Shown in pieces: positions 1 to 59,336 of a DNA stretch of 59,336 nucleotides. Within the stretch, counting starts at the first letter, position 1, and every line of letters begins with the position of its first letter. The stretch lies in contig CALAOR010000048.1 in NCBI GenBank assembly GCA_937889595.1, positions 1 through 59,336 on the forward strand, given 5' to 3'. The notes beneath the pieces were generated by a model. The model worked only from the letters and a program-made list of their open reading frames with translations, was not told the origin of the DNA and did no database searches. The translations under genes and the position numbers were made by a program. The DNA is from an uncultured bacterium. Lineage in GTDB: Bacteria; Oederibacteriota; PGYV01; Palsa-1178.

Positions 1-679
1 CGGTGCTGACGACCTTGTTGTTTTTTACTATAATGGCCCCCACGTGATGCCTTAAGCAGGTGGAACGCTCGGCCGCAAGGTATGCCATTTTCATGAAATA
101 TTCCGTCCAGTTTGGCCGGATATAGGGCATGTACTTTAAATCCGCGAGGATTTTATCGATCTGTTTGAAAAGCTGCCCGGTCGTTCCCGAATTATCAATT
201 TTGACATCAGACATTTCGAAACATTTTGTAAGCTGTTGCGCATTAGGATCGGAGGAATTTTCCTTTTCTTCCTTTTTTTTGAATTCGTCCAGGGTTTCCG
301 GGTCTCCCGGCCTGGCGCGTTTTACCGCCCTTTCAAAACGGACTTTAGGGTCCGCATTTATGCCTATAAGCATGAAGTTTTTGAGGGTTTTTTTAAGTTC
401 TTCGACTTCAAAAGGATTGCGTATGGAATCAACCACAGCCTGCGGCATGTTCTTTATCTTGGACGATGTCATTTGGGCGAGGACAGCAGGGCCGTCCTTT
501 GCGCGCAGTTCATTGCCTATGGTTATGAGGTTGTCCCTGACAGGCTCCAGGCCTCTTTTTTTGGCCTCGTGCCTTATAATGTCGGAAAGCGAAAATGCCG
601 TGAATTTTTTGTTGTCAACCAGGTACTTTATGGCTTCGCCTTTTCCGGCCGCGTTAGGGCCCGTAAAACCTAAAAACAT
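1..679 (-). CDS. P-loop kinase / dCMP deaminase fusion, 3' end outside the window
   Basis: The reading frame runs off the left edge, so about 226 residues are visible. The N-terminus has a nucleotide-kinase P-loop (GFTGPNAAGKGEA, residues 4-16). Near residue 190 a second domain begins with RPNWTEYFMKMAYLAAERST followed by CLRHHVGAIIVKNNKVVST, the start of the zinc-dependent deoxycytidylate deaminase fold. The HAE and PCxxC zinc motifs would lie beyond the edge. dCMP deaminase makes dUMP for thymidylate synthesis; fused N-terminal kinase domains are known in this family, but the kinase substrate is not evident. The ATG at 679 follows AGGAGG with good spacing. The gene is probably transcribed alone from the promoter at 715-742. 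Confidence 0.82.
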   Translation of the reverse strand, partial: MFLGFTGPNAAGKGEAIKYLVDNKKFTAFSLSDIIRHEAKKRGLEPVRDNLITIGNELRAKDGPAVLAQMTSSKIKNMPQAVVDSIRNPFEVEELKKTLKNFMLIGINADPKVRFERAVKRARPGDPETLDEFKKKEEKENSSDPNAQQLTKCFEMSDVKIDNSGTTGQLFKQIDKILADLKYMPYIRPNWTEYFMKMAYLAAERSTCLRHHVGAIIVKNNKVVST

Positions 680-714
680 GTGAGCCTCCTTCAAGGTCAA
701 TTACAGTGATACAC

Positions 715-742
715 ATTATAATGGATTGGACTGTTTTTGCAA
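715..742 (-). promoter_or_regulatory. Sigma-70-type promoter of the kinase/deaminase gene
   Basis: On the minus strand TTGCAA (737-742), a 16-bp spacer and TATAAT (715-720) lie about 35 bases before the start codon at 679. Confidence 0.6.
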
Positions 743-798
743 GTTTTTTTATTTGTTGGTGTTTCCCTTTGCAGTTGACACCAAACAGCCCTTATTTT

Positions 799-1110
799 TC
801 AGGCAAGTTTTAAAATTAATTTTTTTCCCACCCCGGCCGCCATTTTAATCAAGGTCTTAACTTCGGCATTATCCGCCCCGCTGATAATCCTGTCTATTAC
901 CTGCGTTTTCAGGCCTGAACGTTTGGCAAAAGCGTAATTTGTAAGGTGTTGTTTTGAAATCTCACGGTGAAAGCTTTCAAGTAATTCATACATAATTCTT
1001 TCCTGGGCAAGGACTTCCTGTGCTTTTTTTCTTTGTCCTATTCTGTTAAATATGTCTTCCACATCTTCCTTTTTTGCCAAAGTAACCTGTTCTTTGGTTA
1101 ATTTTCCCAC
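799..1110 (-). CDS. XRE-type antitoxin (HigA-like)
   Basis: This 103-residue protein ends in a Cro/C1-type helix-turn-helix (about residues 55-98: NYAFAKRSGLKTQVIDRIIS then TLIKMAAGVGKKL). It starts 3 nt after the stop of the upstream toxin gene, the toxin-first order typical of higBA systems. The expected role is to neutralise the partner and repress the shared promoter. The N-terminal half is charged and probably binds the toxin. The family assignment comes from the HTH plus gene pairing. It could be a plain regulator, but the partner makes an antitoxin far more likely. Confidence 0.78.
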   Translation of the reverse strand: MGKLTKEQVTLAKKEDVEDIFNRIGQRKKAQEVLAQERIMYELLESFHREISKQHLTNYAFAKRSGLKTQVIDRIISGADNAEVKTLIKMAAGVGKKLILKLA

Positions 1111-1113
1111 GTT

Positions 1114-1455
1114 TTAAGCCTCCAGTTGTTTTAAAATTACTGTTTTTATGCTGTCTGCCGTTCTATACTCGCGCTGATTTTTAGCTTTTTTCCCGCGTTC
1201 TTCAAAAGCGTGAACAAAATACGCAGTCCGTTCTTTCCAAAAATAAATCATTCTGAATTCCATATTATGAAAGTGCGGCCTTAACTCCCATAAGTTTTTG
1301 TATCCTTCAACCTTGTCAACATAAGGAAAAAGTAAAGCATGGCCTTTGTCCTGCAGCAGATCAAGATAAGCGTTAATCTTATTCTGCAATCCCCGAGGCA
1401 GTTTTTCTATTGTTTCACTTACTTTCACGGTCATTTCAAATATAAAACTTTTCAT
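1114..1455 (-). CDS. RelE/HigB-type toxin (Gp49-like)
   Basis: This 113-residue basic protein has the pattern of the phage-derived Gp49/HigB toxin family: an N-terminal helix pair (SETIEKLPRGLQNKINAYLD), then strands with LWELRPHFHNMEFRMIYFW and YFVHAFEERGKKAKNQREY. Relatives are ribosome-dependent mRNA endonucleases. The ATG at 1455 is preferred because GAGGAG lies 6-7 nt upstream; the frame is open to an ATG at 1479, but that one overlaps the promoter. Co-transcribed with the antitoxin at 799-1110 from the promoter at 1471-1499. Confidence 0.78.
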   Translation of the reverse strand: MKSFIFEMTVKVSETIEKLPRGLQNKINAYLDLLQDKGHALLFPYVDKVEGYKNLWELRPHFHNMEFRMIYFWKERTAYFVHAFEERGKKAKNQREYRTADSIKTVILKQLEA

Positions 1456-1470
1456 TCGTGCTCCTCTAAT

Positions 1471-1499
1471 ACTATACAATTTAAAATGTATAATGTCAA
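1471..1499 (-). promoter_or_regulatory. Promoter of the toxin-antitoxin pair
   Basis: TTGACA (minus strand, 1494-1499), a 17-bp spacer and TATAGT (1471-1476) form a near-consensus promoter just upstream of the toxin start. Confidence 0.8.
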
Positions 1500-1549
1500 G
1501 TTGTTTTCCAAGTATGAGAAACTTTAGTAAGTATACATCTTGTATACTT
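1473..1549. promoter_or_regulatory. Paired TATACA/TGTATA operator-like palindromes
   Basis: TATACA-N8-TGTATA (1473-1492) covers the -10 and spacer of the toxin promoter. About 40 bp upstream is a perfect palindrome with arms AAGTATACA and TGTATACTT around a 3-nt loop (1529-1549). Shared half-sites next to an HTH antitoxin gene suggest autoregulatory operators; this is inference. Confidence 0.55.
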
Positions 1550-1591
1550 TTAAATCAACGGGATTTTACGGTTTTGGTTTAGCATGTTCAG

Positions 1592-1630
1592 CGACAATTA
1601 TAATTCCCTGTAGTGGGGTTTTAATTGTCG
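1592..1630. repeat. Inverted repeat upstream of terC
   Basis: Arms CGACAATTA (1592-1600) and TAATTGTCG (1622-1630) enclose a further near-match CCC/GGGG stem. It lies between the divergent toxin and terC genes. No T-run follows, so a terminator is doubtful. Confidence 0.45.
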
Positions 1631-1710
1631 TCAATCACCAAATGTAATATTTTGGACAGTGCCTCTCTTTTATGCTATTATTTACCTTATATTATATTAC
1701 GGAGGCTTTT

Positions 1711-2652
1711 ATGAATTTCACCCATATGCCCGAGAGCTGGCTTGAATTCTGGCTGTTTAACGCCTTTGTGATCGCGCTTTTACTGCTGGACCTCGGGGTG
1801 TTCCAGAAAAAAAGCCATATCATAAAAATGAAGGAAGCGCTTATCATGTCCGGCATATGGATAAGCATATCCCTGCTCTTTAACGTCTATGTTTTTTACG
1901 CCCACGGCGGGCAGAAGGCCCTGGAATTCTTTACCGGGTATATCGTGGAAAAATCATTGAGCGTTGACAATCTTTTCGTATTCCTGACCATATTCAGTTT
2001 CTTCGCCGTGCCCGCTGCTTTCCAGCAGAAAGTTCTTTTTCTTGGCATAGTCATAGCCATGGTACTCCGCGGGATTTTTATCTTTGCCGGGATAAGTTTG
2101 ATTGAGAAGTTCAGCTGGCTTATATATGTCTTCGGGATATTCCTGATATACACAGGCATCAGGATATACCTCCAAAAAAACAAGGAGAAAAACTCCGGGC
2201 AGGACGGATTTATAAAATTCCTCGAAAAAATACTGCCGCTTTCAAAAAATTACGACGGCAGCAGGTTCATTACAAAAGAAAACGGCAAATTACTTTTCAC
2301 CAGGCTGTTCCTTGTTTTCATCGTAATAAATTTTGTGGATGTACTTTTTGCTTTTGACTCTATTCCGGCCATATTCGGCATCACGCTTGACCCGTTCATA
2401 GTTTATTCATCCAATATATTCGCGATACTTGGGCTTCGGGCGCTTTACTTTGTACTGGCAGAGGCAGCCGTGGCTTTCTACTACGTGAACCACGCGCTGG
2501 CTGTTATACTGGTTTTTGTCGGCGGGAAAATGCTGGTTTCCAATATTTATAAGATAGGTTCCGGAGTTTCGCTGGTTTTTATTGCCGTTGTGCTGACGGT
2601 GGCGATTGTGGCGTCGGTTAGAAGGAATAAAAAGCCGGGAAAAAAAACCTGA
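1711..2652 (+). CDS. TerC family integral membrane protein
   Basis: This 313-residue polytopic membrane protein has the TerC signatures VEKSLSVDNLFVFLTIF near the N-terminus and NFVDVLFAFDSIPAIFGIT in the second half, with acidic residues inside membrane helices. TerC/Alx-type proteins are linked to metal (manganese) efflux and metalation of exported proteins; the substrate here is not shown. The ATG at 1711 is chosen because GGAGG lies 6 nt upstream; the frame is open to an ATG at 1672. A weak promoter (TTGGAC at 1652, TATTAT at 1676) may serve it. It stands alone, divergent from the toxin pair. Confidence 0.9.
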   Translation: MNFTHMPESWLEFWLFNAFVIALLLLDLGVFQKKSHIIKMKEALIMSGIWISISLLFNVYVFYAHGGQKALEFFTGYIVEKSLSVDNLFVFLTIFSFFAVPAAFQQKVLFLGIVIAMVLRGIFIFAGISLIEKFSWLIYVFGIFLIYTGIRIYLQKNKEKNSGQDGFIKFLEKILPLSKNYDGSRFITKENGKLLFTRLFLVFIVINFVDVLFAFDSIPAIFGITLDPFIVYSSNIFAILGLRALYFVLAEAAVAFYYVNHALAVILVFVGGKMLVSNIYKIGSGVSLVFIAVVLTVAIVASVRRNKKPGKKT

Positions 2653-2659
2653 GGATTTC

Positions 2660-2768
2660 GTAGAGAGGCTGCTTGCTGCCTCTCTGATGTGGGCCTTAAG
2701 GACGAGGGCTTTAAAGACAGGAACCGTTATTTAAAGCCAAGGTGAGCGGCAGCAAGCAGCCGCTCTAC
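2660..2768. repeat. 109-bp MITE-like inverted-repeat element
   Basis: Two 21-bp arms (2660-2680 and 2748-2768) are complementary with one mismatch. Each arm contains its own smaller stem (GCTGCTTGCTGC type). Inside lies a second inverted repeat, GGCTTTAAA / TTTAAAGCC. It sits between the ends of terC and znuB and could act as a bidirectional terminator or be a dispersed element. Confidence 0.6.
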
Positions 2769-2782
2769 AATTTTTGTTATGG

Positions 2783-3589
2783 TTATTTCCCGCGCAGCCT
2801 TGAGGCCACCGTCACTCCGCCAAAGATCAGCGTCGCTACCACCACTATGGCCGCGCCTGATGCCAGGTTAAAGGCGTAGGAAAACACAAAACCCGATACC
2901 GTCGAGATCACGCTTATTATCACAGCCAGCAGCATAAGTTTTTTAAAATCATGGGTAAGCAGCAGGGCCGTGGATGCCGGTATAATAAGGAAGGCCACTG
3001 CCAGTATGATGCCGATTATCTTTATGGAAACCACTATGGTAAATGATATTAAAGTTAAAAGCAGGAAATAAATAAAATCAGTGTTTATCCCCGAGACCCT
3101 GGCGCCTTCCTCGTCAAAGGCAAAAAACAGCAATTCCTTGAAATATATATACACAGCTGCCAGCACCAGGACGCAAACAACGCCAATGGCGTAAAGGTCA
3201 TTGTCTGTGACGGCAAGTATGTCGCCGAACAAATAACCGAATATGTCGGCGTTGTAAGTTTTATTAAACCCTATGAATATGACGCCAAGAGCCATTGTAA
3301 AAGCAAAAAATATCCCGATAAGCGCGTCCTCGGATGTTTTGGAGTTTTTCTTTGATATGCCGATCAGCATGGCGATAACCCATGAAAATATAACAGCGGC
3401 CGCTGTCGTATTAAAACCAAGCAGAAGACCGAGCGCCACGCCGCCAAAAGCCGAGTGTGCAATGCCGTCGCCGATAAAGGACATCTTTTTCAAAACTACA
3501 TAAACACCGATAACAGCAAGCAGTACGCCGGAAATAACGCCGGCTATAAGGGCTTTCTGTACAAAAGCATAATGGAGAATGTCGGTCAT
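2783..3589 (-). CDS. znuB: Metal ABC transporter permease (ZnuB/ABC-3 family)
   Basis: This 268-residue protein has about eight hydrophobic helices and the ABC-3 permease pattern: KKMSFIGDGIAHSAFGGVAL near residue 35 and IKIIGIILAVAFLIIPAST near residue 187. It would form the membrane channel for zinc or manganese import. It is the last gene of the radical SAM-znuA-znuC-znuB operon, 18 nt after znuC. Metal specificity within the family cannot be decided from the permease, so the gene symbol follows family convention. Confidence 0.85.
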   Translation of the reverse strand: MTDILHYAFVQKALIAGVISGVLLAVIGVYVVLKKMSFIGDGIAHSAFGGVALGLLLGFNTTAAAVIFSWVIAMLIGISKKNSKTSEDALIGIFFAFTMALGVIFIGFNKTYNADIFGYLFGDILAVTDNDLYAIGVVCVLVLAAVYIYFKELLFFAFDEEGARVSGINTDFIYFLLLTLISFTIVVSIKIIGIILAVAFLIIPASTALLLTHDFKKLMLLAVIISVISTVSGFVFSYAFNLASGAAIVVVATLIFGGVTVASRLRGK

Positions 3590-3607
3590 TTTAAGCCTTT
3601 CTTTACG

Positions 3608-4399
3608 CTATTTGTCATGGTCATGTTTCTCATATATACGCCCGGACTTTTTAGAATGGAATATAAAATCCGTATCAATCCCGCAGACCTCGCATGCCTG
3701 TTCGTCGGTCAAGACGCCTTCGGGCTCGCCGTGCACGTGTATTTTATGGTTTACGCAGGATACTTTTGTAACCTGTTTTGCTATCATGCTTATATCATGC
3801 GATACCATTATTATGGTAAGGCCCATCTCCCTTTTCAGCTCATAAAGCAGTTCATAAAAAGTGCTCTGATTTTTCGCGTCAACCCCGGTCGTGGGCTCGT
3901 CAAGTATGAGTAGTTCCGGATTATTCACTATACCGCGGGATATAAAAACCCTCTGCTTCTGGCCGCCTGACAGGGCGTCTATGTGTTTTAAAGCTTCCCC
4001 ATCCATGCCTGTTTTCTTCAAGGCAGCATGGGCTTTATCAATGTGTGTTTTTTCAACCCTGCGGGCCGGGCCTATGCCTGCATACAGCCCCATAAGCACG
4101 ACATCAATCACGGATACCGGAAAACCGGTATTTATGTTGGTTTCCTGCTTTACATACGCTATCCTTAACCTGTCGGATGTGTTGAATTTCACAGGGTCTT
4201 TCCCGAAAACCCGCACTTCGCCTTTCATTGGTTTTAACACGCCCGCTATGAGCTTAAGCACGGTCGTCTTGCCGCCGCCGTTGGGCCCGATAATACCGAG
4301 GTAATCGCCCTTCATCACATCCAGGGTTACGTCCTCCACGACATATTTGCCGTCATAACCGGCAAATACATTTTTCAGGGAAATTATGGTTTCACTCAC
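3608..4399 (-). CDS. znuC: Metal ABC transporter ATPase (ZnuC-like)
   Basis: This 263-residue ABC ATPase has a Walker A (GPNGGGKTTVLK, about residues 38-49), an ABC signature LSGGQKQRVFISR, and a Walker B LLILDEPTTGVD, followed by the switch histidine in IIMVSHDIS. It energises metal uptake with the permease at 2783-3589. The C-terminal tail contains CVNHKIHVHGEPEGVLTDEQ and CEVCGID, with cysteines and histidines that may sense metal. Its ATG overlaps the znuA stop by 4 nt. Confidence 0.88.
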   Translation of the reverse strand: MSETIISLKNVFAGYDGKYVVEDVTLDVMKGDYLGIIGPNGGGKTTVLKLIAGVLKPMKGEVRVFGKDPVKFNTSDRLRIAYVKQETNINTGFPVSVIDVVLMGLYAGIGPARRVEKTHIDKAHAALKKTGMDGEALKHIDALSGGQKQRVFISRGIVNNPELLILDEPTTGVDAKNQSTFYELLYELKREMGLTIIMVSHDISMIAKQVTKVSCVNHKIHVHGEPEGVLTDEQACEVCGIDTDFIFHSKKSGRIYEKHDHDK

Positions 4400-5268
4400 T
4401 TCATGGCCTCTTTTATGATTTCAAAATTCTTTTTCATAAATCCTATGTAGTCCCCGTCTGCCGCGCCGTTAGGGTCTATGATAAGCACATTAACACCGGC
4501 TTCTTTTGCGATAACATCAGCGGCCTTTCTGGGCAGCTGCGGTTCCGCGAATATCGTCCTGATGCCGTATTCTTTTATTTTGGATATTATGATCCCAAGG
4601 TCCCTGGGTGTCGGTTCCCTGCCAGGCACAGCCTCTATGACACCGGCTTCCTTTAAACCGTACCGCGCCTCAAAATATACCCACGCCGGATGAAATGAAA
4701 TAACTTCCTTTAAAGTGAATTTTTTTGTTTCCGCGCTGAAGTATCTGTCCAGTTCATCAAGCTCTGCGCCGAACTTTTTATAATTGGCCTTGTAATAAGC
4801 CGCGTTAAGCGGGTCAAGTTTTGACAACGCGTCGCATATGCGCCCGGAAAAACCTTTTGTTATCACGGGGTCAAGCCACACGTGCGGGTTTCCCGCCCTG
4901 CGCCCGCTTTTATCAACAGGCTCATCAAAATCCCCGGCTAAAAGCTTAATGCCGTCTGTTATTGTAAGTATCTGCAATTTTTTATTATCCGAAGCCTTCA
5001 CAATTTTATCCGCCCAGAACTCCATGCCTAACCCGACCTGTATGAATAAATCAGCGTCTGCCATGGCTTTTAACTGGGATGGTTTTGGCGAAAATGTATG
5101 CGGGCTTGAACCAGGCGGCACCATGGACATGATATCAGCCTTATCACCCGCGATCGCGGCGGTAATATTATACAAGGGCACTATGCTTGTCACTATTTTA
5201 ATCCTGTCAGCCGCAAATATTCCCGCGCTTATCAGTAACGCCGGCAGGAACATGAAGTATTTTTTCAT
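4396..5268 (-). CDS. znuA: Zinc/manganese-binding periplasmic protein (ZnuA-like)
   Basis: This 290-residue cluster A-I binding protein has a cleavable signal peptide (about residues 1-20, ending GIFAA). Metal ligands expected for the family are present: His57 in SSPHTFSPKPS, His129 in NPHVWLDP, His193 in FHPAWVYF and Asp265 in IIDPNG. The His-rich loop seen in many zinc-specific ZnuA proteins is absent, so manganese or mixed specificity is possible. It overlaps znuC by 4 nt and starts 14 nt after the radical SAM gene, so the four genes form one transcript. Confidence 0.85.
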   Translation of the reverse strand: MKKYFMFLPALLISAGIFAADRIKIVTSIVPLYNITAAIAGDKADIMSMVPPGSSPHTFSPKPSQLKAMADADLFIQVGLGMEFWADKIVKASDNKKLQILTITDGIKLLAGDFDEPVDKSGRRAGNPHVWLDPVITKGFSGRICDALSKLDPLNAAYYKANYKKFGAELDELDRYFSAETKKFTLKEVISFHPAWVYFEARYGLKEAGVIEAVPGREPTPRDLGIIISKIKEYGIRTIFAEPQLPRKAADVIAKEAGVNVLIIDPNGAADGDYIGFMKKNFEIIKEAMK

Positions 5269-5282
5269 TCTTGTTTTTTCCT

Positions 5283-6203
5283 TTATTTGCTGTATTTAAA
5301 AAAATCCATGCCGCTAAAATGGTTCTTTTCAACAAAGCCGCCCTGCACAAGTTTGCCCAGCGCCATTTCTATCTCTATTTTTTTCAGCCCCATGGCATCC
5401 TCAAAGTCTTTCGCTGTCATGGGCCTGCGCTTTAAAGCTTCCAGCATGGCGTCTTCTATGCCGTCGATAGTATGAATCGTGCTGCCCGTAAATTTGCCTA
5501 TGACTTCAGCCCGCGGCCCGAGTATCATGGCAAGTTCCCTTAACCTTAAGTCCTTCACGGGATCGGCATATTCCTCGGCACGCGAACGCACCACGGTGTT
5601 TATCTGGATCTTTTCTATGTTGGGTATGGTATCCAGGACTTTTTTTGCCTCAAACATGTCATTGTCGGAATCATTCATGCCGCTGACAACCATAATCTCA
5701 AGCCATATCCTGCCCTTATATTCAGAGGCAAAGGCCCTGAGCCCTTCAATGACCTTTTCCATCTTTATGGAGCCATGCGGCCTGTTCACTTTAATATATG
5801 TTGCGGGTGTAAAAGCGTCCATTGAAGGCATGACCACATCGGCGTTCATGAGTTCCAGCCTTACCTGCGGGTCTGTTAAAAGCACGCCGTTGGTTATCAC
5901 AGCCAGGGGTTTATCGGTTATTTTCTTGATCTCGGTTATCAGTTCGCCGAGATTTAATGCCAAAGTCGGTTCACCCGACCCTGATATGGTGACATAATCG
6001 GTTATGCCGCCTTTTTCAAAAAACTGCTTAAGTTCGGTTATTATGAAGTCCGTTTCCACAAAAAGTTTCCGTTCACTGGTCAGCTTAAAACTCCTTCCCA
6101 GTTCGCAGTAAACACAGTTTAGATTGCAGCTCTTGCTGGCCAAAGGGTCAACCCCGAGGGATAGCCCCAAACGTCTGGAAGGCACAGGCCCGAATATATA
6201 CAT
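5283..6203 (-). CDS. Radical SAM protein with C-terminal winged helix
   Basis: This 306-residue protein begins MYIFGPVPSRRLGLSLGVDP and has the radical SAM cluster motif CNLNCVYC (CxxxCxxC, about residues 26-33), so it should bind a 4Fe-4S cluster and cleave S-adenosylmethionine. The last 55 residues resemble a winged-helix domain (PMTAKDFEDAMGLKKIEIEM). It belongs to the COG0731-like Fe-S oxidoreductase group; the substrate is unknown. The ATG at 6203 follows AAAGGA; the upstream extension to 6275 would run through the promoter. It leads the metal-transporter operon. Confidence 0.82.
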   Translation of the reverse strand: MYIFGPVPSRRLGLSLGVDPLASKSCNLNCVYCELGRSFKLTSERKLFVETDFIITELKQFFEKGGITDYVTISGSGEPTLALNLGELITEIKKITDKPLAVITNGVLLTDPQVRLELMNADVVMPSMDAFTPATYIKVNRPHGSIKMEKVIEGLRAFASEYKGRIWLEIMVVSGMNDSDNDMFEAKKVLDTIPNIEKIQINTVVRSRAEEYADPVKDLRLRELAMILGPRAEVIGKFTGSTIHTIDGIEDAMLEALKRRPMTAKDFEDAMGLKKIEIEMALGKLVQGGFVEKNHFSGMDFFKYSK

Positions 6204-6246
6204 TCTTTTTCCTTTCTTATCATATGAAAGTATTGGTAGCTTATTG

Positions 6247-6275
6247 ATTATATAGGGTAAAAAGTGTGTTGTCAA
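6247..6275 (-). promoter_or_regulatory. Consensus sigma-70 promoter of the radical SAM-znuACB operon
   Basis: TTGACA (minus strand, 6270-6275), a 17-bp spacer and TATAAT (6247-6252) match the consensus exactly, 44 bases before the start at 6203. No clear Zur-type palindrome was recognised over it. Confidence 0.85.
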
Positions 6276-6314
6276 ACATGGAATGAAGAACGTTGCCTTG
6301 AGTGTTTAAGACAA

Positions 6315-6328
6315 GAGGCTGGAGCCTC
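6315..6328. repeat. Small perfect hairpin in the 6276-6427 gap
   Basis: GAGGCT-GG-AGCCTC. No T-run follows on either strand. Nothing else was recognised in this gap. Confidence 0.3.
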
Positions 6329-6427
6329 GAGACTGCGGTAAATTTTTAAGGTAAAAGCGCCGTTTTACCTGTTTGTTTCCCTTTCCTTCACTATTATTAC
6401 TTTTGACTTTGCGGCGGTTTAACACAT

Positions 6428-6961
6428 TCAATATAAATACGGTATAAACATCCTCGTTTTCTTCATGTAATTCCTGTATTGTCCCTTGAATTTCCTTATC
6501 ATCTCGCCCTCTTCGGTTATAGCGGTAAGATAAAGCGCAACAACAATAACAGCCATGAGGACAGACGTCAAATAACCAATGTGTTTTATGTACGCGCCGG
6601 ACCCGAAAAGCAGGAGGGACAGGTACATGGGGTGTCTTATGTATTTATATAGCCCTGTGACGACCAGTTTTGTCGTATTCTCAAACTTTCCTTTTGGTTT
6701 ACCGACCGATTTAATCAGGTAAAAGGCGTATATTGCCACAAACAGGGACGCGGTTAAAAGCAGCCAGGATATAAGTTGAAGGACAGAAAACGGATTTTTA
6801 AACCAGACGCGCGCGTTTAAAAGTATCAGCAGCAGGATTGATTCAAAAGCAAAGAAACGGTAAATACCGTGATAACGCTTTTCCTTAATGGACAGCCACC
6901 AGGAAAAAAACATTATAAACAAAGTCCCTGCCAGAAAACCCGGGATCCACAGCCCTGTCAT
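6428..6961 (-). CDS. Isoprenylcysteine/phospholipid methyltransferase family membrane protein
   Basis: This 177-residue protein has about five membrane helices. The C-terminal half carries the ICMT/PEMT pattern: TGLYKYIRHPMYLSLLLF (about residues 104-121), then EEGEMIRKFKGQYRNYMKKT and RMFIPYLY at the C-terminus. Members methylate isoprenylcysteine, phospholipid or other lipid-like acceptors using S-adenosylmethionine at the membrane. The actual substrate is not predictable. It follows the gene at 6980-7741 by 18 nt on the same strand. Confidence 0.75.
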   Translation of the reverse strand: MTGLWIPGFLAGTLFIMFFSWWLSIKEKRYHGIYRFFAFESILLLILLNARVWFKNPFSVLQLISWLLLTASLFVAIYAFYLIKSVGKPKGKFENTTKLVVTGLYKYIRHPMYLSLLLFGSGAYIKHIGYLTSVLMAVIVVALYLTAITEEGEMIRKFKGQYRNYMKKTRMFIPYLY

Positions 6962-6979
6962 ATCAAGCCTCCTGCAGAA

Positions 6980-7741
6980 TTATTGGCCGAGCCGGCCTTT
7001 CGGGGTTTCCTCAACACCCGCGGCTGTCTTTACCGGCGCCGTGGGTGTTGCTTTAACCGCGCCGCTTTTATCATCAGCCTGGGCCGTAGATATTCCCTTC
7101 ATCATATTATCCATGTCGATTATTTTTATATCAGCTGAAGGTTTAAAAAGCGAGTCGTCTAATACAGCGTTCTTTTTAAGGTTTGAAACAAGGGTTGTTA
7201 TCTTAGAATCGTTCAATTCAGACACGCTTTTAACCACAAAACCGTCTTTTGTCATCCATTCAATCACAGTCATCTTTTCCCCGTCCTGCCCGTCAGGTTC
7301 ATGCGTGAAAGTATAAATGTCGCAGGCAGTCCCGCTTATGGTTTCGGCGCCGATTCTCTTTGCTGTCTTCCTGTATTTTGCGGCTTCTTCCCTGTACTTT
7401 TCGGGGTTTGCGGCGCTATTCATGGAAAGTTTGCTTCCTGTTTTTTCTTCCTCGTTTATTATATACATTACCTTATTTGTCATTATCATGACCTGTTTCA
7501 CTTTTGTACCGCTGCCGCTGTCGGTAAATACGCCTTCCATGCGCATTTTCTTTCCCTTAAACATCACTGCCTGGTCTATTACCGTGACAACGCCTGCCGA
7601 CTCGGATGTGGTTTTTGAATCCCAGCTCGCGCTGTTGTAGGGTATATATGAAAATATGTCATTACCGGAAGCCGCTGTCAAAGCGGATAACGGCAGGATG
7701 AATGAAAACATGGCGATAAAACATGAAAAAATCTTTTTCAT
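6980..7741 (-). CDS. Secreted protein of unknown function (LolA/DUF4412-like outline)
   Basis: This 253-residue protein has a signal peptide (MKKIFSCFIAMFSFILPLSA). The mature part is beta-rich with features of lipoprotein-localisation-like folds: KMRMEGVFTDSGSGTKVKQV, then NKVMYIINEEEKTGSKL, then ISGTACDIYTFTHE followed by VIEWMTKDGFVVK. That order resembles DUF4412 or LolA-like proteins, but I cannot confirm homology. The C-terminal 45 residues are low-complexity and rich in Ala, Thr and Pro. A periplasmic or outer-envelope role is inferred from the signal peptide alone. Confidence 0.6.
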   Translation of the reverse strand: MKKIFSCFIAMFSFILPLSALTAASGNDIFSYIPYNSASWDSKTTSESAGVVTVIDQAVMFKGKKMRMEGVFTDSGSGTKVKQVMIMTNKVMYIINEEEKTGSKLSMNSAANPEKYREEAAKYRKTAKRIGAETISGTACDIYTFTHEPDGQDGEKMTVIEWMTKDGFVVKSVSELNDSKITTLVSNLKKNAVLDDSLFKPSADIKIIDMDNMMKGISTAQADDKSGAVKATPTAPVKTAAGVEETPKGRLGQ

Positions 7742-7811
7742 GGATTTGCTCCTTTAATTTTGATAAAGATATAAAATGCCTGATTATTGCGCTTTAAAAT
7801 GCCCGAGACAA

Positions 7812-8045
7812 TTATTTTTTAGCCATAAATGATAATATCAGCCCTATCGCCGCGCCTATGCCCGCCCCGAACAGGCCGTATTTCACGGCAATCTCATTGC
7901 GGTACTGCGAAAAAGGCTCGCTCACCGCGCTTCCGATGGAACCCACAAGACCCGATGTGAAAAGCGTCGGAAAAAATTCCCCTATTACCGCTCCCGCCAC
8001 AAGACCCAATATTGCCAGCGCAACTACCTGACCCATATTCTTCAT
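7812..8045 (-). CDS. Small two-helix membrane protein
   Basis: This 77-residue protein has two glycine-rich membrane helices (about residues 7-25 and 55-73: GLFGAGIGAAIGLILSFM) separated by a polar loop. The glycine spacing suggests close helix packing. The outline recalls DUF4321-type proteins, a loose resemblance only. GGAGG lies about 7 nt before the ATG. Function unknown. Confidence 0.6.
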   Translation of the reverse strand: MKNMGQVVALAILGLVAGAVIGEFFPTLFTSGLVGSIGSAVSEPFSQYRNEIAVKYGLFGAGIGAAIGLILSFMAKK

Positions 8046-8103
8046 AAACCCTCCTTAAATGTTTTGCCGTAATTGGTAATTAAAAATTAGTAATTGTCTT
8101 GTC

Positions 8104-8520
8104 TTACCCCATCGACGCTATGTACTCGTACACAAAGGAACCCCTTATGTCGTCCATTGTGAGCGAACTAATGCTGTTGTCATTTTTTATTGTCTGCGGC
8201 GTTATTATGGATTCCATGCCGTTGACGAACTTTAACGCGCATGCTTTTTCCCCAACTTTTCTTATCCTGATCTCATATATAAACTCAGCCGTATCCCCGA
8301 ACCTCACCGCTGTCTTTATGACCTGTTTGATCTTGTCTATATGAAGTGTCCTGTTTTTGGCCGTTAGATCCTCTTTTAACCCGTCAAGCGCAGGTATGGC
8401 CGTTTTTATAAGGAAATTTTCAATATCCCTGTTTAATTTTGCCGCTGCCACGCCGTCTGAAAATTTTTCAGTGTCCTTGCTTTCAAAATAATCATTAAGT
8501 TCTTCCTTCCAGTCGTACAT
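8104..8520 (-). CDS. Conserved-looking cytoplasmic protein of unknown function
   Basis: This 138-residue soluble protein starts MYDWKEELNDYFESKDTEKF. The ATG at 8520 is preferred because GGAGG lies 7 nt upstream; the frame is open to 8541. The first half looks helical and acidic (LNRDIENFLIKTAIPALDGL); the second half alternates strands (FIYEIRIRKVGEKACALKFV). No family was recognised. It lies about 100 nt downstream of the atp operon on the same strand and could be read through from it, but there is no functional link. Confidence 0.5.
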   Translation of the reverse strand: MYDWKEELNDYFESKDTEKFSDGVAAAKLNRDIENFLIKTAIPALDGLKEDLTAKNRTLHIDKIKQVIKTAVRFGDTAEFIYEIRIRKVGEKACALKFVNGMESIITPQTIKNDNSISSLTMDDIRGSFVYEYIASMG

Positions 8521-8620
8521 TTTTAAACCTCCATTATTCACCGCATGTATTTTCCCGCCGTTTTACGCCGTGTTTTGCGGAATAGATTATTTTATCAGCG
8601 CCGGACGATAGTATCAAGCA

Positions 8621-9502
8621 TTAATTGGTCACCGCCTCAAAACCCGCAATGATATCCAGCAATTCGGATGTGATCTGGTCCTGGCGCTCCTGATTGTAAG
8701 AACCCGTCAGTAAATCTATGTGGTCGTCTATGTGTTTTTCCGCCGCCTGCATGGATGCAAGCCTTGCGGCGTTTTCACTGGTCAAAGAATCCACAAAAGC
8801 CTTGAACAGTTCCATGTACAGCAGGTTCCGGATAAGCGCTGAAAACAGCCCGTTCCTTTCCATTTTATACATGGGTATAGTTTTTGAATCCCATTTTTTG
8901 GCCTTAAGGCTTTCCAGGTAGTTCTTGTCTATGGGAAGCAGAACTTTCATGTAAGGCGCGTATTTGATGCCTTCTTTTGACGGAACATTGTAGAAAAGCA
9001 GGACGCGCCCGACTTTCATTTCCTCCCGCCATTTTTCTATTTTTACAAGCAGGTCCTGGAGTATGGGTGTTACATTGCCGGATAGCCCGGCTGGATACGG
9101 CATGGTTGCCGCTGCTCTTAAGCCTTTATCTTCAAGTTTTGAGGCTATCCTGTCGCCTAAACATATTACTTCGAGCCCGCTGCTTATAAATCCGGCCGTT
9201 TCTTTCACGGCATATGCCGAAACTATTTCATTGAACTGGCCGCACATACCCATATCCGAACCGAATATTATTGCTCCTGTCTTAAGCCCGGTCTGTGTTT
9301 CTTTCAGGCCCTTTAGATTTTTAAAATCACGCAGCGCCACCTGCAGCCCCATTTCAATGTTATTGCCGTAAAGTTCCAGGGCGTCAAGCATCTTTTCATA
9401 CTGCCTCATGCTCACAGCCGCGAGGATCTTCATGGTTTTAACTATGGACTTAAGCGACTGCGCGCTTGATATTTTCCTCTTTATCGCCTCAAGAGACTCC
9501 AT
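8621..9502 (-). CDS. atpG: N-ATPase gamma subunit
   Basis: This 293-residue rotor-shaft subunit has the two long terminal helices of the gamma family: [20 protein letters not shown] and [13 protein letters not shown] at the N-terminus, and [20 protein letters not shown] near residue 245. The shaft turns inside the alpha3beta3 head and couples ion flow to ATP chemistry. It is the last gene of the operon, the position expected in N-ATPase clusters, and it overlaps atpA by 14 nt. Confidence 0.88.
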
Positions 9503-11045
9503 TTTTCACATCCTGCTTTTTTTGCGGTATTAATTTCACTGCCTCTTCCAGGATCTTCTTTTTCTCTTCAGGACTTAATATACGGCCGGACATGATCGAA
9601 TCCTTGATCCCTGCCAGGCCTGTTTCCGCGAATTGCCCCAGTTTTTCCTTAATTTCGCTTATTTTATTCAGATCCACGCCGTCCAAAAGCCCCTCTGTTA
9701 CGCATAGTAAAATAACCACCTGGGCAACAACTGAGAGCGGTTTATACTGCGGCTGTTTTAAGACTTCCCGTATCCTGTGCCCGCGGTCCAGAGCTTTGCG
9801 CGTAGGCTCATCCAACCTTGTCGAGAAACGCTCAAATACCTCAAGTTCCTCAAACTGCGAGTATGACAGTTTCAGGTTCCCCGCGACTTCCCTGTAAGCG
9901 GTTATCTGCGCCTGTCCGCCCACGCGCGAAACAGACTGGCCCACGTCCACAGGCGGCATGATGCCTTCCTGGTAAAGTTTGGGCGACAGGTATATCTGTC
10001 CGTCTGTTATTGATACGAGGTTTGTCGGTATGTAAGCCGCGATATTCTGCGCTTCTGTTTCTATAACAGGAAGTGCGGTCAATGAGCCTCCGCCTTTTTC
10101 CTGTGTGAGCCGCGTCGCGCGCTCTAAAAGCCTTGAATGTATGTAAAATATGTCGCCGGGATACGCCTCCCTCGCGGGCGGCCGCCTTAATAATAATGAA
10201 AGTTCCCTGTAGGCCCGCGCGTGCCTGCTTAAGTCGTCATAAATAATAAGCACGTCCCTTCCCTTTTCCATGAAATATTCCGCCATGGAACATGCCGCGT
10301 AAGGCGCAATAAAATTCATGCCCGGCGACTCGTCGCCGCTTGCGGCCACAACTATGGTGTATTCCATGGCATTGTATTTCCTCAGGTCTTCGATGAATTT
10401 GGCGGTCCCCGAACTCTGCTGGGAGATCGAGCAGTAAACGCAAATTACATTCTTGTCTTTCTGGTTTATGATGGTATCAAGCACGACAGACGACTTTCCC
10501 ACCTGCCTGTCCCCGAGTATAAGTTCTCTTTGGCCCTTACCTATGGGTATAAGCGCGTCTATGGCAAGTATGCCTGTCTGCAGCGGAACGGACACAGGCG
10601 CCCTGTCCATGATGGCCGGCGACTCGCGCTCTATCGGGTAGCGTATTGTTGTTTCTATTTTTTTCCCGTTATCAAGCGGGGCTCCCAGCGGATTTACGAC
10701 CCTGCCAAGCAGGGCCTCGCCCACAGGAACATCGACCACGCGTCCGGTGCGCTTTACTTCCATGCCCGCTGATATGTCATCGCTGAAATCAAGCATGACA
10801 ACCGATATGTCATCAGGCTCCAGGTTAAAGGCAATGCCATATTTGCCTCCGGGAAAAAGCACGAGTTCGTCTGATTTAACCCCGGGCAGGCCCTTAACCC
10901 TGGCTATGCCCTTTGCCACGTGCCAGACAATCCCTGTCTCTGAAAGGTATAGGTCCGAGTCCCTTGCAGAGAGCGCCTGTTTTGCCTTGTCAAGAACGTT
11001 GTCAAGCAGGCCGTTTAAATTTTTTTCATTACCGCTGTTTTCCAT
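9489..11045 (-). CDS. atpA: N-ATPase alpha subunit
   Basis: This 518-residue non-catalytic nucleotide-binding subunit has the order expected for F-type alpha: beta-barrel, P-loop domain, helical C-terminus. The P-loop reads GDRQVGKSS (residues 178-186), not the usual GDRQTGKT, so threonine is replaced by valine and the Mg-ligand Thr by Ser. Other alpha landmarks are intact ([33 protein letters not shown]). It overlaps atpG at its 3' end and follows atpF by 34 nt. Confidence 0.92.
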
Positions 11046-11079
11046 TATTTTCTCCGTTATACTTGATTACAATGCCCCG

Positions 11080-11829
11080 TTACGCCCATACTTTCTTTAG
11101 TTCTTCATCAAGCTGTTTTAAATACTCCTGCACGCTCCACGCGATCAGGTAACCGTCCAGGACAAGTTCCACTCCGCACACGTCCCTGCTTATTTCAAAA
11201 TCAATTTGGCCCGCGTATGAAAACTTTTCCTTTATCGCGATGTTAATTTCGTTTTTTACGGGTTCTTTCACTTCGAATGAACTCCGGATTTTCAGCGGGA
11301 TCTTTGAATCCCCGATCTTCGCCTTTATGTCCTGAGCCTTGGCGCTTTCAATATCCAGTATTTTTTTTAAAAACACCCCTGATATCCTCTGTGAAAGTTC
11401 CTCGCCGGCCAGGTCTTTCAGGGCTTTTTCAGCGAGTAAGAACATGAACTCCCCGCTTCGCTCCTTTAAGCCATCCAGAAAAACCTGTTTTTGAGCCTCT
11501 ATATCCTTGTACCATGTCTGCTTTACAGTTTCCGCCTCGGCCCGGTACTGCGCCAGTAAGGTCTCTTTGGCCCTGTCGGCGGCGGCCCTTGCTTCGTCAA
11601 GCATCCTTGCCGAATCCCCGCTTAATTTTTCATTTGCGGCCCTGTTTTGTTTTACCAGTTCTTCCGCATCGGCGTTCTTAGCCCCGGCTTCCGAAATATC
11701 TTTTGATATTTTAGCCTGCCTTTCATCCATAGCCTTTATTATTCTTTTGAACAGGAATTTATTCAGAAGAAATATGAGTATGGAAAAATTAATTATCTGG
11801 GCTATGAACGTGAACAAGTCAATTTGCAT
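11080..11829 (-). CDS. atpF: N-ATPase long b subunit with delta-like C-terminus
   Basis: This 249-residue stator subunit has an N-terminal membrane anchor (FIAQIINFSILIFLLNKFLF), a long charged coiled coil (about residues 35-120) and a globular C-terminal part of about 110 residues (LAEKALKDLAGEELSQRISG, then EKFSYAGQIDFEISRD). Ordinary b subunits are about 155-170 residues. No separate delta gene (atpH) is present, and the C-terminal part probably takes its place, as is typical of N-ATPase operons. It starts 3 nt after the atpE stop. Confidence 0.87.
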   Translation of the reverse strand: MQIDLFTFIAQIINFSILIFLLNKFLFKRIIKAMDERQAKISKDISEAGAKNADAEELVKQNRAANEKLSGDSARMLDEARAAADRAKETLLAQYRAEAETVKQTWYKDIEAQKQVFLDGLKERSGEFMFLLAEKALKDLAGEELSQRISGVFLKKILDIESAKAQDIKAKIGDSKIPLKIRSSFEVKEPVKNEINIAIKEKFSYAGQIDFEISRDVCGVELVLDGYLIAWSVQEYLKQLDEELKKVWA

Positions 11830-11832
11830 TGT

Positions 11833-12111
11833 CTACTTCCCTCCGTGCATTATTATGTAGTTCCAGAACGGGTTTGTGAAGATCAGTATGATCGATATTA
11901 CCAGGCAGTAAATCGCGAGCGACTCTATCATGGCAAGCCCCACAAAAAGATTCCGCGAGATAGTATCGGCTTCGTCAGGCTGCTGGGCCACTGCTTCCAG
12001 GGCCTTCATTATGGCCAATGCTTCCCCTATGGCGGGTACCATGGTGCCTATGGCGATCGTCGCGCCTGAAGTGATTATTGAAACCATTGCTATTATCGTG
12101 ATGTTATCCAT
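11833..12111 (-). CDS. atpE: N-ATPase c subunit with sodium-binding signature
   Basis: This 92-residue hairpin of two membrane helices forms the rotor ring. Helix 1 has Glu30 (PAIGEALAIMKAL) and helix 2 has Glu63-Ser64 and Tyr68 (AMIESLAIYCLV). The Glu/Gln, Glu-Ser and Tyr ligand set marks sodium-translocating rings, and N-ATPases carry two acidic residues. The polar loop reads AVAQQPDEAD (41-50), where most F-type rings have Arg-Gln-Pro; the loop arginine is glutamine. It overlaps atpB by one base. Confidence 0.92.
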   Translation of the reverse strand: MDNITIIAMVSIITSGATIAIGTMVPAIGEALAIMKALEAVAQQPDEADTISRNLFVGLAMIESLAIYCLVISIILIFTNPFWNYIIMHGGK

Positions 12112-12815
12112 TATTTTTCCTCCTTTCTTTTATTTGGATTTTTTGTTCCTGTGGAAACGGCTACGGCCGATCCTATGAACACGGTGGCAAGCGTGAAAAA
12201 TATATAGGCCTGCACGGTCCCTATCAATAAACCGAACAACTGCATGACTACAGGGACAAATAAGGGGACTATCATAAGCAGAACCCCGCCTATCAGGGAG
12301 CCGCTCATAATGTTCCCGAAAAGCCTCACTGCCAGCGACACTGTCCTGGATAATTCGCTTATGATGTTAAAAGGCAGCATAATGACCGAGGGTTCCGTGT
12401 AATTCTTAAGGAATTCAATCACCCCTTTTTTCATTATCCCAAAGACCGGCACTGCGATAAAAACGCTGACAGCCAGAGCCGCGGTGGTCGAGAGCGAGGC
12501 CGTGGGAGCATGATAGCCAGGCACCGATTCAAGCACATTTGAAGTAAAAATAAAAAGGAATAATCCCCCGAGGAACGGAAGATACGGCCCGGGATCGATC
12601 TTCATGACATCATATATCTGCGAGCGGCACATGGCAATACCGGTCTCAAGCAGCCCCTGCCACCTTGATATCTTCGGACCCGAAGTGATCGAGCGCGTGG
12701 CAAGCCAGGAAATGACACAAAGCACCGCCATGACTATCCACGTGCAGGCAATGGTCTGGTTTATCACAAAGAAACCGGCTTTGAAATATATGACTTTGTC
12801 TGAATTAATTTCCAT
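12111..12815 (-). CDS. atpB: N-ATPase a subunit
   Basis: This 234-residue membrane stator subunit provides the half-channels for ion flow. The essential arginine is Arg164 in SLAVRLFGNIMSGSLIGG. Other family landmarks are FLFIFTSNVLESVPGY (about residues 87-102) and the C-terminal helix pair FGLLIGTVQAYIFFTLATVF. It overlaps atpR by 11 nt and atpE by one base, consistent with translational coupling. Confidence 0.92.
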   Translation of the reverse strand: MEINSDKVIYFKAGFFVINQTIACTWIVMAVLCVISWLATRSITSGPKISRWQGLLETGIAMCRSQIYDVMKIDPGPYLPFLGGLFLFIFTSNVLESVPGYHAPTASLSTTAALAVSVFIAVPVFGIMKKGVIEFLKNYTEPSVIMLPFNIISELSRTVSLAVRLFGNIMSGSLIGGVLLMIVPLFVPVVMQLFGLLIGTVQAYIFFTLATVFIGSAVAVSTGTKNPNKRKEEK

Positions 12816-13104
12816 TTATTTTCTCCGCCCCGGTCTTTTTATTCTTTAACATGTTGACCCTGATTGCGCGCACGATGATAAACCCAACCGCGCACGCGAT
12901 AAGCCTGTCAAAATGCCCGCCGTATCCCGCCGCAATAAAAACAGCAAGGCAAAATCCTATCCTGAGCGCGAACCCGCCCATGATGAACAGGATGTTTTTT
13001 TTAGCCGCGCCTATGCTCCTCACGCTTTTCCAGAGCATCATGGTGTAAATATATGCCGCAATTGCACCGCCGAAAAAAGCCGCTATTATCAGGATTATGT
13101 TCAT
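12805..13104 (-). CDS. atpR: N-ATPase AtpR subunit
   Basis: This 99-residue protein has three membrane helices, the last ending in a basic tail. AtpR is found only in N-ATPase operons, between atpQ and atpB, and is thought to assist assembly of the c ring. Supporting features are the YTMMLWKSVRSIG motif, an intramembrane arginine in GGFALRIGFCLAVF, and exact operon position. It overlaps atpQ by 4 nt and atpB by 11 nt. Confidence 0.87.
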   Translation of the reverse strand: MNIILIIAAFFGGAIAAYIYTMMLWKSVRSIGAAKKNILFIMGGFALRIGFCLAVFIAAGYGGHFDRLIACAVGFIIVRAIRVNMLKNKKTGAEKINGN

Positions 13105-13463
13105 TGTTGGTCCTTTGGGATCTGTGTTTTGGGATCTGTAATAGTCTTATCGGCTTCACCCGGGTTCGAGTCCCCGGACTTATCCGCGCTGTTTTTTGAG
13201 GTTTTTTCCACCCATCGCCACGCGATTACACAGCCAAGCACAAGCCCGGCAAACATGAACATCAGGGTGAAAGAATACCTTCCCGGAAAAACGCTTTCAA
13301 GCCACCTGCCCAGCGCTATGCCTATCAAAAGAGGAAGCGTGATCGACCAGCCTATTATGCCGAGCGTGCCTATCCAGGCCATTGTGCCCATGCCTTTTTG
13401 GGCCCTTGCCTTTAACCTGCGCGCTTCTTTTTCACCAATATTTTTTTTAAATTCATCCTTCAT
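13101..13463 (-). CDS. atpQ: N-ATPase AtpQ (AtpI-like) subunit
   Basis: This 120-residue protein has two membrane helices (about residues 30-52 and 68-88) separated by a short basic loop (ALGRWLESVFPGRYS), the pattern of the AtpI/AtpQ family implicated in c-ring assembly or Mg2+ supply. The tail after residue 90 is hydrophilic. AGGAGA lies upstream of the ATG. Its start lies 270 nt after the atpC stop, a gap occupied by a palindromic element. Confidence 0.85.
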   Translation of the reverse strand: MKDEFKKNIGEKEARRLKARAQKGMGTMAWIGTLGIIGWSITLPLLIGIALGRWLESVFPGRYSFTLMFMFAGLVLGCVIAWRWVEKTSKNSADKSGDSNPGEADKTITDPKTQIPKDQQ

Positions 13464-13530
13464 TGCCTTCTTTTCTCCTTTATCATTTTGACGCTGCCGG
13501 AATACCCTATAAATCGATGAAATTATTTAT

Positions 13531-13668
13531 CGAGTCCGGTGCGGATGAAATTTTTCTATGGCCTGTGCGCCACTAAAACCCTTATAATACAAGCATGCCA
13601 TGAACCCGAACCCAGCGAGTGGTTCATGGCGCACAATCCATAGAAAAATTTCATCCGTGCCGGACTCG
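13531..13668. repeat. 138-bp palindromic element inside the atp operon
   Basis: Two 42-nt arms (13531-13572 and 13627-13668) are complementary with four mismatches; they share CGGATGAAATTTTTCTATGG. The 54-nt loop holds a competing smaller inverted repeat, GCCATGAACC / GGTTCATGGC. The element fills most of the atpC-atpQ gap. No clear target-site duplication was found. It may be an inserted MITE-like repeat or an intra-operon RNA structure that sets the F1:Fo ratio. Confidence 0.75.
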
Positions 13669-13733
13669 ACCTATCATTAAGGCCATGTACCATTCGCAGT
13701 AGCTCAGGTACACGGCATGCTTTTCCGGCAGTA

Positions 13734-15529
<1,796 letters not shown>

Positions 15530-15578
15530 TTACCGGTTATTGAATGCGGATTTAGGGTATAGCCCATTTTGTAACAAA

Positions 15579-15607
15579 ATTATACGCCAGCTTTTGGCGC
15601 GTGTCAA
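15579..15607 (-). promoter_or_regulatory. Consensus promoter of the atp operon with palindromic spacer
   Basis: TTGACA (minus strand, 15602-15607), 17-bp spacer, TATAAT (15579-15584). The spacer contains the inverted repeat CGCCA-N5-TGGCG, which could be a repressor site. Confidence 0.87.
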
Positions 15608-15621
15608 GGCAAGTGTGTGAC

Positions 15622-15661
15622 CTTGAAAATCGCATTAGGGGTCTTGTTTGCGATTTTCAAG
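15622..15661. repeat. Dispersed hairpin repeat, copy 1 (divergent)
   Basis: Arms CTTGAAAATCGCA and TGCGATTTTCAAG (13 bp, perfect) around a loop beginning TTAGGGGTCT. It belongs to the family at 15787, 31533 and 32373. The gene-free stretch 15494-15851 holds this copy, copy 2, the atp promoter and otherwise nothing recognised. Confidence 0.7.
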
Positions 15662-15786
15662 TGTGTAAAATCCATATAATAATAGGCTAAACACGGCTAA
15701 AGAATCCGTCTAAAAATCAGCCAAAGGGTGAAACATTGGATTTTATCCAATTTACCAAATATTTGATTAAAATGGGGTCTTACACA

Positions 15787-15829
15787 ATCCTAAAATCGCA
15801 TATATAGACCTCTAATGCGATTTTAGGAT
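15787..15829. repeat. Dispersed hairpin repeat, copy 2
   Basis: Arms ATCCTAAAATCGCAT and ATGCGATTTTAGGAT (15 bp, perfect). The 13-nt loop, read on the minus strand, carries the family core TAGAGGTCTATAT. It lies just past the stop of the gene at 15852. Confidence 0.75.
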
Positions 15830-15851
15830 GTGGAGGCTGTGGGAGTTACGC

Positions 15852-16166
15852 CTATTTTTTATATTTTACCTTTTCCTTCAATGATTTAACCTTTCTTTCC
15901 ATGGTATTATCCTCTATGTCCCTGCGGTCATCTATCCTGATCGTGGTGACCACCCTTAAGACATCGCCGTCCGCGAATACTTCCTCGTGCATTTCCCTGG
16001 CAGCATCAAAGAGCTCATTTAAAGCCGCTTCGGCCACTGTTCCCATGGACCCGACCTGATGCTTTATGCCGCGGCGTTCCAGAACTTTAACAGCTCCGAC
16101 CACATATTCGCTGGTTGATGTTTTCTTTGTGCCCACAGGCACCACGCTTATTTCCATAATAGCCAT
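15852..16166 (-). CDS. MTH1187/YkoF-family thiamine-binding-like protein
   Basis: This 104-residue ferredoxin-like protein belongs to the DUF77 (MTH1187) family. It begins MAIMEISVVPVGTKKTSTSEYV and has the conserved RRGIKHQVGSMGTVAE and LFDAAREMHEEVF segments followed by RVVTTIRIDDRRD. Relatives bind thiamine or hydroxymethylpyrimidine. AGGAGG lies 5 nt before the ATG. No thiamine genes are adjacent, so the role is inferred from family only. Confidence 0.78.
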   Translation of the reverse strand: MAIMEISVVPVGTKKTSTSEYVVGAVKVLERRGIKHQVGSMGTVAEAALNELFDAAREMHEEVFADGDVLRVVTTIRIDDRRDIEDNTMERKVKSLKEKVKYKK

Positions 16167-16202
16167 ATTGGCCTCCTTTTCGAAAATTCTTCAATTCTTT
16201 TA

Positions 16203-16862
16203 TTATCTTACCGTAAATAACAGGAATCCGAAAAAATGACACGTGCTGCCCGCCAATACGAACAGATGCCAGACAGGATGATGATACGGCATTTTTCTAT
16301 ACAGGTAAAAAAACGTGCCGCATGTGTAACACAGTCCGCCGGCAGCGATCCACTTTAATAACCCCATTGGCGCGTTTTTAATAAGCGGCTTAAAAACTAT
16401 TACCAGCCCCCATCCCATTAATATGTAGAATACCACCGACATAAAATCCCATTTTCCCAGCAGGAATATTTTTGACAATATGCCGAGTATGGCAAACCCC
16501 CATATGACGCCGAACATAGTCCAGCCGTGCTGCCCGCGCAAATAAATCAGCATTATGGGGGTATATGTTCCGCCTATTAAGATGTATATGGAAGCAAAAT
16601 CCATGAGTTCAAAAAAACGTTTTACTTTAGGCGCGGAAATGGCGTGGGATAAAGTGGACATGAGATAAAGGATGACAAGTGAAGTCCCAAAAACAGACAA
16701 AGAAACAATCTTCCACGCGTCGCCCTGCTTTGCCGCAAAGACAACGAGCAGTACAAGCGCGGCCACGGATAAAGCCGCTCCTATGCCGTGTATTACAGAA
16801 TTCGCAATTTCCTCGCCAAAGCTCTGATGGTCCACTACAGAGCCAGTATTGTCATCAGCCAT
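16203..16862 (-). CDS. Hemolysin III family membrane protein
   Basis: This 219-residue protein with seven membrane helices belongs to the hemolysin III/PAQR family. It has the signature EEIANSVIHGIGAALSV at residues 17-33 and the C-terminal HPVWHLFVLAGSTCHFFGF. The conserved His and Ser/Asp positions form a metal site in PAQR receptors and suggest hydrolase chemistry, but the bacterial function is not settled. It lies 36 nt upstream of the thiamine-binding-like gene on the same strand. Confidence 0.88.
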   Translation of the reverse strand: MADDNTGSVVDHQSFGEEIANSVIHGIGAALSVAALVLLVVFAAKQGDAWKIVSLSVFGTSLVILYLMSTLSHAISAPKVKRFFELMDFASIYILIGGTYTPIMLIYLRGQHGWTMFGVIWGFAILGILSKIFLLGKWDFMSVVFYILMGWGLVIVFKPLIKNAPMGLLKWIAAGGLCYTCGTFFYLYRKMPYHHPVWHLFVLAGSTCHFFGFLLFTVR

Positions 16863-16929
16863 GTTTCACCTTCCTATATCCTTTATAATACAACAAGGAT
16901 AAAAGAAGTCAAGACCGGGCAGCTTACGG

Positions 16930-17088
16930 TTATACCTTTTTGTCCCCGAGCATCTCGTAAGTATTGTTCTCGCATTTTACATACATAGCATCACCTACAA
17001 AGGCCACATAATCATTTTCATCCCCGTAATTCATTAATTTATCGGGCTTGAGTGTTTTGCCGTCTTTGGTTACTATTTCTTTGCACAT
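16930..17088 (-). CDS. Short hypothetical protein
   Basis: This 52-residue protein starts MCKEIVTKDGKTLKPDKL. The ATG at 17088 is preferred because GGGAGG lies 6 nt upstream and the promoter at 17124-17151 precedes it. Two cysteines (residues 2 and 40) are present. The predicted shape is a few beta strands. No family was recognised. It is divergent from the XRE regulator. Confidence 0.5.
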   Translation of the reverse strand: MCKEIVTKDGKTLKPDKLMNYGDENDYVAFVGDAMYVKCENNTYEMLGDKKV

Positions 17089-17123
17089 CGTATTCCTCCC
17101 TGCGCGAGTCATGTAGACATACA

Positions 17124-17151
17124 ATTGTACATCTTTTTCTGCGCAGGTCAA
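17124..17151 (-). promoter_or_regulatory. Promoter with palindromic -10 region
   Basis: TTGACC (17146-17151), 16-bp spacer, TACAAT (17124-17129) on the minus strand. The -10 sits in the perfect palindrome TACAATTGTA, a possible operator for the neighbouring XRE regulator (inference). Confidence 0.5.
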
Positions 17152-17257
17152 TTCACCACAAGGAATATATAATTATTACTCATGGGCAATACATTTTTAA
17201 ACCTTATCATGGTATACTTCATCAACATCAACAGTGCAAAAAGCAGGCGGAGTACAA

Positions 17258-17626
17258 ATGGAGGGCATTATGGATGATTTGAACAAGAGGCTCGGGCTAA
17301 AAATTTCTTTTTTGCGCAAGCAATTCAACATGACCCAGGAACAGCTCAGCGAGCAGACATCCTTAAGCCAGAACTTTTTAAGCCAGCTTGAAACCGGCAG
17401 GAAGACTCCAAGCATACTTACCCTGTCAAAAATTTCCGGGGCCATTAACGTTCCTTTGTCCATGCTTTTCGACGGGCAGGAGCCATGCAAAAATATCAGC
17501 GATAACGCGTATTCACTGGACAAAAAGCTGCTTCGTGCATTCTGCAGGTTAAGCAAAACAGAAAAAAAGTTCATGCTGAACATGATAGAAGCGCTTATTA
17601 AAAAAAGAAAACCAATGAAAAAGTAA
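17258..17626 (+). CDS. XRE family transcriptional regulator
   Basis: This 122-residue protein has an N-terminal Cro/C1-type HTH (about residues 8-66): ISFLRKQFNMTQEQLSEQTS then LSQNFLSQLETGRKTPSILT. It probably dimerises through the basic C-terminal helix (LSKTEKKFMLNMIEALIKKR). Start ATG at 17258 has GGAG 5 nt upstream; ATG at 17270 with GGAGGG is equally possible. It is divergent from the short gene at 16930-17088 and may control it. Confidence 0.8.
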   Translation: MEGIMDDLNKRLGLKISFLRKQFNMTQEQLSEQTSLSQNFLSQLETGRKTPSILTLSKISGAINVPLSMLFDGQEPCKNISDNAYSLDKKLLRAFCRLSKTEKKFMLNMIEALIKKRKPMKK

Positions 17627-17642
17627 TATAGGGTTTTTGGGA

Positions 17643-17667
17643 GCCGGCTCCCCCGGGGGGAGCCGGC
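17643..17667. repeat. Strong GC-rich hairpin after the XRE gene
   Basis: Perfect 12-bp arms GCCGGCTCCCCC / GGGGGAGCCGGC with a 1-nt centre. It lies 16 nt after the XRE stop. It lacks a T-run, so termination would be Rho-assisted or absent. Confidence 0.5.
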
Positions 17668-17726
17668 GGTACGCGTTACGCATCGGATTCACGCTATATC
17701 GGTATACCCGCCATATTTATGTCAAT

Positions 17727-17810
17727 CTAGAAATCGCAATAGAGTATGGTTTGCATAAGTCACACATATAACAAAGGCGTGTAACTTATGCGCGCATTAT
17801 GGATTTCCAG
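17727..17810. repeat. 84-bp nested inverted repeat
   Basis: The inner stem GCATAAGTCACAC / GTGTAACTTATGC (17753-17765, 17779-17791) has one mismatch. The outer arms CTAGAAATC (17727) and GATTTCCAG (17802) have one mismatch. It is a structured element of unknown role. In the 405-nt gap 17627-18031 I see only this, the GC hairpin at 17643 and the serS promoter. Confidence 0.5.
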
Positions 17811-17958
17811 ATAAAATACGTTACTTTGTTCGTATATCACACGGTTTTGCAGGACTCATCCGTTGGGAGGCGCGTGGAGAATTATAAACAGCGCATTTCG
17901 CGGGCCTATAGTGGGTTTTGTATCAGGTCTATCGCGTTTTTCGGGATCAATAATTTCC

Positions 17959-17986
17959 TTGAAATATCCTGTGATTAATTTATAAT
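17959..17986 (+). promoter_or_regulatory. Promoter of serS
   Basis: TTGAAA (17959-17964), 16-bp spacer, TATAAT (17981-17986), 46 bases before the GTG start. No T-box-like leader is possible in this short space. Confidence 0.75.
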
Positions 17987-18031
17987 AATCAAGCAAAACA
18001 TAACCAAAAAAACACTGAAAGGATACGCGCC

Positions 18032-19309
18032 GTGTTTGACATAAAACTGATCAGGGATAATCCAGACAAGATCAAGGAAAGCCTGAAAAAGAAGCGGACC
18101 GATTTGTCGCTTGTGGATGACGCGCTTTTGCTGGATAAAAAAAGACGCGATATCATAGGCGAAGTGGAGAAACTTAAAGCCGAAAATAACAAAGTTTCGG
18201 GCGAAATAGCAATGATGAAAAAAGAAGGTAAAGACGCTTCCGCGGTTATAGCGGCCATGAAGATCGTGTCCGACAAAATAAAGGTTTTTGACGGGGAACT
18301 CGCAAAAACAGACGCTGAACTTAACACAAAATTATTGTACATCCCGAACATCCCGCATGAATCCGTCCCTGCCGGCGATGATGAAAAAGCCAATGTAATA
18401 GTCAGGCACTGGGGCAGCAAGCCTTCTTTTGACTTTAAACCCAAACCGCACTGGGAAATAGCCGAGTATCTGGACATACTTGACGACAAACGCGCCGTGA
18501 AAGTAACGGGCGCAAGGTTTGTGATCTACAAAGGCCTTGGCGCGCTCCTGGAAAGGGCCCTTATAAATTTCATGCTTGATGTGCAGACGCGGGAAAATGG
18601 ATATACGGAAATCATGCCGCCCATACTCATTAACCGGGATTCCATGACAGGCACGGGCCAACTGCCAAAATTTGAAAATGACGCTTTTAAGCTGGTTGAA
18701 CCGGATTATTTCCTGGCGCCCACGGCTGAAGTTCCGGTCACCAACATCCACAAGGACGAAATCCTGCTCGACAAGGATCTTCCCATATATTACACAGCCT
18801 ATACCCCTTGTTTCCGCAAGGAAGCCGGTTCGTACGGCAAGGATATGAAAGGCATAGTAAGGATGCACCAGTTTAATAAAGTTGAACTTGTGAAGTTTGT
18901 CAGGCCCGGGGATTCCTATGACGAACTTGAAAAACTTACGCTTAACGCGGAGTCCATACTGCAAAAGTTGGACCTCCATTACAGGGTAATGCTTTTATCC
19001 ACGGGAGACATGACTTTTGCCTCTGCCAAGACATATGACATAGAAGTCTGGCATCCCGGAGCAGACAGGTTCTGGGAAACATCTTCCTGCTCTAATTTTG
19101 AGGATTTCCAGGCGCGCAGGGCGAGGATACGCTTTAAGGACAAGGAAAACAAGGTCTGTTTTGTCCATACCCTGAATGGTTCGGGACTTGCGACGTCGAG
19201 GCTGTTCCCCGCAATAATTGAAGCTAACCAGACCAAAGACATGGAAGTCATTATCCCCGAAGTTTTAAGGCCATATATGGGCGGTATTGACAGGATAACC
19301 AAAAAGTAG
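18032..19309 (+). CDS. serS: Seryl-tRNA synthetase
   Basis: This 425-residue class II synthetase is close to the usual length. It has an N-terminal coiled-coil arm (about residues 30-100) that binds the long variable arm of tRNA-Ser. Motif 2 is [20 protein letters not shown] with FNKVELVKF, motif 3 [16 protein letters not shown], and the serine pocket [15 protein letters not shown]. The start is GTG at 18032 with AAGGA 8 nt upstream. Two tRNA-Ser genes follow 0.3 and 0.9 kb downstream on the same strand, so enzyme and substrates are clustered. Confidence 0.96.
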
Positions 19310-19359
19310 TATACTCACTTGCATTTTTGATGTTTTTTTATAATTTAAGGAGGTGTTTT

Positions 19360-19566
19360 ATGGCGGATAATAAGCCTCAGGTAAAGAAAAACATTACAGG
19401 TTTATACATTGTTTTCGCGGCGCTCGCTGTGCTTGCTCTGGGATATTTTGTCCTTACCAAAGTCAATGCGGACGCTTCCAACTGGGCCGGAGCAGTCGCG
19501 CCTATTATGATCATAGGCGGCTATATTTTGGTGGCTGTCGGCATACTGGTGGGATGGGACGAATAA
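19360..19566 (+). CDS. Small two-helix membrane protein
   Basis: This 68-residue protein starts MADNKPQVKKNITGLYIV. The ATG at 19360 is preferred because AAGGAGGTG lies 4 nt upstream; a TATAAT at 19339 may be its own -10. Two membrane helices (about residues 13-31 and 43-63, PIMIIGGYILVAVGILVGW) flank a short loop. Function unknown; small DUF3098-type proteins have a similar outline. It lies 50 nt after serS. Confidence 0.6.
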   Translation: MADNKPQVKKNITGLYIVFAALAVLALGYFVLTKVNADASNWAGAVAPIMIIGGYILVAVGILVGWDE

Positions 19567-19600
19567 ACACATTGCGGATTGAATCAACCGCCTGCACCAC

Positions 19601-19686
19601 GGAGGGCTAGTATAATTGGTAATGCGTCAGACTTGAAATCTGATGGGAGAAATCCCTTGGGGGTTCGAGTCCCTCGCCCTCCGCCA
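19601..19686 (+). tRNA. tRNA-Ser(UGA), CCA encoded
   Basis: Acceptor GGAGGGC pairs with GCCCTCC; discriminator G73 is the serine determinant. Anticodon loop CTTGAAA gives UGA. A long variable arm (GGGAGAAATCCC type) and GGTTCGAGTCC T-arm are present. CCA is encoded at 19684-19686. Confidence 0.95.
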
Positions 19687-19709
19687 ATTTTCCTCGGGGA
19701 AAATTGGCG
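19682..19709 (+). repeat. Perfect hairpin formed by the tRNA-Ser 3' end and its trailer
   Basis: CGCCAATTTTCC, loop TCGG, GGAAAATTGGCG. The 5' arm includes the discriminator and CCA of the tRNA. The same 28-nt hairpin occurs at 20251-20278 after the second tRNA-Ser. Confidence 0.75.
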
Positions 19710-19710
19710 A

Positions 19711-19827
19711 GAAAGTTGAGAGTAGAGAGTAGATAGTAGACAAACTACGACAGTTCAAGTTATGGGTTGATATGACGCAAACCCAACTTTCGTTCTACTT
19801 TCTACTTTCTACTCTCTACGCGGTTTT
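19711..19827 (+). repeat. Heptamer tandem repeats forming a long stem, copy 1
   Basis: GAGAGTA-GAGAGTA-GATAGTA (19718-19738) is followed 54 nt later by TTCTACT-TTCTACT-TTCTACT-CTCTACG (19793-19820). The two blocks are complementary and end in GCGGTTTT. It could be a large terminator or a mobile short-tandem repeat. Confidence 0.65.
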
Positions 19828-19903
19828 AACGCCGGCTTTATAACGGCTCTGAACAGTTGAGCAGGTTGAACAGGTTGAGCTGTTGCTCCCTCTCACGCAA
19901 CAC

Positions 19904-20163
19904 GGAAAGGCTGTGAACACTTATGCGAGGTAGTTTCGAGCATTAGTGTTCACTGTCTGGAGTGCAACGGAAAGGCTGTGAACACTTATGCGAGGTAGTT
20001 TCGAGCATTAGTGTTCACTGTCTGGAGTGCAACGGAAAGGCTGTGAACACTTATGCGAGGTAGTTTCGAGCATTAGTGTTCACTGTCTGGAGTGCAACGG
20101 AAAGGCTGTGAACACTTATGCGAGGTAGTTTCGAGCATTAGTGTTCACTGTCTGGAACAAAGT
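19904..20163 (+). repeat. Four tandem 65-bp hairpin units in phase with tRNA-Ser
   Basis: Units start at 19904, 19969, 20034 and 20099, each with GGAAAGG; the next start in phase, 20164, is the first base of tRNA-Ser(GCU), which also begins GGAAAGG. Each unit has a 14-bp stem with one mismatch (GTGAACACTTATGC / GCATTAGTGTTCAC) around GAGGTAGTTTCGA. Units are identical except the last 8 nt of unit 4. There is no spacer variation, so it is not CRISPR. Imperfect 9-bp repeats of the type GTTGAACAG (about 19854-19885) precede the array. It fills most of the 477-nt gap between the two tRNAs. Confidence 0.9.
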
Positions 20164-20255
20164 GGAAAGGTGGCCGAGTGGCCGATGGCAGCTGACTGCT
20201 AATCAGTTGGTCCGGGAAACTGGGCCCGAGGGTTCGAATCCCTCCCTTTCCGCCA
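20164..20255 (+). tRNA. tRNA-Ser(GCU), CCA encoded
   Basis: Acceptor GGAAAGG pairs with CCTTTCC, discriminator G. Anticodon loop CTGCTAA gives GCU. The long variable arm typical of serine and GGTTCGAATCC T-arm are present. CCA is at 20253-20255. Confidence 0.95.
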
Positions 20256-20392
20256 ATTTTCCTCGGGGAAAATTGGCGAGAAAGTTGAGAGTAGAGAGTA
20301 GATAGTAGACAAACTAAGGCAATTCAAGTCACACGTGTAAAACTCTCAAACCCAACTTTCGTTCTACTTTCTACTCTCTACTTTCTTCGCGG
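20251..20392 (+). repeat. tRNA trailer hairpin plus heptamer stem, copy 2
   Basis: This is a near-copy of the trailer of the first tRNA-Ser. Hairpin CGCCAATTTTCC/GGAAAATTGGCG (20251-20278) is followed by GAGAGTA heptamers from 20287 and complementary TTCTACT/CTCTACT blocks (20362-20381). The closing stem GCGAGAAAG / CTTTCTTCGC is followed by GCGG and six T, so this copy could terminate transcription. Confidence 0.65.
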
Positions 20393-20473
20393 TTTTTTCC
20401 ACGGAAAAATTTGGCATTGTCCTGCCTTCATCTTTATGTTATCATCATGTAAATAAAAAATAGGAGCAAAAAA

Positions 20474-21100
20474 ATGAACATACTTGTCATCGGTTCACGC
20501 GGCATTGGCCGCGAAGTCATAAAACAGGGATTGGATATGGGCCACTCTATCAGGGTCCTGTCACGCCACCCCGAAGACCTGAAAATAACAAACGCTAAAC
20601 TTTCTTTCTTCCGTGGCGACGCTATGAAGCCTGAGGATGTTAACGAAGCCTCAAAATCCATGGATATCATCGTGTCGGCCATCGGGGTACCGCCTTCCAA
20701 CAAAGAAATTAATGTTTTCTCCGTTTCGGTGCAAAACATAATCAACGCCGCAAGAAATAACCATGTCAAACTTTTCATTTCTGTAACCGGCATAGGCGCA
20801 GGAGATACGAAAGGACACGGCGGATTTTTTTACGACAAAATAATCAATCCCCTTCTCCTGAAAAAGGTCTACGAGGATAAAGACAGGCAGGAATTACTCC
20901 TTAAGCAAAGCGACATAAACTGGATAATTGTACGACCGGGGTTTCTTACGAACGGCCCGATTACACAGCATTACAGGGTATTGACGGACTTGTCCGGCGT
21001 AAAAAGCGGGAACATATCCAGGGCTGATTGCGCCCACTTCATCCTGAGCCAGGCTGCTTCGCGGACTTATATAAAGCAGGCTCCGCTTATAACCTACTGA
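20474..21100 (+). CDS. NAD(P)-binding Rossmann protein (NmrA/SDR-like)
   Basis: This 208-residue protein starts with the dinucleotide-binding motif MNILVIGSRGIGREVIKQG and has the atypical-SDR pattern of the NAD(P)H-binding family: IIVSAIGVPPS, VKLFISVTGIGAG and INWIIVRPGFLTNGP. The YxxxK catalytic pair of classical SDRs is not clear; YDKIINP occupies the region. Likely a small reductase or redox sensor. AGGAG is 7 nt before the ATG. It converges on mazG. Confidence 0.78.
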   Translation: MNILVIGSRGIGREVIKQGLDMGHSIRVLSRHPEDLKITNAKLSFFRGDAMKPEDVNEASKSMDIIVSAIGVPPSNKEINVFSVSVQNIINAARNNHVKLFISVTGIGAGDTKGHGGFFYDKIINPLLLKKVYEDKDRQELLLKQSDINWIIVRPGFLTNGPITQHYRVLTDLSGVKSGNISRADCAHFILSQAASRTYIKQAPLITY

Positions 21101-21119
21101 TTCTTTTCAACATTAATAA

Positions 21120-21878
21120 TTATTTCTTAGCGGCCTTCCACAACCTGATCATAGCTTGTTCCGGCATACCGGGAGCCAGATGTTTTTCCACCTTCTTAAA
21201 CCGCTTTATAAACTTGTCATTTGCGCTTTGCAGGGAATCTTCCGGGTTTATTTTATTGTAGTAAGCCAGGGTTACCAGCGCAAACATCAGGTCCCCGAGC
21301 TCTTCGCTGATATGTTTTCTATTCTTTGACTTTAAGGCAGCCTTTACTTCACCGAGTTCTTCCTCGACCTTTTTCATTATCGACCCCTGCTTTTTCCACT
21401 TAAAACCCGTGCTTTGCGCCTTGCTTTGAAGGCGGCGGCTCCTTAGCAGCGCGGGCAGGGCTTTGGGCACGCCGTCTATTACCGAATCCCTTTTCTTGCT
21501 TTCCTTTTTTTGCTTTTCCCAAAAATCCCTCACGTGCCAGTCTTTTGTCAGGCCTTTTTTATCGCCAAAAACATGCGGGTGCCTTGTTATCAGCTTCCTG
21601 TTTATGGCTTCCACCACGTCATCAACCTTGAACTTGCCGTTATCGGACGCTATCTGGGCGTGAAAGACAACCTGCAGCAGCAAGTCCCCAAGCTCTTCTT
21701 TCAGGTTTTCAGGATCATTGTTATTGATGGCCTCTATGACTTCATATGCCTCTTCGAGAAGGTACGGTGTTATGCTCTTATGGGTTTGTTTCTTATCCCA
21801 CGGGCACCCGTCGCTGGCCCTTAAACGTTTCATAATGCCCACAAGTTTGTCGAAATTCCCGTTGCCATGGAATTTCAT
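21120..21878 (-). CDS. mazG: Nucleoside triphosphate pyrophosphohydrolase MazG
   Basis: This 252-residue tandem-domain protein hydrolyses NTPs/dNTPs to NMP and pyrophosphate (house-cleaning). The N-terminal domain has PWDKKQTHKSITPYLLEEAY, then EEAYEVIEAI and LKEELGDLLLQVVFH, the EExxE...ExxD metal motif. A second, more divergent copy lies at LEEELGEVKAALKSK and ISEELGDLMFALVTLAYY. Length matches E. coli MazG. Its ATG overlaps the upstream gene by 4 nt. Confidence 0.93.
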   Translation of the reverse strand: MKFHGNGNFDKLVGIMKRLRASDGCPWDKKQTHKSITPYLLEEAYEVIEAINNNDPENLKEELGDLLLQVVFHAQIASDNGKFKVDDVVEAINRKLITRHPHVFGDKKGLTKDWHVRDFWEKQKKESKKRDSVIDGVPKALPALLRSRRLQSKAQSTGFKWKKQGSIMKKVEEELGEVKAALKSKNRKHISEELGDLMFALVTLAYYNKINPEDSLQSANDKFIKRFKKVEKHLAPGMPEQAMIRLWKAAKK

Positions 21879-23092
21879 TTATTTCCGCCGTAAATCATCT
21901 GTCCGTCTTTTTCAAGCATATTATCCAACAAGGCCTTAAATTCCGGGGAAAAATAATACCTGCCCTCGCTGCTGCCCGGCAGCCTGGGATATATAATGAT
22001 GGAGTTAAACCTGCCTTTGTCTTTGATTGCTTCGGCTATGCCGCGCGTATCATGCGCCGAAACATAATCGATCCTTTTGCCGGTCTGTATGCCGTTCCTG
22101 TAGGCTTTTTCAAGCACGACAGCTATGTAAGGGTCTGCTTCAACGCATACCATTTCCTTTACTGTATTGTTCTTCGAAAGGGCGTTTGCCATTCCCGCCA
22201 ACCCGCCGTTAATCACGAGCACCCTGGGTCCTTTTGCCAGCCTGGCTATCATGGGGTATTGCGGGTCGGGTATTTTATATGCAGTCGTGCCGTTTTCAAA
22301 TACGCGGTATTCTTCGCCCTTTTTTGCCATACAGAAGTTAACCGTCGGGAATTCCTTCTGCGCGATTATTGTATAGCCTGCGTAAAGCGCCCGGGAACTT
22401 GTTTCATCAACTTTTTGTTTGACGCCCGCAATGTTAAAACCAATATATATGATAAGCGCCCCTATGGTTGTCAGCATGATCCAGCGGCCTTCCATTGTCT
22501 TGTCCCTGAAGAACAAATATACGATTGCAAGGTTAAATATTCCCAAGGTGTAGACTACGTCAAGGTTTGTATAGTATTTAACCGCCCAAAAAACGTAAAT
22601 AACATAAGCAGCCGCAATTCCCGCCAGGACAGACGCGGCAGTAACCGGCATAAATTTAGGCGCTTTGCTTTTCTTCAGGGCTTCCATAAGCGTAAATATT
22701 GAGGCAAATGCCATGAACGCGATTGGCACAAAAACCGCGATGCACATTACCTGTGCGGCCCAGCCGGGCGCCGGGGTTTCAGGCCCGAGTTTCAGGACCG
22801 GTTTAAAGTACCTGACAAGTATTACGGCTCCGGTTATGTAAAAAGCATTTATCACAGGCATGATTGCCGCCGTAAAATTCAGGTTTTTCTCCGGGCTTTT
22901 ACCTTTTGCCTGTTTTTTTAACGCCTGGAAAGCCATAACAGCGCCCGCTATCCATGATATTGCCGTAAAAAAAATGATATCAGCGGTCAAAAACACCTGG
23001 TTCGCGATCTCACGCAATAAAACCATCTGCGCAAGCGCGGCAGTCGCGCCGCTTGCGAATAAAAGGATCATAATCTTGTAAAAAATGTTCAT
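21875..23092 (-). CDS. Membrane protein with degenerate spermidine-synthase-like domain
   Basis: This 405-residue protein has about seven membrane helices (residues 1-220) followed by a Rossmann methyltransferase-like domain. The segment GPRVLVINGGLAGMANALSK with VCVEADPYIAVVLEKAY aligns with the SAM-binding core of spermidine synthases. The catalytic glycine-aspartate run (GGGDG) is replaced by NGGLAG, so aminopropyltransferase activity is doubtful. Fused membrane spermidine-synthase-like proteins are widespread and mostly uncharacterised. Coupled to mazG by a 4-nt overlap. Confidence 0.72.
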   Translation of the reverse strand: MNIFYKIMILLFASGATAALAQMVLLREIANQVFLTADIIFFTAISWIAGAVMAFQALKKQAKGKSPEKNLNFTAAIMPVINAFYITGAVILVRYFKPVLKLGPETPAPGWAAQVMCIAVFVPIAFMAFASIFTLMEALKKSKAPKFMPVTAASVLAGIAAAYVIYVFWAVKYYTNLDVVYTLGIFNLAIVYLFFRDKTMEGRWIMLTTIGALIIYIGFNIAGVKQKVDETSSRALYAGYTIIAQKEFPTVNFCMAKKGEEYRVFENGTTAYKIPDPQYPMIARLAKGPRVLVINGGLAGMANALSKNNTVKEMVCVEADPYIAVVLEKAYRNGIQTGKRIDYVSAHDTRGIAEAIKDKGRFNSIIIYPRLPGSSEGRYYFSPEFKALLDNMLEKDGQMIYGGNK

Positions 23093-23115
23093 ACGTTGCT
23101 CCCCGAAAAATTAAA

Positions 23116-23553
23116 TTATTTGTCCAGCTTCCTTCCTTTATTATAAAACAGTTCCGTCATCACAAATCGCTTATAGATCCTGTAAGTCAAAAAATACCCG
23201 AACGGTTTCACATTGTTCATAAGCTGGTCGGGTATCATATGGCTTAAATACGCAACTGTGAAGACCATTGAAAATGTATAATTATGCATGAAAAATCCCG
23301 CCAGCCAGGCTATTAAAATGTATTCAAACGCGTGAAAAATAACATACAGGTGCCGGAAATCGCCCTCATATGACTTTACAAACAGGTGGCGCATGTCAAA
23401 CTTTCCTTCTTCCCTGATATAATCTATAACATGGTCGACATCGATTAAGAACCCTAAAAACAGCGACATGGCCACGTAATACCAGTTATGCGTTGTAAAC
23501 CATACCCCTGCCGCGACAGGCACTGAAACGGCTATGTGTTGTTCCATTTTCAT
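23116..23553 (-). CDS. Membrane protein resembling YdjM-type metal-dependent hydrolases
   Basis: This 145-residue protein with about three membrane helices starts MKMEQHIAVSVPVAAGVWF. Acid and histidine motifs at membrane borders (GFLIDVDHVIDYIREE, VIFHAFEYILIAW, SHMIPDQLMNN) are like those of the YdjM/DUF457 family of putative membrane-bound metal hydrolases. The resemblance is in pattern only. It lies between argH and the membrane protein at 21875, same strand, with 46- and 23-nt gaps. Confidence 0.55.
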   Translation of the reverse strand: MKMEQHIAVSVPVAAGVWFTTHNWYYVAMSLFLGFLIDVDHVIDYIREEGKFDMRHLFVKSYEGDFRHLYVIFHAFEYILIAWLAGFFMHNYTFSMVFTVAYLSHMIPDQLMNNVKPFGYFLTYRIYKRFVMTELFYNKGRKLDK

Positions 23554-23599
23554 TGGTTATACCGCCTGAAAATAAGATATATCCCCTGTTTACGGAGAA

Positions 23600-24967
23600 T
23601 TATTCCTTTATAAACTTCTTTGCCTGCGTTATCTGCTTTTTAACGGAAGCAATCGAAGTTGAACCTGAAGTAAGTTTTGAATTAACCGATTTTACCGGGT
23701 CAAAGATCGAATAATAATCTTCACCGAACTTTGCGGAAAATTTCTTAAGCTCGTGCTCCTCAAACTTTGGAAAAGGCCTGTTATTATCTATGGAATAACC
23801 GACCATCTGCCCCACTATCTTATGGCTGTCGCGGAAAGCTGTCCCCTTTTTTACAAGATAGTCGGCGATGTCAACCGCGTACATGAAATAATCTTCCAGC
23901 TGCGTTTCAAGCTTTTGTGCCTTAAAACTTATGTTATCAAGCAGCTTTTCCGATATGATAAGGATGCTCTTTAGCTCATCAAGCCTGGAAAAGAGCAGCA
24001 CTTTATCCTCCTGTAAGTCCTTATTATATGCCAGGGGCAGGCCCTTTATCATGGTCAGCCCCGCCATCAGTCCCCCAAAAAAATTTCCCGTCTTGCCGCG
24101 CATAAGCTCGGCTATGTCCGGGTTCTTCTTATGCGGCATGATTGATGACCCCGTAGCGAACGAGTCGTCTATTTCCAGGAAGTTAAACTCGTTTGAATTG
24201 TATATTATGATCTCTTCCGCGAGCCTTGAAAGGTGTGCGGCCGTCACCGAGGAAGCGTAAAGAAAATCAAGCACAAAATCCCTGTCAGACACCGCGTCCA
24301 TGGAATTTTCAGCCACTGAGGTAAATCCGGCTTCTTTTGCCAGCAGTTCACGGTCAATATTATAGTTGCTGCCGGCGAGCGCCCCGCTCCCGATAGTGAG
24401 GCAGTCCGTGCGTTTTAGCACGAATTCAAAAAGCCCATGGTCCCGTTTTAACATGGCGCAGTAAGCCATCATCCACTGTCCCGCAGATATGATCTGCGCG
24501 TGCTGCATGTGTGTGTAACCCGGCATAAAAACATCCGTATTCTTTTCCGCGACCGCCGTTACGCGCGACATGAGTTTTTTTATGAGAATCATCACATTTT
24601 TTATTTCGTCCATCATATACATTCTTGTGTCGGTCGCCACCAGATCGTTCCTGCTCCTGCCTGTATGGAGTTTTTTTCCTGTTTCTCCGATGGCCTTTGA
24701 CAGTTCTGTTTCAACTGCGGAGTGTACGTCTTCATATGGCGAAAAATCCATGGAGGATTCCTTTTTAAGCATATTTTTCAGCCCGGCTGTTATCTTTTTG
24801 GCTTCCTTGACAGTGATTATACCGGCTTTGGACAGTGCTTTTGCGTGCGCAATACCGGCTTTCACATCATACTTAAAAAGCCTTTTGTCAAAAGATATTG
24901 ACGCGTTGAACCTGTCTGCATCAGGGTCAAGGGTCTTTTTAAAACGTCCCTCCCAGGTTTTTTTCAT
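23600..24967 (-). CDS. argH: Argininosuccinate lyase
   Basis: This 455-residue fumarase-superfamily enzyme catalyses the last step, argininosuccinate to arginine plus fumarate. The signature GSSIMPHKKNPDIAELMRGK carries the mobile-loop catalytic serine. HTGRSRNDLVATDTRMYMMD and MPGYTHMQHAQIISAG, with the catalytic His, are conserved. Length matches the family. It follows argG by 19 nt. Confidence 0.96.
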   Translation of the reverse strand: MKKTWEGRFKKTLDPDADRFNASISFDKRLFKYDVKAGIAHAKALSKAGIITVKEAKKITAGLKNMLKKESSMDFSPYEDVHSAVETELSKAIGETGKKLHTGRSRNDLVATDTRMYMMDEIKNVMILIKKLMSRVTAVAEKNTDVFMPGYTHMQHAQIISAGQWMMAYCAMLKRDHGLFEFVLKRTDCLTIGSGALAGSNYNIDRELLAKEAGFTSVAENSMDAVSDRDFVLDFLYASSVTAAHLSRLAEEIIIYNSNEFNFLEIDDSFATGSSIMPHKKNPDIAELMRGKTGNFFGGLMAGLTMIKGLPLAYNKDLQEDKVLLFSRLDELKSILIISEKLLDNISFKAQKLETQLEDYFMYAVDIADYLVKKGTAFRDSHKIVGQMVGYSIDNNRPFPKFEEHELKKFSAKFGEDYYSIFDPVKSVNSKLTSGSTSIASVKKQITQAKKFIKE

Positions 24968-24986
24968 TTTTTTCTCCCTTTGGTTT

Positions 24987-26204
24987 TCACTTATTTTTCA
25001 TCTTCTTCTGTATCTGGTTGTATATCTTCAACTGCAGTCCGTAAAGGTTTATAAACCCTTCCGCGTCCTTCTGGTTATAAACTTCTTCGGCTTCAAATGT
25101 TGCCATGGCTTCCGAATACATGGAGTAAGGCGATGTCTTGCCTGCCACGCGTATGTTGCCTTTATAAAGTTTCAGTTTCACCGAGCCTGTGACGGTTTCC
25201 TGCGTTTTGTCTATGAACACGCTTAAAGCCTCGCGCAGCGGGGCAAACCACATGCCGTTATATATCATCTCGCCAAACTTGATGGCCACTATTTGTTTAT
25301 AGTGGAAAGTGTCGCGGTCAAGCGTTATTTCCTCAAGTTCCCTGTGGGCGGTATGCAGTATGGTGCCGCCCGGCGTCTCGTATGTGCCGCGTGACTTTAT
25401 GCCTACCAGCCTGTTCTCGACCATATCCACAAAGCCTATGCCGTGTTTGCCGCCGATAGCGTTAAGCTTATAAACTATATCAAGCGGGGACATTTTCTTT
25501 CCATTAACGGCTGTTGGCACGCCTTTTACAAAATCAATTTTTACGTATTCTGATTTATCAGGGGCCTTTTCAAGCGTGTTTATTTTGCTTAGTATGTCGT
25601 CAGTCGGTTCTTTTCCCGGGTCCTCAAGTATGCCGCCTTCGTGCGATATGTGCCACAGGTTGTCGTCCTCGGAGTATGGTTTTTTCTTGGTCGCCACTAT
25701 CGGGATATTATGCGCGTTGGCGTAGTCAATGGCTTCCGAACGCGACTTGATGTTCCACTCCCTCCACGGGGCGATTATTTTTAAGTGCGGGGCAAGCGCC
25801 TTGAAAGTCAGCTCAAAACGCACCTGGTCATTTCCTTTTCCTGTTGCGCCGTGGCATACCGCGTCAGCGCCTTCTTTTAATGCTATATCAACCTGCGCCT
25901 TTGCAATGATAGGCCGCGCGATTGATGTTCCGAGGAAGTACTTCCCCTCATACAGCGCGCCTGATTTCAACATGGGATATATAAAATCCTTTACAAACTC
26001 GGCACGCACATCCATGACATAAACTTTGGAAGCGCCGCTCGCAATGGCTTTTTTACGCACCTTCTCAAAATCCTCTTTCTGCCCGACGTCTACAACGCAG
26101 GCGATAACTTCGCACCCGTATGTGTCTTTAAGCCATGGAACTATGATGGATGTATCCAGACCGCCCGAGTAGGCGAGAACGACTTTCTTTGCTGATTTCT
26201 TCAT
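24987..26204 (-). CDS. argG: Argininosuccinate synthase
   Basis: This 405-residue PP-loop ligase joins citrulline and aspartate using ATP. It starts [20 protein letters not shown] with the PP-loop [22 protein letters not shown] and [14 protein letters not shown] are typical. The ATG at 26204 is taken because it gives the family N-terminus and follows AAGGAG (11 nt); the open frame to 26309 runs through a tandem-repeat hairpin. Confidence 0.95.
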
Positions 26205-26240
26205 CGTGGTTTGTTCTCCTTGTGTTGTATGTTGTTGCAG

Positions 26241-26304
26241 TTGTTCTCTGTTCTCTGTTCTCTGTTTGACTATCAAAGAACAGAGAACAGAGAACAAAGA
26301 ACAA
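26241..26304. repeat. Heptamer tandem repeats as an inverted pair between argF and argG
   Basis: TGTTCTC-type heptamers repeat three times from 26241, followed after 12-14 nt by their complement (GAGAACA units) up to 26304, giving a stem of about 24 bp. It fills most of the 125-nt argF-argG gap. Confidence 0.65.
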
Positions 26305-26329
26305 TCCAACCTTTCTGTACAACCAACGG

Positions 26330-27271
26330 CTACTTCCCCATCAGCAGCGACAGGATCGCCTTCTGCGCGTGCAGCCTGTTTTCCGCCTGGTCAAATACAA
26401 CTGACTGCGGGCCGTCCATGACTTCAGCTGATATTTCCTCGCCGCGGTGCGCGGGCAGGCAGTGCATTACTATGCAGTCCTTTTTCGCTTTCTTCAGTAG
26501 TTCCGCGTTTACCTGGTAGCGGGCAAATTCTTTTTTACGTTTTTCGCTTTCAGCTTCCTGGCCCATGCTTGCCCAGACATCCGTATATATGACATCCGCG
26601 TCCTTTGCAGCCTCTTCCGGCGACTCGGTAATCAAGACCTGTGTTTTTCCCGCAAGCGCGAGCTCTTTTGCTTTATCAACAACATTCTTTGCCGGCATGT
26701 AGCCTTTGGGGCTTGCGACTGCCATATGCATATCCGCCTTGGGCGCCGCATACAACCATGAATTGCAGACATTGTTGCCGTCGCCTATATAAGCGACTTT
26801 CAGGCCTTTAAGCGTTTTCTTTTTGTCTTTTATCGTCAGCAAATCCGCAATGATCTGGCACGGGTGTTCGTCGTCTGTCAGGCCGTTAATCACCGGCACT
26901 GAGGCGTATTGGCCGAATTCCAGCACATCGCTGTGCTTGTACGTACGTATCATAATGCCGTCAACATAACGGGACAATACGCGCGCAGTATCGGCTATGG
27001 TCTCCCCGCGGCCTATCTGCGTGTCCGTGGGATTCAGGTAAAGCGCGGCTCCGCCCAGCTGGAACATGCCTATTTCAAAAGACACCCTGGTCCGCGTGGA
27101 TGACTTGGTAAATATCATTCCGAGCGACTTTCCTAAAAGCGGGAAAAACATTTCCCTGTTTTTATGCTTGTGCCGTATCATATCCGATACGTTCAGTATT
27201 GACTCAATCTCTTCCCTGCTTAAGTCAAGGATGGAAATCAGGTCTTTCTTTGACAGATGGATTATAGACAT
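26330..27271 (-). CDS. argF: Ornithine carbamoyltransferase
   Basis: This 313-residue enzyme makes citrulline from ornithine and carbamoyl phosphate. It has the carbamoyl-phosphate loop [22 protein letters not shown], and the ornithine-side [12 protein letters not shown]. The family length of about 310 is met. The start is at ATG 27271 in [20 protein letters not shown]. It lies 23 nt after argD. Confidence 0.95.
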
Positions 27272-27294
27272 TGCAAAAACCTCCGTTGGGGAAA

Positions 27295-28470
27295 TTAAGC
27301 CATAACTTTCTTAAGGATGGCGAGCCCTTTATCTATATCAGCTTTTTTAATGTTCAAAGGCGGTTCTATACGGATCGTTTCCGTCCCTGTGACATTTATT
27401 ATAAGGCCGGCTTTTAAAGCGGCGGACACCATTTCCGCAGCGCCTTTTTCCAGCTGCAGGCCGATTAAAAGTCCTGCCCCTCGTATTTCCAGGATTTTGG
27501 GGTTATGCCATTTTTTTATCTGTGAAATTATATAAGCTCCCTTTTCCCGCACTTCCCTGAGGAAAGCCGGTTTTAGGACTGTTTTTAAAACCACAAGCCC
27601 GGCGGCGCAGGCCACGGGATTGCCGCCCATGGTGGTGCCATGGTCGCCGTAAGTGTAGATTTCCTCAAGTTTTTTATCAATTACAACAACGGACAGCGGT
27701 ATACCACCGCCTATAGACTTTGCCAGGGTCATGATATCGGGCTTAACTCCGTATACATCATACCCGAATTTTTTTCCCAGCCTTCCCAAGCCGCTTTGCA
27801 CCTCGTCATATATGAGCAGTATATTATTTTTATCGCAAACCGCCCTTAAGCCCTCCAAAAAACCCGGCTCGGGGGTGAATATGCCGCCTTCTGCCTGTAC
27901 AGGCTCGATTAACACAGCGGCCGTACTGTTGTCTATTTTGGAAACCAGATCATTTAAATCATTGAACTTCGCGTATACAAATCCCGGTGAAACCGGGTTT
28001 AAATACTTGTGGAATTTTTCCTGTGCTGTCGCGGTCAAAGCCGCCAATGTGCGGCCGTGGAAAGAATTGTAAAAAGATACTATTTTATTCGCGCCATTTT
28101 TGTGCAGCAGCCCCCACTTGCGCGCAAGTTTCATGGCAACTTCATTGGCCTCGGACCCGGTATTGACAAAGAATACTTTTGTCCCGAAGGAATTATCAAC
28201 GATCATTTTTGCCAGTTCAGCCTGCGTCTCGGAAAGAAAGTGGTTTGACAGGTGTATGAATTTTTTAGCCTGTTTCGCGATCGCGGCATTTATGGCACTG
28301 TTATTGTGGCCAAGCGCGTTCACGGCAATGCCCGAAAAAAAATCAAGGTACTTTTTTCCGTCCTTGTCATAAAGGTACGAACCCGCTCCATGCTCAAACA
28401 CCACGTCATAGCGCTTGTATGTGTTGCCGATGTAATCGTGGTCCATGTTCTTTACCTGCTGGGTATTCAT
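27295..28470 (-). CDS. argD: Acetylornithine aminotransferase
   Basis: This 391-residue PLP enzyme of the class III aminotransferases has NTGSEANEVAMKLARKWG, LIYDEVQSGLGRLGKKF and the PLP lysine in MTLAKSIGGGIPLS. It transfers the amino group to N-acetylglutamate semialdehyde. The ATG at 28470 is preferred: GGAG lies 6 nt upstream, within codons of a possible earlier ATG at 28482. It lies between argB and argF. Confidence 0.92.
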   Translation of the reverse strand: MNTQQVKNMDHDYIGNTYKRYDVVFEHGAGSYLYDKDGKKYLDFFSGIAVNALGHNNSAINAAIAKQAKKFIHLSNHFLSETQAELAKMIVDNSFGTKVFFVNTGSEANEVAMKLARKWGLLHKNGANKIVSFYNSFHGRTLAALTATAQEKFHKYLNPVSPGFVYAKFNDLNDLVSKIDNSTAAVLIEPVQAEGGIFTPEPGFLEGLRAVCDKNNILLIYDEVQSGLGRLGKKFGYDVYGVKPDIMTLAKSIGGGIPLSVVVIDKKLEEIYTYGDHGTTMGGNPVACAAGLVVLKTVLKPAFLREVREKGAYIISQIKKWHNPKILEIRGAGLLIGLQLEKGAAEMVSAALKAGLIINVTGTETIRIEPPLNIKKADIDKGLAILKKVMA

Positions 28471-28519
28471 TTTTTTCTCCATTAATTGTTATTCTCCTGT
28501 CTCTTGCACTATTCCTGGC

Positions 28520-29368
28520 TTACTTTACTATCTCCGTCCCTATTCCCTCGTTTGTAAAAATCTCCAGCAGCATCGCGTGTTCTTTTGTGCCGTTTATTAT
28601 ATGCACCTTTTTAACCCCGGCTTCTATGGCCGCCTTTGCGGACATGGTTTTCGGCAGCATGCCGCCGGTTATGTCCTTTGACTTTATGTATTTTGCTATG
28701 TCTTTTATTTTTATTGAATGCCTGTATTTTCCGCCTATCTTAACCCCGTCAGTGTCGGTTAAGTAAATAAGTTTGTCGGCCTTCATGGCCTCTGCTACCG
28801 CGCCCGCGACCGTGTCGGCGTTTATATTATAGCCATTGCCCAAAGCGTCCACGCCTATCGGCGCGATCACAGGTATGTAGCCGTCGCGGTCCAGGGTTTC
28901 AAGCAGTTTTGTGTTGACTGACGTAACTTCGCCCACAAAACCTATGTCATGGCCGTTGCTCTTTTTCTTTTTAGCCATGATCAGGTTGCCGTCCTTGCCT
29001 GACATTCCAAGCGCCCGCAGCCCGTGCAGGTTGATATTTTTCACAATTTCCTTGTTCACTTTTCCCACAAGCACCATTTCCACAACTTCCAGGGTTTCCT
29101 TGTCGGTCACACGGTGCCCGTCCACGAACTTTGATTCCTTGCCGAGTTTCTTCAGCATGCCGCTTATATCATCCCCGCCGCCGTGAACAAGCACGATCTT
29201 CACGCCAACAAGGCTGAGCAGCACAACATCCTGTATAAAAAGACTTTTATATTTTTCATCCGTCATCGCGCTTCCGCCGTACTTTATGACAAACGTGGAA
29301 CCGTTGAACTTTTTAATAAACGGCAGCGCCTCTACGAGCGTCCGGGCTTTTTCTATGAACTTTTCCAC
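28520..29368 (-). CDS. argB: Acetylglutamate kinase
   Basis: This 282-residue amino-acid kinase has the phosphate loop FVIKYGGSAMTD (usually GGNAM), VLVHGGGDDISGML and a C-terminal ATP site ITGGMLPKTMSAKAAIEAGV. It phosphorylates N-acetylglutamate. Family enzymes with a longer N-terminal helix are arginine-inhibited; the N-terminus EKFIEKARTLVEALPFIKKF looks like that helix, so feedback control is plausible. First arg gene of the block. Confidence 0.93.
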   Translation of the reverse strand: MEKFIEKARTLVEALPFIKKFNGSTFVIKYGGSAMTDEKYKSLFIQDVVLLSLVGVKIVLVHGGGDDISGMLKKLGKESKFVDGHRVTDKETLEVVEMVLVGKVNKEIVKNINLHGLRALGMSGKDGNLIMAKKKKSNGHDIGFVGEVTSVNTKLLETLDRDGYIPVIAPIGVDALGNGYNINADTVAGAVAEAMKADKLIYLTDTDGVKIGGKYRHSIKIKDIAKYIKSKDITGGMLPKTMSAKAAIEAGVKKVHIINGTKEHAMLLEIFTNEGIGTEIVK

Positions 29369-29415
29369 GTCTTAACTCCTTTTAATTGTCATTGTCCGGA
29401 ACCAGCATACCCGCC

Positions 29416-29460
29416 ACTCCGAACTCCGAACTCCGAACTCCGAACTCCGAATTCCGAACT
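29416..29460. repeat. Heptamer tandem array ACTCCGA between hslU and argB
   Basis: ACTCCGA repeats five times, then ATTCCGA and a partial unit. The array abuts the hslU stop codon. The complementary GGAGTTC motif recurs at 38789. Confidence 0.75.
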
Positions 29461-30853
29461 AAAGTATATACTTGCTCAAATCCCTGTTCTTAACGAGTTC
29501 TTTCAGTTTGTCTTCCACGTACTGCTTCGTTATTTCCATCTTCTTCGGTTTCGGATACGGCGCCTCGAAAAGAATATCTTCTAGCACTTTCTCCATTATG
29601 GTCTGGAGCCTTCTGGCCCCTATGTTTTCCATTGTCTCGTTTAGCTCATATGCCATCTGCGCAAGCGCGGATATGGCCGTAGCGTCAACTGCAAGTTCCA
29701 CGCCGTCCGTCTTCAATATCTGCGTGTACTGTTTTATAAGAGAATTCTCCGGTTCCGTCAGGATCCTTTCGAAATCATTCTGTGTCAGGGATTCAAGCTC
29801 AACCCTTATCGGGAACCTTCCCTGCAGTTCAGGAATAAGGTCCGACGGCTTTGAAACATGAAAAGCGCCGGCCGCTATAAATAGTATGTGGTCCGTCTTG
29901 ACCGGCCCGTATTTGGTCACTACTGTCGTGCCTTCCACTATGGGCAATATGTCCCTTTGCACGCCTTCGCGGGACACATCCGGCCCACCCGCGCTTCTTT
30001 CCCTGCCCGCTACTTTGTCTATCTCGTCTATGAAAACTATGGCGTTGTTTTCAACCTTTGATACCGCTTCCTTTACCACCCTGTCCATGTCAACGAGCTT
30101 GCCTATTTCTTCCTGAAGTATCATGTTGCGCGCCTCGCGCACCGATACCTTGCTTTTCTTTGACCTGCCCTGCGGGTTCATGCCTTCCATCATTTCCTGT
30201 ATGTTCGCGCCTATCTCGTCCATGGACGCGCCCGAGAATATTTCCATCATGGGCGGCTGTTTTGTTTTCACGCTCACTTCCACGGTCTTGTCCTCCAGCG
30301 CGCCCGCAATCATCTGCTGCCGTATCTTTTCGCGCGTTTCCTTGAACCTCTCTGTTTCCTGCTGATGCGCGGCGGCCTCATCCTCGTTCACAAATGATTT
30401 CTTGGGTGCCTTTACTGGCGGCACCAAAAGGTCAAGCAACTTTTCCTCGACAAAACTTTCCGCTTTTTTCCTCACCTGTTCCATGTGCTGTTCTTTAACC
30501 ATGTTCACGCCCATCTGCGTCAAGTCGCGTATGATGGACTCCACATCCCTGCCCACGTAGCCTACTTCTGTATATTTTGAGGCTTCAACTTTTAAAAACG
30601 GCGCGTTGGCGAGCTTGGCCAGCCTGCGTGCGATCTCGGTCTTACCCACGCCTGTCGGCCCTATCATAAGTATGTTCTTTGGCGTTATCTCTTCCTGTTC
30701 CTCTTCAGTGAGCCGCTGGCGCCGTATCCTGTTGCGCAATGCCACTGCCACGGATTTCTTGGCGGCGTTCTGCCCTATGATATATTTATCGAGTTTCTCG
30801 ACTATTTCTTTGGGTATCAGATCATCAAGCTGTTGTTTCTTATTATCAGCCAT
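29459..30853 (-). CDS. hslU: HslU (ClpY) unfoldase ATPase
   Basis: This 464-residue AAA+ ATPase feeds substrates to HslV. Walker A is [13 protein letters not shown] (65-77), Walker [10 protein letters not shown], pore-loop region [15 protein letters not shown], and the C-terminal tail [12 protein letters not shown] that docks on HslV. The I domain (about residues 110-240) is somewhat longer than in E. coli (443 aa). It follows hslV by 62 nt. Confidence 0.95.
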
Positions 30854-30915
30854 TATGTTCTCCTTTCCCGGAATTTTATCAAAACGCCTTCCTCCTTATC
30901 CTTAAACGAAATGCC

Positions 30916-31446
30916 TCACAACTCAAGCACCGTTATATGGTCATTAGTATAAATGCATATCTCGGCGGCTATCAGCATGGCCTCTTTCACGATTTCCGTC
31001 GCTTCCATTTCCGTATGCTGCGCCAGGGCCCTTGCCGCTGCCAGTGCGTAAGGCCCGCCTGACCCTATGGCAGCTATGCCGTTTTCCGGCTCTATCACTT
31101 CGCCGTTGCCGGACAGGACATATTGATATTCCTTATCAGCCACAAGCATCAAAGCCTCAAGCCTCCTTAAAACCTTGTCGGTGCGCCAGTCTTTCGCAAG
31201 CTCCACTGCCGCGCGCTGTATCTGCCAGTTATGTTCCTTTAACTTCGCTTCAAACCTTTCAAATAAGGTAAAAGCATCGGCCACGGATCCGGCAAAGCCC
31301 GCAAGAACTTTTGACTTGCCTTCGATTATCCGCACCTTTACAGCTGTTTTCTTCATAACAGTAGCGCCCATGGTTATCTGCCCGTCCCCGCCCATCACAA
31401 CTTTGCCGTTCCTTTTTACACACAATATCGTCGTTCCCTCTATCAT
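30916..31446 (-). CDS. hslV: HslV (ClpQ) threonine protease
   Basis: This 177-residue proteasome-like peptidase starts at the ATG 31446 (GGAGG, 5-nt spacing) and reads [20 protein letters not shown]; the nucleophile is one of the threonines after Gly4, exposed by N-terminal processing. TGDGQ-like [17 protein letters not shown] and the C-terminal [19 protein letters not shown] fit the family. It is the first gene of the hslVU block and probably of the arg genes behind it. Confidence 0.94.
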
Positions 31447-31489
31447 GACCACCTCCGTCCGCAATATAATAGATGCGGTTTGAAAATAA

Positions 31490-31519
31490 ATTATATCATA
31501 TTTGGGGCGGGTTTTTCAA
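31490..31519 (-). promoter_or_regulatory. Promoter of hslV
   Basis: TTGAAA (31514-31519), 18-bp spacer, TATAAT (31490-31495) on the minus strand, 43 bases before the start codon. Confidence 0.65.
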
Positions 31520-31532
31520 TGTTTTTGAAAAA

Positions 31533-31574
31533 ATCCTAAAATCGCATTAGAGGTCTATATATGCTATTTTCAAG
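31533..31574. repeat. Dispersed hairpin repeat, copy 3
   Basis: Left arm ATCCTAAAATCGCAT, loop TAGAGGTCTATAT, right arm ATGCTATTTTCAAG (outer bases diverged). The loop is identical to copies 2 and 4. It lies just upstream of the hslV promoter. Confidence 0.7.
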
Positions 31575-31649
31575 AAAAAAGCCGCAGGAAGATACGGAAT
31601 GCAGGGGGCCGGGATCAAACGGGCGCCCCGTGGATTTAAATCCTTGCTT

Positions 31650-32303
31650 TTAACGTATCATGTCGCCAATATCCGGAATCGGGTCCAGCCAGCTGAAATA
31701 ATATTTTATCCCGGCTTTAAATATCAGTGGATTGCTGTCGAGCAAAGTCACAACATTGCTGTCGGGCAAAGTCACAACATTGCTGTTTGTCCTGATCTTA
31801 AAGAACCATGCTGTGGCTTCGGCATAAAACGTAATTTCCGGCGTTATCCTCACCATAAGCCCGGCTGCCGGGTTTGCGAGCCCTATAAGTACGGATTTTC
31901 CCTTGTCAAAAATGGTCCCAAAACCCAGACCCGCATAAATAAAGTCATTAAACATTCTAAACCCGTTGATTGCAAGCAGCGACTCAACGCCGTCATGATC
32001 CACCACTGCGTCGCCGAATAATGTCACGAAAAAATATGGTGAAAAGTACCGCGAATATGATATGCCGGGTATGATCCGTCCGGACATGGCAATTTCAATG
32101 CCCAGGGCGTTCAGATAAATGTGCGTCGAAGGCGTTCCTGAAGTCGCGGATACCGGCGCAGCGGCCGTGGCTTCAGCCGCATTAATAGTTACATTCCCCG
32201 GTGCGGTATTATCTGCAGATTGCATTAACCCGTTGGTTGCCGCCCACAGCGAAGATGATATTATGAGAAAAAATACCGATAAAACAACGGTTTTTGTTTC
32301 CAT
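31650..32303 (-). CDS. Secreted, probably outer-membrane protein of unknown function
   Basis: This 217-residue protein has a signal peptide (METKTVVLSVFFLIISSSLW, cleavage after AA). After a Thr/Ala-rich linker come alternating strands such as GISYSRYFSPYFFVTLFGDA and GLMVRITPEITFYAEATAWF, like a small beta-barrel. DNA at 31731-31786 holds a 24-bp tandem repeat that duplicates SNVVTLPD/SNVVTLLD. The ATG at 32303 follows GGGAGG with 7-nt spacing. No family was recognised. Confidence 0.6.
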   Translation of the reverse strand: METKTVVLSVFFLIISSSLWAATNGLMQSADNTAPGNVTINAAEATAAAPVSATSGTPSTHIYLNALGIEIAMSGRIIPGISYSRYFSPYFFVTLFGDAVVDHDGVESLLAINGFRMFNDFIYAGLGFGTIFDKGKSVLIGLANPAAGLMVRITPEITFYAEATAWFFKIRTNSNVVTLPDSNVVTLLDSNPLIFKAGIKYYFSWLDPIPDIGDMIR

Positions 32304-32372
32304 TAAAAGACCTCCCTTTGTCATTTTATATATGATAGTCGCAAATCCCCCTTCTGTCAATAGCGCGTCACC

Positions 32373-32412
32373 ATCCTAAAATCGCATTAGAGGTCTATAT
32401 ATGCGATTTCCA
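32373..32412. repeat. Dispersed hairpin repeat, copy 4
   Basis: Left arm ATCCTAAAATCGCAT, loop TAGAGGTCTATAT, right arm ATGCGATTTCCAGG. It lies between the divergent genes at 31650 and 32505. Confidence 0.7.
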
Positions 32413-32447
32413 GGCCCCCGCGATATGGAAATTAACGGCTAAATAAA

Positions 32448-32475
32448 TTGACAAAGTATCCTGAAGGAGTATAAT
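32448..32475 (+). promoter_or_regulatory. Consensus promoter of the NHL lipoprotein gene
   Basis: TTGACA (32448-32453), 16-bp spacer, TATAAT (32470-32475), 29 bases before the ATG. Confidence 0.82.
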
Positions 32476-32504
32476 TCAAGCATAAAATTTACAAGGAGAA
32501 ATAT

Positions 32505-33416
32505 ATGAAAAAAATTTCAATCCCGCTGTTTATTTTCACGGTGGCCTTAATGATGTCAGGCTGCCAGCAATCAGCTACTTCACCAACTACGGAAGTATAT
32601 GCGGCACAATGGGGCGGTTCCGGAAGCGGCAACCACCAGTTTAGCAGCCCTTGCGGAATAGCCGTGGACAGCGGCGGAAACGTTTATGTTGCGGATACCA
32701 GCAATAACAGGATCCAGAAATTTGACAATAATGGCGGATATATAACGCAATGGGGCGGCCTTAATAATCCTTATGGGGTGGCGGTAGACACCGGCGGAAA
32801 CGTGTATGTCGCGGACACGAATAATAACAAGATCCAAAAATTCAGCAATACAGGCGCATATATAACGCAATGGGGCGGTTTAGGAAACGGCAACAGCCAG
32901 TTTAATTTTCCTATTGGGGTGGCGGTTGACAGCAGCGGCAACGTGTATGTTGTAGACGAAGGTAATTTCAGGATACAGGAATTCACCGGCGCAGGAACAT
33001 ATATAAAACAATTCGGCGGTTCTGGAAACGGCAACGGACAGTTTAGTTCGCCTACGGGGGTAGCCGTGGATGCCGGCGGGAATATATACGTTGCAGACTC
33101 GGGCAATAACAGGGTCCAGAAATTTGACAATACCGGTTCATATATAACCAGGTGGGGTAATTACGGCAACAGTAACGGGCAGTTTAACGTCCCTCTTTGC
33201 ATAGCAGTAGACAGCGGCGGAAACGTGTATGTTTCGGACCTGAATAATGACAGGATCCAGGAATTCAACAATACGGGCAAATATATAACCCAATGGGGAA
33301 TTCTGGGAAGCGGCAACGGGCAGTTTCTGCATCCCAACGGAGTGGCAGTAGACAGCAACATAAACGTTTTTGTTGTGGACCAGGGTAATTACAGGATCCA
33401 GAAATTTTTGCCGTAG
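32505..33416 (+). CDS. NHL-repeat beta-propeller lipoprotein
   Basis: This 303-residue protein has a lipoprotein signal (lipobox MMSGC, Cys20) and then six NHL repeats of about 45 residues, each with a GVAVDSGGNVYVADTNNNRI-type core and a YITQWG strand. They should close a six-bladed propeller with the first strand (AAQWGG) completing the last blade. NHL propellers on the cell surface or periplasm usually bind proteins, glycans or nucleic acids; the ligand is unknown. The DNA repeats are strikingly similar, pointing to recent blade duplication. AGGAG precedes the ATG. Confidence 0.88.
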   Translation: MKKISIPLFIFTVALMMSGCQQSATSPTTEVYAAQWGGSGSGNHQFSSPCGIAVDSGGNVYVADTSNNRIQKFDNNGGYITQWGGLNNPYGVAVDTGGNVYVADTNNNKIQKFSNTGAYITQWGGLGNGNSQFNFPIGVAVDSSGNVYVVDEGNFRIQEFTGAGTYIKQFGGSGNGNGQFSSPTGVAVDAGGNIYVADSGNNRVQKFDNTGSYITRWGNYGNSNGQFNVPLCIAVDSGGNVYVSDLNNDRIQEFNNTGKYITQWGILGSGNGQFLHPNGVAVDSNINVFVVDQGNYRIQKFLP

Positions 33417-33442
33417 GTACCCCTATCTGCCTGCATTTGTAG

Positions 33443-33480
33443 GGGCAGCATATCATGCTGCCCGCCCCTTGCGGGCTTTT
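33443..33480 (+). terminator. Double-hairpin terminator after the NHL gene
   Basis: GGGCAGCAT-ATC-ATGCTGCCC (perfect 9-bp stem) is followed by GCCC/GGGC and a short T-run (33477-33480), 27 nt after the stop. It resembles dispersed GGGCAGCAT hairpins, so it may also be a repeat. Confidence 0.55.
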
Positions 33481-33563
33481 CCGACAGTATCTATATAGGG
33501 GTTTTAAGTGCTTGACTATGTTATTGGATATATGTTAATATTCTATAAGCAAAAGAAGTTATA

Positions 33564-33592
33564 TTGACACTTTCTTCAGAGTTGATTTTATA
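33564..33592 (+). promoter_or_regulatory. Promoter of the 6S RNA
   Basis: TTGACA (33564-33569), 17-bp spacer, TTTATA (33587-33592). The expected start is near 33598. Confidence 0.65.
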
Positions 33593-33597
33593 CCCTG

Positions 33598-33765
33598 GGG
33601 TGTTTGTGTTGAAGAGGTTTATTTGGTCCAACGCCTATTAATCAGGGAGCCGGAACCAGCCGCTGTGTGCATGCCCGCTAACGCGGGAAGCCTAAGGCGC
33701 CTGTCAGGCACCCACCTGTTTAGTCGGTCCAAATGGTTTCTTCTCACGGCACGCTGGGGGATTAT
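33598..33765 (+). ncRNA. ssrS: 6S RNA
   Basis: 6S RNA mimics an open promoter and binds sigma-70 RNA polymerase. The segment GCATGCCCGC / GCGGGAAGCCTAAGGCG (about 33670-33699) closely follows the E. coli 6S core GCATGCTCGG / CCGAGAAGCCTTAAAACTG. The ends form a long closing stem (GTGTTTGTGTTGAAGAGG with CTTCTCACGGCACGC) and ATTTGGTCC pairs with GGTCCAAAT across the central bubble. Length about 168 nt fits. Ends are approximate. Confidence 0.75.
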
Positions 33766-33806
33766 ATCCGTAATATTTTACGGTGGAGAACAACGAATGT
33801 TGATTA

Positions 33807-33932
33807 TTTATATTGAAAGACAAAAGGCAAATAGCGGCGAAAGCCCTGTTATATCAGCAGACACAAACCCCCGGGTTTGTGATGATTTAATTCTTCCTCT
33901 GTTCATATTGCCTGATTCCCTTTCAATATAAA
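33807..33932 (+). ncRNA. Candidate structured RNA of unknown class
   Basis: A perfect 13-bp closing stem (TTTATATTGAAAG, 33807-33819; CTTTCAATATAAA, 33920-33932) encloses a second AGGCAA/TTGCCT pairing, a GGC-GAAA-GCC hairpin with GNRA loop (33836-33845) and a perfect CACAAACCC/GGGTTTGTG hairpin (33862-33881). The compact multibranched fold suggests an RNA, but no known riboswitch or ncRNA was recognised; a MITE is the alternative. Strand is assumed from the rny gene downstream. The 633-nt gap 33417-34049 otherwise holds the terminator, 6S RNA and rny leader. Confidence 0.45.
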
Positions 33933-34049
33933 ATAAATCTACCCGTTTTTCTCCTCCGCTAAATAGGCGGGCGCGGCTTTTTACCATTCTTATGGGCATC
34001 TTTCTATAAGCCGCTGATAACCAAAACATTAATTGGAGGAGGTTTTACT

Positions 34050-35606
34050 ATGGTCGGAGCAATAATTGCAGCGGTGGTTGCGCTGTTGACAGGAACGGGG
34101 CTGGGTTTTCTGATGAGGAAGTTTATTTCCGAACAGCAGATATCCAGCGCAAAGGTATACTCGCAGCAGATCATTGAAAACGCCAAAAAAGAGGCGGGTT
34201 CATGGAAAAAAGAGGCCGAGCTTGAAGTAAAGGACAAACTGTTAAAGTCCCAGTCAGAGTTCGACGTAAAAACCAGGGAAGAACGCCGGGAATTGAGCGA
34301 CCTGGAAAAAAGGTTAAGGCAGCGCGAAGAGAATTTCGATAAAAAGATAGAAACAGTCGATAAGAAAGAGAAAGAACTTTCCCAGAAAAAAACAGGCCTG
34401 GACGACCTGGAAAAGAAGCTTAAGCTGAACGAAGAAAACCTGGGCAAGTTAGTAGGCGAACAGAGGCAGAAACTTGAGGCCATATCCGGTTTATCGGCCG
34501 AGAATGCCAAGAATGAACTGATCAATTCCATGCTTAACGAGGCAAGGCACGAATCGCTCCTGCAGATAAAGAGGATCGAGGAAGAAACAAAGGAAAACGC
34601 GGATAAAAAAGCGCGTGAGATCATAGTCACCGCCATACAGCGCGTGGCCGCGGACCATACTTCGGAAGTCAGCGTGTCCGTAGTTCCCCTTCCTAACGAA
34701 GAGATGAAGGGCCGCATCATAGGCCGCGAAGGCAGGAACATCAAGGCTTTGGAGTCGGCTACCGGCGTTGACTTCATAATAGACGATACTCCGGAAGCAG
34801 TCACCATATCAGCCTTTGACCCCGTGAGAAGGGAAACCGCAAGACTATCGCTGGAGAGGCTCATACAGGACGGAAGGATACACCCGGGACGCATCGAGGA
34901 AATAGTGAACAAGACAAAATTGGATATGGAACAAAGAATTAAGGAGATCGGCGAACGCACCTGCATGGACGTCGGCATAGGCAGCCTGCACCCTGAGCTT
35001 GTTAAATTACTCGGCAAGCTGCATTTCAGGACAAGCTACGGTCAGAACGTCCTGCAGCATTCCATAGAGATGGCTTACATCACGGCCATCATAGCCTCGG
35101 AACTCCACATAGACCCTACTCTCGCTAAAAGGGCGGCCCTGCTGCACGACATAGGCAAAGCGATAGATCATGAGCAGGAAGGCTCGCACGTGGCGCTCGG
35201 AGTGGATGCGGCAAGAAAATACGGCGAATCGGAAAAGATAATCCATGCCATAGAAGCGCATCATAATGACGTGGAACCCAAATCCATAGAAGCGGTTCTG
35301 GTGCAGGCTGCCGACGGAATATCAGCGGCAAGACCCGGAGCAAGGCGCGAAACCCTCGAGAGCTACATAAAGAGGCTTGAGAACCTGGAAAAGATCGCAT
35401 CGTCATTTGAAGGCGTTCAGCGCGTGTTTGCTATACAGGCGGGCCGCGAAGTCAGGATCATGGTTGAACCCGACCAGATGGATGACCTGAAATCCTACCA
35501 GCTCTCAAAAGACATAGCAAAAAAAGTTGAAGCGGAACTTCAGTACCCCGGCCAGATAAGGATCACCGTTATAAGGGAAGTCCGGGCCGTGGAATACGCC
35601 AAATAG
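34050..35606 (+). CDS. rny: Ribonuclease Y
   Basis: This 518-residue endoribonuclease starts mRNA decay. It has an N-terminal membrane anchor ([20 protein letters not shown]), a long coiled coil (about residues 30-190), a KH domain ([20 protein letters not shown]) and an HD domain ([20 protein letters not shown]). Length matches B. subtilis RNase Y. GGAGGAGG lies 7 nt before the ATG. It is followed by a strong terminator-like hairpin and ymdB, the usual partner order. Confidence 0.96.
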
Positions 35607-35620
35607 AACCAGTATATAAA

Positions 35621-35656
35621 TCCAAAAGCACGGGTTATCAAACCCGTGCTTTTGGA
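35621..35656 (+). terminator. Perfect 16-bp hairpin between rny and ymdB
   Basis: TCCAAAAGCACGGGTT, loop ATCA, AACCCGTGCTTTTGGA. The A4/T4 tracts at the stem base fit an intrinsic terminator. It may attenuate rather than stop read-through into ymdB 17 nt later. Confidence 0.65.
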
Positions 35657-35672
35657 TAAACCAGGGTGATTT

Positions 35673-36467
35673 ATGATAAATGTGCTTTTCATCGGGGATG
35701 TAAACGGCAAGCCGGGCCGGCATGCCCTCACAGCGCTTCTGCCGAAACTAATCAAGGAAAAAAATATCGATTTCGTCATAGCTAACGGCGAGAACTCCGC
35801 CGGCGGTTTCGGCATAACCATCAAGACATTTGAAGAACTCCTGCACTGCGGAGTTGACGCTATCACGCTCGGGAACCATATCTGGGACAAAAAAGACGTC
35901 ATCCCCATACTGGAATCGGACCGCAGGCTAATCAGGCCGGCAAACCTGCCTGAAGGCAACCCCGGTTCGGGCCACGCCATATTCACCGTGGAAAAATCCG
36001 GAAAAAAAATAAATATAGGCGTAATCAATCTTGTAGGCAGGGTTTTTATGCTCGCCGTTGACTGCCCTTTCCGCGCGGCCGACAAAGTCATAAATGAAAT
36101 AAAACAGAACGCGCCCGTCATATTTGTGGATATTCACGCGGAAGCCACATCGGAAAAGCAGGCCATGGGTTTTTATCTCGCGGGCCGGGTGTCAGGCGTT
36201 TTCGGCACGCACACGCACGTACAGACCTCGGACGAGAGGATCCTGGACGGCGGCACCGCATTTATAACCGACGCGGGAATGACAGGGCCTTTTGATTCCA
36301 TCATCGGAGTAAAAAAAGAAATAATAATCAGGCGGTTTTTAACCGCCGCGCCCGAGAAGTTTGAGATCGCCGAAGGCAATGTGCGCATAAACGCGGTCTT
36401 AACGGCCGTGGACGAGGCAACCGGAAAAGCCGCTTCCATAGAAAGGATGGATATCAGATATGAATAA
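35673..36467 (+). CDS. ymdB: YmdB-type metallophosphoesterase (TIGR00282)
   Basis: This 264-residue protein has the full metal-site set: FIGDVNGKPGR (residue 5), NGENSAGGFG, GNHIWDKKDV, VDIHAEATSEKQAMG and GTHTHVQTSDERIL with GTAFITDAGMTGP. Relatives are di-iron cyclic-nucleotide phosphodiesterases that affect biofilm/motility decisions and RNase Y-linked RNA turnover. It lies directly downstream of rny, as in Firmicutes. Its stop overlaps the next gene by 8 nt. Confidence 0.92.
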   Translation: MINVLFIGDVNGKPGRHALTALLPKLIKEKNIDFVIANGENSAGGFGITIKTFEELLHCGVDAITLGNHIWDKKDVIPILESDRRLIRPANLPEGNPGSGHAIFTVEKSGKKINIGVINLVGRVFMLAVDCPFRAADKVINEIKQNAPVIFVDIHAEATSEKQAMGFYLAGRVSGVFGTHTHVQTSDERILDGGTAFITDAGMTGPFDSIIGVKKEIIIRRFLTAAPEKFEIAEGNVRINAVLTAVDEATGKAASIERMDIRYE

Positions 36468-38790
36468 ACGCCTGATCACCCCGCTGTTATTTGCGGGTAT
36501 TTTCTTTGCCGCTTTTGCAATGTACCTGCATACGCTGGCCCCGACTTTCACCTTCGGGGATTCCGGCGAGCTCATCAGCATTATAACCAACCTGGGGATA
36601 GCACATCCCACAGGCTTCTCGATCTATATACTGCTCGGCAAGGTTTTTTCCCTCCTCCCGCTTGCAAACGAGGGTTTTAAAATAAACCTCATGTCCGCGC
36701 TTTTCGGGGCATTAACACCCGCTCTATTATTTTTGGCCCTGTCTGTTTACTTTAAAAAAGAAAAAAACAGGCTTGTAGTGGATTTTATCGCCGCGGCCAT
36801 GGCCCTGCTTTTTATTTTTTCATATACCCTGTGGTCGCAGGCTGTCATGTCCAGGATCTATACTTTAAACGCGGCTTTCTGCGCGGCTGTTCTGCTGTGT
36901 TTTTTCCTGTATAACGAAAGCGAAGAAGACCCGCGGTATCTGTTCTTATGGGCGCTCTTAACAGGCCTGGGCGCCGGCCTTCACCTTACCCTCACCGCCT
37001 TTTCAGGCATACTCTGGCTCCACCTGGCAATCACAAAGTTTCCCGCAGTAAAGAAGAACTTTATCTGGCTTTTATTTTTTGTATCGCTCGGTTTAAGCGC
37101 GTATGCGTACCTGGTCATACGCAGCCATTCCGAAACCCCCCTTAAGTGGTCCGACATAAACACATTCAAACATTTCTTCGGTTACATAACACAGGAACAG
37201 TACAGCATGAAGAAATTTGCCAGGGGCATAAACGGCGTGCTTGCCTTCTTTTCTTATATGAAAGACGTCCTCATGAGGGAGATGTCCCCGCTGGCTATTT
37301 TTCTTTTTACAGCCGGGGTCGTTGTCGCGTTCATAAGAAAGTTCAAATATGCCGTGACTTTCCTGCTCATTTTCTTTTCATGCATTGTAATGCTGCTTTT
37401 TTACGGAAATTACACGGACTTAAAGCTGGCTTTCCGTTATATGATTCCCTCGTACATTATCATGCTTTTCTTCATCGCGTATCTTTTCCATTCAATGTAT
37501 GTTTCCGTGAAAAACACATGGGCCGTGGTATTTATAGTGACCGCTTTCACGGCCATGATGCTCGCGTTAAGTTTCAGCGTTAATTATTTTGAGTCAAACA
37601 AGAACAACAACTATACCGCGTATAACTACGCGTCGGACCTTTTGGCATGCCTTCCCGACTCCAAAGCCGGGCTTTTCGCGACAGGCGATGACAACATATA
37701 CCCCCTGGCATATTTTAAATTCGTCCTCAATAAAAAACCGAACCTTGCAGTCTACGACAATATACTGACAATATTCAAGGACTCGCAGCCCCTGCTTGAG
37801 AAATCAAAATCAGCGGATACGGCGCAGAATGTTATGACCGCCCTCTCGCTTGGCTACACAAACCTCTATACAGTCAGTGAAATAGGCTCAAAAATATTCA
37901 GCGAAAACCCCGTGGGCCTTGTTTTCAGCATATCGGAAAAATTCGCGGAACCGGACAACCGTTACTGGAGGATGTTTTCGCTCAAGGGCATCATCCAGGG
38001 AGCGCCCATCTTCCATGATTTTGAGGAGCGTGAGGTTGCGGGGACTTACCTATACAGAATGGCGGTTTATTATAAGAGCCGCGCCATGTTCCCGGTTTAC
38101 GAATGGCTCCTGGATAAGGCAGTCAAAGAAAGTTATGATTCCATTCCGGTACTCGGCGCCGCCGCGCTTTTATACAGCATGGACCCATATATAGAGAACT
38201 ATTTCGGTAAAGCCGAGAGGCTTTTCCTTCAATGTTACGGGCTTAATCCGGAAAATTTTAACCTGGTGTTTAACATAGGAAGTTTTTACGGACGGTTCGG
38301 CAGGTTTAAGGAAGCGGCGCAATATTTTGAGATTGCCGGAAAGCTTGACCCGTATAATTACAGCGCAAAAGAATATCTTGCAAAATCGCTTGAAGAATAC
38401 CGCAAACAGATGGATAAAGAGGAGGCCGAGCAGGAGCTTACGGTCCATTTCGACAACGGCAGGAACCTGATAAAGGAAAAAAAGCTCGATGAAGCGATGC
38501 TTGAATTTGAAAAGGACATCAAGCTCAACCCTTCCCTGTCCAGGTCGTACTTTCATATTGGCCTTATCTTTTCCATGAAAGGCAACTTTGTCAAAGCCAT
38601 ACCAAACTATGAAAAGTCGATCAAGCTGGACCCACAAAATACCCCGGCGCTCGGGAACCTTGGGCTGGTTTACCTTAAAATGAAGGATTACAAGAAAGCA
38701 AAACATTATTTCCAACTATCCATAGCCATAGACCCGAACCAGGACAGGCTAAAAACCGACATAGCGAAGCTGCAGCGTATGGGGTATTAA
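36460..38790 (+). CDS. DUF2723 membrane protein with C-terminal TPR repeats
   Basis: This 776-residue protein has about 10-11 membrane helices (residues 1-380) with the DUF2723 signature APTFTFGDSGELISIITNLG (about 28-47) and AHPTGFSIYILLG, reminiscent of protein O-mannosyl- or other GT-C glycosyltransferases in which the acidic pair is catalytic. The C-terminal third holds TPR units (FNLVFNIGSFYGRFGRFKEA, SRSYFHIGLIFSMKGNFVKA, TPALGNLGLVYLKMKDYKKA). A membrane glycosyltransferase acting on surface proteins or glycans is plausible; the donor is unknown. Confidence 0.8.
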   Translation: MNKRLITPLLFAGIFFAAFAMYLHTLAPTFTFGDSGELISIITNLGIAHPTGFSIYILLGKVFSLLPLANEGFKINLMSALFGALTPALLFLALSVYFKKEKNRLVVDFIAAAMALLFIFSYTLWSQAVMSRIYTLNAAFCAAVLLCFFLYNESEEDPRYLFLWALLTGLGAGLHLTLTAFSGILWLHLAITKFPAVKKNFIWLLFFVSLGLSAYAYLVIRSHSETPLKWSDINTFKHFFGYITQEQYSMKKFARGINGVLAFFSYMKDVLMREMSPLAIFLFTAGVVVAFIRKFKYAVTFLLIFFSCIVMLLFYGNYTDLKLAFRYMIPSYIIMLFFIAYLFHSMYVSVKNTWAVVFIVTAFTAMMLALSFSVNYFESNKNNNYTAYNYASDLLACLPDSKAGLFATGDDNIYPLAYFKFVLNKKPNLAVYDNILTIFKDSQPLLEKSKSADTAQNVMTALSLGYTNLYTVSEIGSKIFSENPVGLVFSISEKFAEPDNRYWRMFSLKGIIQGAPIFHDFEEREVAGTYLYRMAVYYKSRAMFPVYEWLLDKAVKESYDSIPVLGAAALLYSMDPYIENYFGKAERLFLQCYGLNPENFNLVFNIGSFYGRFGRFKEAAQYFEIAGKLDPYNYSAKEYLAKSLEEYRKQMDKEEAEQELTVHFDNGRNLIKEKKLDEAMLEFEKDIKLNPSLSRSYFHIGLIFSMKGNFVKAIPNYEKSIKLDPQNTPALGNLGLVYLKMKDYKKAKHYFQLSIAIDPNQDRLKTDIAKLQRMGY

Positions 38791-38815
38791 GGAGTTCGGA
38801 GTTCGGGGTTCGGGG
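38789..38815. repeat. Short heptamer repeats GGAGTTC
   Basis: GGAGTTC, GGAGTTC, GGGGTTC, GGGG follow the DUF2723 stop codon. The unit is the complement of the array at 29416. Confidence 0.6.
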
Positions 38816-38825
38816 TTTGCCCCCT

Positions 38826-40214
38826 CTACTTGATTAAATTCCTGCCGAAATCCAGGTTTTCGCGGACTCTTTTCATGGTTGGCGCTTCCGAGTAGATCCT
38901 TAACAACGGTTCTGTCCCCGAAAACCTGAACAATACCCACTCGTTATCGGCCAATATGTATTTAACCCCGTCCAGGCGGCTTGCTGAACGGATTTTTTTT
39001 CCCGCTATAATGCCTATTTTTTCAAGGCCATCGGATTTTTTAACTATCATCTTTCTCTGCGATTCCCTGAATTTTATATCCACCCTGTCATATTCGTACT
39101 TCCCATATTTTTTATCCAGGGACGCCAGGACTTTGGAAACCGGCTTTCCTTCTTTGGCCAGAAACTCAAGAAGCAGGAGATTTCCCACAATCCCGTCACG
39201 CTCGGGTAAAAAGCAGCCAAAGCCCACTCCTCCGCTTTCTTCCCCGCCTATCGTTGCCTTATCCTTAATAATAAGGTCGCCTATGTGCTTAAATCCCACC
39301 GGTGTTTCCAGCAGTTCTATGCCGTATTCTCCGGCTATCTTGTTTAAAAGTGATGTTCCCGCAATTGTTTTAACGAACTTAAACTTCATCTTCCTGTTTT
39401 TTACGTAGTGTAACAGCAGTAAGACCAGTGCTTTGTGCGTCGGGATATAACGGCCTTTGTCGTCCACAAAAGCCATCCTGTCGCCGTCGCCGTCTATGGC
39501 GATGCCTATGGACGCCTTTAATTCCTTCACACTGTTTTCGAGTTCAAGCAGGTTCTTCCTTATTGGCTCGGGGTTTATGCCTCCAAACAGCGGGTCGCGG
39601 CTGCCGTGGATCACGGTTAACCCCCGGTAATTTCCGAGTATCTTTTCCATGTACCCGGCGCCTGAACCATACATGTTATCCAGGACTATCTTCATCCCGC
39701 TTTTTTTGACGGCGTTTATATCCACTGCTTTTCTTACTGCTTTTACATATTCATCATCCATGTTTATTTGTATGATATTCCCGTTTTTTTTCGCTTTGGG
39801 AACGGCCCCTTTTGTTATAAGGGCTTCCACGGCTCTTGTTTCTTCCTTTGAAGCCCCCGCGCCAAACCTGTTTTTTATCTTAAACCCGTTATAAGAGTAC
39901 GGATTATGGCTTGAGGTTATCATGATGCCCGAGTCGAGTTTTTTCCGGACGATTGTGAAAGACACCAGGGGAGTGTGTACTGCTTTGTAAAACACATAGA
40001 CCTTAAAGCCGTAATTCTTAAGCAGCTCAGCCGCAAACGCCGAGTACTTATCCGAAAGAAAACGAAAATCATAACCGATGATTATTTCAGGGTGTTTATT
40101 TTTTGACAAAACATACGAGGCAAAGGCATCAACCACCCGCTTTAAATTTTCAAAAGTAAAACCTTCCGCTATTTTAGCCCGCCAGCCGTCTGTCCCGAAT
40201 TTAATTTCGTGCAT
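38826..40214 (-). CDS. Phosphoglucomutase/phosphomannomutase
   Basis: This 462-residue alpha-D-phosphohexomutase interconverts sugar 6- and 1-phosphates. The phosphoserine loop is MITSSHNPYSYNGFK, the Mg loop AIDGDGDRMAFVD, the sugar loop GGEESGGVGFG and the phosphate-binding loop FRFSGTEPLLRIYSEA. Whether glucose or mannose is preferred is unclear. It starts one base after the nucleotidyltransferase stop, so the two steps from hexose-6-P to NDP-sugar are coupled. Confidence 0.93.
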   Translation of the reverse strand: MHEIKFGTDGWRAKIAEGFTFENLKRVVDAFASYVLSKNKHPEIIIGYDFRFLSDKYSAFAAELLKNYGFKVYVFYKAVHTPLVSFTIVRKKLDSGIMITSSHNPYSYNGFKIKNRFGAGASKEETRAVEALITKGAVPKAKKNGNIIQINMDDEYVKAVRKAVDINAVKKSGMKIVLDNMYGSGAGYMEKILGNYRGLTVIHGSRDPLFGGINPEPIRKNLLELENSVKELKASIGIAIDGDGDRMAFVDDKGRYIPTHKALVLLLLHYVKNRKMKFKFVKTIAGTSLLNKIAGEYGIELLETPVGFKHIGDLIIKDKATIGGEESGGVGFGCFLPERDGIVGNLLLLEFLAKEGKPVSKVLASLDKKYGKYEYDRVDIKFRESQRKMIVKKSDGLEKIGIIAGKKIRSASRLDGVKYILADNEWVLFRFSGTEPLLRIYSEAPTMKRVRENLDFGRNLIK

Positions 40215-41195
40215 TTATACCCCGTATTTCGTGTATTTTGTCAGGATGGAATTGTCTCCTAAAGCCGTATTGATGACGGTGCAGTTCTCATTTATGACGC
40301 AGCCCCTGCATATAACGCTGTTCTTGATTATAGCGCCGCTTTTGATCACAGTGTTATCAAGTATGACGCTGTTTTCTATAAGCGCTCCGCTGCCTATTGT
40401 GACTGAATTCCCCAGGACCGAACGGTTGTCTATGATTGATTTTCCTATCCTGCATTTTTTCCCGCGTGCTTTTGCCTTAACCCCGCTGAACTTTCCCTCT
40501 ATCACGTCAAAATTGGCTTCCATGTATTTTTCTATACGGCCTATATCAAGCCAGTAATAGCCGCCCTTATACGCCTGCATTAATTTGCCCGACGATATTA
40601 TTGACGGAAAGATCTCTCTTTCTATTGAAACATTCCTGCCCGTGGGTATGTAATCCAGCGCCTGCCTGGCAAGAACATACATGCCCGCGTTTATCCAGCC
40701 TGATTTTCTCTCAAAACCCGCGGGTTTTTCCGTGAACTTAAGAACCTCGCCTTTGGCCCCGGTTTCCACAAGCCCGTATGAAGACGGATCATCAACCTCA
40801 TGCAGAGCAAGTGTCACAAGCGCCTTTGATGTCCTGTGCGTCTTGATCATGGAGTCCATATTGATGTCCGTCAATATATCGCCGTTCATAACTATGGTCG
40901 TGTCATCAAGAAGGGCTTCGCAGTTCTTTATGGCCCCTCCCGTCCCTAACGGCCTTAACTCACCTGCGTATTTGAACCTGACGCCGTATTTTTTTCCGTT
41001 GCCGATGGCTTTTTTCGCCTTCTCAGGCATGCAGCATACGCTTAAGATAATATCCTTTATCCCGTATTTCTTAAGCAGGTTTATCTGGTATTCAATAAAA
41101 GGTTTATTGGCAATGGGTACGATGCATTTTAATGTGTTTGTAGTGATCGGCCTGAGCCTGGTGCCTTCCCCGCCTATGAGTATCAGAGCTTTCAT
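40215..41195 (-). CDS. Sugar-1-phosphate nucleotidyltransferase
   Basis: This 326-residue enzyme has the N-terminal signature MKALILIGGEGTRLRPITTN and the metal-binding MNGDILTDINMDSMI. A left-handed beta-helix tail of hexapeptide repeats follows (IGKSIIDNRSVLGNSVTIGS, GALIENSVILDNTVIKSGAI). The pattern resembles mannose-1-phosphate guanylyl- or glucose-1-phosphate nucleotidyltransferases; the base is not certain. It is contiguous with the mutase at 38826-40214. Confidence 0.88.
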   Translation of the reverse strand: MKALILIGGEGTRLRPITTNTLKCIVPIANKPFIEYQINLLKKYGIKDIILSVCCMPEKAKKAIGNGKKYGVRFKYAGELRPLGTGGAIKNCEALLDDTTIVMNGDILTDINMDSMIKTHRTSKALVTLALHEVDDPSSYGLVETGAKGEVLKFTEKPAGFERKSGWINAGMYVLARQALDYIPTGRNVSIEREIFPSIISSGKLMQAYKGGYYWLDIGRIEKYMEANFDVIEGKFSGVKAKARGKKCRIGKSIIDNRSVLGNSVTIGSGALIENSVILDNTVIKSGAIIKNSVICRGCVINENCTVINTALGDNSILTKYTKYGV

Positions 41196-41210
41196 AATAT
41201 TCTCCCCGGG

Positions 41211-42134
41211 TTATTTTTTTAGCGACTTAAAATATTCGTAAGTTTTCCCGATGCCGGCTTCCAGTCCAGTTTCAGGTTTCCACCCGAGTATTTTACCGGC
41301 CTTTTTATTTTCAAGGTAGTTGGCTTTCAGGTCGCCTTCCCTGTAAGGCCCCTCCCCCGCAGGCTTGTCAAACCCGGTTGCTTTCTGAACGGCTCTGTAC
41401 AGCTGGTTAACATCTGTCCTGACGCCGGTGCCGATGTTAAAAGCATCGTTATCACCTTTGTCAAGCGCCTGCACAGAGGCCCTTGCCACATCGCCGACAT
41501 ACACATAGTCCCGGACGCATGTGCCGCCGCCGAAAATAACAGGCGCAATTCCCGCCATGATCTTTTCAATGAATATCGCCACCACGCCCGCTTCACCGTG
41601 CGGTATCTGCCTGGGTCCATATACGTTCGAGTACCTGAGTATGGTATGTTTTATGCCGTACTGCGCCGTATAAAAACGCGCGTAATGCTCGCCTGTTACC
41701 TTGCTGATGCCGTAAGGGCTCTCGGCTGTCAAAGGGTTGTCTTCCGTGGCAGGCAGCGGTACTTTCGACCCGTATACCGTGCCGCCGCTTGATATGAAAA
41801 TGAACTTTTTAACCGCGTTTTTCCTTGCGGCCTCAAACAGATTCAAGGTCCCCATGATGTTTATCTGCGCGTCAGCCAGTGGGTCTTTCACGGAATCAGG
41901 CACGGATATCTGCGCAGCATGGTGGTTTATGACGTCGATCTTTTCTTTTTTTAATATGGATGATATTTTAGGATCCCTTACGTCAACTTTATAGAATTTT
42001 GCCTTTTTGTTGACGTTTTTCATGTTACCCATGAAAAGGTTGTCAACGATAATGACCTTATGCCCGGCTTCTATGTAAGCATCCGCGACATTTGAAGCAA
42101 TAAACCCGGCTCCGCCGGTAACCAGTATGTTCAT
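41211..42134 (-). CDS. NAD-dependent nucleotide-sugar epimerase (GalE-like)
   Basis: This 307-residue extended SDR starts MNILVTGGAGFIASNVADAY with the GGxGFIA NAD motif. The catalytic Ser/Thr region is FISSGGTVYGS and YxxxK is YGISKVTGEHYARFY. HHAAQISVPDSVKDP and LRYSNVYGPRQ are typical of UDP-glucose 4-epimerases. It makes an NDP-sugar for the glycan genes around it and lies 15 nt before the nucleotidyltransferase. Confidence 0.9.
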   Translation of the reverse strand: MNILVTGGAGFIASNVADAYIEAGHKVIIVDNLFMGNMKNVNKKAKFYKVDVRDPKISSILKKEKIDVINHHAAQISVPDSVKDPLADAQINIMGTLNLFEAARKNAVKKFIFISSGGTVYGSKVPLPATEDNPLTAESPYGISKVTGEHYARFYTAQYGIKHTILRYSNVYGPRQIPHGEAGVVAIFIEKIMAGIAPVIFGGGTCVRDYVYVGDVARASVQALDKGDNDAFNIGTGVRTDVNQLYRAVQKATGFDKPAGEGPYREGDLKANYLENKKAGKILGWKPETGLEAGIGKTYEYFKSLKK

Positions 42135-42212
42135 AAAATCCTCCTCGAATTTAAAGTATTACAATATTTTGTTTTAATATTTAATCAGTAATTTGTCATT
42201 TGTAATTAGTAA

Positions 42213-43616
42213 TTAATACGCGGTCTTGTGGTGGAATATCTCCAGGGCCGTCTTTATTATGATCTTAATATCAAACCACAGCGTCCAGTTCTCTATGTAG
42301 TATAGATCGTATTTTATGCGTTCTTCTATCGACGTGTCCCCGCGCAGGCCGTTAGCCTGCGCCCATCCCGTAATTCCGCCTTTTACTTTATGTCTTTCCA
42401 TATAACGCGGTATTTCATCCTTGAATTTCTCCACAAAATGCGGGCGCTCCGGCCTCGGGCCCACTATGCTTATATCGCCTTTTAACACATTTAAGAACTG
42501 GGGCAGTTCATCTATGCTTGCCTTCCTTAAGAATGCGCCGATAGGCGTCCTGCGCGGATCGTTTTCGCTGGCCCATACCGGCCCGCTTTGGGATTCAGCG
42601 TCGGCTTTCATGGTCCTGAATTTAAGCATTATGAATTTTTTATTGTCCCTGCTCACCCTTTCCTGCCCGTAAAACACAGGGCCTTTTGATGTGAGCTTCA
42701 CGAGAATAACGGTTATGACCAGTATCGGCGACAGGACCAGGACGGCCGTCAGGGACACTATAATGTCAAAAGTTCTTTTAATCATCCTGTTAAATGTAAA
42801 GTTGAGCGGCAGCTCCCTTACTTCAAAAACCGGTATGCCGAACAGTTCGTCATAATCGATCGACTTTGTTATTATGCCGAGCACGTCCGAGGCTATCATG
42901 AATTTAATACGCTCATTTTCAAGTATCAGGTCCGCGACTTCTTTCCTGTTATAATCGGACAGGCCTATAAAAGCCTCATTTATGCCTAATTTGTCCGCTA
43001 TTTTATTAAAATCGCTTGTTTTCCCGAGTACTGTCAGCCCGCAAAATCCGCTTCCCTCTTTTATTACGTTATCTATGAGACCCATGATCCTATAACCGCT
43101 GCCATGCTCCCTGGTCAGGCGTTCTATTAATATTTTTGAAATATCCGTCGCACCGACAATTAACAGATTTTGGGTTATGGCCCCGCTCTTGCTCATGGAA
43201 TTGAATATCGACCTGTAAACAAGCCTCCATGCCCCGAGCAGGATGACGGAAATCACCCACATATGCATTATTGCTATGCGTGAATACGAAAATTCCCTTA
43301 AAAAAAATGTTATTGAAACCAGTATTATTATGGAAACGCTTGAAGCCGTAAGCACTGATACAAATTCGTCAAAACGCGACCTGCCGTGTTCGAGCCTGTA
43401 CAGCCCCGCGTAATTAAAGGCAAGCAAAAAAACAACCAAAACAACAGGCACGGCATAAAGGTATCCGGCAATCGCGGGAATTCCATATTTTAAAGGTACA
43501 AACCTAAGTTGAAAACGCATGTAATATGATAATACCGCCGATAGCGCCGTAAATACGGCGTCCCCGGTAAACAGCCCTGTTTTTAATAAACGCAAAGATG
43601 TTCTTTTGTTCAACAC
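42213..43616 (-). CDS. Polyprenyl-phosphate sugar-1-phosphate transferase (initiating)
   Basis: This 467-residue enzyme starts lipid-linked glycan synthesis by moving sugar-1-phosphate to undecaprenyl phosphate. Four N-terminal membrane helices and a Rossmann-like CoA-binding-type domain (NLLIVGATDISKILIERLTR) precede the sugar transferase domain with KRTFDIIVSLTAVLVLSPIL, FYGQERVSRDNKKFIMLKFR, and SIVGPRPERPHFVEKF. The start is GTG at 43616 or TTG at 43613; AAGGAG favours TTG by spacing. Confidence 0.92.
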   Translation of the reverse strand: MLNKRTSLRLLKTGLFTGDAVFTALSAVLSYYMRFQLRFVPLKYGIPAIAGYLYAVPVVLVVFLLAFNYAGLYRLEHGRSRFDEFVSVLTASSVSIIILVSITFFLREFSYSRIAIMHMWVISVILLGAWRLVYRSIFNSMSKSGAITQNLLIVGATDISKILIERLTREHGSGYRIMGLIDNVIKEGSGFCGLTVLGKTSDFNKIADKLGINEAFIGLSDYNRKEVADLILENERIKFMIASDVLGIITKSIDYDELFGIPVFEVRELPLNFTFNRMIKRTFDIIVSLTAVLVLSPILVITVILVKLTSKGPVFYGQERVSRDNKKFIMLKFRTMKADAESQSGPVWASENDPRRTPIGAFLRKASIDELPQFLNVLKGDISIVGPRPERPHFVEKFKDEIPRYMERHKVKGGITGWAQANGLRGDTSIEERIKYDLYYIENWTLWFDIKIIIKTALEIFHHKTAY

Positions 43617-43634
43617 AAACTCCTTTTTATAATG

Positions 43635-44720
43635 TTAAAATCCGCCGTCTTCCATGAACACCTTAAAATTTCCCCTGAATTTTTCTTCGGAGAAACACAT
43701 GGCATCCTGCCTCATTTTTTTATCATCATACCGTTTATTTCCTATTTTCTCAAGGTTTTTTATGAAGTCATCGTCCGTACCGTCATAAAACTCGCCTGTC
43801 ACACCGGCGGTTACAATGTCCCTGGAACCGCCCCTGTGAAAAGCAAGTACCGGAGTGGCGCAGGCAAGCGATTCCGCCATGGTGATCCCGAAATCCTCTT
43901 CCCCGGGAAATATAAATGCCTTTGCCTTTTGATAATGCTCCCTGATCTCCCCTGCGCTCTTATAACCCGGCAGAGTGATATTCGGCCCTGCCATAGCCCT
44001 GATTTTTTTCAACAAGGGCCCTCCGCCTATTATTACCAGTCTTTTATCAGGCATCCGGTTAAATAAACCTGCTGCGTAATCAACTTTTTTATACTCTGTC
44101 AGCGCGGACACCATTAAATAAAAATCTTCTTTCGCGCCGCCGGGTGTGTAAAAATTTGTATCAACGGGCGGGTGTACCACCGCAGAGTCCCTGCCGTAGT
44201 AGTTTTTGATCCTGTCTTTGACCGCGTTGGAATTTGCCATGAAACCGGACACCCTTGAAGACGTCAACACATCCCAACGTTTAAGATAAGGCATTATGGC
44301 CGATATCAGCGAATATTTCAAAGAACCGTTTCTTTCAGGTGAAAAGTAATTTGAAAATTGGTCCCAGGCATACCTCATGGGAGTATGGCAGTAACATACA
44401 TGTTTTGCGCCGCGGCCCGGTTTTATGCCTTTAGCCACACAGTGGCTTGAAGATATTATAAGGTCATACCCTTTCATGCTGAATCTTTCTATTGCCGCCG
44501 GAAACAAGGGAAGAAAATTCCTGTATGTTTTAAAAATTCCCGGTATTGACTGTAAAAAGGATGTATGTATTTTATGTTTTAATATGCCGGGGGTCATTTT
44601 GTCTTTATCGCATATAAGGGTAAATATGTCTGCTTCGGGATAAAGCTGCAATATTTGTTCCAATACCTTTTCCCCGCCTCTGATACCTGTAAGCCAGTCG
44701 TGTACTATGGCTACCCGCAC
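43635..44720 (-). CDS. GT4 glycosyltransferase
   Basis: This 361-residue GT-B enzyme starts MRVAIVHDWLTGIRGGEKVL. The C-terminal donor domain has the EX7E motif EEDFGITMAESLACATPVLA followed by GGSRDIV. WbaZ/mannosyl- and rhamnosyltransferases of O-antigen pathways look similar. The donor sugar is unknown. It lies 18 nt upstream of the initiating transferase and 1 nt after the GT9 gene. Confidence 0.88.
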   Translation of the reverse strand: MRVAIVHDWLTGIRGGEKVLEQILQLYPEADIFTLICDKDKMTPGILKHKIHTSFLQSIPGIFKTYRNFLPLFPAAIERFSMKGYDLIISSSHCVAKGIKPGRGAKHVCYCHTPMRYAWDQFSNYFSPERNGSLKYSLISAIMPYLKRWDVLTSSRVSGFMANSNAVKDRIKNYYGRDSAVVHPPVDTNFYTPGGAKEDFYLMVSALTEYKKVDYAAGLFNRMPDKRLVIIGGGPLLKKIRAMAGPNITLPGYKSAGEIREHYQKAKAFIFPGEEDFGITMAESLACATPVLAFHRGGSRDIVTAGVTGEFYDGTDDDFIKNLEKIGNKRYDDKKMRQDAMCFSEEKFRGNFKVFMEDGGF

Positions 44721-44721
44721 G

Positions 44722-45738
44722 TTAATCTCCTTGATACTTCAGCATTTTCCCGGCAACATCAAACACCTGCTCCACCGTTATCTTTTTCATGCATATATTA
44801 TCGCCGCATTTTAAAAATCCCCTTTTCAAAACAGTCGCGGGTTCGTAACACGGGGCGCATGGGATCTTTTCCCATATATTCACAGAATTCGTGCCTTTGG
44901 CCCCGAAAACTTCAGGGGATGATGGCCCGTACAGGCCTATGGTCTTTACCCCAAGCGCCGCAGCCATGTGCAGCGGGCCCGTATCACAGGCTATGAAAAG
45001 GTCCAGCCTGGAAACATAGAACGCCATTTCAACCAGGCCGCTTATTATGACCTCCGCGGAAGTACCCTTTATTGCCTCATTTATTACAGGTGCGTCATAA
45101 CCCGCGCCAAAAACATAAACAAAGATTCCTTCTTTTTCAAACTTCTTTATGAGCGCGTTAAAACTTCCGGCAGGCCACCGCTTTGCCGCCATCACAGTCC
45201 CTGGATTATTTCCTCCCGCCGGGAATATGCCTATCCTGATTTTATTTTCAACAAGCTTATGGCTCAAGCCTGTTCTTTCGGGCGCCTTAAGTTCCGTGTT
45301 TGGACCGCTGTCGGCAATGTTTAACCCCCTGGTAACCGACAAATACCTCTGTGTTTCATGAAGTTTCGGGTCAAACTCAAAACTGCTGTCCAGAAACCAC
45401 TTTCCCATGCCCCAGTCAAACCCGGCCTTATGCTTTCCGCCAAGAAAGGAAACAAAGACATATGATTTTATATCCCTGTGGTAGTTTATAACAAGGTCAT
45501 ATTTTTCCGCCCGGAGTTTAAGGACCGCGGAAGCTATTCCAAACGGGCTGTTCATGCCAACAACATGTATTTTGTCTATAAAAGGGACCATCTGTGCTAT
45601 TTCCTTGACCCATTTTACGCAAACAAGATGTACCTCATTGCCGGCCGCCTTTAAGGCCCGCAGTGCAGGGGTTAACTGTATTATATCGCCGATGCAACAA
45701 AGCTTGACGACAAGCACTTTTTTGTTCCTAAAATCCAT
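44722..45738 (-). CDS. GT9 (heptosyltransferase-like) glycosyltransferase 1
   Basis: This 338-residue GT9 enzyme has the N-terminal KVLVVKLCCIGDIIQLTPALRALK and a C-terminal CDTGPLHMAAALGVKTIGLY, the ADP-heptose/LPS transferase pattern. The ending CAPCYEPAT with further cysteines is common in this group. The ATG at 45738 follows GGAGG by 4 nt; the open frame to 45771 lacks a site. With the paralogue upstream it suggests a core-like envelope glycan. Confidence 0.87.
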   Translation of the reverse strand: MDFRNKKVLVVKLCCIGDIIQLTPALRALKAAGNEVHLVCVKWVKEIAQMVPFIDKIHVVGMNSPFGIASAVLKLRAEKYDLVINYHRDIKSYVFVSFLGGKHKAGFDWGMGKWFLDSSFEFDPKLHETQRYLSVTRGLNIADSGPNTELKAPERTGLSHKLVENKIRIGIFPAGGNNPGTVMAAKRWPAGSFNALIKKFEKEGIFVYVFGAGYDAPVINEAIKGTSAEVIISGLVEMAFYVSRLDLFIACDTGPLHMAAALGVKTIGLYGPSSPEVFGAKGTNSVNIWEKIPCAPCYEPATVLKRGFLKCGDNICMKKITVEQVFDVAGKMLKYQGD

Positions 45739-45788
45739 GGTTCCTCCGTTTTTCAATTTTGCGTATTTCAACGTCTGGGCCGACCAAA

Positions 45789-46922
45789 CTACAGCCAGCC
45801 CTCAACCGCGTTATAAACCTCATCCACCGTTATCAAATCCATGCACCTATGAGTTTTCTGGTTACAAACCGACAGTTCGCACGGTCCGCAATCCGTCGGC
45901 TTGCTTAGCGCTATGAAATTATCTTCCTTGACCTTGGGCTGCCAGCTTTTATAATTAACAGAATTGCCGTATATCACGCAGGATTTAATGCCGCTGTACG
46001 CCGCAAAATACTGGGGGCCCGAGTTATTTCCTATGAAAGCATGGCTCTGCCTCAGCATTTCCACGGTCAGCCCGAGGCTGAACCTGCCTATACAGTTGAT
46101 AACTTTATCATTCCAGGAAAAAATATCCGAATCACGTTCGTCGTCTTTTCCGCCAATAATGAATATCCTTACATTTTCTTTTTTTGAGATTTTTACCGCC
46201 AGGTCCGCATATTTTCCCATCCCCCACATCCTTGACCCGCCCCTTGTGAAGGGATGTATTATTATCCTTCTTGTCTTAGGCCCGCCGTTTTCATCAATAA
46301 ATGCACGGACTGTTTTCTCTTCAGATACGGAACGCGGAAACTCAACAGCAACTTCTTTTTCCGCTTTTGCTCCTATTAACTTCAGGTTCTTATCTATCTC
46401 ATGTTCATCCCTGTCGTATGGGAATTTTTTGTCGATCAAAAAACCGCCCCCCGCGCAGTCATAACCCATTACTTTTTTCGCCCCGCATAAACGCAGGAAT
46501 ATAAGATTTCTTATGTCCCCGCGCAGGTCATACGCCTCGTCAATTCCGGCCCGCCTGAGGACCTTTATAAGCCCAGCATAATCCGCCATATTGGCCTTTC
46601 TTTCGGGATAGAACCATGACGACGGCACGGTATGCAGGGCGTCCACGTTCCGGTTATTTTTGAGCAGGAACGCGCAGTCTTTAACGCATACCGCGTGCAC
46701 CGTGCTTAGGGGATATTTTCTCTTTAATGCCTCAAAAAACGGGATGGCCTGCACCATGTCGCCTATCTGGTCGAGCCTGACCACAAGTATATTGTGCGGG
46801 CCTTTTTTTGTGGAAAACTTTCCGCGTATAAATAAAAAAGGCGCGAAGATTATAGATCCCAATAAATCCACCGCGCCCATTATTACTTTCATCCTGCTTT
46901 TTTTAAAAACATATTTAAACAT
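45789..46922 (-). CDS. GT9 (heptosyltransferase-like) glycosyltransferase 2
   Basis: This 377-residue GT9 enzyme has a short hydrophobic N-terminal segment (VDLLGSIIFAPFLFIRG) before NILVVRLDQIGDMVQAIPFFEALK. The donor site reads GNNSGPQYFAAYSGIKSCVI, a weaker version of the D/N-GP-H motif. It ends with cysteines near DCGPCELSVC like its paralogue. Its start follows the lon stop with no gap, so it may be transcribed with lon. Confidence 0.85.
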   Translation of the reverse strand: MFKYVFKKSRMKVIMGAVDLLGSIIFAPFLFIRGKFSTKKGPHNILVVRLDQIGDMVQAIPFFEALKRKYPLSTVHAVCVKDCAFLLKNNRNVDALHTVPSSWFYPERKANMADYAGLIKVLRRAGIDEAYDLRGDIRNLIFLRLCGAKKVMGYDCAGGGFLIDKKFPYDRDEHEIDKNLKLIGAKAEKEVAVEFPRSVSEEKTVRAFIDENGGPKTRRIIIHPFTRGGSRMWGMGKYADLAVKISKKENVRIFIIGGKDDERDSDIFSWNDKVINCIGRFSLGLTVEMLRQSHAFIGNNSGPQYFAAYSGIKSCVIYGNSVNYKSWQPKVKEDNFIALSKPTDCGPCELSVCNQKTHRCMDLITVDEVYNAVEGWL

Positions 46923-49319
46923 TTATTTCTTTTTTCCGCCGAGTGTTATTCCGAGCGCTATCTTTATGACCTCGTCCATTGTTTTTACAAAATAAAACTT
47001 CATTGAGTCCCTGACATAATCGGGAAGTTCCGCATGGTCCTTTTTGTTGTAAAAAGGTATTATCACCTCTTTTATCCCGTTGCGCTGGGCCGCCAGGGCT
47101 TTTTCCTTTAAACCGCCGATGGGAAGGACCCGCCCGCGCAGCGTAATCTCGCCTGTCATGGAAAGTAGTTTCTTGACCGGTTTCCCCGTAAAAGCGGATA
47201 TGATGGCCGTGGCCATGGTAATACCCGCTGAAGGCCCGTCCTTTGGTATGGCGCCCTCGGGTACGTGCACGTGGATGTCTGTTTTCGCGAAGGCGTCCTC
47301 CCTGATGCCGAGTTTCCTGGCTTTTGCCCTGGCGTAGCTTAAAGCAGCCTGCGCCGATTCCTTCATTACATCGCCAAGTTTACCCGTAAGTAAAAGCCCG
47401 CCTTTTCCCTTCATGGTTGTGACTTCTATTACAAGAACGTCGCCTCCGACCTCTGTCCAGGCCATGCCGGTCGCGGTACCCACTCCGTTCACATCTTTTG
47501 TGGGAACATCCATGAATCTCGGCACGCCGAGGAATTTCTGTATGTTTTCCGAATCTATCGTGATCTTTTTGAATTTCTTCTCTTCAATAACCATGGCTTT
47601 TGCGGTTTTTCTGCATATGGTCTTTACTTCGCGCTCCATATTGCGCACTCCCGCTTCTTTTGTATAACTGTTGATTATGTCATGTACGGCGCTGTCCTTT
47701 ATTTCCACATCGTTGGTTGTAAGGCCGTGGAGTTTCAGCTGCTTGGGGATCAAGAACTTCTTTATAATGTTCAATTTTTCAATTTCCGTATAACTGCTTA
47801 TTTCTATTATCTCCATCCTGTCCTGCAGCGGGAGCGGTATGCCGTATAAGGTATTTGCTGTGGTAATGAACATGACATCCGACAGGTCAAACTCCGTATC
47901 CAGATAATGGTCCATAAATGTGTTATTCTGCTCCGGGTCCAGGACTTCCAGAAGCGCAGCCGCGGGGTCGCCCCTGAAATCAGACGACATTTTGTCCACT
48001 TCATCCATGAGAAAGAGCGGATTTTTTGATTTGGCCTTTCTTATCGACTGTATGATTCTTCCCGGAAGCGCGCCTATGTAAGTCCTCCTGTGACCGCGTA
48101 TTTCCGCTTCATCCCTTATGCCGCCCAATGACAGCCTTACGAAGTTCCTGCCCATGGCGCGGGCTATGGATTTTGCCAGGGATGTCTTGCCAACGCCGGG
48201 AGGCCCGACAAAACAGATTATGGGGTCCTGCGCCTTTTCCGTTTTGTCCCTCATGTTTTTCTTGACCGCGAGGTATTCTATGATCCTTTCCTTGGGTTTT
48301 TCCAGCCCGTAGTGATCTTCGTCCAGGATGGTCTGTACGTTTTTCATATCCAGCTTGTCTTTTGTTTTTGTGTTCCATGGCAGCGCGATCAGCCAGTCCA
48401 GATAGGTCCTAATGACCGTGGCCTCGGCCGACATGGGCATCATCTTTTCCAGGCGGGATAATTCTTTCAGGGCCTTTTCTTCGCCTTCTTTTGGCATTTT
48501 TGCTTTTTTTATCTTTTCCTTTACGTCTTCAAGTTCATCATAGGAAGAATCCCCCTTGCCCAGTTCTTTCTGTATGGCCTTTAACTGTTCGGACAGGTAG
48601 TATTCTTTCTGGGATTTTTCAAGCTGGCTTTTTACCTTAACCTGTATCTTCCGTTCGATCTCGAGTATTTCGTTTTCCCGCTGGAGTATCTCGGACATTT
48701 TTCTCAGGCGTTTTTTCGGGTCTTCCATCTCCAGTATTTCCTGTTTTTCCTCGTGCTTTAAAAAAATATGCGCGGCAATGACATCCGAGAGTTTTCCCGC
48801 GTTGTTTATTTCTGAAACCGACATGGTTGTCTCGGGCGGTATTTTCTTGTTCATCCTTACGTGCTTCTGGAAATCTTCCATGACAAGCCTCATCATGGCT
48901 TCTGTTTCCTTGTCCTTCTGGTCATCTTCCACAACTTCCGTTATAGAAACTTCAAAGAACGGTTCATCCTGCAGATATTCTTTTATCTTGACGCGTTTCT
49001 GGCCCTCGACCAGCACGCGTATGGCGCCGTCGGGAAGTTTTAATATCTGCAGTATCTCGCAGAAAGTACCCATGGTGTATATCTCGCCTTTTGAAGGGTT
49101 GTCCGTACGCGCGTCTTTCTGCGCCACCAAAAATATCATCCTGTCACGGTCCATAGCCGCTTCCAGGGCCTTGATGGATTTTTCCCTGCCCACAAAAAGT
49201 GGCAGGACCATGCTGGGAAATATTACAAGGTCCCTCAAAGCGAGAAGCGGGACCCTGCCTGTATTTATATATGATCTTGCTTCTTCGCCTTCTTTTTTAA
49301 TTACATCTTCATCTGCCAC
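46923..49319 (-). CDS. lon: Lon ATP-dependent protease
   Basis: This 798-residue protease has the LAN substrate domain ([20 protein letters not shown]), a coiled-coil middle, AAA+ Walker [14 protein letters not shown], Walker [12 protein letters not shown], and the Ser-Lys dyad in [13 protein letters not shown] and [14 protein letters not shown]. Length matches LonA (784 aa in E. coli). It degrades misfolded and regulatory proteins. It lies 10 nt after clpX, so tig-clpP-clpX-lon forms one likely transcript. Confidence 0.97.
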
Positions 49320-49329
49320 AAATCACCTC

Positions 49330-50535
49330 TTAGGCGCTTTTTTCCTTAATAATGGCTGAAAGTTTGTCTTTTTTGCCCCTGATGATGTCCCTGTCTATGA
49401 CAACTTCCTTTACGCCCTTCATTGAAGGAATCTCGTACATTATATCTATCATTACATTTTCGATTATACCACGCAGGCCCCTTGCACCTATTTCCTTTTT
49501 CACGGCTTCTTCGGCCACTTCATCTTTCGCGTCATCCTTGAATTCCAGCCGCACACCCTCCATTTTCAGCATTTTCTCATACTGTTTTATGATGGCGTTT
49601 TTTGGCGTGTCAAGTATGCGCACCAGGTCTTCCTTGGATAATTCAGACAACGACGTCACTATGGGTATCCTCCCGACAAATTCCGGTATCATACCGTACT
49701 TTATCAGGTCAACCGGGAGCGTCTGGGAAAGTATCTCATACTTTGTCATTTTCCCGGTTTCAGCCTCGCTCTTATATCCGAAAACTTTTTTTTCTATCCT
49801 TTTCTTCACAATCTTATCCAGCCCGACAAAAGCACCCCCGATTATAAAAAGGATATTTTTGGTGTCAATCTTGATATATTCCTGGTAAGGGTGCTTGCGG
49901 CCGCCCTTTGGGGGCACATTTGATATGGTGCCTTCTATTATTTTAAGAAGCGCCTGCTGCACGCCCTCGCCTGACACGTCCCTGGTTATCGAAACATTCT
50001 CGGATTTCTTCGCTATCTTGTCTATCTCATCTATGTAAATAATGCCCCGCTGCGCCGCTGCCACGTCAAAATCGGCGTTTTCAAGCAGGCGGAGCAGTAT
50101 GTTCTCCACGTCCTCGCCCACGTATCCGGCTTCGGTCAAGGTCGTCGCGTCGGATATGGCAAAAGGCACGCGAAGGATACGCGCCAGGGTCTGGGCAAGC
50201 AAGGTCTTGCCCGAGCCTGTCGGGCCCACCATCATAATATTGCTTTTCTGGACTTCAATACCGTCTTCTATCCTGTCATTGATCCTTCTATAATGGTTAT
50301 AAACCGCGACAGCCAGGGCTTTCTTGGCCTTATCCTGTGATATCACGTATTCGTCAAGGGTCTGCTTTATTTCCCTTGGCACGGGAAGTTTCGCCGGGGC
50401 CTTTTGCGCGCTGTTTTCCTTTTCCTCCATTTTGGAGAAAACATCAACGCACTCATTGCAGACGGCAGCACCATCCGACACAATAAGCCTTAAAACCTCT
50501 TTTTCCTTTTTACCGCAAAACGAGCACTTGTTCAT
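49330..50535 (-). CDS. clpX: ClpX unfoldase
   Basis: This 401-residue AAA+ protein has an N-terminal zinc finger (Cys4, Cys7, Cys26, Cys29), Walker [15 protein letters not shown], Walker [14 protein letters not shown] and the IGF-type ClpP-docking loop region ([15 protein letters not shown]). It recognises tagged substrates and feeds ClpP. It starts about 20 nt after clpP. Confidence 0.97.
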
Positions 50536-50555
50536 GTTTGTCCTTGTTTAAATAT

Positions 50556-51173
50556 TTATTTGATGTCTTTCCTGGTCTCTATTATCTGGTCCACTATGCC
50601 GTACTCTTTTGCCTCTTCCGCGCTCATGTAATAATCGCGGTCAGTATCTTTTTCGATTTTCTTTAAGCTCTGGCCCGTGTGCTTTGCCAGTATTTTATTG
50701 AGCCTCTCGCGCAGCTTCAGTATCTCTTTTGCCTGTATGTCTATGTCCGACGCCTGCCCCTGGGCGCCGCCCATTGGCTGGTGGATCAAAACGCGCGCGT
50801 TCGGCAGGGAAAATCTTTTGCCCTTGACCCCGGCGCACAAAAGCACCGCGGCCATGCTTGCAGCCTGGCCCACGCATATCGTGGTACACGGCGACTTTAT
50901 GTACTGCATTGTGTCATATATTGCAAGCCCCGCGCTGACCACGCCCCCGGGGCTGTTTATATAGATCGATATTTCTTTTCCAAGGTCCTCGCCGTCCAAA
51001 AATAAAAGCTGTGCAATGATCAGGTTCGCGATGTCGTCATCAATCGGCGTGCCTATGAAAACTATCCGTTCTTTTAACAGCCTTGAATATATGTCATAAG
51101 CCCTCTCGCCTCTATCGCTCTGTTCCACAACCATTGGTATCAGGTTCATTTTTATGTCGCTTTTGCTTCTCAT
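50556..51173 (-). CDS. clpP: ClpP protease subunit
   Basis: This 205-residue serine protease has Ser in [15 protein letters not shown], His in [14 protein letters not shown] and Asp in [20 protein letters not shown] short propeptide-like N-terminus precedes [20 protein letters not shown]. The ATG at 51173 follows GGAGG by 8 nt; a TTG at 51188 is in frame but carries the Shine-Dalgarno within its codons. Confidence 0.96.
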
Positions 51174-51209
51174 GCGTTTGTCCTCCAATATTTTTTCCCG
51201 ACGCGCGGC

Positions 51210-52478
51210 TTATTTTACCGCGGCTATCAGGCTTTCTATGGTCTTATCCTCAAGAAGTTTTGCTTTTAAAGCCTCCCAGCTACCGCGCGCTTTTGCCTGT
51301 TTTATCATATTGTCCGCATTATCCTTTGTCTCAACCGCTATTCTTTTGATCTCTGTTTCAACATCGGTATCCGTCACGTCGATCTTCTCAGCCTCCGCTA
51401 TCTTCCTCAATATGTAAATACTTTTGAGGTTGTCCTCCGCCTGCTTCCTGCTTTTCCCACGCAGGTCCTCCATGGTCATTCCAATAGACTGCAGGTTCAG
51501 CCCCTGCTGCTGGAGGTTTTTCTGGTAGCGGTTTACGACGTTGTTTATCTCTTCATCCACCAGCCCCTGCGGCAGTTCAAAGCTGTGCATTTCAATAAGT
51601 TTTTTCATTATCTGGTCAGCCTTGAAATTTCTAATGTCATCCGAGGCCTGCTTTGCCATGTTGCCGCTGATCAGGCTTTTAAGTTCCGCGACGGTTTCTT
51701 TTCCGCTTACTTCCTTCGCGAATGCGTCGGTAAGTTCGGGCATGTCAAGTTCCTTTATCGCGTTTAATTTTGCCTTTATGACCGCGTGTTTACCCGCAAA
51801 ATTTTTCTCAAAATAATCAGCCGGGAATGTCACGCTTATGTCTTTTTCCTGCCCGAGTTTCATGCCTATGAGGCCGTTTTCCAGGTCCTTTATCATGGAG
51901 CCGGCCCCGATCTTCAGGAACTGCGAATCTGACGTCATGGAAGCTTCGGCCTTGCCGTCGACAAATCCGGCCATGGCTATGGTGACATAGTACCCGTCTT
52001 TTGCCGTGTCTGATGCCGAATCCTTCAGTTTGCCGCGGTACTGCCTTAAACGGTCCAGTTCCCTGTTTACATCCGCTTCAGTCACTTCTTTGAGTTTCTT
52101 ATCCTCTATTTTCATCTTCTTATATTCCTTCAGGGCAAACTCGGGGTTTACCTCGACTACGATCTTATAACTTATACCGTCGGCTTCAGGCTTGACTTCC
52201 TGCAGCATGGGGTAAGTGACGACATTCAGGTTCAGCTCTTTCATGACCTCATTGTAGGTCTCCGGCACAAGTTCTTTTGTGACTTCGTCGTCTATGTCCT
52301 TTTTAAACTTGGATATTATCATTGATTCAGGGGCTTTGCCTTTCCTGAACCCTTCGATCCTGGCATTTTCCCTGAATGAACTGAAAACCTTGGCATAAAT
52401 TTTGTCCACTCTTTCTTTTTCCACTTTTACTTCTATTACTTTCCTGCAGTTCTTCTCGTCTTTGACTTCCCACTTCAT
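51210..52478 (-). CDS. tig: Trigger factor
   Basis: This 422-residue ribosome-associated chaperone has an N-terminal ribosome-binding domain with the signature region ARIEGFRKGKAPESMI (usually GFRxGKxP), a central FKBP-like PPIase domain (about residues 150-245: DGYYVTIAMAGFVDGKAEAS) and a helical C-terminal domain. ATG at 52478 has AAGGAGG 9 nt upstream. The gene order tig-clpP-clpX-lon matches many bacteria. Confidence 0.95.
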   Translation of the reverse strand: MKWEVKDEKNCRKVIEVKVEKERVDKIYAKVFSSFRENARIEGFRKGKAPESMIISKFKKDIDDEVTKELVPETYNEVMKELNLNVVTYPMLQEVKPEADGISYKIVVEVNPEFALKEYKKMKIEDKKLKEVTEADVNRELDRLRQYRGKLKDSASDTAKDGYYVTIAMAGFVDGKAEASMTSDSQFLKIGAGSMIKDLENGLIGMKLGQEKDISVTFPADYFEKNFAGKHAVIKAKLNAIKELDMPELTDAFAKEVSGKETVAELKSLISGNMAKQASDDIRNFKADQIMKKLIEMHSFELPQGLVDEEINNVVNRYQKNLQQQGLNLQSIGMTMEDLRGKSRKQAEDNLKSIYILRKIAEAEKIDVTDTDVETEIKRIAVETKDNADNMIKQAKARGSWEALKAKLLEDKTIESLIAAVK

Positions 52479-52542
52479 GTAAACGTTCCTCCTTGGAATG
52501 TGTTGGGTTTTTAAACCCGGCAATGTTCTGCGTTCTTGCTCT

Positions 52543-52599
52543 CTCTACTTTCTACTCTCACCTATCTACTATCTCGAAATTCCGCAAAGCGGAATTTCG
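52543..52599 (-). repeat. tRNA-Leu trailer: perfect hairpin plus heptamer repeats
   Basis: Directly after the encoded CCA (minus strand) stands CGAAATTCCGC-TTT-GCGGAATTTCG (52575-52599). Then come heptamer-like AGATAGT / AGATAGG / TGAGAGT / AGAAAGT units (52543-52574). The same design follows the tRNA-Lys copy and both tRNA-Ser genes. Confidence 0.7.
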
Positions 52600-52684
52600 T
52601 GGTGCGAGTAGAGGGACTTGAACCCCCACCCCTTGCGGGACCAGATCCTAAGTCTGGCGTGTCTGCCAATTTCACCATACTCGC
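52600..52684 (-). tRNA. tRNA-Leu(UAG), CCA encoded
   Basis: Acceptor GCGAGTA pairs with TACTCGC, discriminator A. Anticodon loop CTTAGGA gives UAG. A long variable arm (GGTCCCGCAAGGGGT region) and GGTTCAAGTCC T-arm are present. CCA is encoded at 52600-52602. Confidence 0.94.
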
Positions 52685-52750
52685 CCTAAAAAACAGAAAA
52701 AATTAGCCCGACAGCCGTTAAGCTGGTTTTTCAGCTAATTTAGTAACAAG

Positions 52751-53854
52751 CTATATTATAGTTAATTTTACTACAAATTTCGAATATTTCCATATATTTA
52801 TGGATTTATTTTGAACTTTTATGTTATTAAGTATTTCAGCCAGGTCATAACCATTGCCTGTGAATTGCATCTCAAAAACAGCCTTTTTGCCGTTAAAATC
52901 AGTGTGTTTCACCAGGCTAACACCGGGAGTTTTTTCAAGTAACTGTCTTATTTCATTGGCATTTTCCGTGTTGCCACCTTCGGCCTCCACAAAAACCTTT
53001 GTTCCTTCAGCCAAAACTTTTGAACCATAATACTGAAGGGCTTTACCCGCGTCAATTCCTGATTTGGAAAGGCCGCTTAGCATACCGCCCTCGTCAGCCG
53101 GCTCATCGTTATTGATTATTGCCACTGTTTCATTGGTCAACGGGTTTTTTATTGTACCGTTAAACAAATAGCGTGCATTTTTCTTTTCTATCCGTAAGTC
53201 CAGATTAAGGTCATAATCCTCTTTCGGATTATCAAAAGAAAAATAAGCCCTGCCCGCATGGTAAAAAGCCGTAAAAGCCCCTGCAAAGGCGTTTCTCGCG
53301 TTGACATAATTTTTGCTTTCAAGATCAACCGTACATAATACATCCAGCTTATCCATGCCTGTCTGCCTGGCAGCATCTCCTGCCCCTGCATCCGCCATAT
53401 TGGCCGCTTTCCCGGTTTCAATATCATAACCCATGCTCCTGCCCACACGGGTTGTTTTTTTACCGTTTTTTACGGTTACAAATCCCGAGTAAACATTAAC
53501 CCGCGCCGACGATGCTGAGAAAACAGCGCCGGATGCTTCTATTGTCACGATGCCGGACGATATGCCCGCCTTTGCGTTCCCGCAGCGCACCCAGGCCGTG
53601 CCTTTTATTATTTTCAGGCTGATTGCCGGGCTGCATTGTATTGCGCTTATTTTGGAAAGGGGCAGCAGGTCTATCCTTGTCTGGCCGGCAAGGAGCGCCA
53701 GCGATGCATCTTTTCCGGTTTCATATCCGGCGCCGGATATTTTGACCTGCCCTTTTGACGCAATTATTAAAACGCAGTCCGCGGATTTATCAGCGGCCAT
53801 TGACAAAGAAAATACAATAAAAACAAAAACTGCAAGATACATATTTTTTTTCAA
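52751..53854 (-). CDS. Secreted FecR-like protein
   Basis: This 367-residue protein starts most likely at TTG 53854 (GGAG 6 nt upstream), giving the signal peptide MKKNMYLAVFVFIVFSLSMA; ATG 53860 touches the Shine-Dalgarno. The mature N-terminus (about residues 25-150) has FecR-type strands: LIIASKGQVKISGAGYETGK, ISLKIIKGTAWVRCGNAKAG, GAVFSASSARVNVYSGFVTV and RVGRSMGYDIETG. The C-terminal half is unrecognised. FecR-like periplasmic proteins often pair with CHASE2 cyclases, and here the cyclase gene ends 20 nt upstream. Confidence 0.7.
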   Translation of the reverse strand: MKKNMYLAVFVFIVFSLSMAADKSADCVLIIASKGQVKISGAGYETGKDASLALLAGQTRIDLLPLSKISAIQCSPAISLKIIKGTAWVRCGNAKAGISSGIVTIEASGAVFSASSARVNVYSGFVTVKNGKKTTRVGRSMGYDIETGKAANMADAGAGDAARQTGMDKLDVLCTVDLESKNYVNARNAFAGAFTAFYHAGRAYFSFDNPKEDYDLNLDLRIEKKNARYLFNGTIKNPLTNETVAIINNDEPADEGGMLSGLSKSGIDAGKALQYYGSKVLAEGTKVFVEAEGGNTENANEIRQLLEKTPGVSLVKHTDFNGKKAVFEMQFTGNGYDLAEILNNIKVQNKSINIWKYSKFVVKLTII

Positions 53855-53873
53855 GATCATCTCCGGATTTTTA

Positions 53874-55715
53874 TCATATAAGTTCCAGCACTTCATACAC
53901 TGTGAGGGATTCTTCCTTGCCTTTTACTTTAATATCCGTAAATTTCTTTACCCTAACATGGTCCTTCACCTGTTCGTAAGTGGAGGAACTTATGATTATC
54001 TCTGTTCCAAGATCCTTGTTTAAGGATTCCAGGCGGGAGGCCAGGTTGACCGCGTCGCCTATGACCGTATACTCCATCCTCTTAAGCGAGCCCATGTTCC
54101 CGGCTATAACATCCCCCGTGTTTATACCTATGCCAATTTTCAGTGTATGCCTTCCCTGACTCAACCATCTTTGATTGAGTTCGCTTAATTTACCCTTCAT
54201 CATGAAAGCCGTCTTCACCGCGCGCAGCGCATGGTCGGGGAAAAAAACGGGCGTTCCAAAAAGGCCCATAACAGCGTCGCCTATGAACTTATCAAGCGTG
54301 CCTTCATTTTTAAATATGGTATCCGTCATTTCAGTAAGGTATTCATTTAATATCCCCACAACTTCCTCGGGTTGCATCTTTTCCGACATGGATGTAAACC
54401 CGCGGATGTCGGAGAAAAGTATGGTTATCTCCTTTTTTTCGCCGCCGAGCTTTACCTCCCTGTTCAATAATTCCTCGACAAGGTTTGACGAGACATACCT
54501 TGAAAACACTTCCTTGATCTTTTTCTTCTCGCGTTCCTCTATGGTGACTTTGTAAGTACTCATGGACAGGTAGCACAAAACCACGGTAAATACGGGATCC
54601 ACAAGGGATATTATATAATTGTTTTTGTCAAAAAGATAGCGCGCAAAAATTATGTAGGCTATGATCTCGGCCACTGCAACAGCCAGGCCCGGCATAGTGC
54701 CTATGCCGAAGAGGGAGAAACACGTGAGTATGCCTATGCCTAACACCAGCCAGAACGACTCCAAGTTGTTCATTTTCGACATGAAACTGTTCAGCATTAT
54801 GGTATTGATAACGTTCGCGTGTATTTCAACCCCGGGCATCATGCTGCCTGACTCGGAGAACGGCGTTATAAAAACGTCGTGAAGTATATCGGCAGTAGAC
54901 CCTATTAATACTATTTTATTCCTGAACGTTTCCGGCTTTATTCCCTTTTCATTATAAACCTTATAAAAAGATACTGTTTCGAAACTTCCCGGAGGCCCGG
55001 CAAAATTAATTATGATCTCATTTCCATTGTACAGCGGAATGTTCAAATCCCCCCATTTGAGCTCCCTTGTATTCATATTTTTTACCTGGTCTGTTATGCC
55101 GTAATAAACACCGAGGGTTTCAAGGGCAAGGGAAAAATATTTTTTACCCTCATAATCAAGCCTGATATAGCTTTCCCTGATGTGCATGTCCGGGGCAAAT
55201 ACATGGTGTATGAGCCCTGTGGAGCGCACATAATTCCTAAGTTTATCTATAGGAAGTTCAAGCCTCGTTTTTTCGCCCTTTTCACCGGTGGTGAAAAGCA
55301 CGCCCATACCAAGCACCACATCATCAACCTCTTTTATAGCTTTCGAAAAAGCTTCATCTTCTTTTGGTTTTGAACTTGTAGGCTCGGAAAATAACATGTC
55401 AAAAGTTATTACTTTGGCGCCCCATTTTTTGAGGTTCTTAATTGCAGTCGCGTAATAATTCCTGGGCCACGTCCAGCGCTCCGGCATCTGGCTGAAAGAT
55501 TCGTCGTCAATTGCGACGATCACTACCGGAGCCACGATCTTGACTTTCCCCCTTGCCTTAAACCGCCAGTCAATACTGCGGTCCCCCAGGTTATTAAAGA
55601 ACCCGACCCGCGAAATAACCATGGAAAGCACGGTCGCCAAAAGCCCGATTAAAATGATGTTGCGGTGGTGGGTTTTCTTTTTGGGAGCGGATGTTTTATT
55701 GCTGGTTTTTGCCAT
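53874..55715 (-). CDS. CHASE2-domain adenylate cyclase
   Basis: This 613-residue membrane enzyme has an N-terminal helix, an extracytoplasmic CHASE2 sensor (about residues 40-320: SIDWRFKARGKVKIVAP, VVIVAIDDESFSQMPERW), three membrane helices and a class III cyclase domain. Catalytic metal Asp residues lie in LFSDIRGFTSMSE and FIGDAVMGLFG. Lys in TLDKFIGD and Asp in YTVIGDAVNLASRLES are the adenine-specific pair, with Asn-Arg of the transition state in the same segment. It should make cAMP in response to an envelope signal, probably with the FecR-like partner. Confidence 0.92.
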   Translation of the reverse strand: MAKTSNKTSAPKKKTHHRNIILIGLLATVLSMVISRVGFFNNLGDRSIDWRFKARGKVKIVAPVVIVAIDDESFSQMPERWTWPRNYYATAIKNLKKWGAKVITFDMLFSEPTSSKPKEDEAFSKAIKEVDDVVLGMGVLFTTGEKGEKTRLELPIDKLRNYVRSTGLIHHVFAPDMHIRESYIRLDYEGKKYFSLALETLGVYYGITDQVKNMNTRELKWGDLNIPLYNGNEIIINFAGPPGSFETVSFYKVYNEKGIKPETFRNKIVLIGSTADILHDVFITPFSESGSMMPGVEIHANVINTIMLNSFMSKMNNLESFWLVLGIGILTCFSLFGIGTMPGLAVAVAEIIAYIIFARYLFDKNNYIISLVDPVFTVVLCYLSMSTYKVTIEEREKKKIKEVFSRYVSSNLVEELLNREVKLGGEKKEITILFSDIRGFTSMSEKMQPEEVVGILNEYLTEMTDTIFKNEGTLDKFIGDAVMGLFGTPVFFPDHALRAVKTAFMMKGKLSELNQRWLSQGRHTLKIGIGINTGDVIAGNMGSLKRMEYTVIGDAVNLASRLESLNKDLGTEIIISSSTYEQVKDHVRVKKFTDIKVKGKEESLTVYEVLELI

Positions 55716-55815
55716 TGTGCTTACCCCGGGTTAAAAACGTAAAGCCGCGTGCGAAAGGATGGTGCTGTAAATAATTGCTGCCCCATAGCCGAAGTTTCAT
55801 GCCCCATCCTGCATT

Positions 55816-55858
55816 TGAGGACAGCGCAATCTTTTCGGCAAACACAGGATTGTAGCGC
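55816..55858. repeat. Imperfect inverted repeat upstream of the cyclase gene
   Basis: GACAGCGC-AATC ... GATT-GTA-GCGCTGTC. In 55716-55949 the only other recognised structure is the tRNA-type trailer at 55897-55949. Confidence 0.35.
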
Positions 55859-55896
55859 TGTCACTACAGGAGCAGACCTATGCCGTTCCTCGTTTG

Positions 55897-55949
55897 TCTA
55901 CTATCTACTCTCACCTATCTACTTTCTCCAATTTTTGCGAAGCGAAAAT
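55897..55949 (-). repeat. Trailer of the interrupted tRNA-Lys: hairpin plus heptamers
   Basis: CCAATTTT-CGCTTCGCA-AAAATTGG begins at the CCA of the interrupted tRNA-Lys. AGTAGAT/AGGTGAG/AGTAGAT/AGTAGAC heptamers follow to 55897. The block TCTACTCTCACCTATCTACT is shared with the tRNA-Leu trailer. Confidence 0.65.
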
Positions 55950-56102
55950 TGGTGGGCAGTGAGGGAGTCGAACCCTCGGCCAATTGATTAAGAGTCAACT
56001 GCTCTGAGATGCAATTGTGAGCCGAAGGTGAACAACTTATAATAGGCCTCATCTACCTCTCAGCTTGCCGGCTGATTTCCGGCACCGCTGAGCTAACTGC
56101 TG
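55950..56102 (-). pseudogene. tRNA-Lys(CUU) copy interrupted by 78 nt in the D arm
   Basis: From the CCA (55950-55952) back to AGAGC (56005) this is identical to the intact tRNA-Lys at 56127-56201. A 78-nt insert (56006-56083) then separates it from the 5' part GCAGTTAGCTCAGCGGT (56084-56100), which has one D-loop change and two acceptor mismatches (CA for GG at positions 1-2). The insert folds with the D arm: CTCAGC/GCTGAG and GCCGG/CCGGC stems. Most likely a pseudogene; an excised intron at this site has no bacterial precedent that I know. Confidence 0.75.
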
Positions 56103-56126
56103 ACGCTCTAACGCTTTCGTAAAAAT

Positions 56127-56201
56127 TGGTGGGCAGTGAGGGAGTCGAACCCTCGGCCAATTGATTAAGAGTCAACTGCTCTACCACTGAGCTAACTGCC
56201 C
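56127..56201 (-). tRNA. tRNA-Lys(CUU), CCA encoded
   Basis: Acceptor GGGCAGT pairs with ACTGCCC, discriminator A. Anticodon loop CTCTTAA gives CUU. D arm TAGCTCAGTGGTAGAGC and T arm GGGTTCGACTCCC are canonical. Confidence 0.95.
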
Positions 56202-56330
56202 TCTCACCAACTTTATTAAGAACTATGCTTTTAGAACTTTACTATTTTAATCATTTTCCCATAAAATACAAGCAAAATTTCCAGCCCTGCCATGTGCTTC
56301 GACATGCTCAGCACTCTTCTTAATTATAAT

Positions 56331-56352
56331 CAGGATTCCTTGAGGAATCCTG
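56331..56352 (-). terminator. Terminator-like palindrome after tRNA-Arg
   Basis: CAGGATTCCT-TG-AGGAATCCTG (plus strand), 14 nt past the tRNA-Arg 3' end, is followed on the minus strand by ATTATAATT. Confidence 0.55.
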
Positions 56353-56366
56353 AAATACCATAATGA

Positions 56367-56443
56367 TGGTGCGCCCGAAGGGAATCGAACCCCTGACCAA
56401 CAGATTAGAAATCTGCTGCTCTATCCAACTGAGCTACGGGCGC
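56367..56443 (-). tRNA. tRNA-Arg(UCU), CCA encoded
   Basis: Acceptor GCGCCCG pairs with CGGGCGC, discriminator A. Anticodon loop TTTCTAA gives UCU. D arm TAGCTCAGTTGGATAGAGC and T arm GGGGTTCGATTCCC are canonical. The repeat-bounded AT-rich array starts 30 bp to its 5' side. Confidence 0.95.
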
Positions 56444-56472
56444 CCGATTAATCATGTCAAACATCCTGTGTA

Positions 56473-56543
56473 ATGACTAACTCGCTTAACAAAATCTATC
56501 ACATCAATAGAATCTCGTCAAGGCTCAATGCGAGGTGACCGTT
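56473..56543. repeat. Partial copy of the 207-bp repeat at the array edge
   Basis: This matches only the right third of copies A-C, from ATGACTAACTC through the terminal repeat AAGGCTCAATGCGAGG. The match stops at the core-like GTTATAT of the full copies. Confidence 0.75.
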
Positions 56544-56620
56544 TACTATTATTCTTGCTTTATGCCGGTTTTTCTTTTATATTAATATCTGTTAATTTAA
56601 TTAAGATTCCGGGGGATAAA

Positions 56621-57097
56621 ATGGACAGGTCGAAACTAATTGACGCGTTGAGGCTAAATAAGGATATTTTAACAAGTTTTATTGAAAGAATCCCGCAAGA
56701 GTCGGTCGTGAAACGCCGTAAGGATTTCTGGACCATCTTTGAGCACATAGAGCACCTCACCCAGTCGCAGGTCATGCTTTACCACAGGATAGAGGCCTTT
56801 ATTAATGAAACCAAGCCGGTTATCAAGTCTTTCATGCCCGACAATAAACCAAAAATGGACACATCAAAGAGCGTAAAACATTTACTGGACATTTTTGCCA
56901 TCTGGCGGGATAAACAGGCCGTCCTAATAAGCGCCTGCAAAGAGGATATCTGGGAAAAGAAAGCCAAACACCCCGAGTATGACGTATACACTTTCGAAAC
57001 AATGATCTACCATATCCTCGCCCATGACGGATACCATATGTATAGAATGGAGGAGCTATGGCTGTTAAAGGACGAATTTATCAATCCACTAGTATGA
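56621..57097 (+). CDS. DinB-like family protein
   Basis: This 158-residue four-helix protein has the DinB metal pattern: a histidine in FWTIFEHIEHLTQSQVMLYH and HILAHDGYHMYRMEELWLL near the C-terminus. DinB/YfiT-like proteins are metal-dependent thiol transferases or hydrolases, often acting in detoxification. ATG 56621 has GGGGGA 5 nt upstream; the frame stays open to 56528. It is the only plus-strand gene in the repeat-bounded array. Confidence 0.75.
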   Translation: MDRSKLIDALRLNKDILTSFIERIPQESVVKRRKDFWTIFEHIEHLTQSQVMLYHRIEAFINETKPVIKSFMPDNKPKMDTSKSVKHLLDIFAIWRDKQAVLISACKEDIWEKKAKHPEYDVYTFETMIYHILAHDGYHMYRMEELWLLKDEFINPLV

Positions 57098-57108
57098 AAA
57101 AAATGGTC

Positions 57109-57315
57109 AGTGGCCATACCTCGTATTGAGCCTTTAGAATTTTTCACTTCTGCTTCGCCACAGTTGAATGTTACATGATATACTGCGCTGGCTGTGAGTA
57201 TCCGAAGCTGCCTGCCCATCTGTTTTACCCCTATATTGTTATATGACTAACTCACTTAACAAAATCTATAACATCAAAAGAAACTCGTCAAGGCTCAGTG
57301 CGAGGTCTTACCGCT
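57109..57315. repeat. 207-bp repeat, copy A, with RAYT N-terminal fragment
   Basis: Terminal inverted repeats of about 28 bp share ATTGAGCCTTTA at the inner end. On the minus strand the interior has AGGGG, then ATG (57219) reading MGRQLRILTASAVYHVT, the typical start of REP-associated tyrosine transposases; the match ends after about 19 residues. Spacing to copies B and C is 905 and 790 bp. Confidence 0.8.
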
Positions 57316-57941
57316 TTTAGGCTTTTTGTTTTATTTAATGTTGCATTGACTTGTATTTTAGATGAAAAATTCTTAGGCATAAATTCTAATCGTAGTATTG
57401 TTCTTGATCTTGGTAAATAATATACTTTAACTAATTCATCTCTTTGAGGCGCTCTGTCAAACGCAAACACTTGAGAGTAGCTTTCATTTTCACCTTTTAA
57501 ATATATTCCCCTTTCAATCGGAGGGAAATAACCGCTATTTGCATCTTCAATAATTCCGTATTTTTCATTTACTTTTTCACCACAAAATAAACCCACTGTA
57601 TCCCTATAAATAGGAAAAATAACAAAATAACCTATAAATACCGTAATTATGCCGGTTGCTGATCTTACAAGAATATTAAGAATTTTTCTTGTTCGTTCAT
57701 TCGTAACTCTTTCAGTAACAGTTATCGATTTGGGATTAAAAGCATAATTGCCCAAAGCCCAAATGCCAGCAGTATATAAAATCAATGCATAGATTAATCG
57801 AATTAGCCATATTTGCATTCCAAAAAATATATTTAAGATGTTCAAACAAACTATTATTAAAACAAATGTAATTAGTAAAACTCCATTAACACTAAACGCG
57901 AAACGGGTTAAAAGCACAATAAAACTATTATTATTCTTCAA
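57288..57941 (-). CDS. AT-rich membrane protein of unknown function
   Basis: This 217-residue protein has about four membrane helices (ALLITFVLII-type segments at 20-36 and 43-64, a third near 95-112) and a soluble C-terminal domain (IIEDANSGYFPPIERGIYLK then VYYLPRSRTILRLEFMP). Its last ten residues and stop are encoded inside the terminal inverted repeat of copy A. Composition is far more AT-rich than the main chromosome. No family was recognised. Confidence 0.65.
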   Translation of the reverse strand: MKNNNSFIVLLTRFAFSVNGVLLITFVLIIVCLNILNIFFGMQIWLIRLIYALILYTAGIWALGNYAFNPKSITVTERVTNERTRKILNILVRSATGIITVFIGYFVIFPIYRDTVGLFCGEKVNEKYGIIEDANSGYFPPIERGIYLKGENESYSQVFAFDRAPQRDELVKVYYLPRSRTILRLEFMPKNFSSKIQVNATLNKTKSLKAVRPRTEP

Positions 57942-58013
57942 GTTTTTTCTCCACCATTAATCATTTGGGTTTCTTCTGTTTTTTCAAGTTTTTCACTCCG
58001 CCTGACTTGGGTC

Positions 58014-58219
58014 AGTGGTCATACCGCGTATTGAGCCTTTAGAATTTTTCACTTCTGCTTCGCCACATCTGGATGTCACATTATATACTGCGCCGGCTAT
58101 GAGTATTCGAAGCTGCCTGCCATCTGTTTTACCCCTATATTGTTATATGACTAACTCACTTAACAAAATCTATCACATCAAAAAAATATCGTAAAGGCTC
58201 AATGCGAAGTCTGACCACT
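58014..58219. repeat. 207-bp repeat, copy B
   Basis: The same element as copy A. A one-base deletion in the GCCTGC(C)CATC stretch puts its RAYT-like start out of frame. In the 365-nt gap 57942-58306 only this repeat was recognised. Confidence 0.8.
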
Positions 58220-58306
58220 TTTAACCATCTTTGCAATACGCAACACAATATGCAATACCCTGATAAATAACTAAGCCGCAACAACAAAACGGCTCTGATT
58301 TCAATT

Positions 58307-58756
58307 TCACTTAATTATTTTATATAAAACTTCACCCGATGCTAGATTTTTTAGATATATCTTGTTTCCGTTCTTAATTATTTTGTATTTACAATCCGTT
58401 ATTATCTTCGTCGAAAACAAACCAACATCCTCATAGTAACAAAGTTTCATCCCTGGATCTAATTCGATAATATTTTTTTTAAATTCAATTACATGTTTTC
58501 GCGGAGAATCATCAGCCAATCTGATGCTTTCATTTTTGTTTATATCTTTATAAACCCCAGGTAAATCTATTAAACTATTTCCTTTTATTTCAATAAAACC
58601 GTATGTTTTCACAATTTGCGTTCTTCCTCCTACTAAAATAGGTTCTTCTCCAACAGTATAATAATCGCCTTGTAAGTCCACTTCGTCAATAACTCTTTCA
58701 TTACAGCTCACAGTTAATAAACTAATTATCGTTAGGTATATAAATATACTTTTCAT
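58307..58756 (-). CDS. AT-rich lipoprotein of unknown function
   Basis: This 149-residue protein has a lipoprotein signal (MKSIFIYLTIISLLTVSC, lipobox LTVSC). The mature part is beta-rich and polar (GDYYTVGEEPILVGGRTQIV, TDCKYKIIKNGNKIYLKNLA). No family was recognised. It ends 88 nt before copy B and starts 48 nt after copy C, so it is a single-gene unit. Confidence 0.6.
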   Translation of the reverse strand: MKSIFIYLTIISLLTVSCNERVIDEVDLQGDYYTVGEEPILVGGRTQIVKTYGFIEIKGNSLIDLPGVYKDINKNESIRLADDSPRKHVIEFKKNIIELDPGMKLCYYEDVGLFSTKIITDCKYKIIKNGNKIYLKNLASGEVLYKIIK

Positions 58757-58803
58757 TTATATTTATTGTGTTCGCTTAAATACGTGTCATAACCATATGT
58801 GTC

Positions 58804-59010
58804 AGCGATCACACCTCGTATTGAGCCTTTAGAATTTTTCACTTCTGCCTCGCCACATCTGGATGTCACATGATATACAGCGCCGGCTATTAGTACTCGA
58901 AGCTGCCTGCCCATCTGTTTTACCCCCATATTGTTATTTGACTAACTCACTTAACAAAATCTATCACATCAAAAGAATCTTGTAAAGGCTCAATGCGAAG
59001 TCTGACCGCT
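58804..59010. repeat. 207-bp repeat, copy C, with RAYT N-terminal fragment
   Basis: On the minus strand ATG 58914 reads MGRQLRVLIAGAVYHVTSR, the best-preserved RAYT start of the three copies, then diverges into CGEAEVKNSKGSIRG, which is shared with copy A. The terminal inverted repeats are intact. Confidence 0.8.
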
Positions 59011-59035
59011 TACTATTATATTTGTTAAGAACAAA

Positions 59036-59336
59036 TCAATCTTTAAATGTGTTATTAAAACGCAATGCTTCACCACAATATAAACAAATGGTTCTATCCG
59101 CACTGTTTTGCTTTGCACAATATGGACAAATAATATTTATGTTTTTAAAAATCATCTTGCTTATCATGCCAATAATGGCCATCAATAATAATCCACCGGC
59201 AATAGAAAATGTAAATGCTATTAAATCAACAACAAAAACAAGCGCATGCTTATTAAATAAACGTTTTATTGCAGCATCAATCGGAATTTTTTTTCGATTT
59301 TTTCAGCAAATCGCGAAGGAGTTGTGTACAACTTCC
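59036..59336 (-). pseudogene. Zinc-ribbon membrane protein, partial and apparently frameshifted
   Basis: The C-terminal 90 residues read in one frame: a hydrophobic segment (LVFVVDLIAFTFSIAGGLLL and more), then ICPYCAKQNSADRTICLYCG, a four-cysteine zinc ribbon, ending FNNTFKD. Upstream, a run of eight A (minus strand, about 59286-59293) appears to shift the frame: LRDLLKKSKK continues as IPIDAAIKRLF only with a one-base change. It is cut by the window edge. A sequencing error or a true frameshift cannot be separated. Confidence 0.5.

Follow-up and report, generated by a model that had tools for sequence, protein, structure and literature searches.

A tandem array of hairpin units abutting tRNA-Ser(GCU) has homologues at unrelated loci within one bacterial order

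The window (the whole stretch of 59,336 nucleotides that was analysed) carries, in order, serS, a small ORF, tRNA-Ser(UGA), a tandem repeat array and tRNA-Ser(GCU) (Table 1). The array (19904-20163) consists of four head-to-tail 65-bp units, and its end abuts tRNA-Ser(GCU), a gene that is probably essential, as it is the only tRNA with a GCU anticodon found in the genome. Run on the window, TRF returned a single array (19902-20156, period 65, 3.9 copies, 100% matches, score 510). This result and an alignment of the units bear out a preliminary description of this DNA, which had recognized four tandem 65-bp hairpin units in phase with the tRNA, each opening with the tRNA start GGAAAGG. Units 1 to 3 are identical over 65 bp. 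Unit 4 shares their first 58 bp (59 of 65 positions match overall) and ends in ACAAAGT rather than GTGCAAC. The tRNA, which also opens with GGAAAGG, starts exactly 65 bp after the start of unit 4. The number four may be wrong, because 260 bp of perfect 65-bp copies exceeds the usual short read and the assembly is in 93 contigs.

Table 1. Features of the array, its host tRNA and related loci in the window
Feature	Position	Strand	Remarks
serS, seryl-tRNA synthetase	18032..19309	+	PF02403 and PF00587
tRNA-Ser(UGA), upstream neighbour	19601..19686	+	precedes the GCU gene in many order members checked
Original tRNA-Ser(GCU) leader GTTGCTCCCTCTCACGCAACAC, left of array	19882..19903	+	in G001 and G003, GTTGC..GCAAC directly abuts the tRNA
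Unit 1, 65 bp, starts GGAAAGG	19904..19968	+	hairpin 19908-19958; apical CGAGGTAGTTTCGAG 19926-19940
Junction GCAACGGAAAGG	19964..19975; again 20029-20040 and 20094-20105	+	equals the leader/tRNA junction of the unoccupied G003 orthologue
Unit 2, 65 bp	19969..20033	+	hairpin 19973-20023; apical core 19991-20005
Unit 3, 65 bp	20034..20098	+	hairpin 20038-20088; apical core 20056-20070
Unit 4, 65 bp	20099..20163	+	hairpin 20103-20153; apical core 20121-20135; ACAAAGT at 20157-20163
tRNA-Ser(GCU), intact	20164..20255	+	sole tRNA with GCU anticodon found in genome
tRNA-Leu(UAG), upstream of trigger-factor gene	52600..52684	-	empty counterpart of the hairpin-bearing G003 locus

Folded as RNA, unit 4 reaches -24.9 kcal/mol (z = -4.6), and none of 200 shuffled sequences was as stable. 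Folded as single-stranded DNA, it is stable too (z = -4.0), slightly more so on the + strand than on the - strand. From base to tip, the RNA pairs are AGGC/GUCU, a U.U, GUGAACACU/AGUGUUCAC, a second U.U, AUGC/GCAU, a tandem GA/GA and GG/UC, closed by the loop UAGUU. The 14-bp stem originally proposed thus gives way to 4+9+4 pairs with two U.U mismatches, followed by a GA/GA tandem mismatch, two more pairs and a loop of 5 nt.

We sought the orthologous tRNA-Ser(GCU) in all 14 genomes of the order, including the genome under study (G000); in G012 the search turned up only a different tRNA-Ser. The array is absent from the orthologues in all other genomes of the order examined. In the congener G001, which has no array, the leader ends in ...GTTGCTCGCTTTAGCTTCGCAAC directly before GGAGAGG, and in the confamilial genome G003, which has none at this tRNA, it ends in ...GTTGCTACGCAAC directly before GGAAAGG. 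These unoccupied leaders therefore read ...GCAAC and then GGA(A/G)AGG of the tRNA. In the window, the leader piece GTTGCTCCCTCTCACGCAAC stops 2 bp short of unit 1, and all three inter-unit junctions repeat GCAACGGAAAGG. Because these junctions restore the unoccupied leader/tRNA junction, the repeated host DNA is better described as the roughly 12 bp of GCAACGGAAAGG (about 5 nt from the leader and 7 nt from the tRNA) than as a 7-bp duplication. This host segment straddles the 5' end of the tRNA, which leaves the hairpin as the added part.

By blastn against the whole 3.42-Mb assembly, the array occupies a single place. A covariance model run on the same genome recovered the four units and their reverse complement and nothing else, and no other leader among the 41 tRNA genes inspected contains the unit. 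Homologous hairpins were nevertheless found in relatives. A single-sequence model built from the array units alone (R1) matched G003:C8:26892-26948 (E = 9.6e-7) and G013:C17 (E = 3.5e-4, plus a second copy), and G005 more weakly. When the covariance model was rebuilt (R2) and searched against 384 genomes under strict filters, which may lose weak matches, four genomes matched, all from the same order. The exact core CGAGRTAGTWTCGAG, searched in 59 genomes, occurs only in G000, G003, G005 and G013, each time within a hairpin. Altogether, three genera carry the same 15-bp core at a total of five unrelated loci, several of which also have arms that are recognisably alike, and the element occupies only one or two loci per genome.

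The G003 homologue lies upstream of tRNA-Leu(UAG). Here the hairpin sits between two exact 56-bp copies of host sequence, each combining 30 bp of leader with the tRNA's first 26 nt; the insert is 45 bp and the period 101 bp. The 3' arm of the insert, GTGTCTG, pairs with CAGACAC of the truncated tRNA-Leu copy. The window has no copy of the element at its orthologous tRNA-Leu(UAG)/trigger-factor locus. G000 and G003 thus each carry the element at a tRNA left unoccupied in the other genome, and in both the element is at the 5' end, the junction is repeated and an intact tRNA lies downstream. The difference in presence at orthologous sites that is used as a criterion for MITEs is seen at both loci: tRNA-Ser(GCU) is empty in G001 and G003, and tRNA-Leu(UAG) is empty in G000.

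In family f3, copies of the element follow protein genes and are not in tRNAs. In genus g5, the element follows an ORF for a PD40 (beta-propeller) protein, with three cores in 80-bp tandem units in G013 and one in its sister species G005; in G010, the contig ends exactly at the start of the element after the PD40 ORF. G005 has the element after groEL as well, and the groEL site of G013 instead holds a different structured insert at the same position. Two further hairpins were noticed in genus g5. One, conserved, reads GAGCCATTATCAT...TTATGGCGA and accompanies the element (L094, about 1350-1550; L095, about 1430-1525). The other, GGGCTTACGCGAGTTTACGAGCGTAAGTGTTAGGGG, is dispersed (L100, L105 and L107) and has the same CGAG..CGAG head design with a different loop.

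The preliminary description had named a unit elsewhere without GGAAAGG as a finding that would speak against its reading. The homologues in G003, G005 and G013 are of exactly this kind, and GGAAAGG is therefore captured host DNA and not part of the element. What the homologues do share is the apical CGAGGTAGTTTCGAG, with no more than a single change; in the three of full length, the arms too are homologous, and they covary. Counted on three distinct sequences in an alignment fitted to the model, 7 of 19 stem pairs have changed on both sides, and the covariation score for the same three sequences and model-fitted alignment is 0.579, against 0.176 in shuffles (0 of 500). In this structure-fitted alignment of three distinct sequences, 94% of cells are paired, as compared with 76.5% in shuffles and 50% or less when the partner is slid. 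Such conservation of the apical loop, together with a covarying stem, suggests recognition of the hairpin, as single-stranded DNA or as RNA, by some factor.

We favour, with moderate confidence, the explanation that a dispersed hairpin element, low in copy number and specific to this order, inserted at the 5' end of the tRNA, duplicating the leader/tRNA junction, and was then amplified in tandem. The element would be mobile, judging from sequence comparison. From the unoccupied sites, a hairpin of roughly 52 bp would have entered the 5' end of tRNA-Ser(GCU) and duplicated the junction GCAACGGAAAGG, such that the only tRNA-Ser(GCU) gene would keep an intact copy downstream. Selection would presumably favour events that preserve an intact single-copy tRNA. 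The perfect identity of the units suggests that the 65-bp unit was amplified recently to about four copies; this could have taken place between the 12-bp direct repeats, with the strong palindrome favouring polymerase slippage or unequal crossing-over. The leader beside the working tRNA now reads ACAAAGT in place of GTGCAAC. If the array is transcribed, its hairpins would be part of a 5' leader removed by RNase P, and a host function need not be assumed.

Two of the origins first put forward survive in part within this explanation. One was serial insertion of a 58-bp element with a 7-bp duplication. The best fit is indeed an insertion at the 5' end of the tRNA accompanied by duplication, but a single insertion followed by tandem amplification fits better than a series, given the identity of the units and a longer stretch of old leader (GCAAC) at the junctions than the 7 bp first named accounts for. 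The other, slippage, is plausible for the copy number but does not explain the origin, since homologous hairpins occur at unrelated loci in relatives. Several observations weigh against the insertion and amplification of a dispersed element. No mobile-element gene is tied to the hairpin, and one or two loci per genome is a very low copy number, unlike that of typical dispersed repeats. There are just two cases at tRNA 5' ends, with duplicated pieces of 12 and 56 bp, unlike a fixed target-site duplication, and the f3-family copies lie after protein genes. The covariation, moreover, was counted on three distinct sequences only.

The 3' ends of tRNA genes are classic docking sites for mobile DNA; the 5' ends are not. 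If the favoured explanation is true, two independent 5'-end insertions (Ser and Leu) of one hairpin family, with the junction duplicated each time, would represent a second way for small elements to occupy single-copy tRNA genes while leaving them intact, and the defined hairpin sequence could be used in the search for an enzyme. A bolder proposal, which we regard as possible but doubtful, is that the hairpin represents a new class of mobile element that prefers the 5' part of tRNA genes, duplicates the leader/5' segment and leaves an intact tRNA. Recognition of such an element might depend on the invariant apical loop CGAGGTAGTTTCGAG, perhaps at the level of RNA or single-stranded DNA, and the element would be prone to tandem amplification.

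Alternatively, the array could be a functional cluster of small RNAs, transcribed with the serS/tRNA-Ser operon, from which RNase P, III or E would free hairpin RNAs that bind a protein through the apical loop. The strong RNA fold is consistent with this, as are the tandem GA and the two U.U mismatches in the stem, the invariant apical loop and covarying stem across families, the gene-like occurrence at one or two loci per genome and the slightly greater stability of the DNA hairpin on the + strand. The U.U and GA/GA pairs inside the stem are equally compatible with RNA and with single-stranded DNA. On the other hand, the congener and most of the order lack the element, its positions are non-orthologous between families, the array contains no promoter- or terminator-like site, and there is no credible Rfam match. 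We consider a small-RNA cluster unlikely.

It is improbable that the array has a purely local origin, in which template switching or slippage created, at the 5' end of the tRNA, a palindrome that then multiplied, no dispersed element taking part. Slippage typically leaves perfectly identical units with direct repeats where they join, and the pairing of the G003 lower stem with host tRNA (CAGACAC/GTGTCTG) is what fold-back synthesis would be expected to produce. A local event, however, would not recreate one 15-bp core at five unrelated places spread over three genera, several of them with similar arms, and the homologues largely refute this reading.

We also weighed the possibility that the element is non-autonomous and of REP-like or IS200/IS605 type, with a Y1 (HUH/RAYT) transposase recognising the mismatched hairpin and moving the element as single-stranded DNA. 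Y1_Tnp genes are present in all seven genomes tested, and the stem has conserved unpaired or mismatched T's, T-T mismatches being given as a feature of REP-related oligomers in PMC7709200. Within the hairpin, GTAG occurs only in the apical loop, whereas the GTAG-tagged REPs described in PMC3733652 carry it at one end, and the copy number is far below the >100 that PMC2817692 gives as usual for REPs. We do not file the element as a REP because the hairpins beside ten examined Y1_Tnp genes are unrelated to it, and we judge such a system highly improbable as its source. In genus g5, Y1_Tnp genes (L152 and L153) adjoin near-perfect palindromes with 21-bp arms, TTTAAACGCCCTGTCTGGGGTC..GACCCCAGACAGGGCGTTTAAA, which are a possible REP/RAYT system. 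Finally, an assembly artefact, with one or few units in the true genome or a mis-join, is extremely improbable: short reads cannot count perfect 65-bp copies over 260 bp and one relative's contig breaks at a homologous element, but independent assemblies contain hairpins of this family, in tandem copies or beside duplicated tRNA sequence, so that only the number four is uncertain and not the presence of the element.

The rtT repeats of E. coli tyrT are about 178 bp long, lie downstream and copy the 3' end of the tRNA. The resemblance to rtT first pointed out holds in that both are tandem repeats in a tRNA transcription unit and each repeat includes part of the tRNA. It is a loose one, involving the opposite tRNA end and a different structure: the array units are 65 bp long, lie upstream, copy the leader/5' end (GGAAAGG), consist largely of hairpin and are homologous to hairpins found elsewhere. 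Like MITE-like and palindromic elements (e.g. Rickettsia palindromic elements), the hairpin is small, non-coding, self-complementary, and present or absent at orthologous sites. Unlike them, it lacks a fixed terminal inverted repeat, goes with duplications of varying length (12 and 56 bp), and lies at tRNA 5' ends in one family and after protein genes in another. REP, BIME and REPIN sequences, as described in PMC2817692, PMC3733652 and PMC3116915, are likewise short, imperfect, mismatched palindromes outside genes and sometimes clustered; the present element differs in its very low copy number, its conserved apical loop in place of a terminal GTAG or CGTC tag, the absence of linked RAYT hairpins, and its head-to-tail units with captured host DNA. 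The hairpins of the Equisetum chloroplast trnY-trnE spacer (PMC4144802) are also a lineage-specific unit amplified beside tRNA genes, but have 19-bp units in dozens of diverged copies in an organelle spacer, with no tRNA sequence described in the unit. The finding is a short dispersed palindromic repeat, unusual in its tRNA 5'-end setting and its captured junctions. Our literature search found no description of such arrays upstream of bacterial tRNAs, and the hairpin element is apparently undescribed.

Searches of phage and plasmid collections gave no match, nor did viral contigs queried with the left arm plus loop. Ten viral contigs contain the bare 15-mer core without arms or stem; we took these as chance matches, and they serve as a specificity control. 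Seven GTDB-220 contigs with the stem motif TGTGAACACT...AGTGTTCACT have different loops and contexts and were judged unrelated. Model matches in G010 and G013 with the loop CGAGTTTACGAG belong to a separate repeat of genus g5, outside the hairpin family, and G008 has a core match with one mismatch at a locus where the hairpin was not seen. Neither the hairpin nor its homologues credibly matched an Rfam model. A scan for promoter-like sites in the array and the DNA immediately before it came up empty, and no terminator-like site (a G+C-rich stem followed by a T run) was found within the array. We also rejected a type III toxin-antitoxin repeat RNA, as the array is followed by tRNA-Ser and a NAD(P)-binding protein and not by a ToxN-like gene.

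Other structured DNA lies beside tRNA genes of this genome. Many tRNA 3' flanks (e.g. 19687-19830 and 20256-20395) contain a palindrome that includes the CCA end, CCA-AATTTT..AAAATT-TGG, followed at many tRNAs by AGTAGAGAGTAGATAGTAGA-type low-complexity DNA, with its inverted copy further downstream at both tRNA-Ser genes; relatives have similar flanks. Separately, downstream of an intact tRNA-Lys(CUU) in the window (55950-56110, - strand), a second tRNA-Lys copy is interrupted in its D loop. On another contig of the genome (G000:C89; L090, about 1080-1430), a tRNA-Gly(UCC)-tRNA-Thr(UGU) pair is likewise followed by second copies with interrupted D loops. These inserts have no credible Rfam match and no sequence relation to the 65-bp hairpin, and could represent either another element that targets tRNAs or something akin to an intron. 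They are structured and 79-80 nt long; those in Gly and Thr differ by 1 nt and that in Lys is a diverged relative. In the interrupted Lys and Gly copies, the first nucleotides are replaced by GCGTCAG.

Follow-up and report, generated by a model that had tools for sequence, protein, structure and literature searches.

An integron-like gene array in a candidate-phylum bacterium probably arose by repeated insertion of MITEs derived from a RAYT element

We analysed a 59,336-base stretch of DNA (the window), which is the entire contig C48 of a 3.42-Mb genome assembled into 93 contigs and 99% complete. Near its right end, single genes alternate with repeats in a layout reminiscent of an integron. 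We conclude with good confidence (a probability of about 0.84) that the repeats are non-autonomous MITEs of a TIR-flanked (TIRYT) RAYT element, that the array was built by repeated insertion, and that the genes between the repeats are not cassettes.

Repeats of the window and their copies in the genome

The end of the window is also the end of the contig. A preliminary description, made from the letters of the window alone, had reported three full 207-bp repeats and one partial copy in its terminal part, and all four are present:

56473 to ~56543, minus strand: remnant P, retaining only the tnpA-5' end (the window right end) of a MITE, with the left part gone
57109 to 57315, minus strand (sense of the tnpA remnant): MITE copy A, BLAST extent 57105 to 57317, with inverted ends and matches to both ends of the element on contig C75
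58014 to 58219, minus strand (sense of the tnpA remnant): MITE copy B, from BLAST, fold and end alignment
58804 to 59010, minus strand (sense of the tnpA remnant): MITE copy C, from BLAST and end alignment

Copies A, B and C are ~207 bp each with a pairwise identity of 89-92%, and the repetition of the full copies is far above chance (E = 1e-110 to 1e-72 in a genome-wide search). Searching the whole genome with the repeat gave 15 matches; full MITE copies number four, three of them inside 1.9 kb of the window. The other copies are mostly single and dispersed over the genome, an outcome that the preliminary description had itself named as counting against its integron-like reading. In 58 other genomes no copy of the repeat was found.

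Structure and origin of the repeat

The repeats had been described as lacking matching RYYYAAC/GTTRRRY ends. End alignment reveals that each of the four full copies is bounded by terminal inverted repeats ~27 bp long, with the sequence AGYGGTCAGACYTCGYATTGAGCCTTTA and some differences, which the preliminary description had missed. The parts of copy A, and their counterparts in the other two copies of the window, are as follows:

57109 to 57135: terminal inverted repeat of copy A on the tnpA-3' side; equivalents at 58014 (copy B) and 58804 (copy C)
57165 to 57219, minus strand: tnpA remnant of copy A, transposase codons 1 to ~18 (MGRQLRIL..AVYHVT)
57289 to 57315: terminal inverted repeat of copy A on the tnpA-5' side; equivalents end at 58219 (copy B) and 59010 (copy C)

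As a single strand, copy B forms a much stronger fold than its shuffled versions (z = -3.7).

The preliminary description had also recommended a search for a full-length RAYT that begins with the same residues as the repeat, and one with nearly identical first residues was found in the same genome: contig C75 carries an intact tnpA of 324 aa, bracketed by a pair of repeat matches. The protein scores 58.6 bits against Y1_Tnp PF01797 (cut-off 23) and 92.7 bits against NCBIfam REP_Tyr_transpos NF047646 (cut-off 80), and both profiles place the element among the Y1 HUH, RAYT-type, IS200/IS605-related elements. Its C-terminus resembles Bac_DnaA_C (PF08299, 27 bits, E 4.7e-6), below the curated cut-off of 31.5, and other DnaA models likewise scored below cut-off there. 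The gene is flanked by inverted ends at C75:68476 and 69572, one of which adjoins an IS110-type insertion that blurs the exact boundary. The nearest named relative of this tnpA, found in a candidate division FCPU426 genome, is 81% identical to it.

Taken along the tnpA strand, the repeat falls into two aligned parts: positions 8-153 correspond to the 5' part of the C75 element as far as tnpA codon ~18, and positions 149-202 to its 3' end, starting at codon ~317 and running via the stop to the end of the element. What the repeat retains is thus the pair of inverted ends, the first ~18 codons of tnpA and its last ~7. By these alignments each copy is a MITE, formed by internal deletion from an element with a Y1/HUH REP-associated tyrosine transposase; it is short, has kept the ends of the parent and contains no complete transposase. 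The proposal that the repeats are RAYT-derived and include the start of a transposase is thereby borne out. The MITE leader and the C75 leader share only ~71% identity, so the C75 copy is not the direct parent but a close relative of it.

Two observations concern this element family more widely. In the FCPU426 genome (L062:2706-4838) a tandem pair of distinct RAYT genes occurs, of which the leading one is 81% identical to the C75 transposase, and the tandem layout recurs in G003:C114. Moreover, the IS110-type elements on C52 (L017:4866-6266) and C75 (L020:7543-8928) are related, with 69% DNA identity and transposases that read MHYVGVDLHKEQSWFYVSD..., and both start at one and the same position in the RAYT element end (GAGGTCTGATAATATGTTAAG), which looks like targeting of the RAYT inverted repeat by the IS110 element.

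Comparison with known repeat systems

The repeats of the array appear to fit the published TIRYT/TIRtron kind. TIRtrons consist of RAYT-like (TIRYT) genes set between long inverted repeats, in which the motif GGGGWSAS is frequent, and their TIR families are moderately abundant, spread in dimers and sometimes in clusters (Di Nocera et al. 2013, PMC3733652). TIRYTs were later assigned to TnpA subclass 2.1, which has DnaA-like C-termini (PMC6006769). The features in common are a Y1 transposase, a DnaA_C-like C-terminus (here below cut-off), terminal inverted repeats that flank the gene, and the spread of TIR families in dimers and clusters. The ends of a sister repeat family in this genome read GGGGTCAG, fitting GGGGWSAS, whereas those of the main family read AGTGGTCAG or AGCGGTCAG, with one or two mismatches to this motif, which is present in many but not all TIRYTs. 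The present system differs further in that its host belongs to a candidate phylum and in that the short form keeps both ends of tnpA.

Two other kinds of short derivative invite comparison. The 271-nt PATE of Halanaerobium is an ends-only IS200/IS605 derivative retaining a stretch of coding sequence (PMC7290912); the internal deletion to an ends-only form with part of the coding sequence kept is the same here, but our repeats have a RAYT-type parent with long inverted ends and occur in several copies. REPINs, or BIMEs, are REP doublets mobilised by RAYTs (PMC3116915). Like them, the repeats of the window have two inverted REP-like ends and would depend on a RAYT for mobilisation in trans. REPINs are generally shorter and far more numerous and are not known to contain a tnpA remnant, whereas the present repeats are 207 bp long, few, and contain such a remnant.

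Genes and locus around the repeats

The features beside and between the repeats are as follows:

56367 to 56443, minus strand: tRNA-Arg(tct), at the edge of a conserved cyclase-tRNA neighbourhood
56528 to 57097, plus strand: DinB_2-family protein (PF12867, 39.8 bits, cut-off 24.8), probable start 56621
57288 to 57941, minus strand: membrane protein of no family, 31% GC, with its final codons supplied by the end of copy A
58307 to 58756, minus strand: putative lipoprotein of no family, 29% GC
59036 to 59336, stop near 59035, minus strand: zinc-ribbon membrane protein (PF11023, 27.5 bits, cut-off 21), its 5' end lost at the contig end

All four genes had been recognised correctly in the preliminary description. 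The AT-richness attributed to them is confirmed for the membrane protein, lipoprotein and zinc-ribbon genes (29-31% GC) but not for the DinB gene, with 41% compared with 46% for the contig. Of the minus-strand genes said to end just before or inside a repeat, the membrane gene stops inside copy A, the zinc-ribbon gene ~25 bp from copy C and the lipoprotein gene 86 bp from copy B. The membrane gene looks as though its original end had been overwritten by the MITE. Only the zinc ribbon exceeded cut-off in Pfam and NCBIfam searches of the AT-rich array genes.

The cyclase-tRNA block beside the array is conserved in relatives, and none of the array genes tested was present at the conserved cyclase-tRNA locus in eight related genomes. 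Since these genes are missing from the corresponding loci, the array probably occupies a variable site at which insertions are tolerated. Among 640 ORFs in the ~0.75 Mb sampled, 24 were of low GC (<34%); about four of these 24 lay beside repeats, against about 8 of the other 616 (8 counted by eye; P = 0.0006). This excess of low-GC genes next to repeats counts against our reading, but the sites are clustered and not independent. Repeats also adjoin genes of normal GC.

The repeats do not behave as attC sites

The alternating layout, genes ending at repeats, and isolated GTTRRRY and RYYYAAC matches within the repeats are what a degenerate or unusual integron might offer, in which the repeats would serve as attC sites for a tyrosine integrase. 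We regard this as extremely improbable. The repeats descend from a transposase gene, and many copies stand alone, outside any array. The ACTTAAC and GTTATAT motifs to which the preliminary description had drawn attention do exist, but they sit in the transposase leader and have no attC geometry, and no paired R and L boxes in inverted arrangement were found in the repeats. Nor did the suggested search for intI return an integrase above cut-off in this 99%-complete genome (an IntI could fall in the missing part): the integron integrase model found two loci (C57 and C65), both below cut-off, and sub-cut-off matches likewise occurred in 14 of 14 control genomes. The attC/IntI reading was therefore rejected on box geometry and on the integrase profile search. 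With no sign, moreover, that genes moved together with the repeat, the label 'integron-like' is unsupported, and the resemblance to mobile integron cassette arrays is superficial, resting on the repeat-gene-repeat layout; here there are no IntI, no attC boxes, and repeats derived from a transposase.

Repeat orientation follows the GC skew

The strand of each copy was compared with the local GC skew, from which alone the direction of replication was inferred. Copies were scored on the plus strand in contigs with negative plus-strand GC skew (C48, C75, C78, C79, C14 and C20) and on the minus strand in those with positive skew (C52, C10 and C90). This rule held in nine of nine contigs (sign test P = 0.004), although C79 and C14:9960 carry one duplicated unit and are thus not fully independent in the contig count. 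Sites were counted if they had at most three mismatches or a significant BLAST match to end-specific sequence, and these gave zero exceptions; right-end matches with 5-6 mismatches were left out as chance, four of which violated the rule. The count includes the sister repeat family, which has the ends GGGGTCAGACCTCGGATTGAGCGTTTAGAATTG and variable lengths and follows the rule too:

L056:5207-7335 (C10): sister repeat family
L057:5191 and 7548 (C14): sister repeat family
L058:3425 (C20): sister repeat family

Provided that skew reflects replication in the usual way, the strand in the sense of tnpA is the lagging-strand template at every site. Members of the IS200/IS605 group excise from and insert into the lagging-strand template, tracking the direction of replication (PMC5371812, review), and the orientation found here follows the skew-inferred replication direction in the same way. 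In the six contigs counted, ~73-90% of the long ORFs lie on the lagging-template strand (29 against 8 on C48, for example, or 47 against 5 on C79). Insertion into the lagging template combined with this strand bias of genes would explain why the repeats are co-oriented with genes; two ordinary biases suffice, and no cassettes are needed.

The same strand bias could also arise by selection for co-orientation with transcription, if MITEs survived only at places where the hairpin follows a gene and runs in its direction. In keeping with this, the repeats are located at gene 3' ends, and genes are mostly co-directional with replication. We nevertheless think it unlikely that selection accounts for the uniform orientation: up to ~27% of genes point the opposite way, yet not one confidently assigned site is an exception. 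Moreover, remnant P faces the start of a gene, and copy A and a half copy on C52 are flanked by convergent genes, a setting in which transcription favours neither orientation.

A model for the origin of the array

Taken together, the data suggest the following course for the insertion of MITEs. The alignment shows that an ancestral copy shed tnpA codons ~19-317 but retained the inverted repeat at either end. A Y1 transposase acting in trans, for example the intact TnpA of C75, could then have mobilised the short form as single-stranded DNA, consistent with the several copies and their orientation. Insertion would have been into the lagging-strand template, as the orientation pattern and the known chemistry of IS200/IS605 suggest. 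Repeated insertion into a variable spot beside the tRNA-Arg, usually 3' of a stop codon and among AT-rich genes of recent acquisition, would have produced the array, whose genes lie outside the element ends and would never have been cassettes. The MITEs probably act as transcribed, REP-like hairpins downstream of genes. Published REPs are found mainly on the 3' side of genes, and TIR families of such elements form clusters (PMC3733652). No site was found that would set a clean MITE insertion against an empty site. Four full copies are few, and random insertion does not give three of them in 1.9 kb; we infer that this clustering came from a tolerant spot or from local insertion.

This interpretation removes a false integron. 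It also provides a clean example, from a candidate phylum, of a cassette array imitated by single-strand insertion coupled to replication, in which replication direction and the strand bias of genes account for both the uniform orientation and the gene-repeat-gene spacing. The test of repeat orientation against GC skew is also a cheap screen for other integron-like calls.

A duplicated single-gene unit

The preliminary description had further proposed that a Y1 (HUH) transposase, and not IntI, mobilised the genes as cassettes. The Y1 RAYT origin of the repeats stands, but the part of the proposal that treats the array genes as cassettes is not supported. In such a system RAYT ends would mobilise single genes, either as a gene plus one end or between two MITEs, and so build arrays. 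A unit found elsewhere in the genome bears on this:

C79:104815-105488 (L018:4815-5488): ~675-bp unit
C14:9960-10635 (L019:4960-5635): ~675-bp unit, 91% identical to the first, in unrelated surroundings

The unit contains one small gene whose stop is directly followed by 50 bp of the tnpA-3' end of the element. Similarity between the two units stops sharply at both limits, namely the outer edge of the element and, opposite it, ...GAAAAATTAC, and the genome holds no further copy. In a same-genus relative (L102:3283-3868) the gene stands at a third place without that end, followed by a different inverted repeat. The gene may have gained the element end at a short shared stretch (GAAGCAGAAG), and the pair may afterwards have been copied.

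In favour of cassettes, the array genes do end at repeats, and most are AT-rich. The unit is the strongest argument left for gene carriage by such a transposase, though its layout differs from that of the window: the gene of the unit lies inside the element end, whereas those of the window lie outside complete elements. Furthermore, the far end of the unit has no significant inverted end, neither the membrane protein nor the lipoprotein has a second copy in this genome or a homologue in 58 others, and most of the sampled low-GC genes have no neighbouring repeat. We consider cassette formation by the Y1 transposase improbable as the origin of the array, and insertion of MITEs beside genes remains our preferred reading.

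RAYT-type transposases are usually regarded as domesticated. That TIRYT/RAYT transposases move single genes with one acquired element end, as a slow, integrase-free cassette system, is a long shot in our estimation, for which the duplicated unit is a testable lead. A possible second, degenerate inverted end on the unit's far side was discarded, since its local alignment score of 20 was reached by 3% of shuffles and equalled on the opposite strand. The small gene matched no Pfam family, NCBIfam model or solved chain, and a ferritin-like name, prompted by an EEKxHA motif seen by eye, is not claimed.

Contig ends and tRNA-Lys

The 12-mer GGAGTTGTGTAC occurs, facing, at the ends of two contigs (window 59318-59336 and C52:49670-49686). 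No target duplication is visible at the C48-C52 junction, and a pattern search gave no decision there. The shared 12-mer suggests that one repeated element broke the assembly at both ends and that the two contigs may be neighbours, in which case the array would extend onto C52.

Finally, a 61-bp tRNA-Lys sequence is present as an exact copy (window 55945-56005 and 56122-56182) upstream of the intact tRNA-Lys, and it also has an exact match in a same-genus genome (L094).
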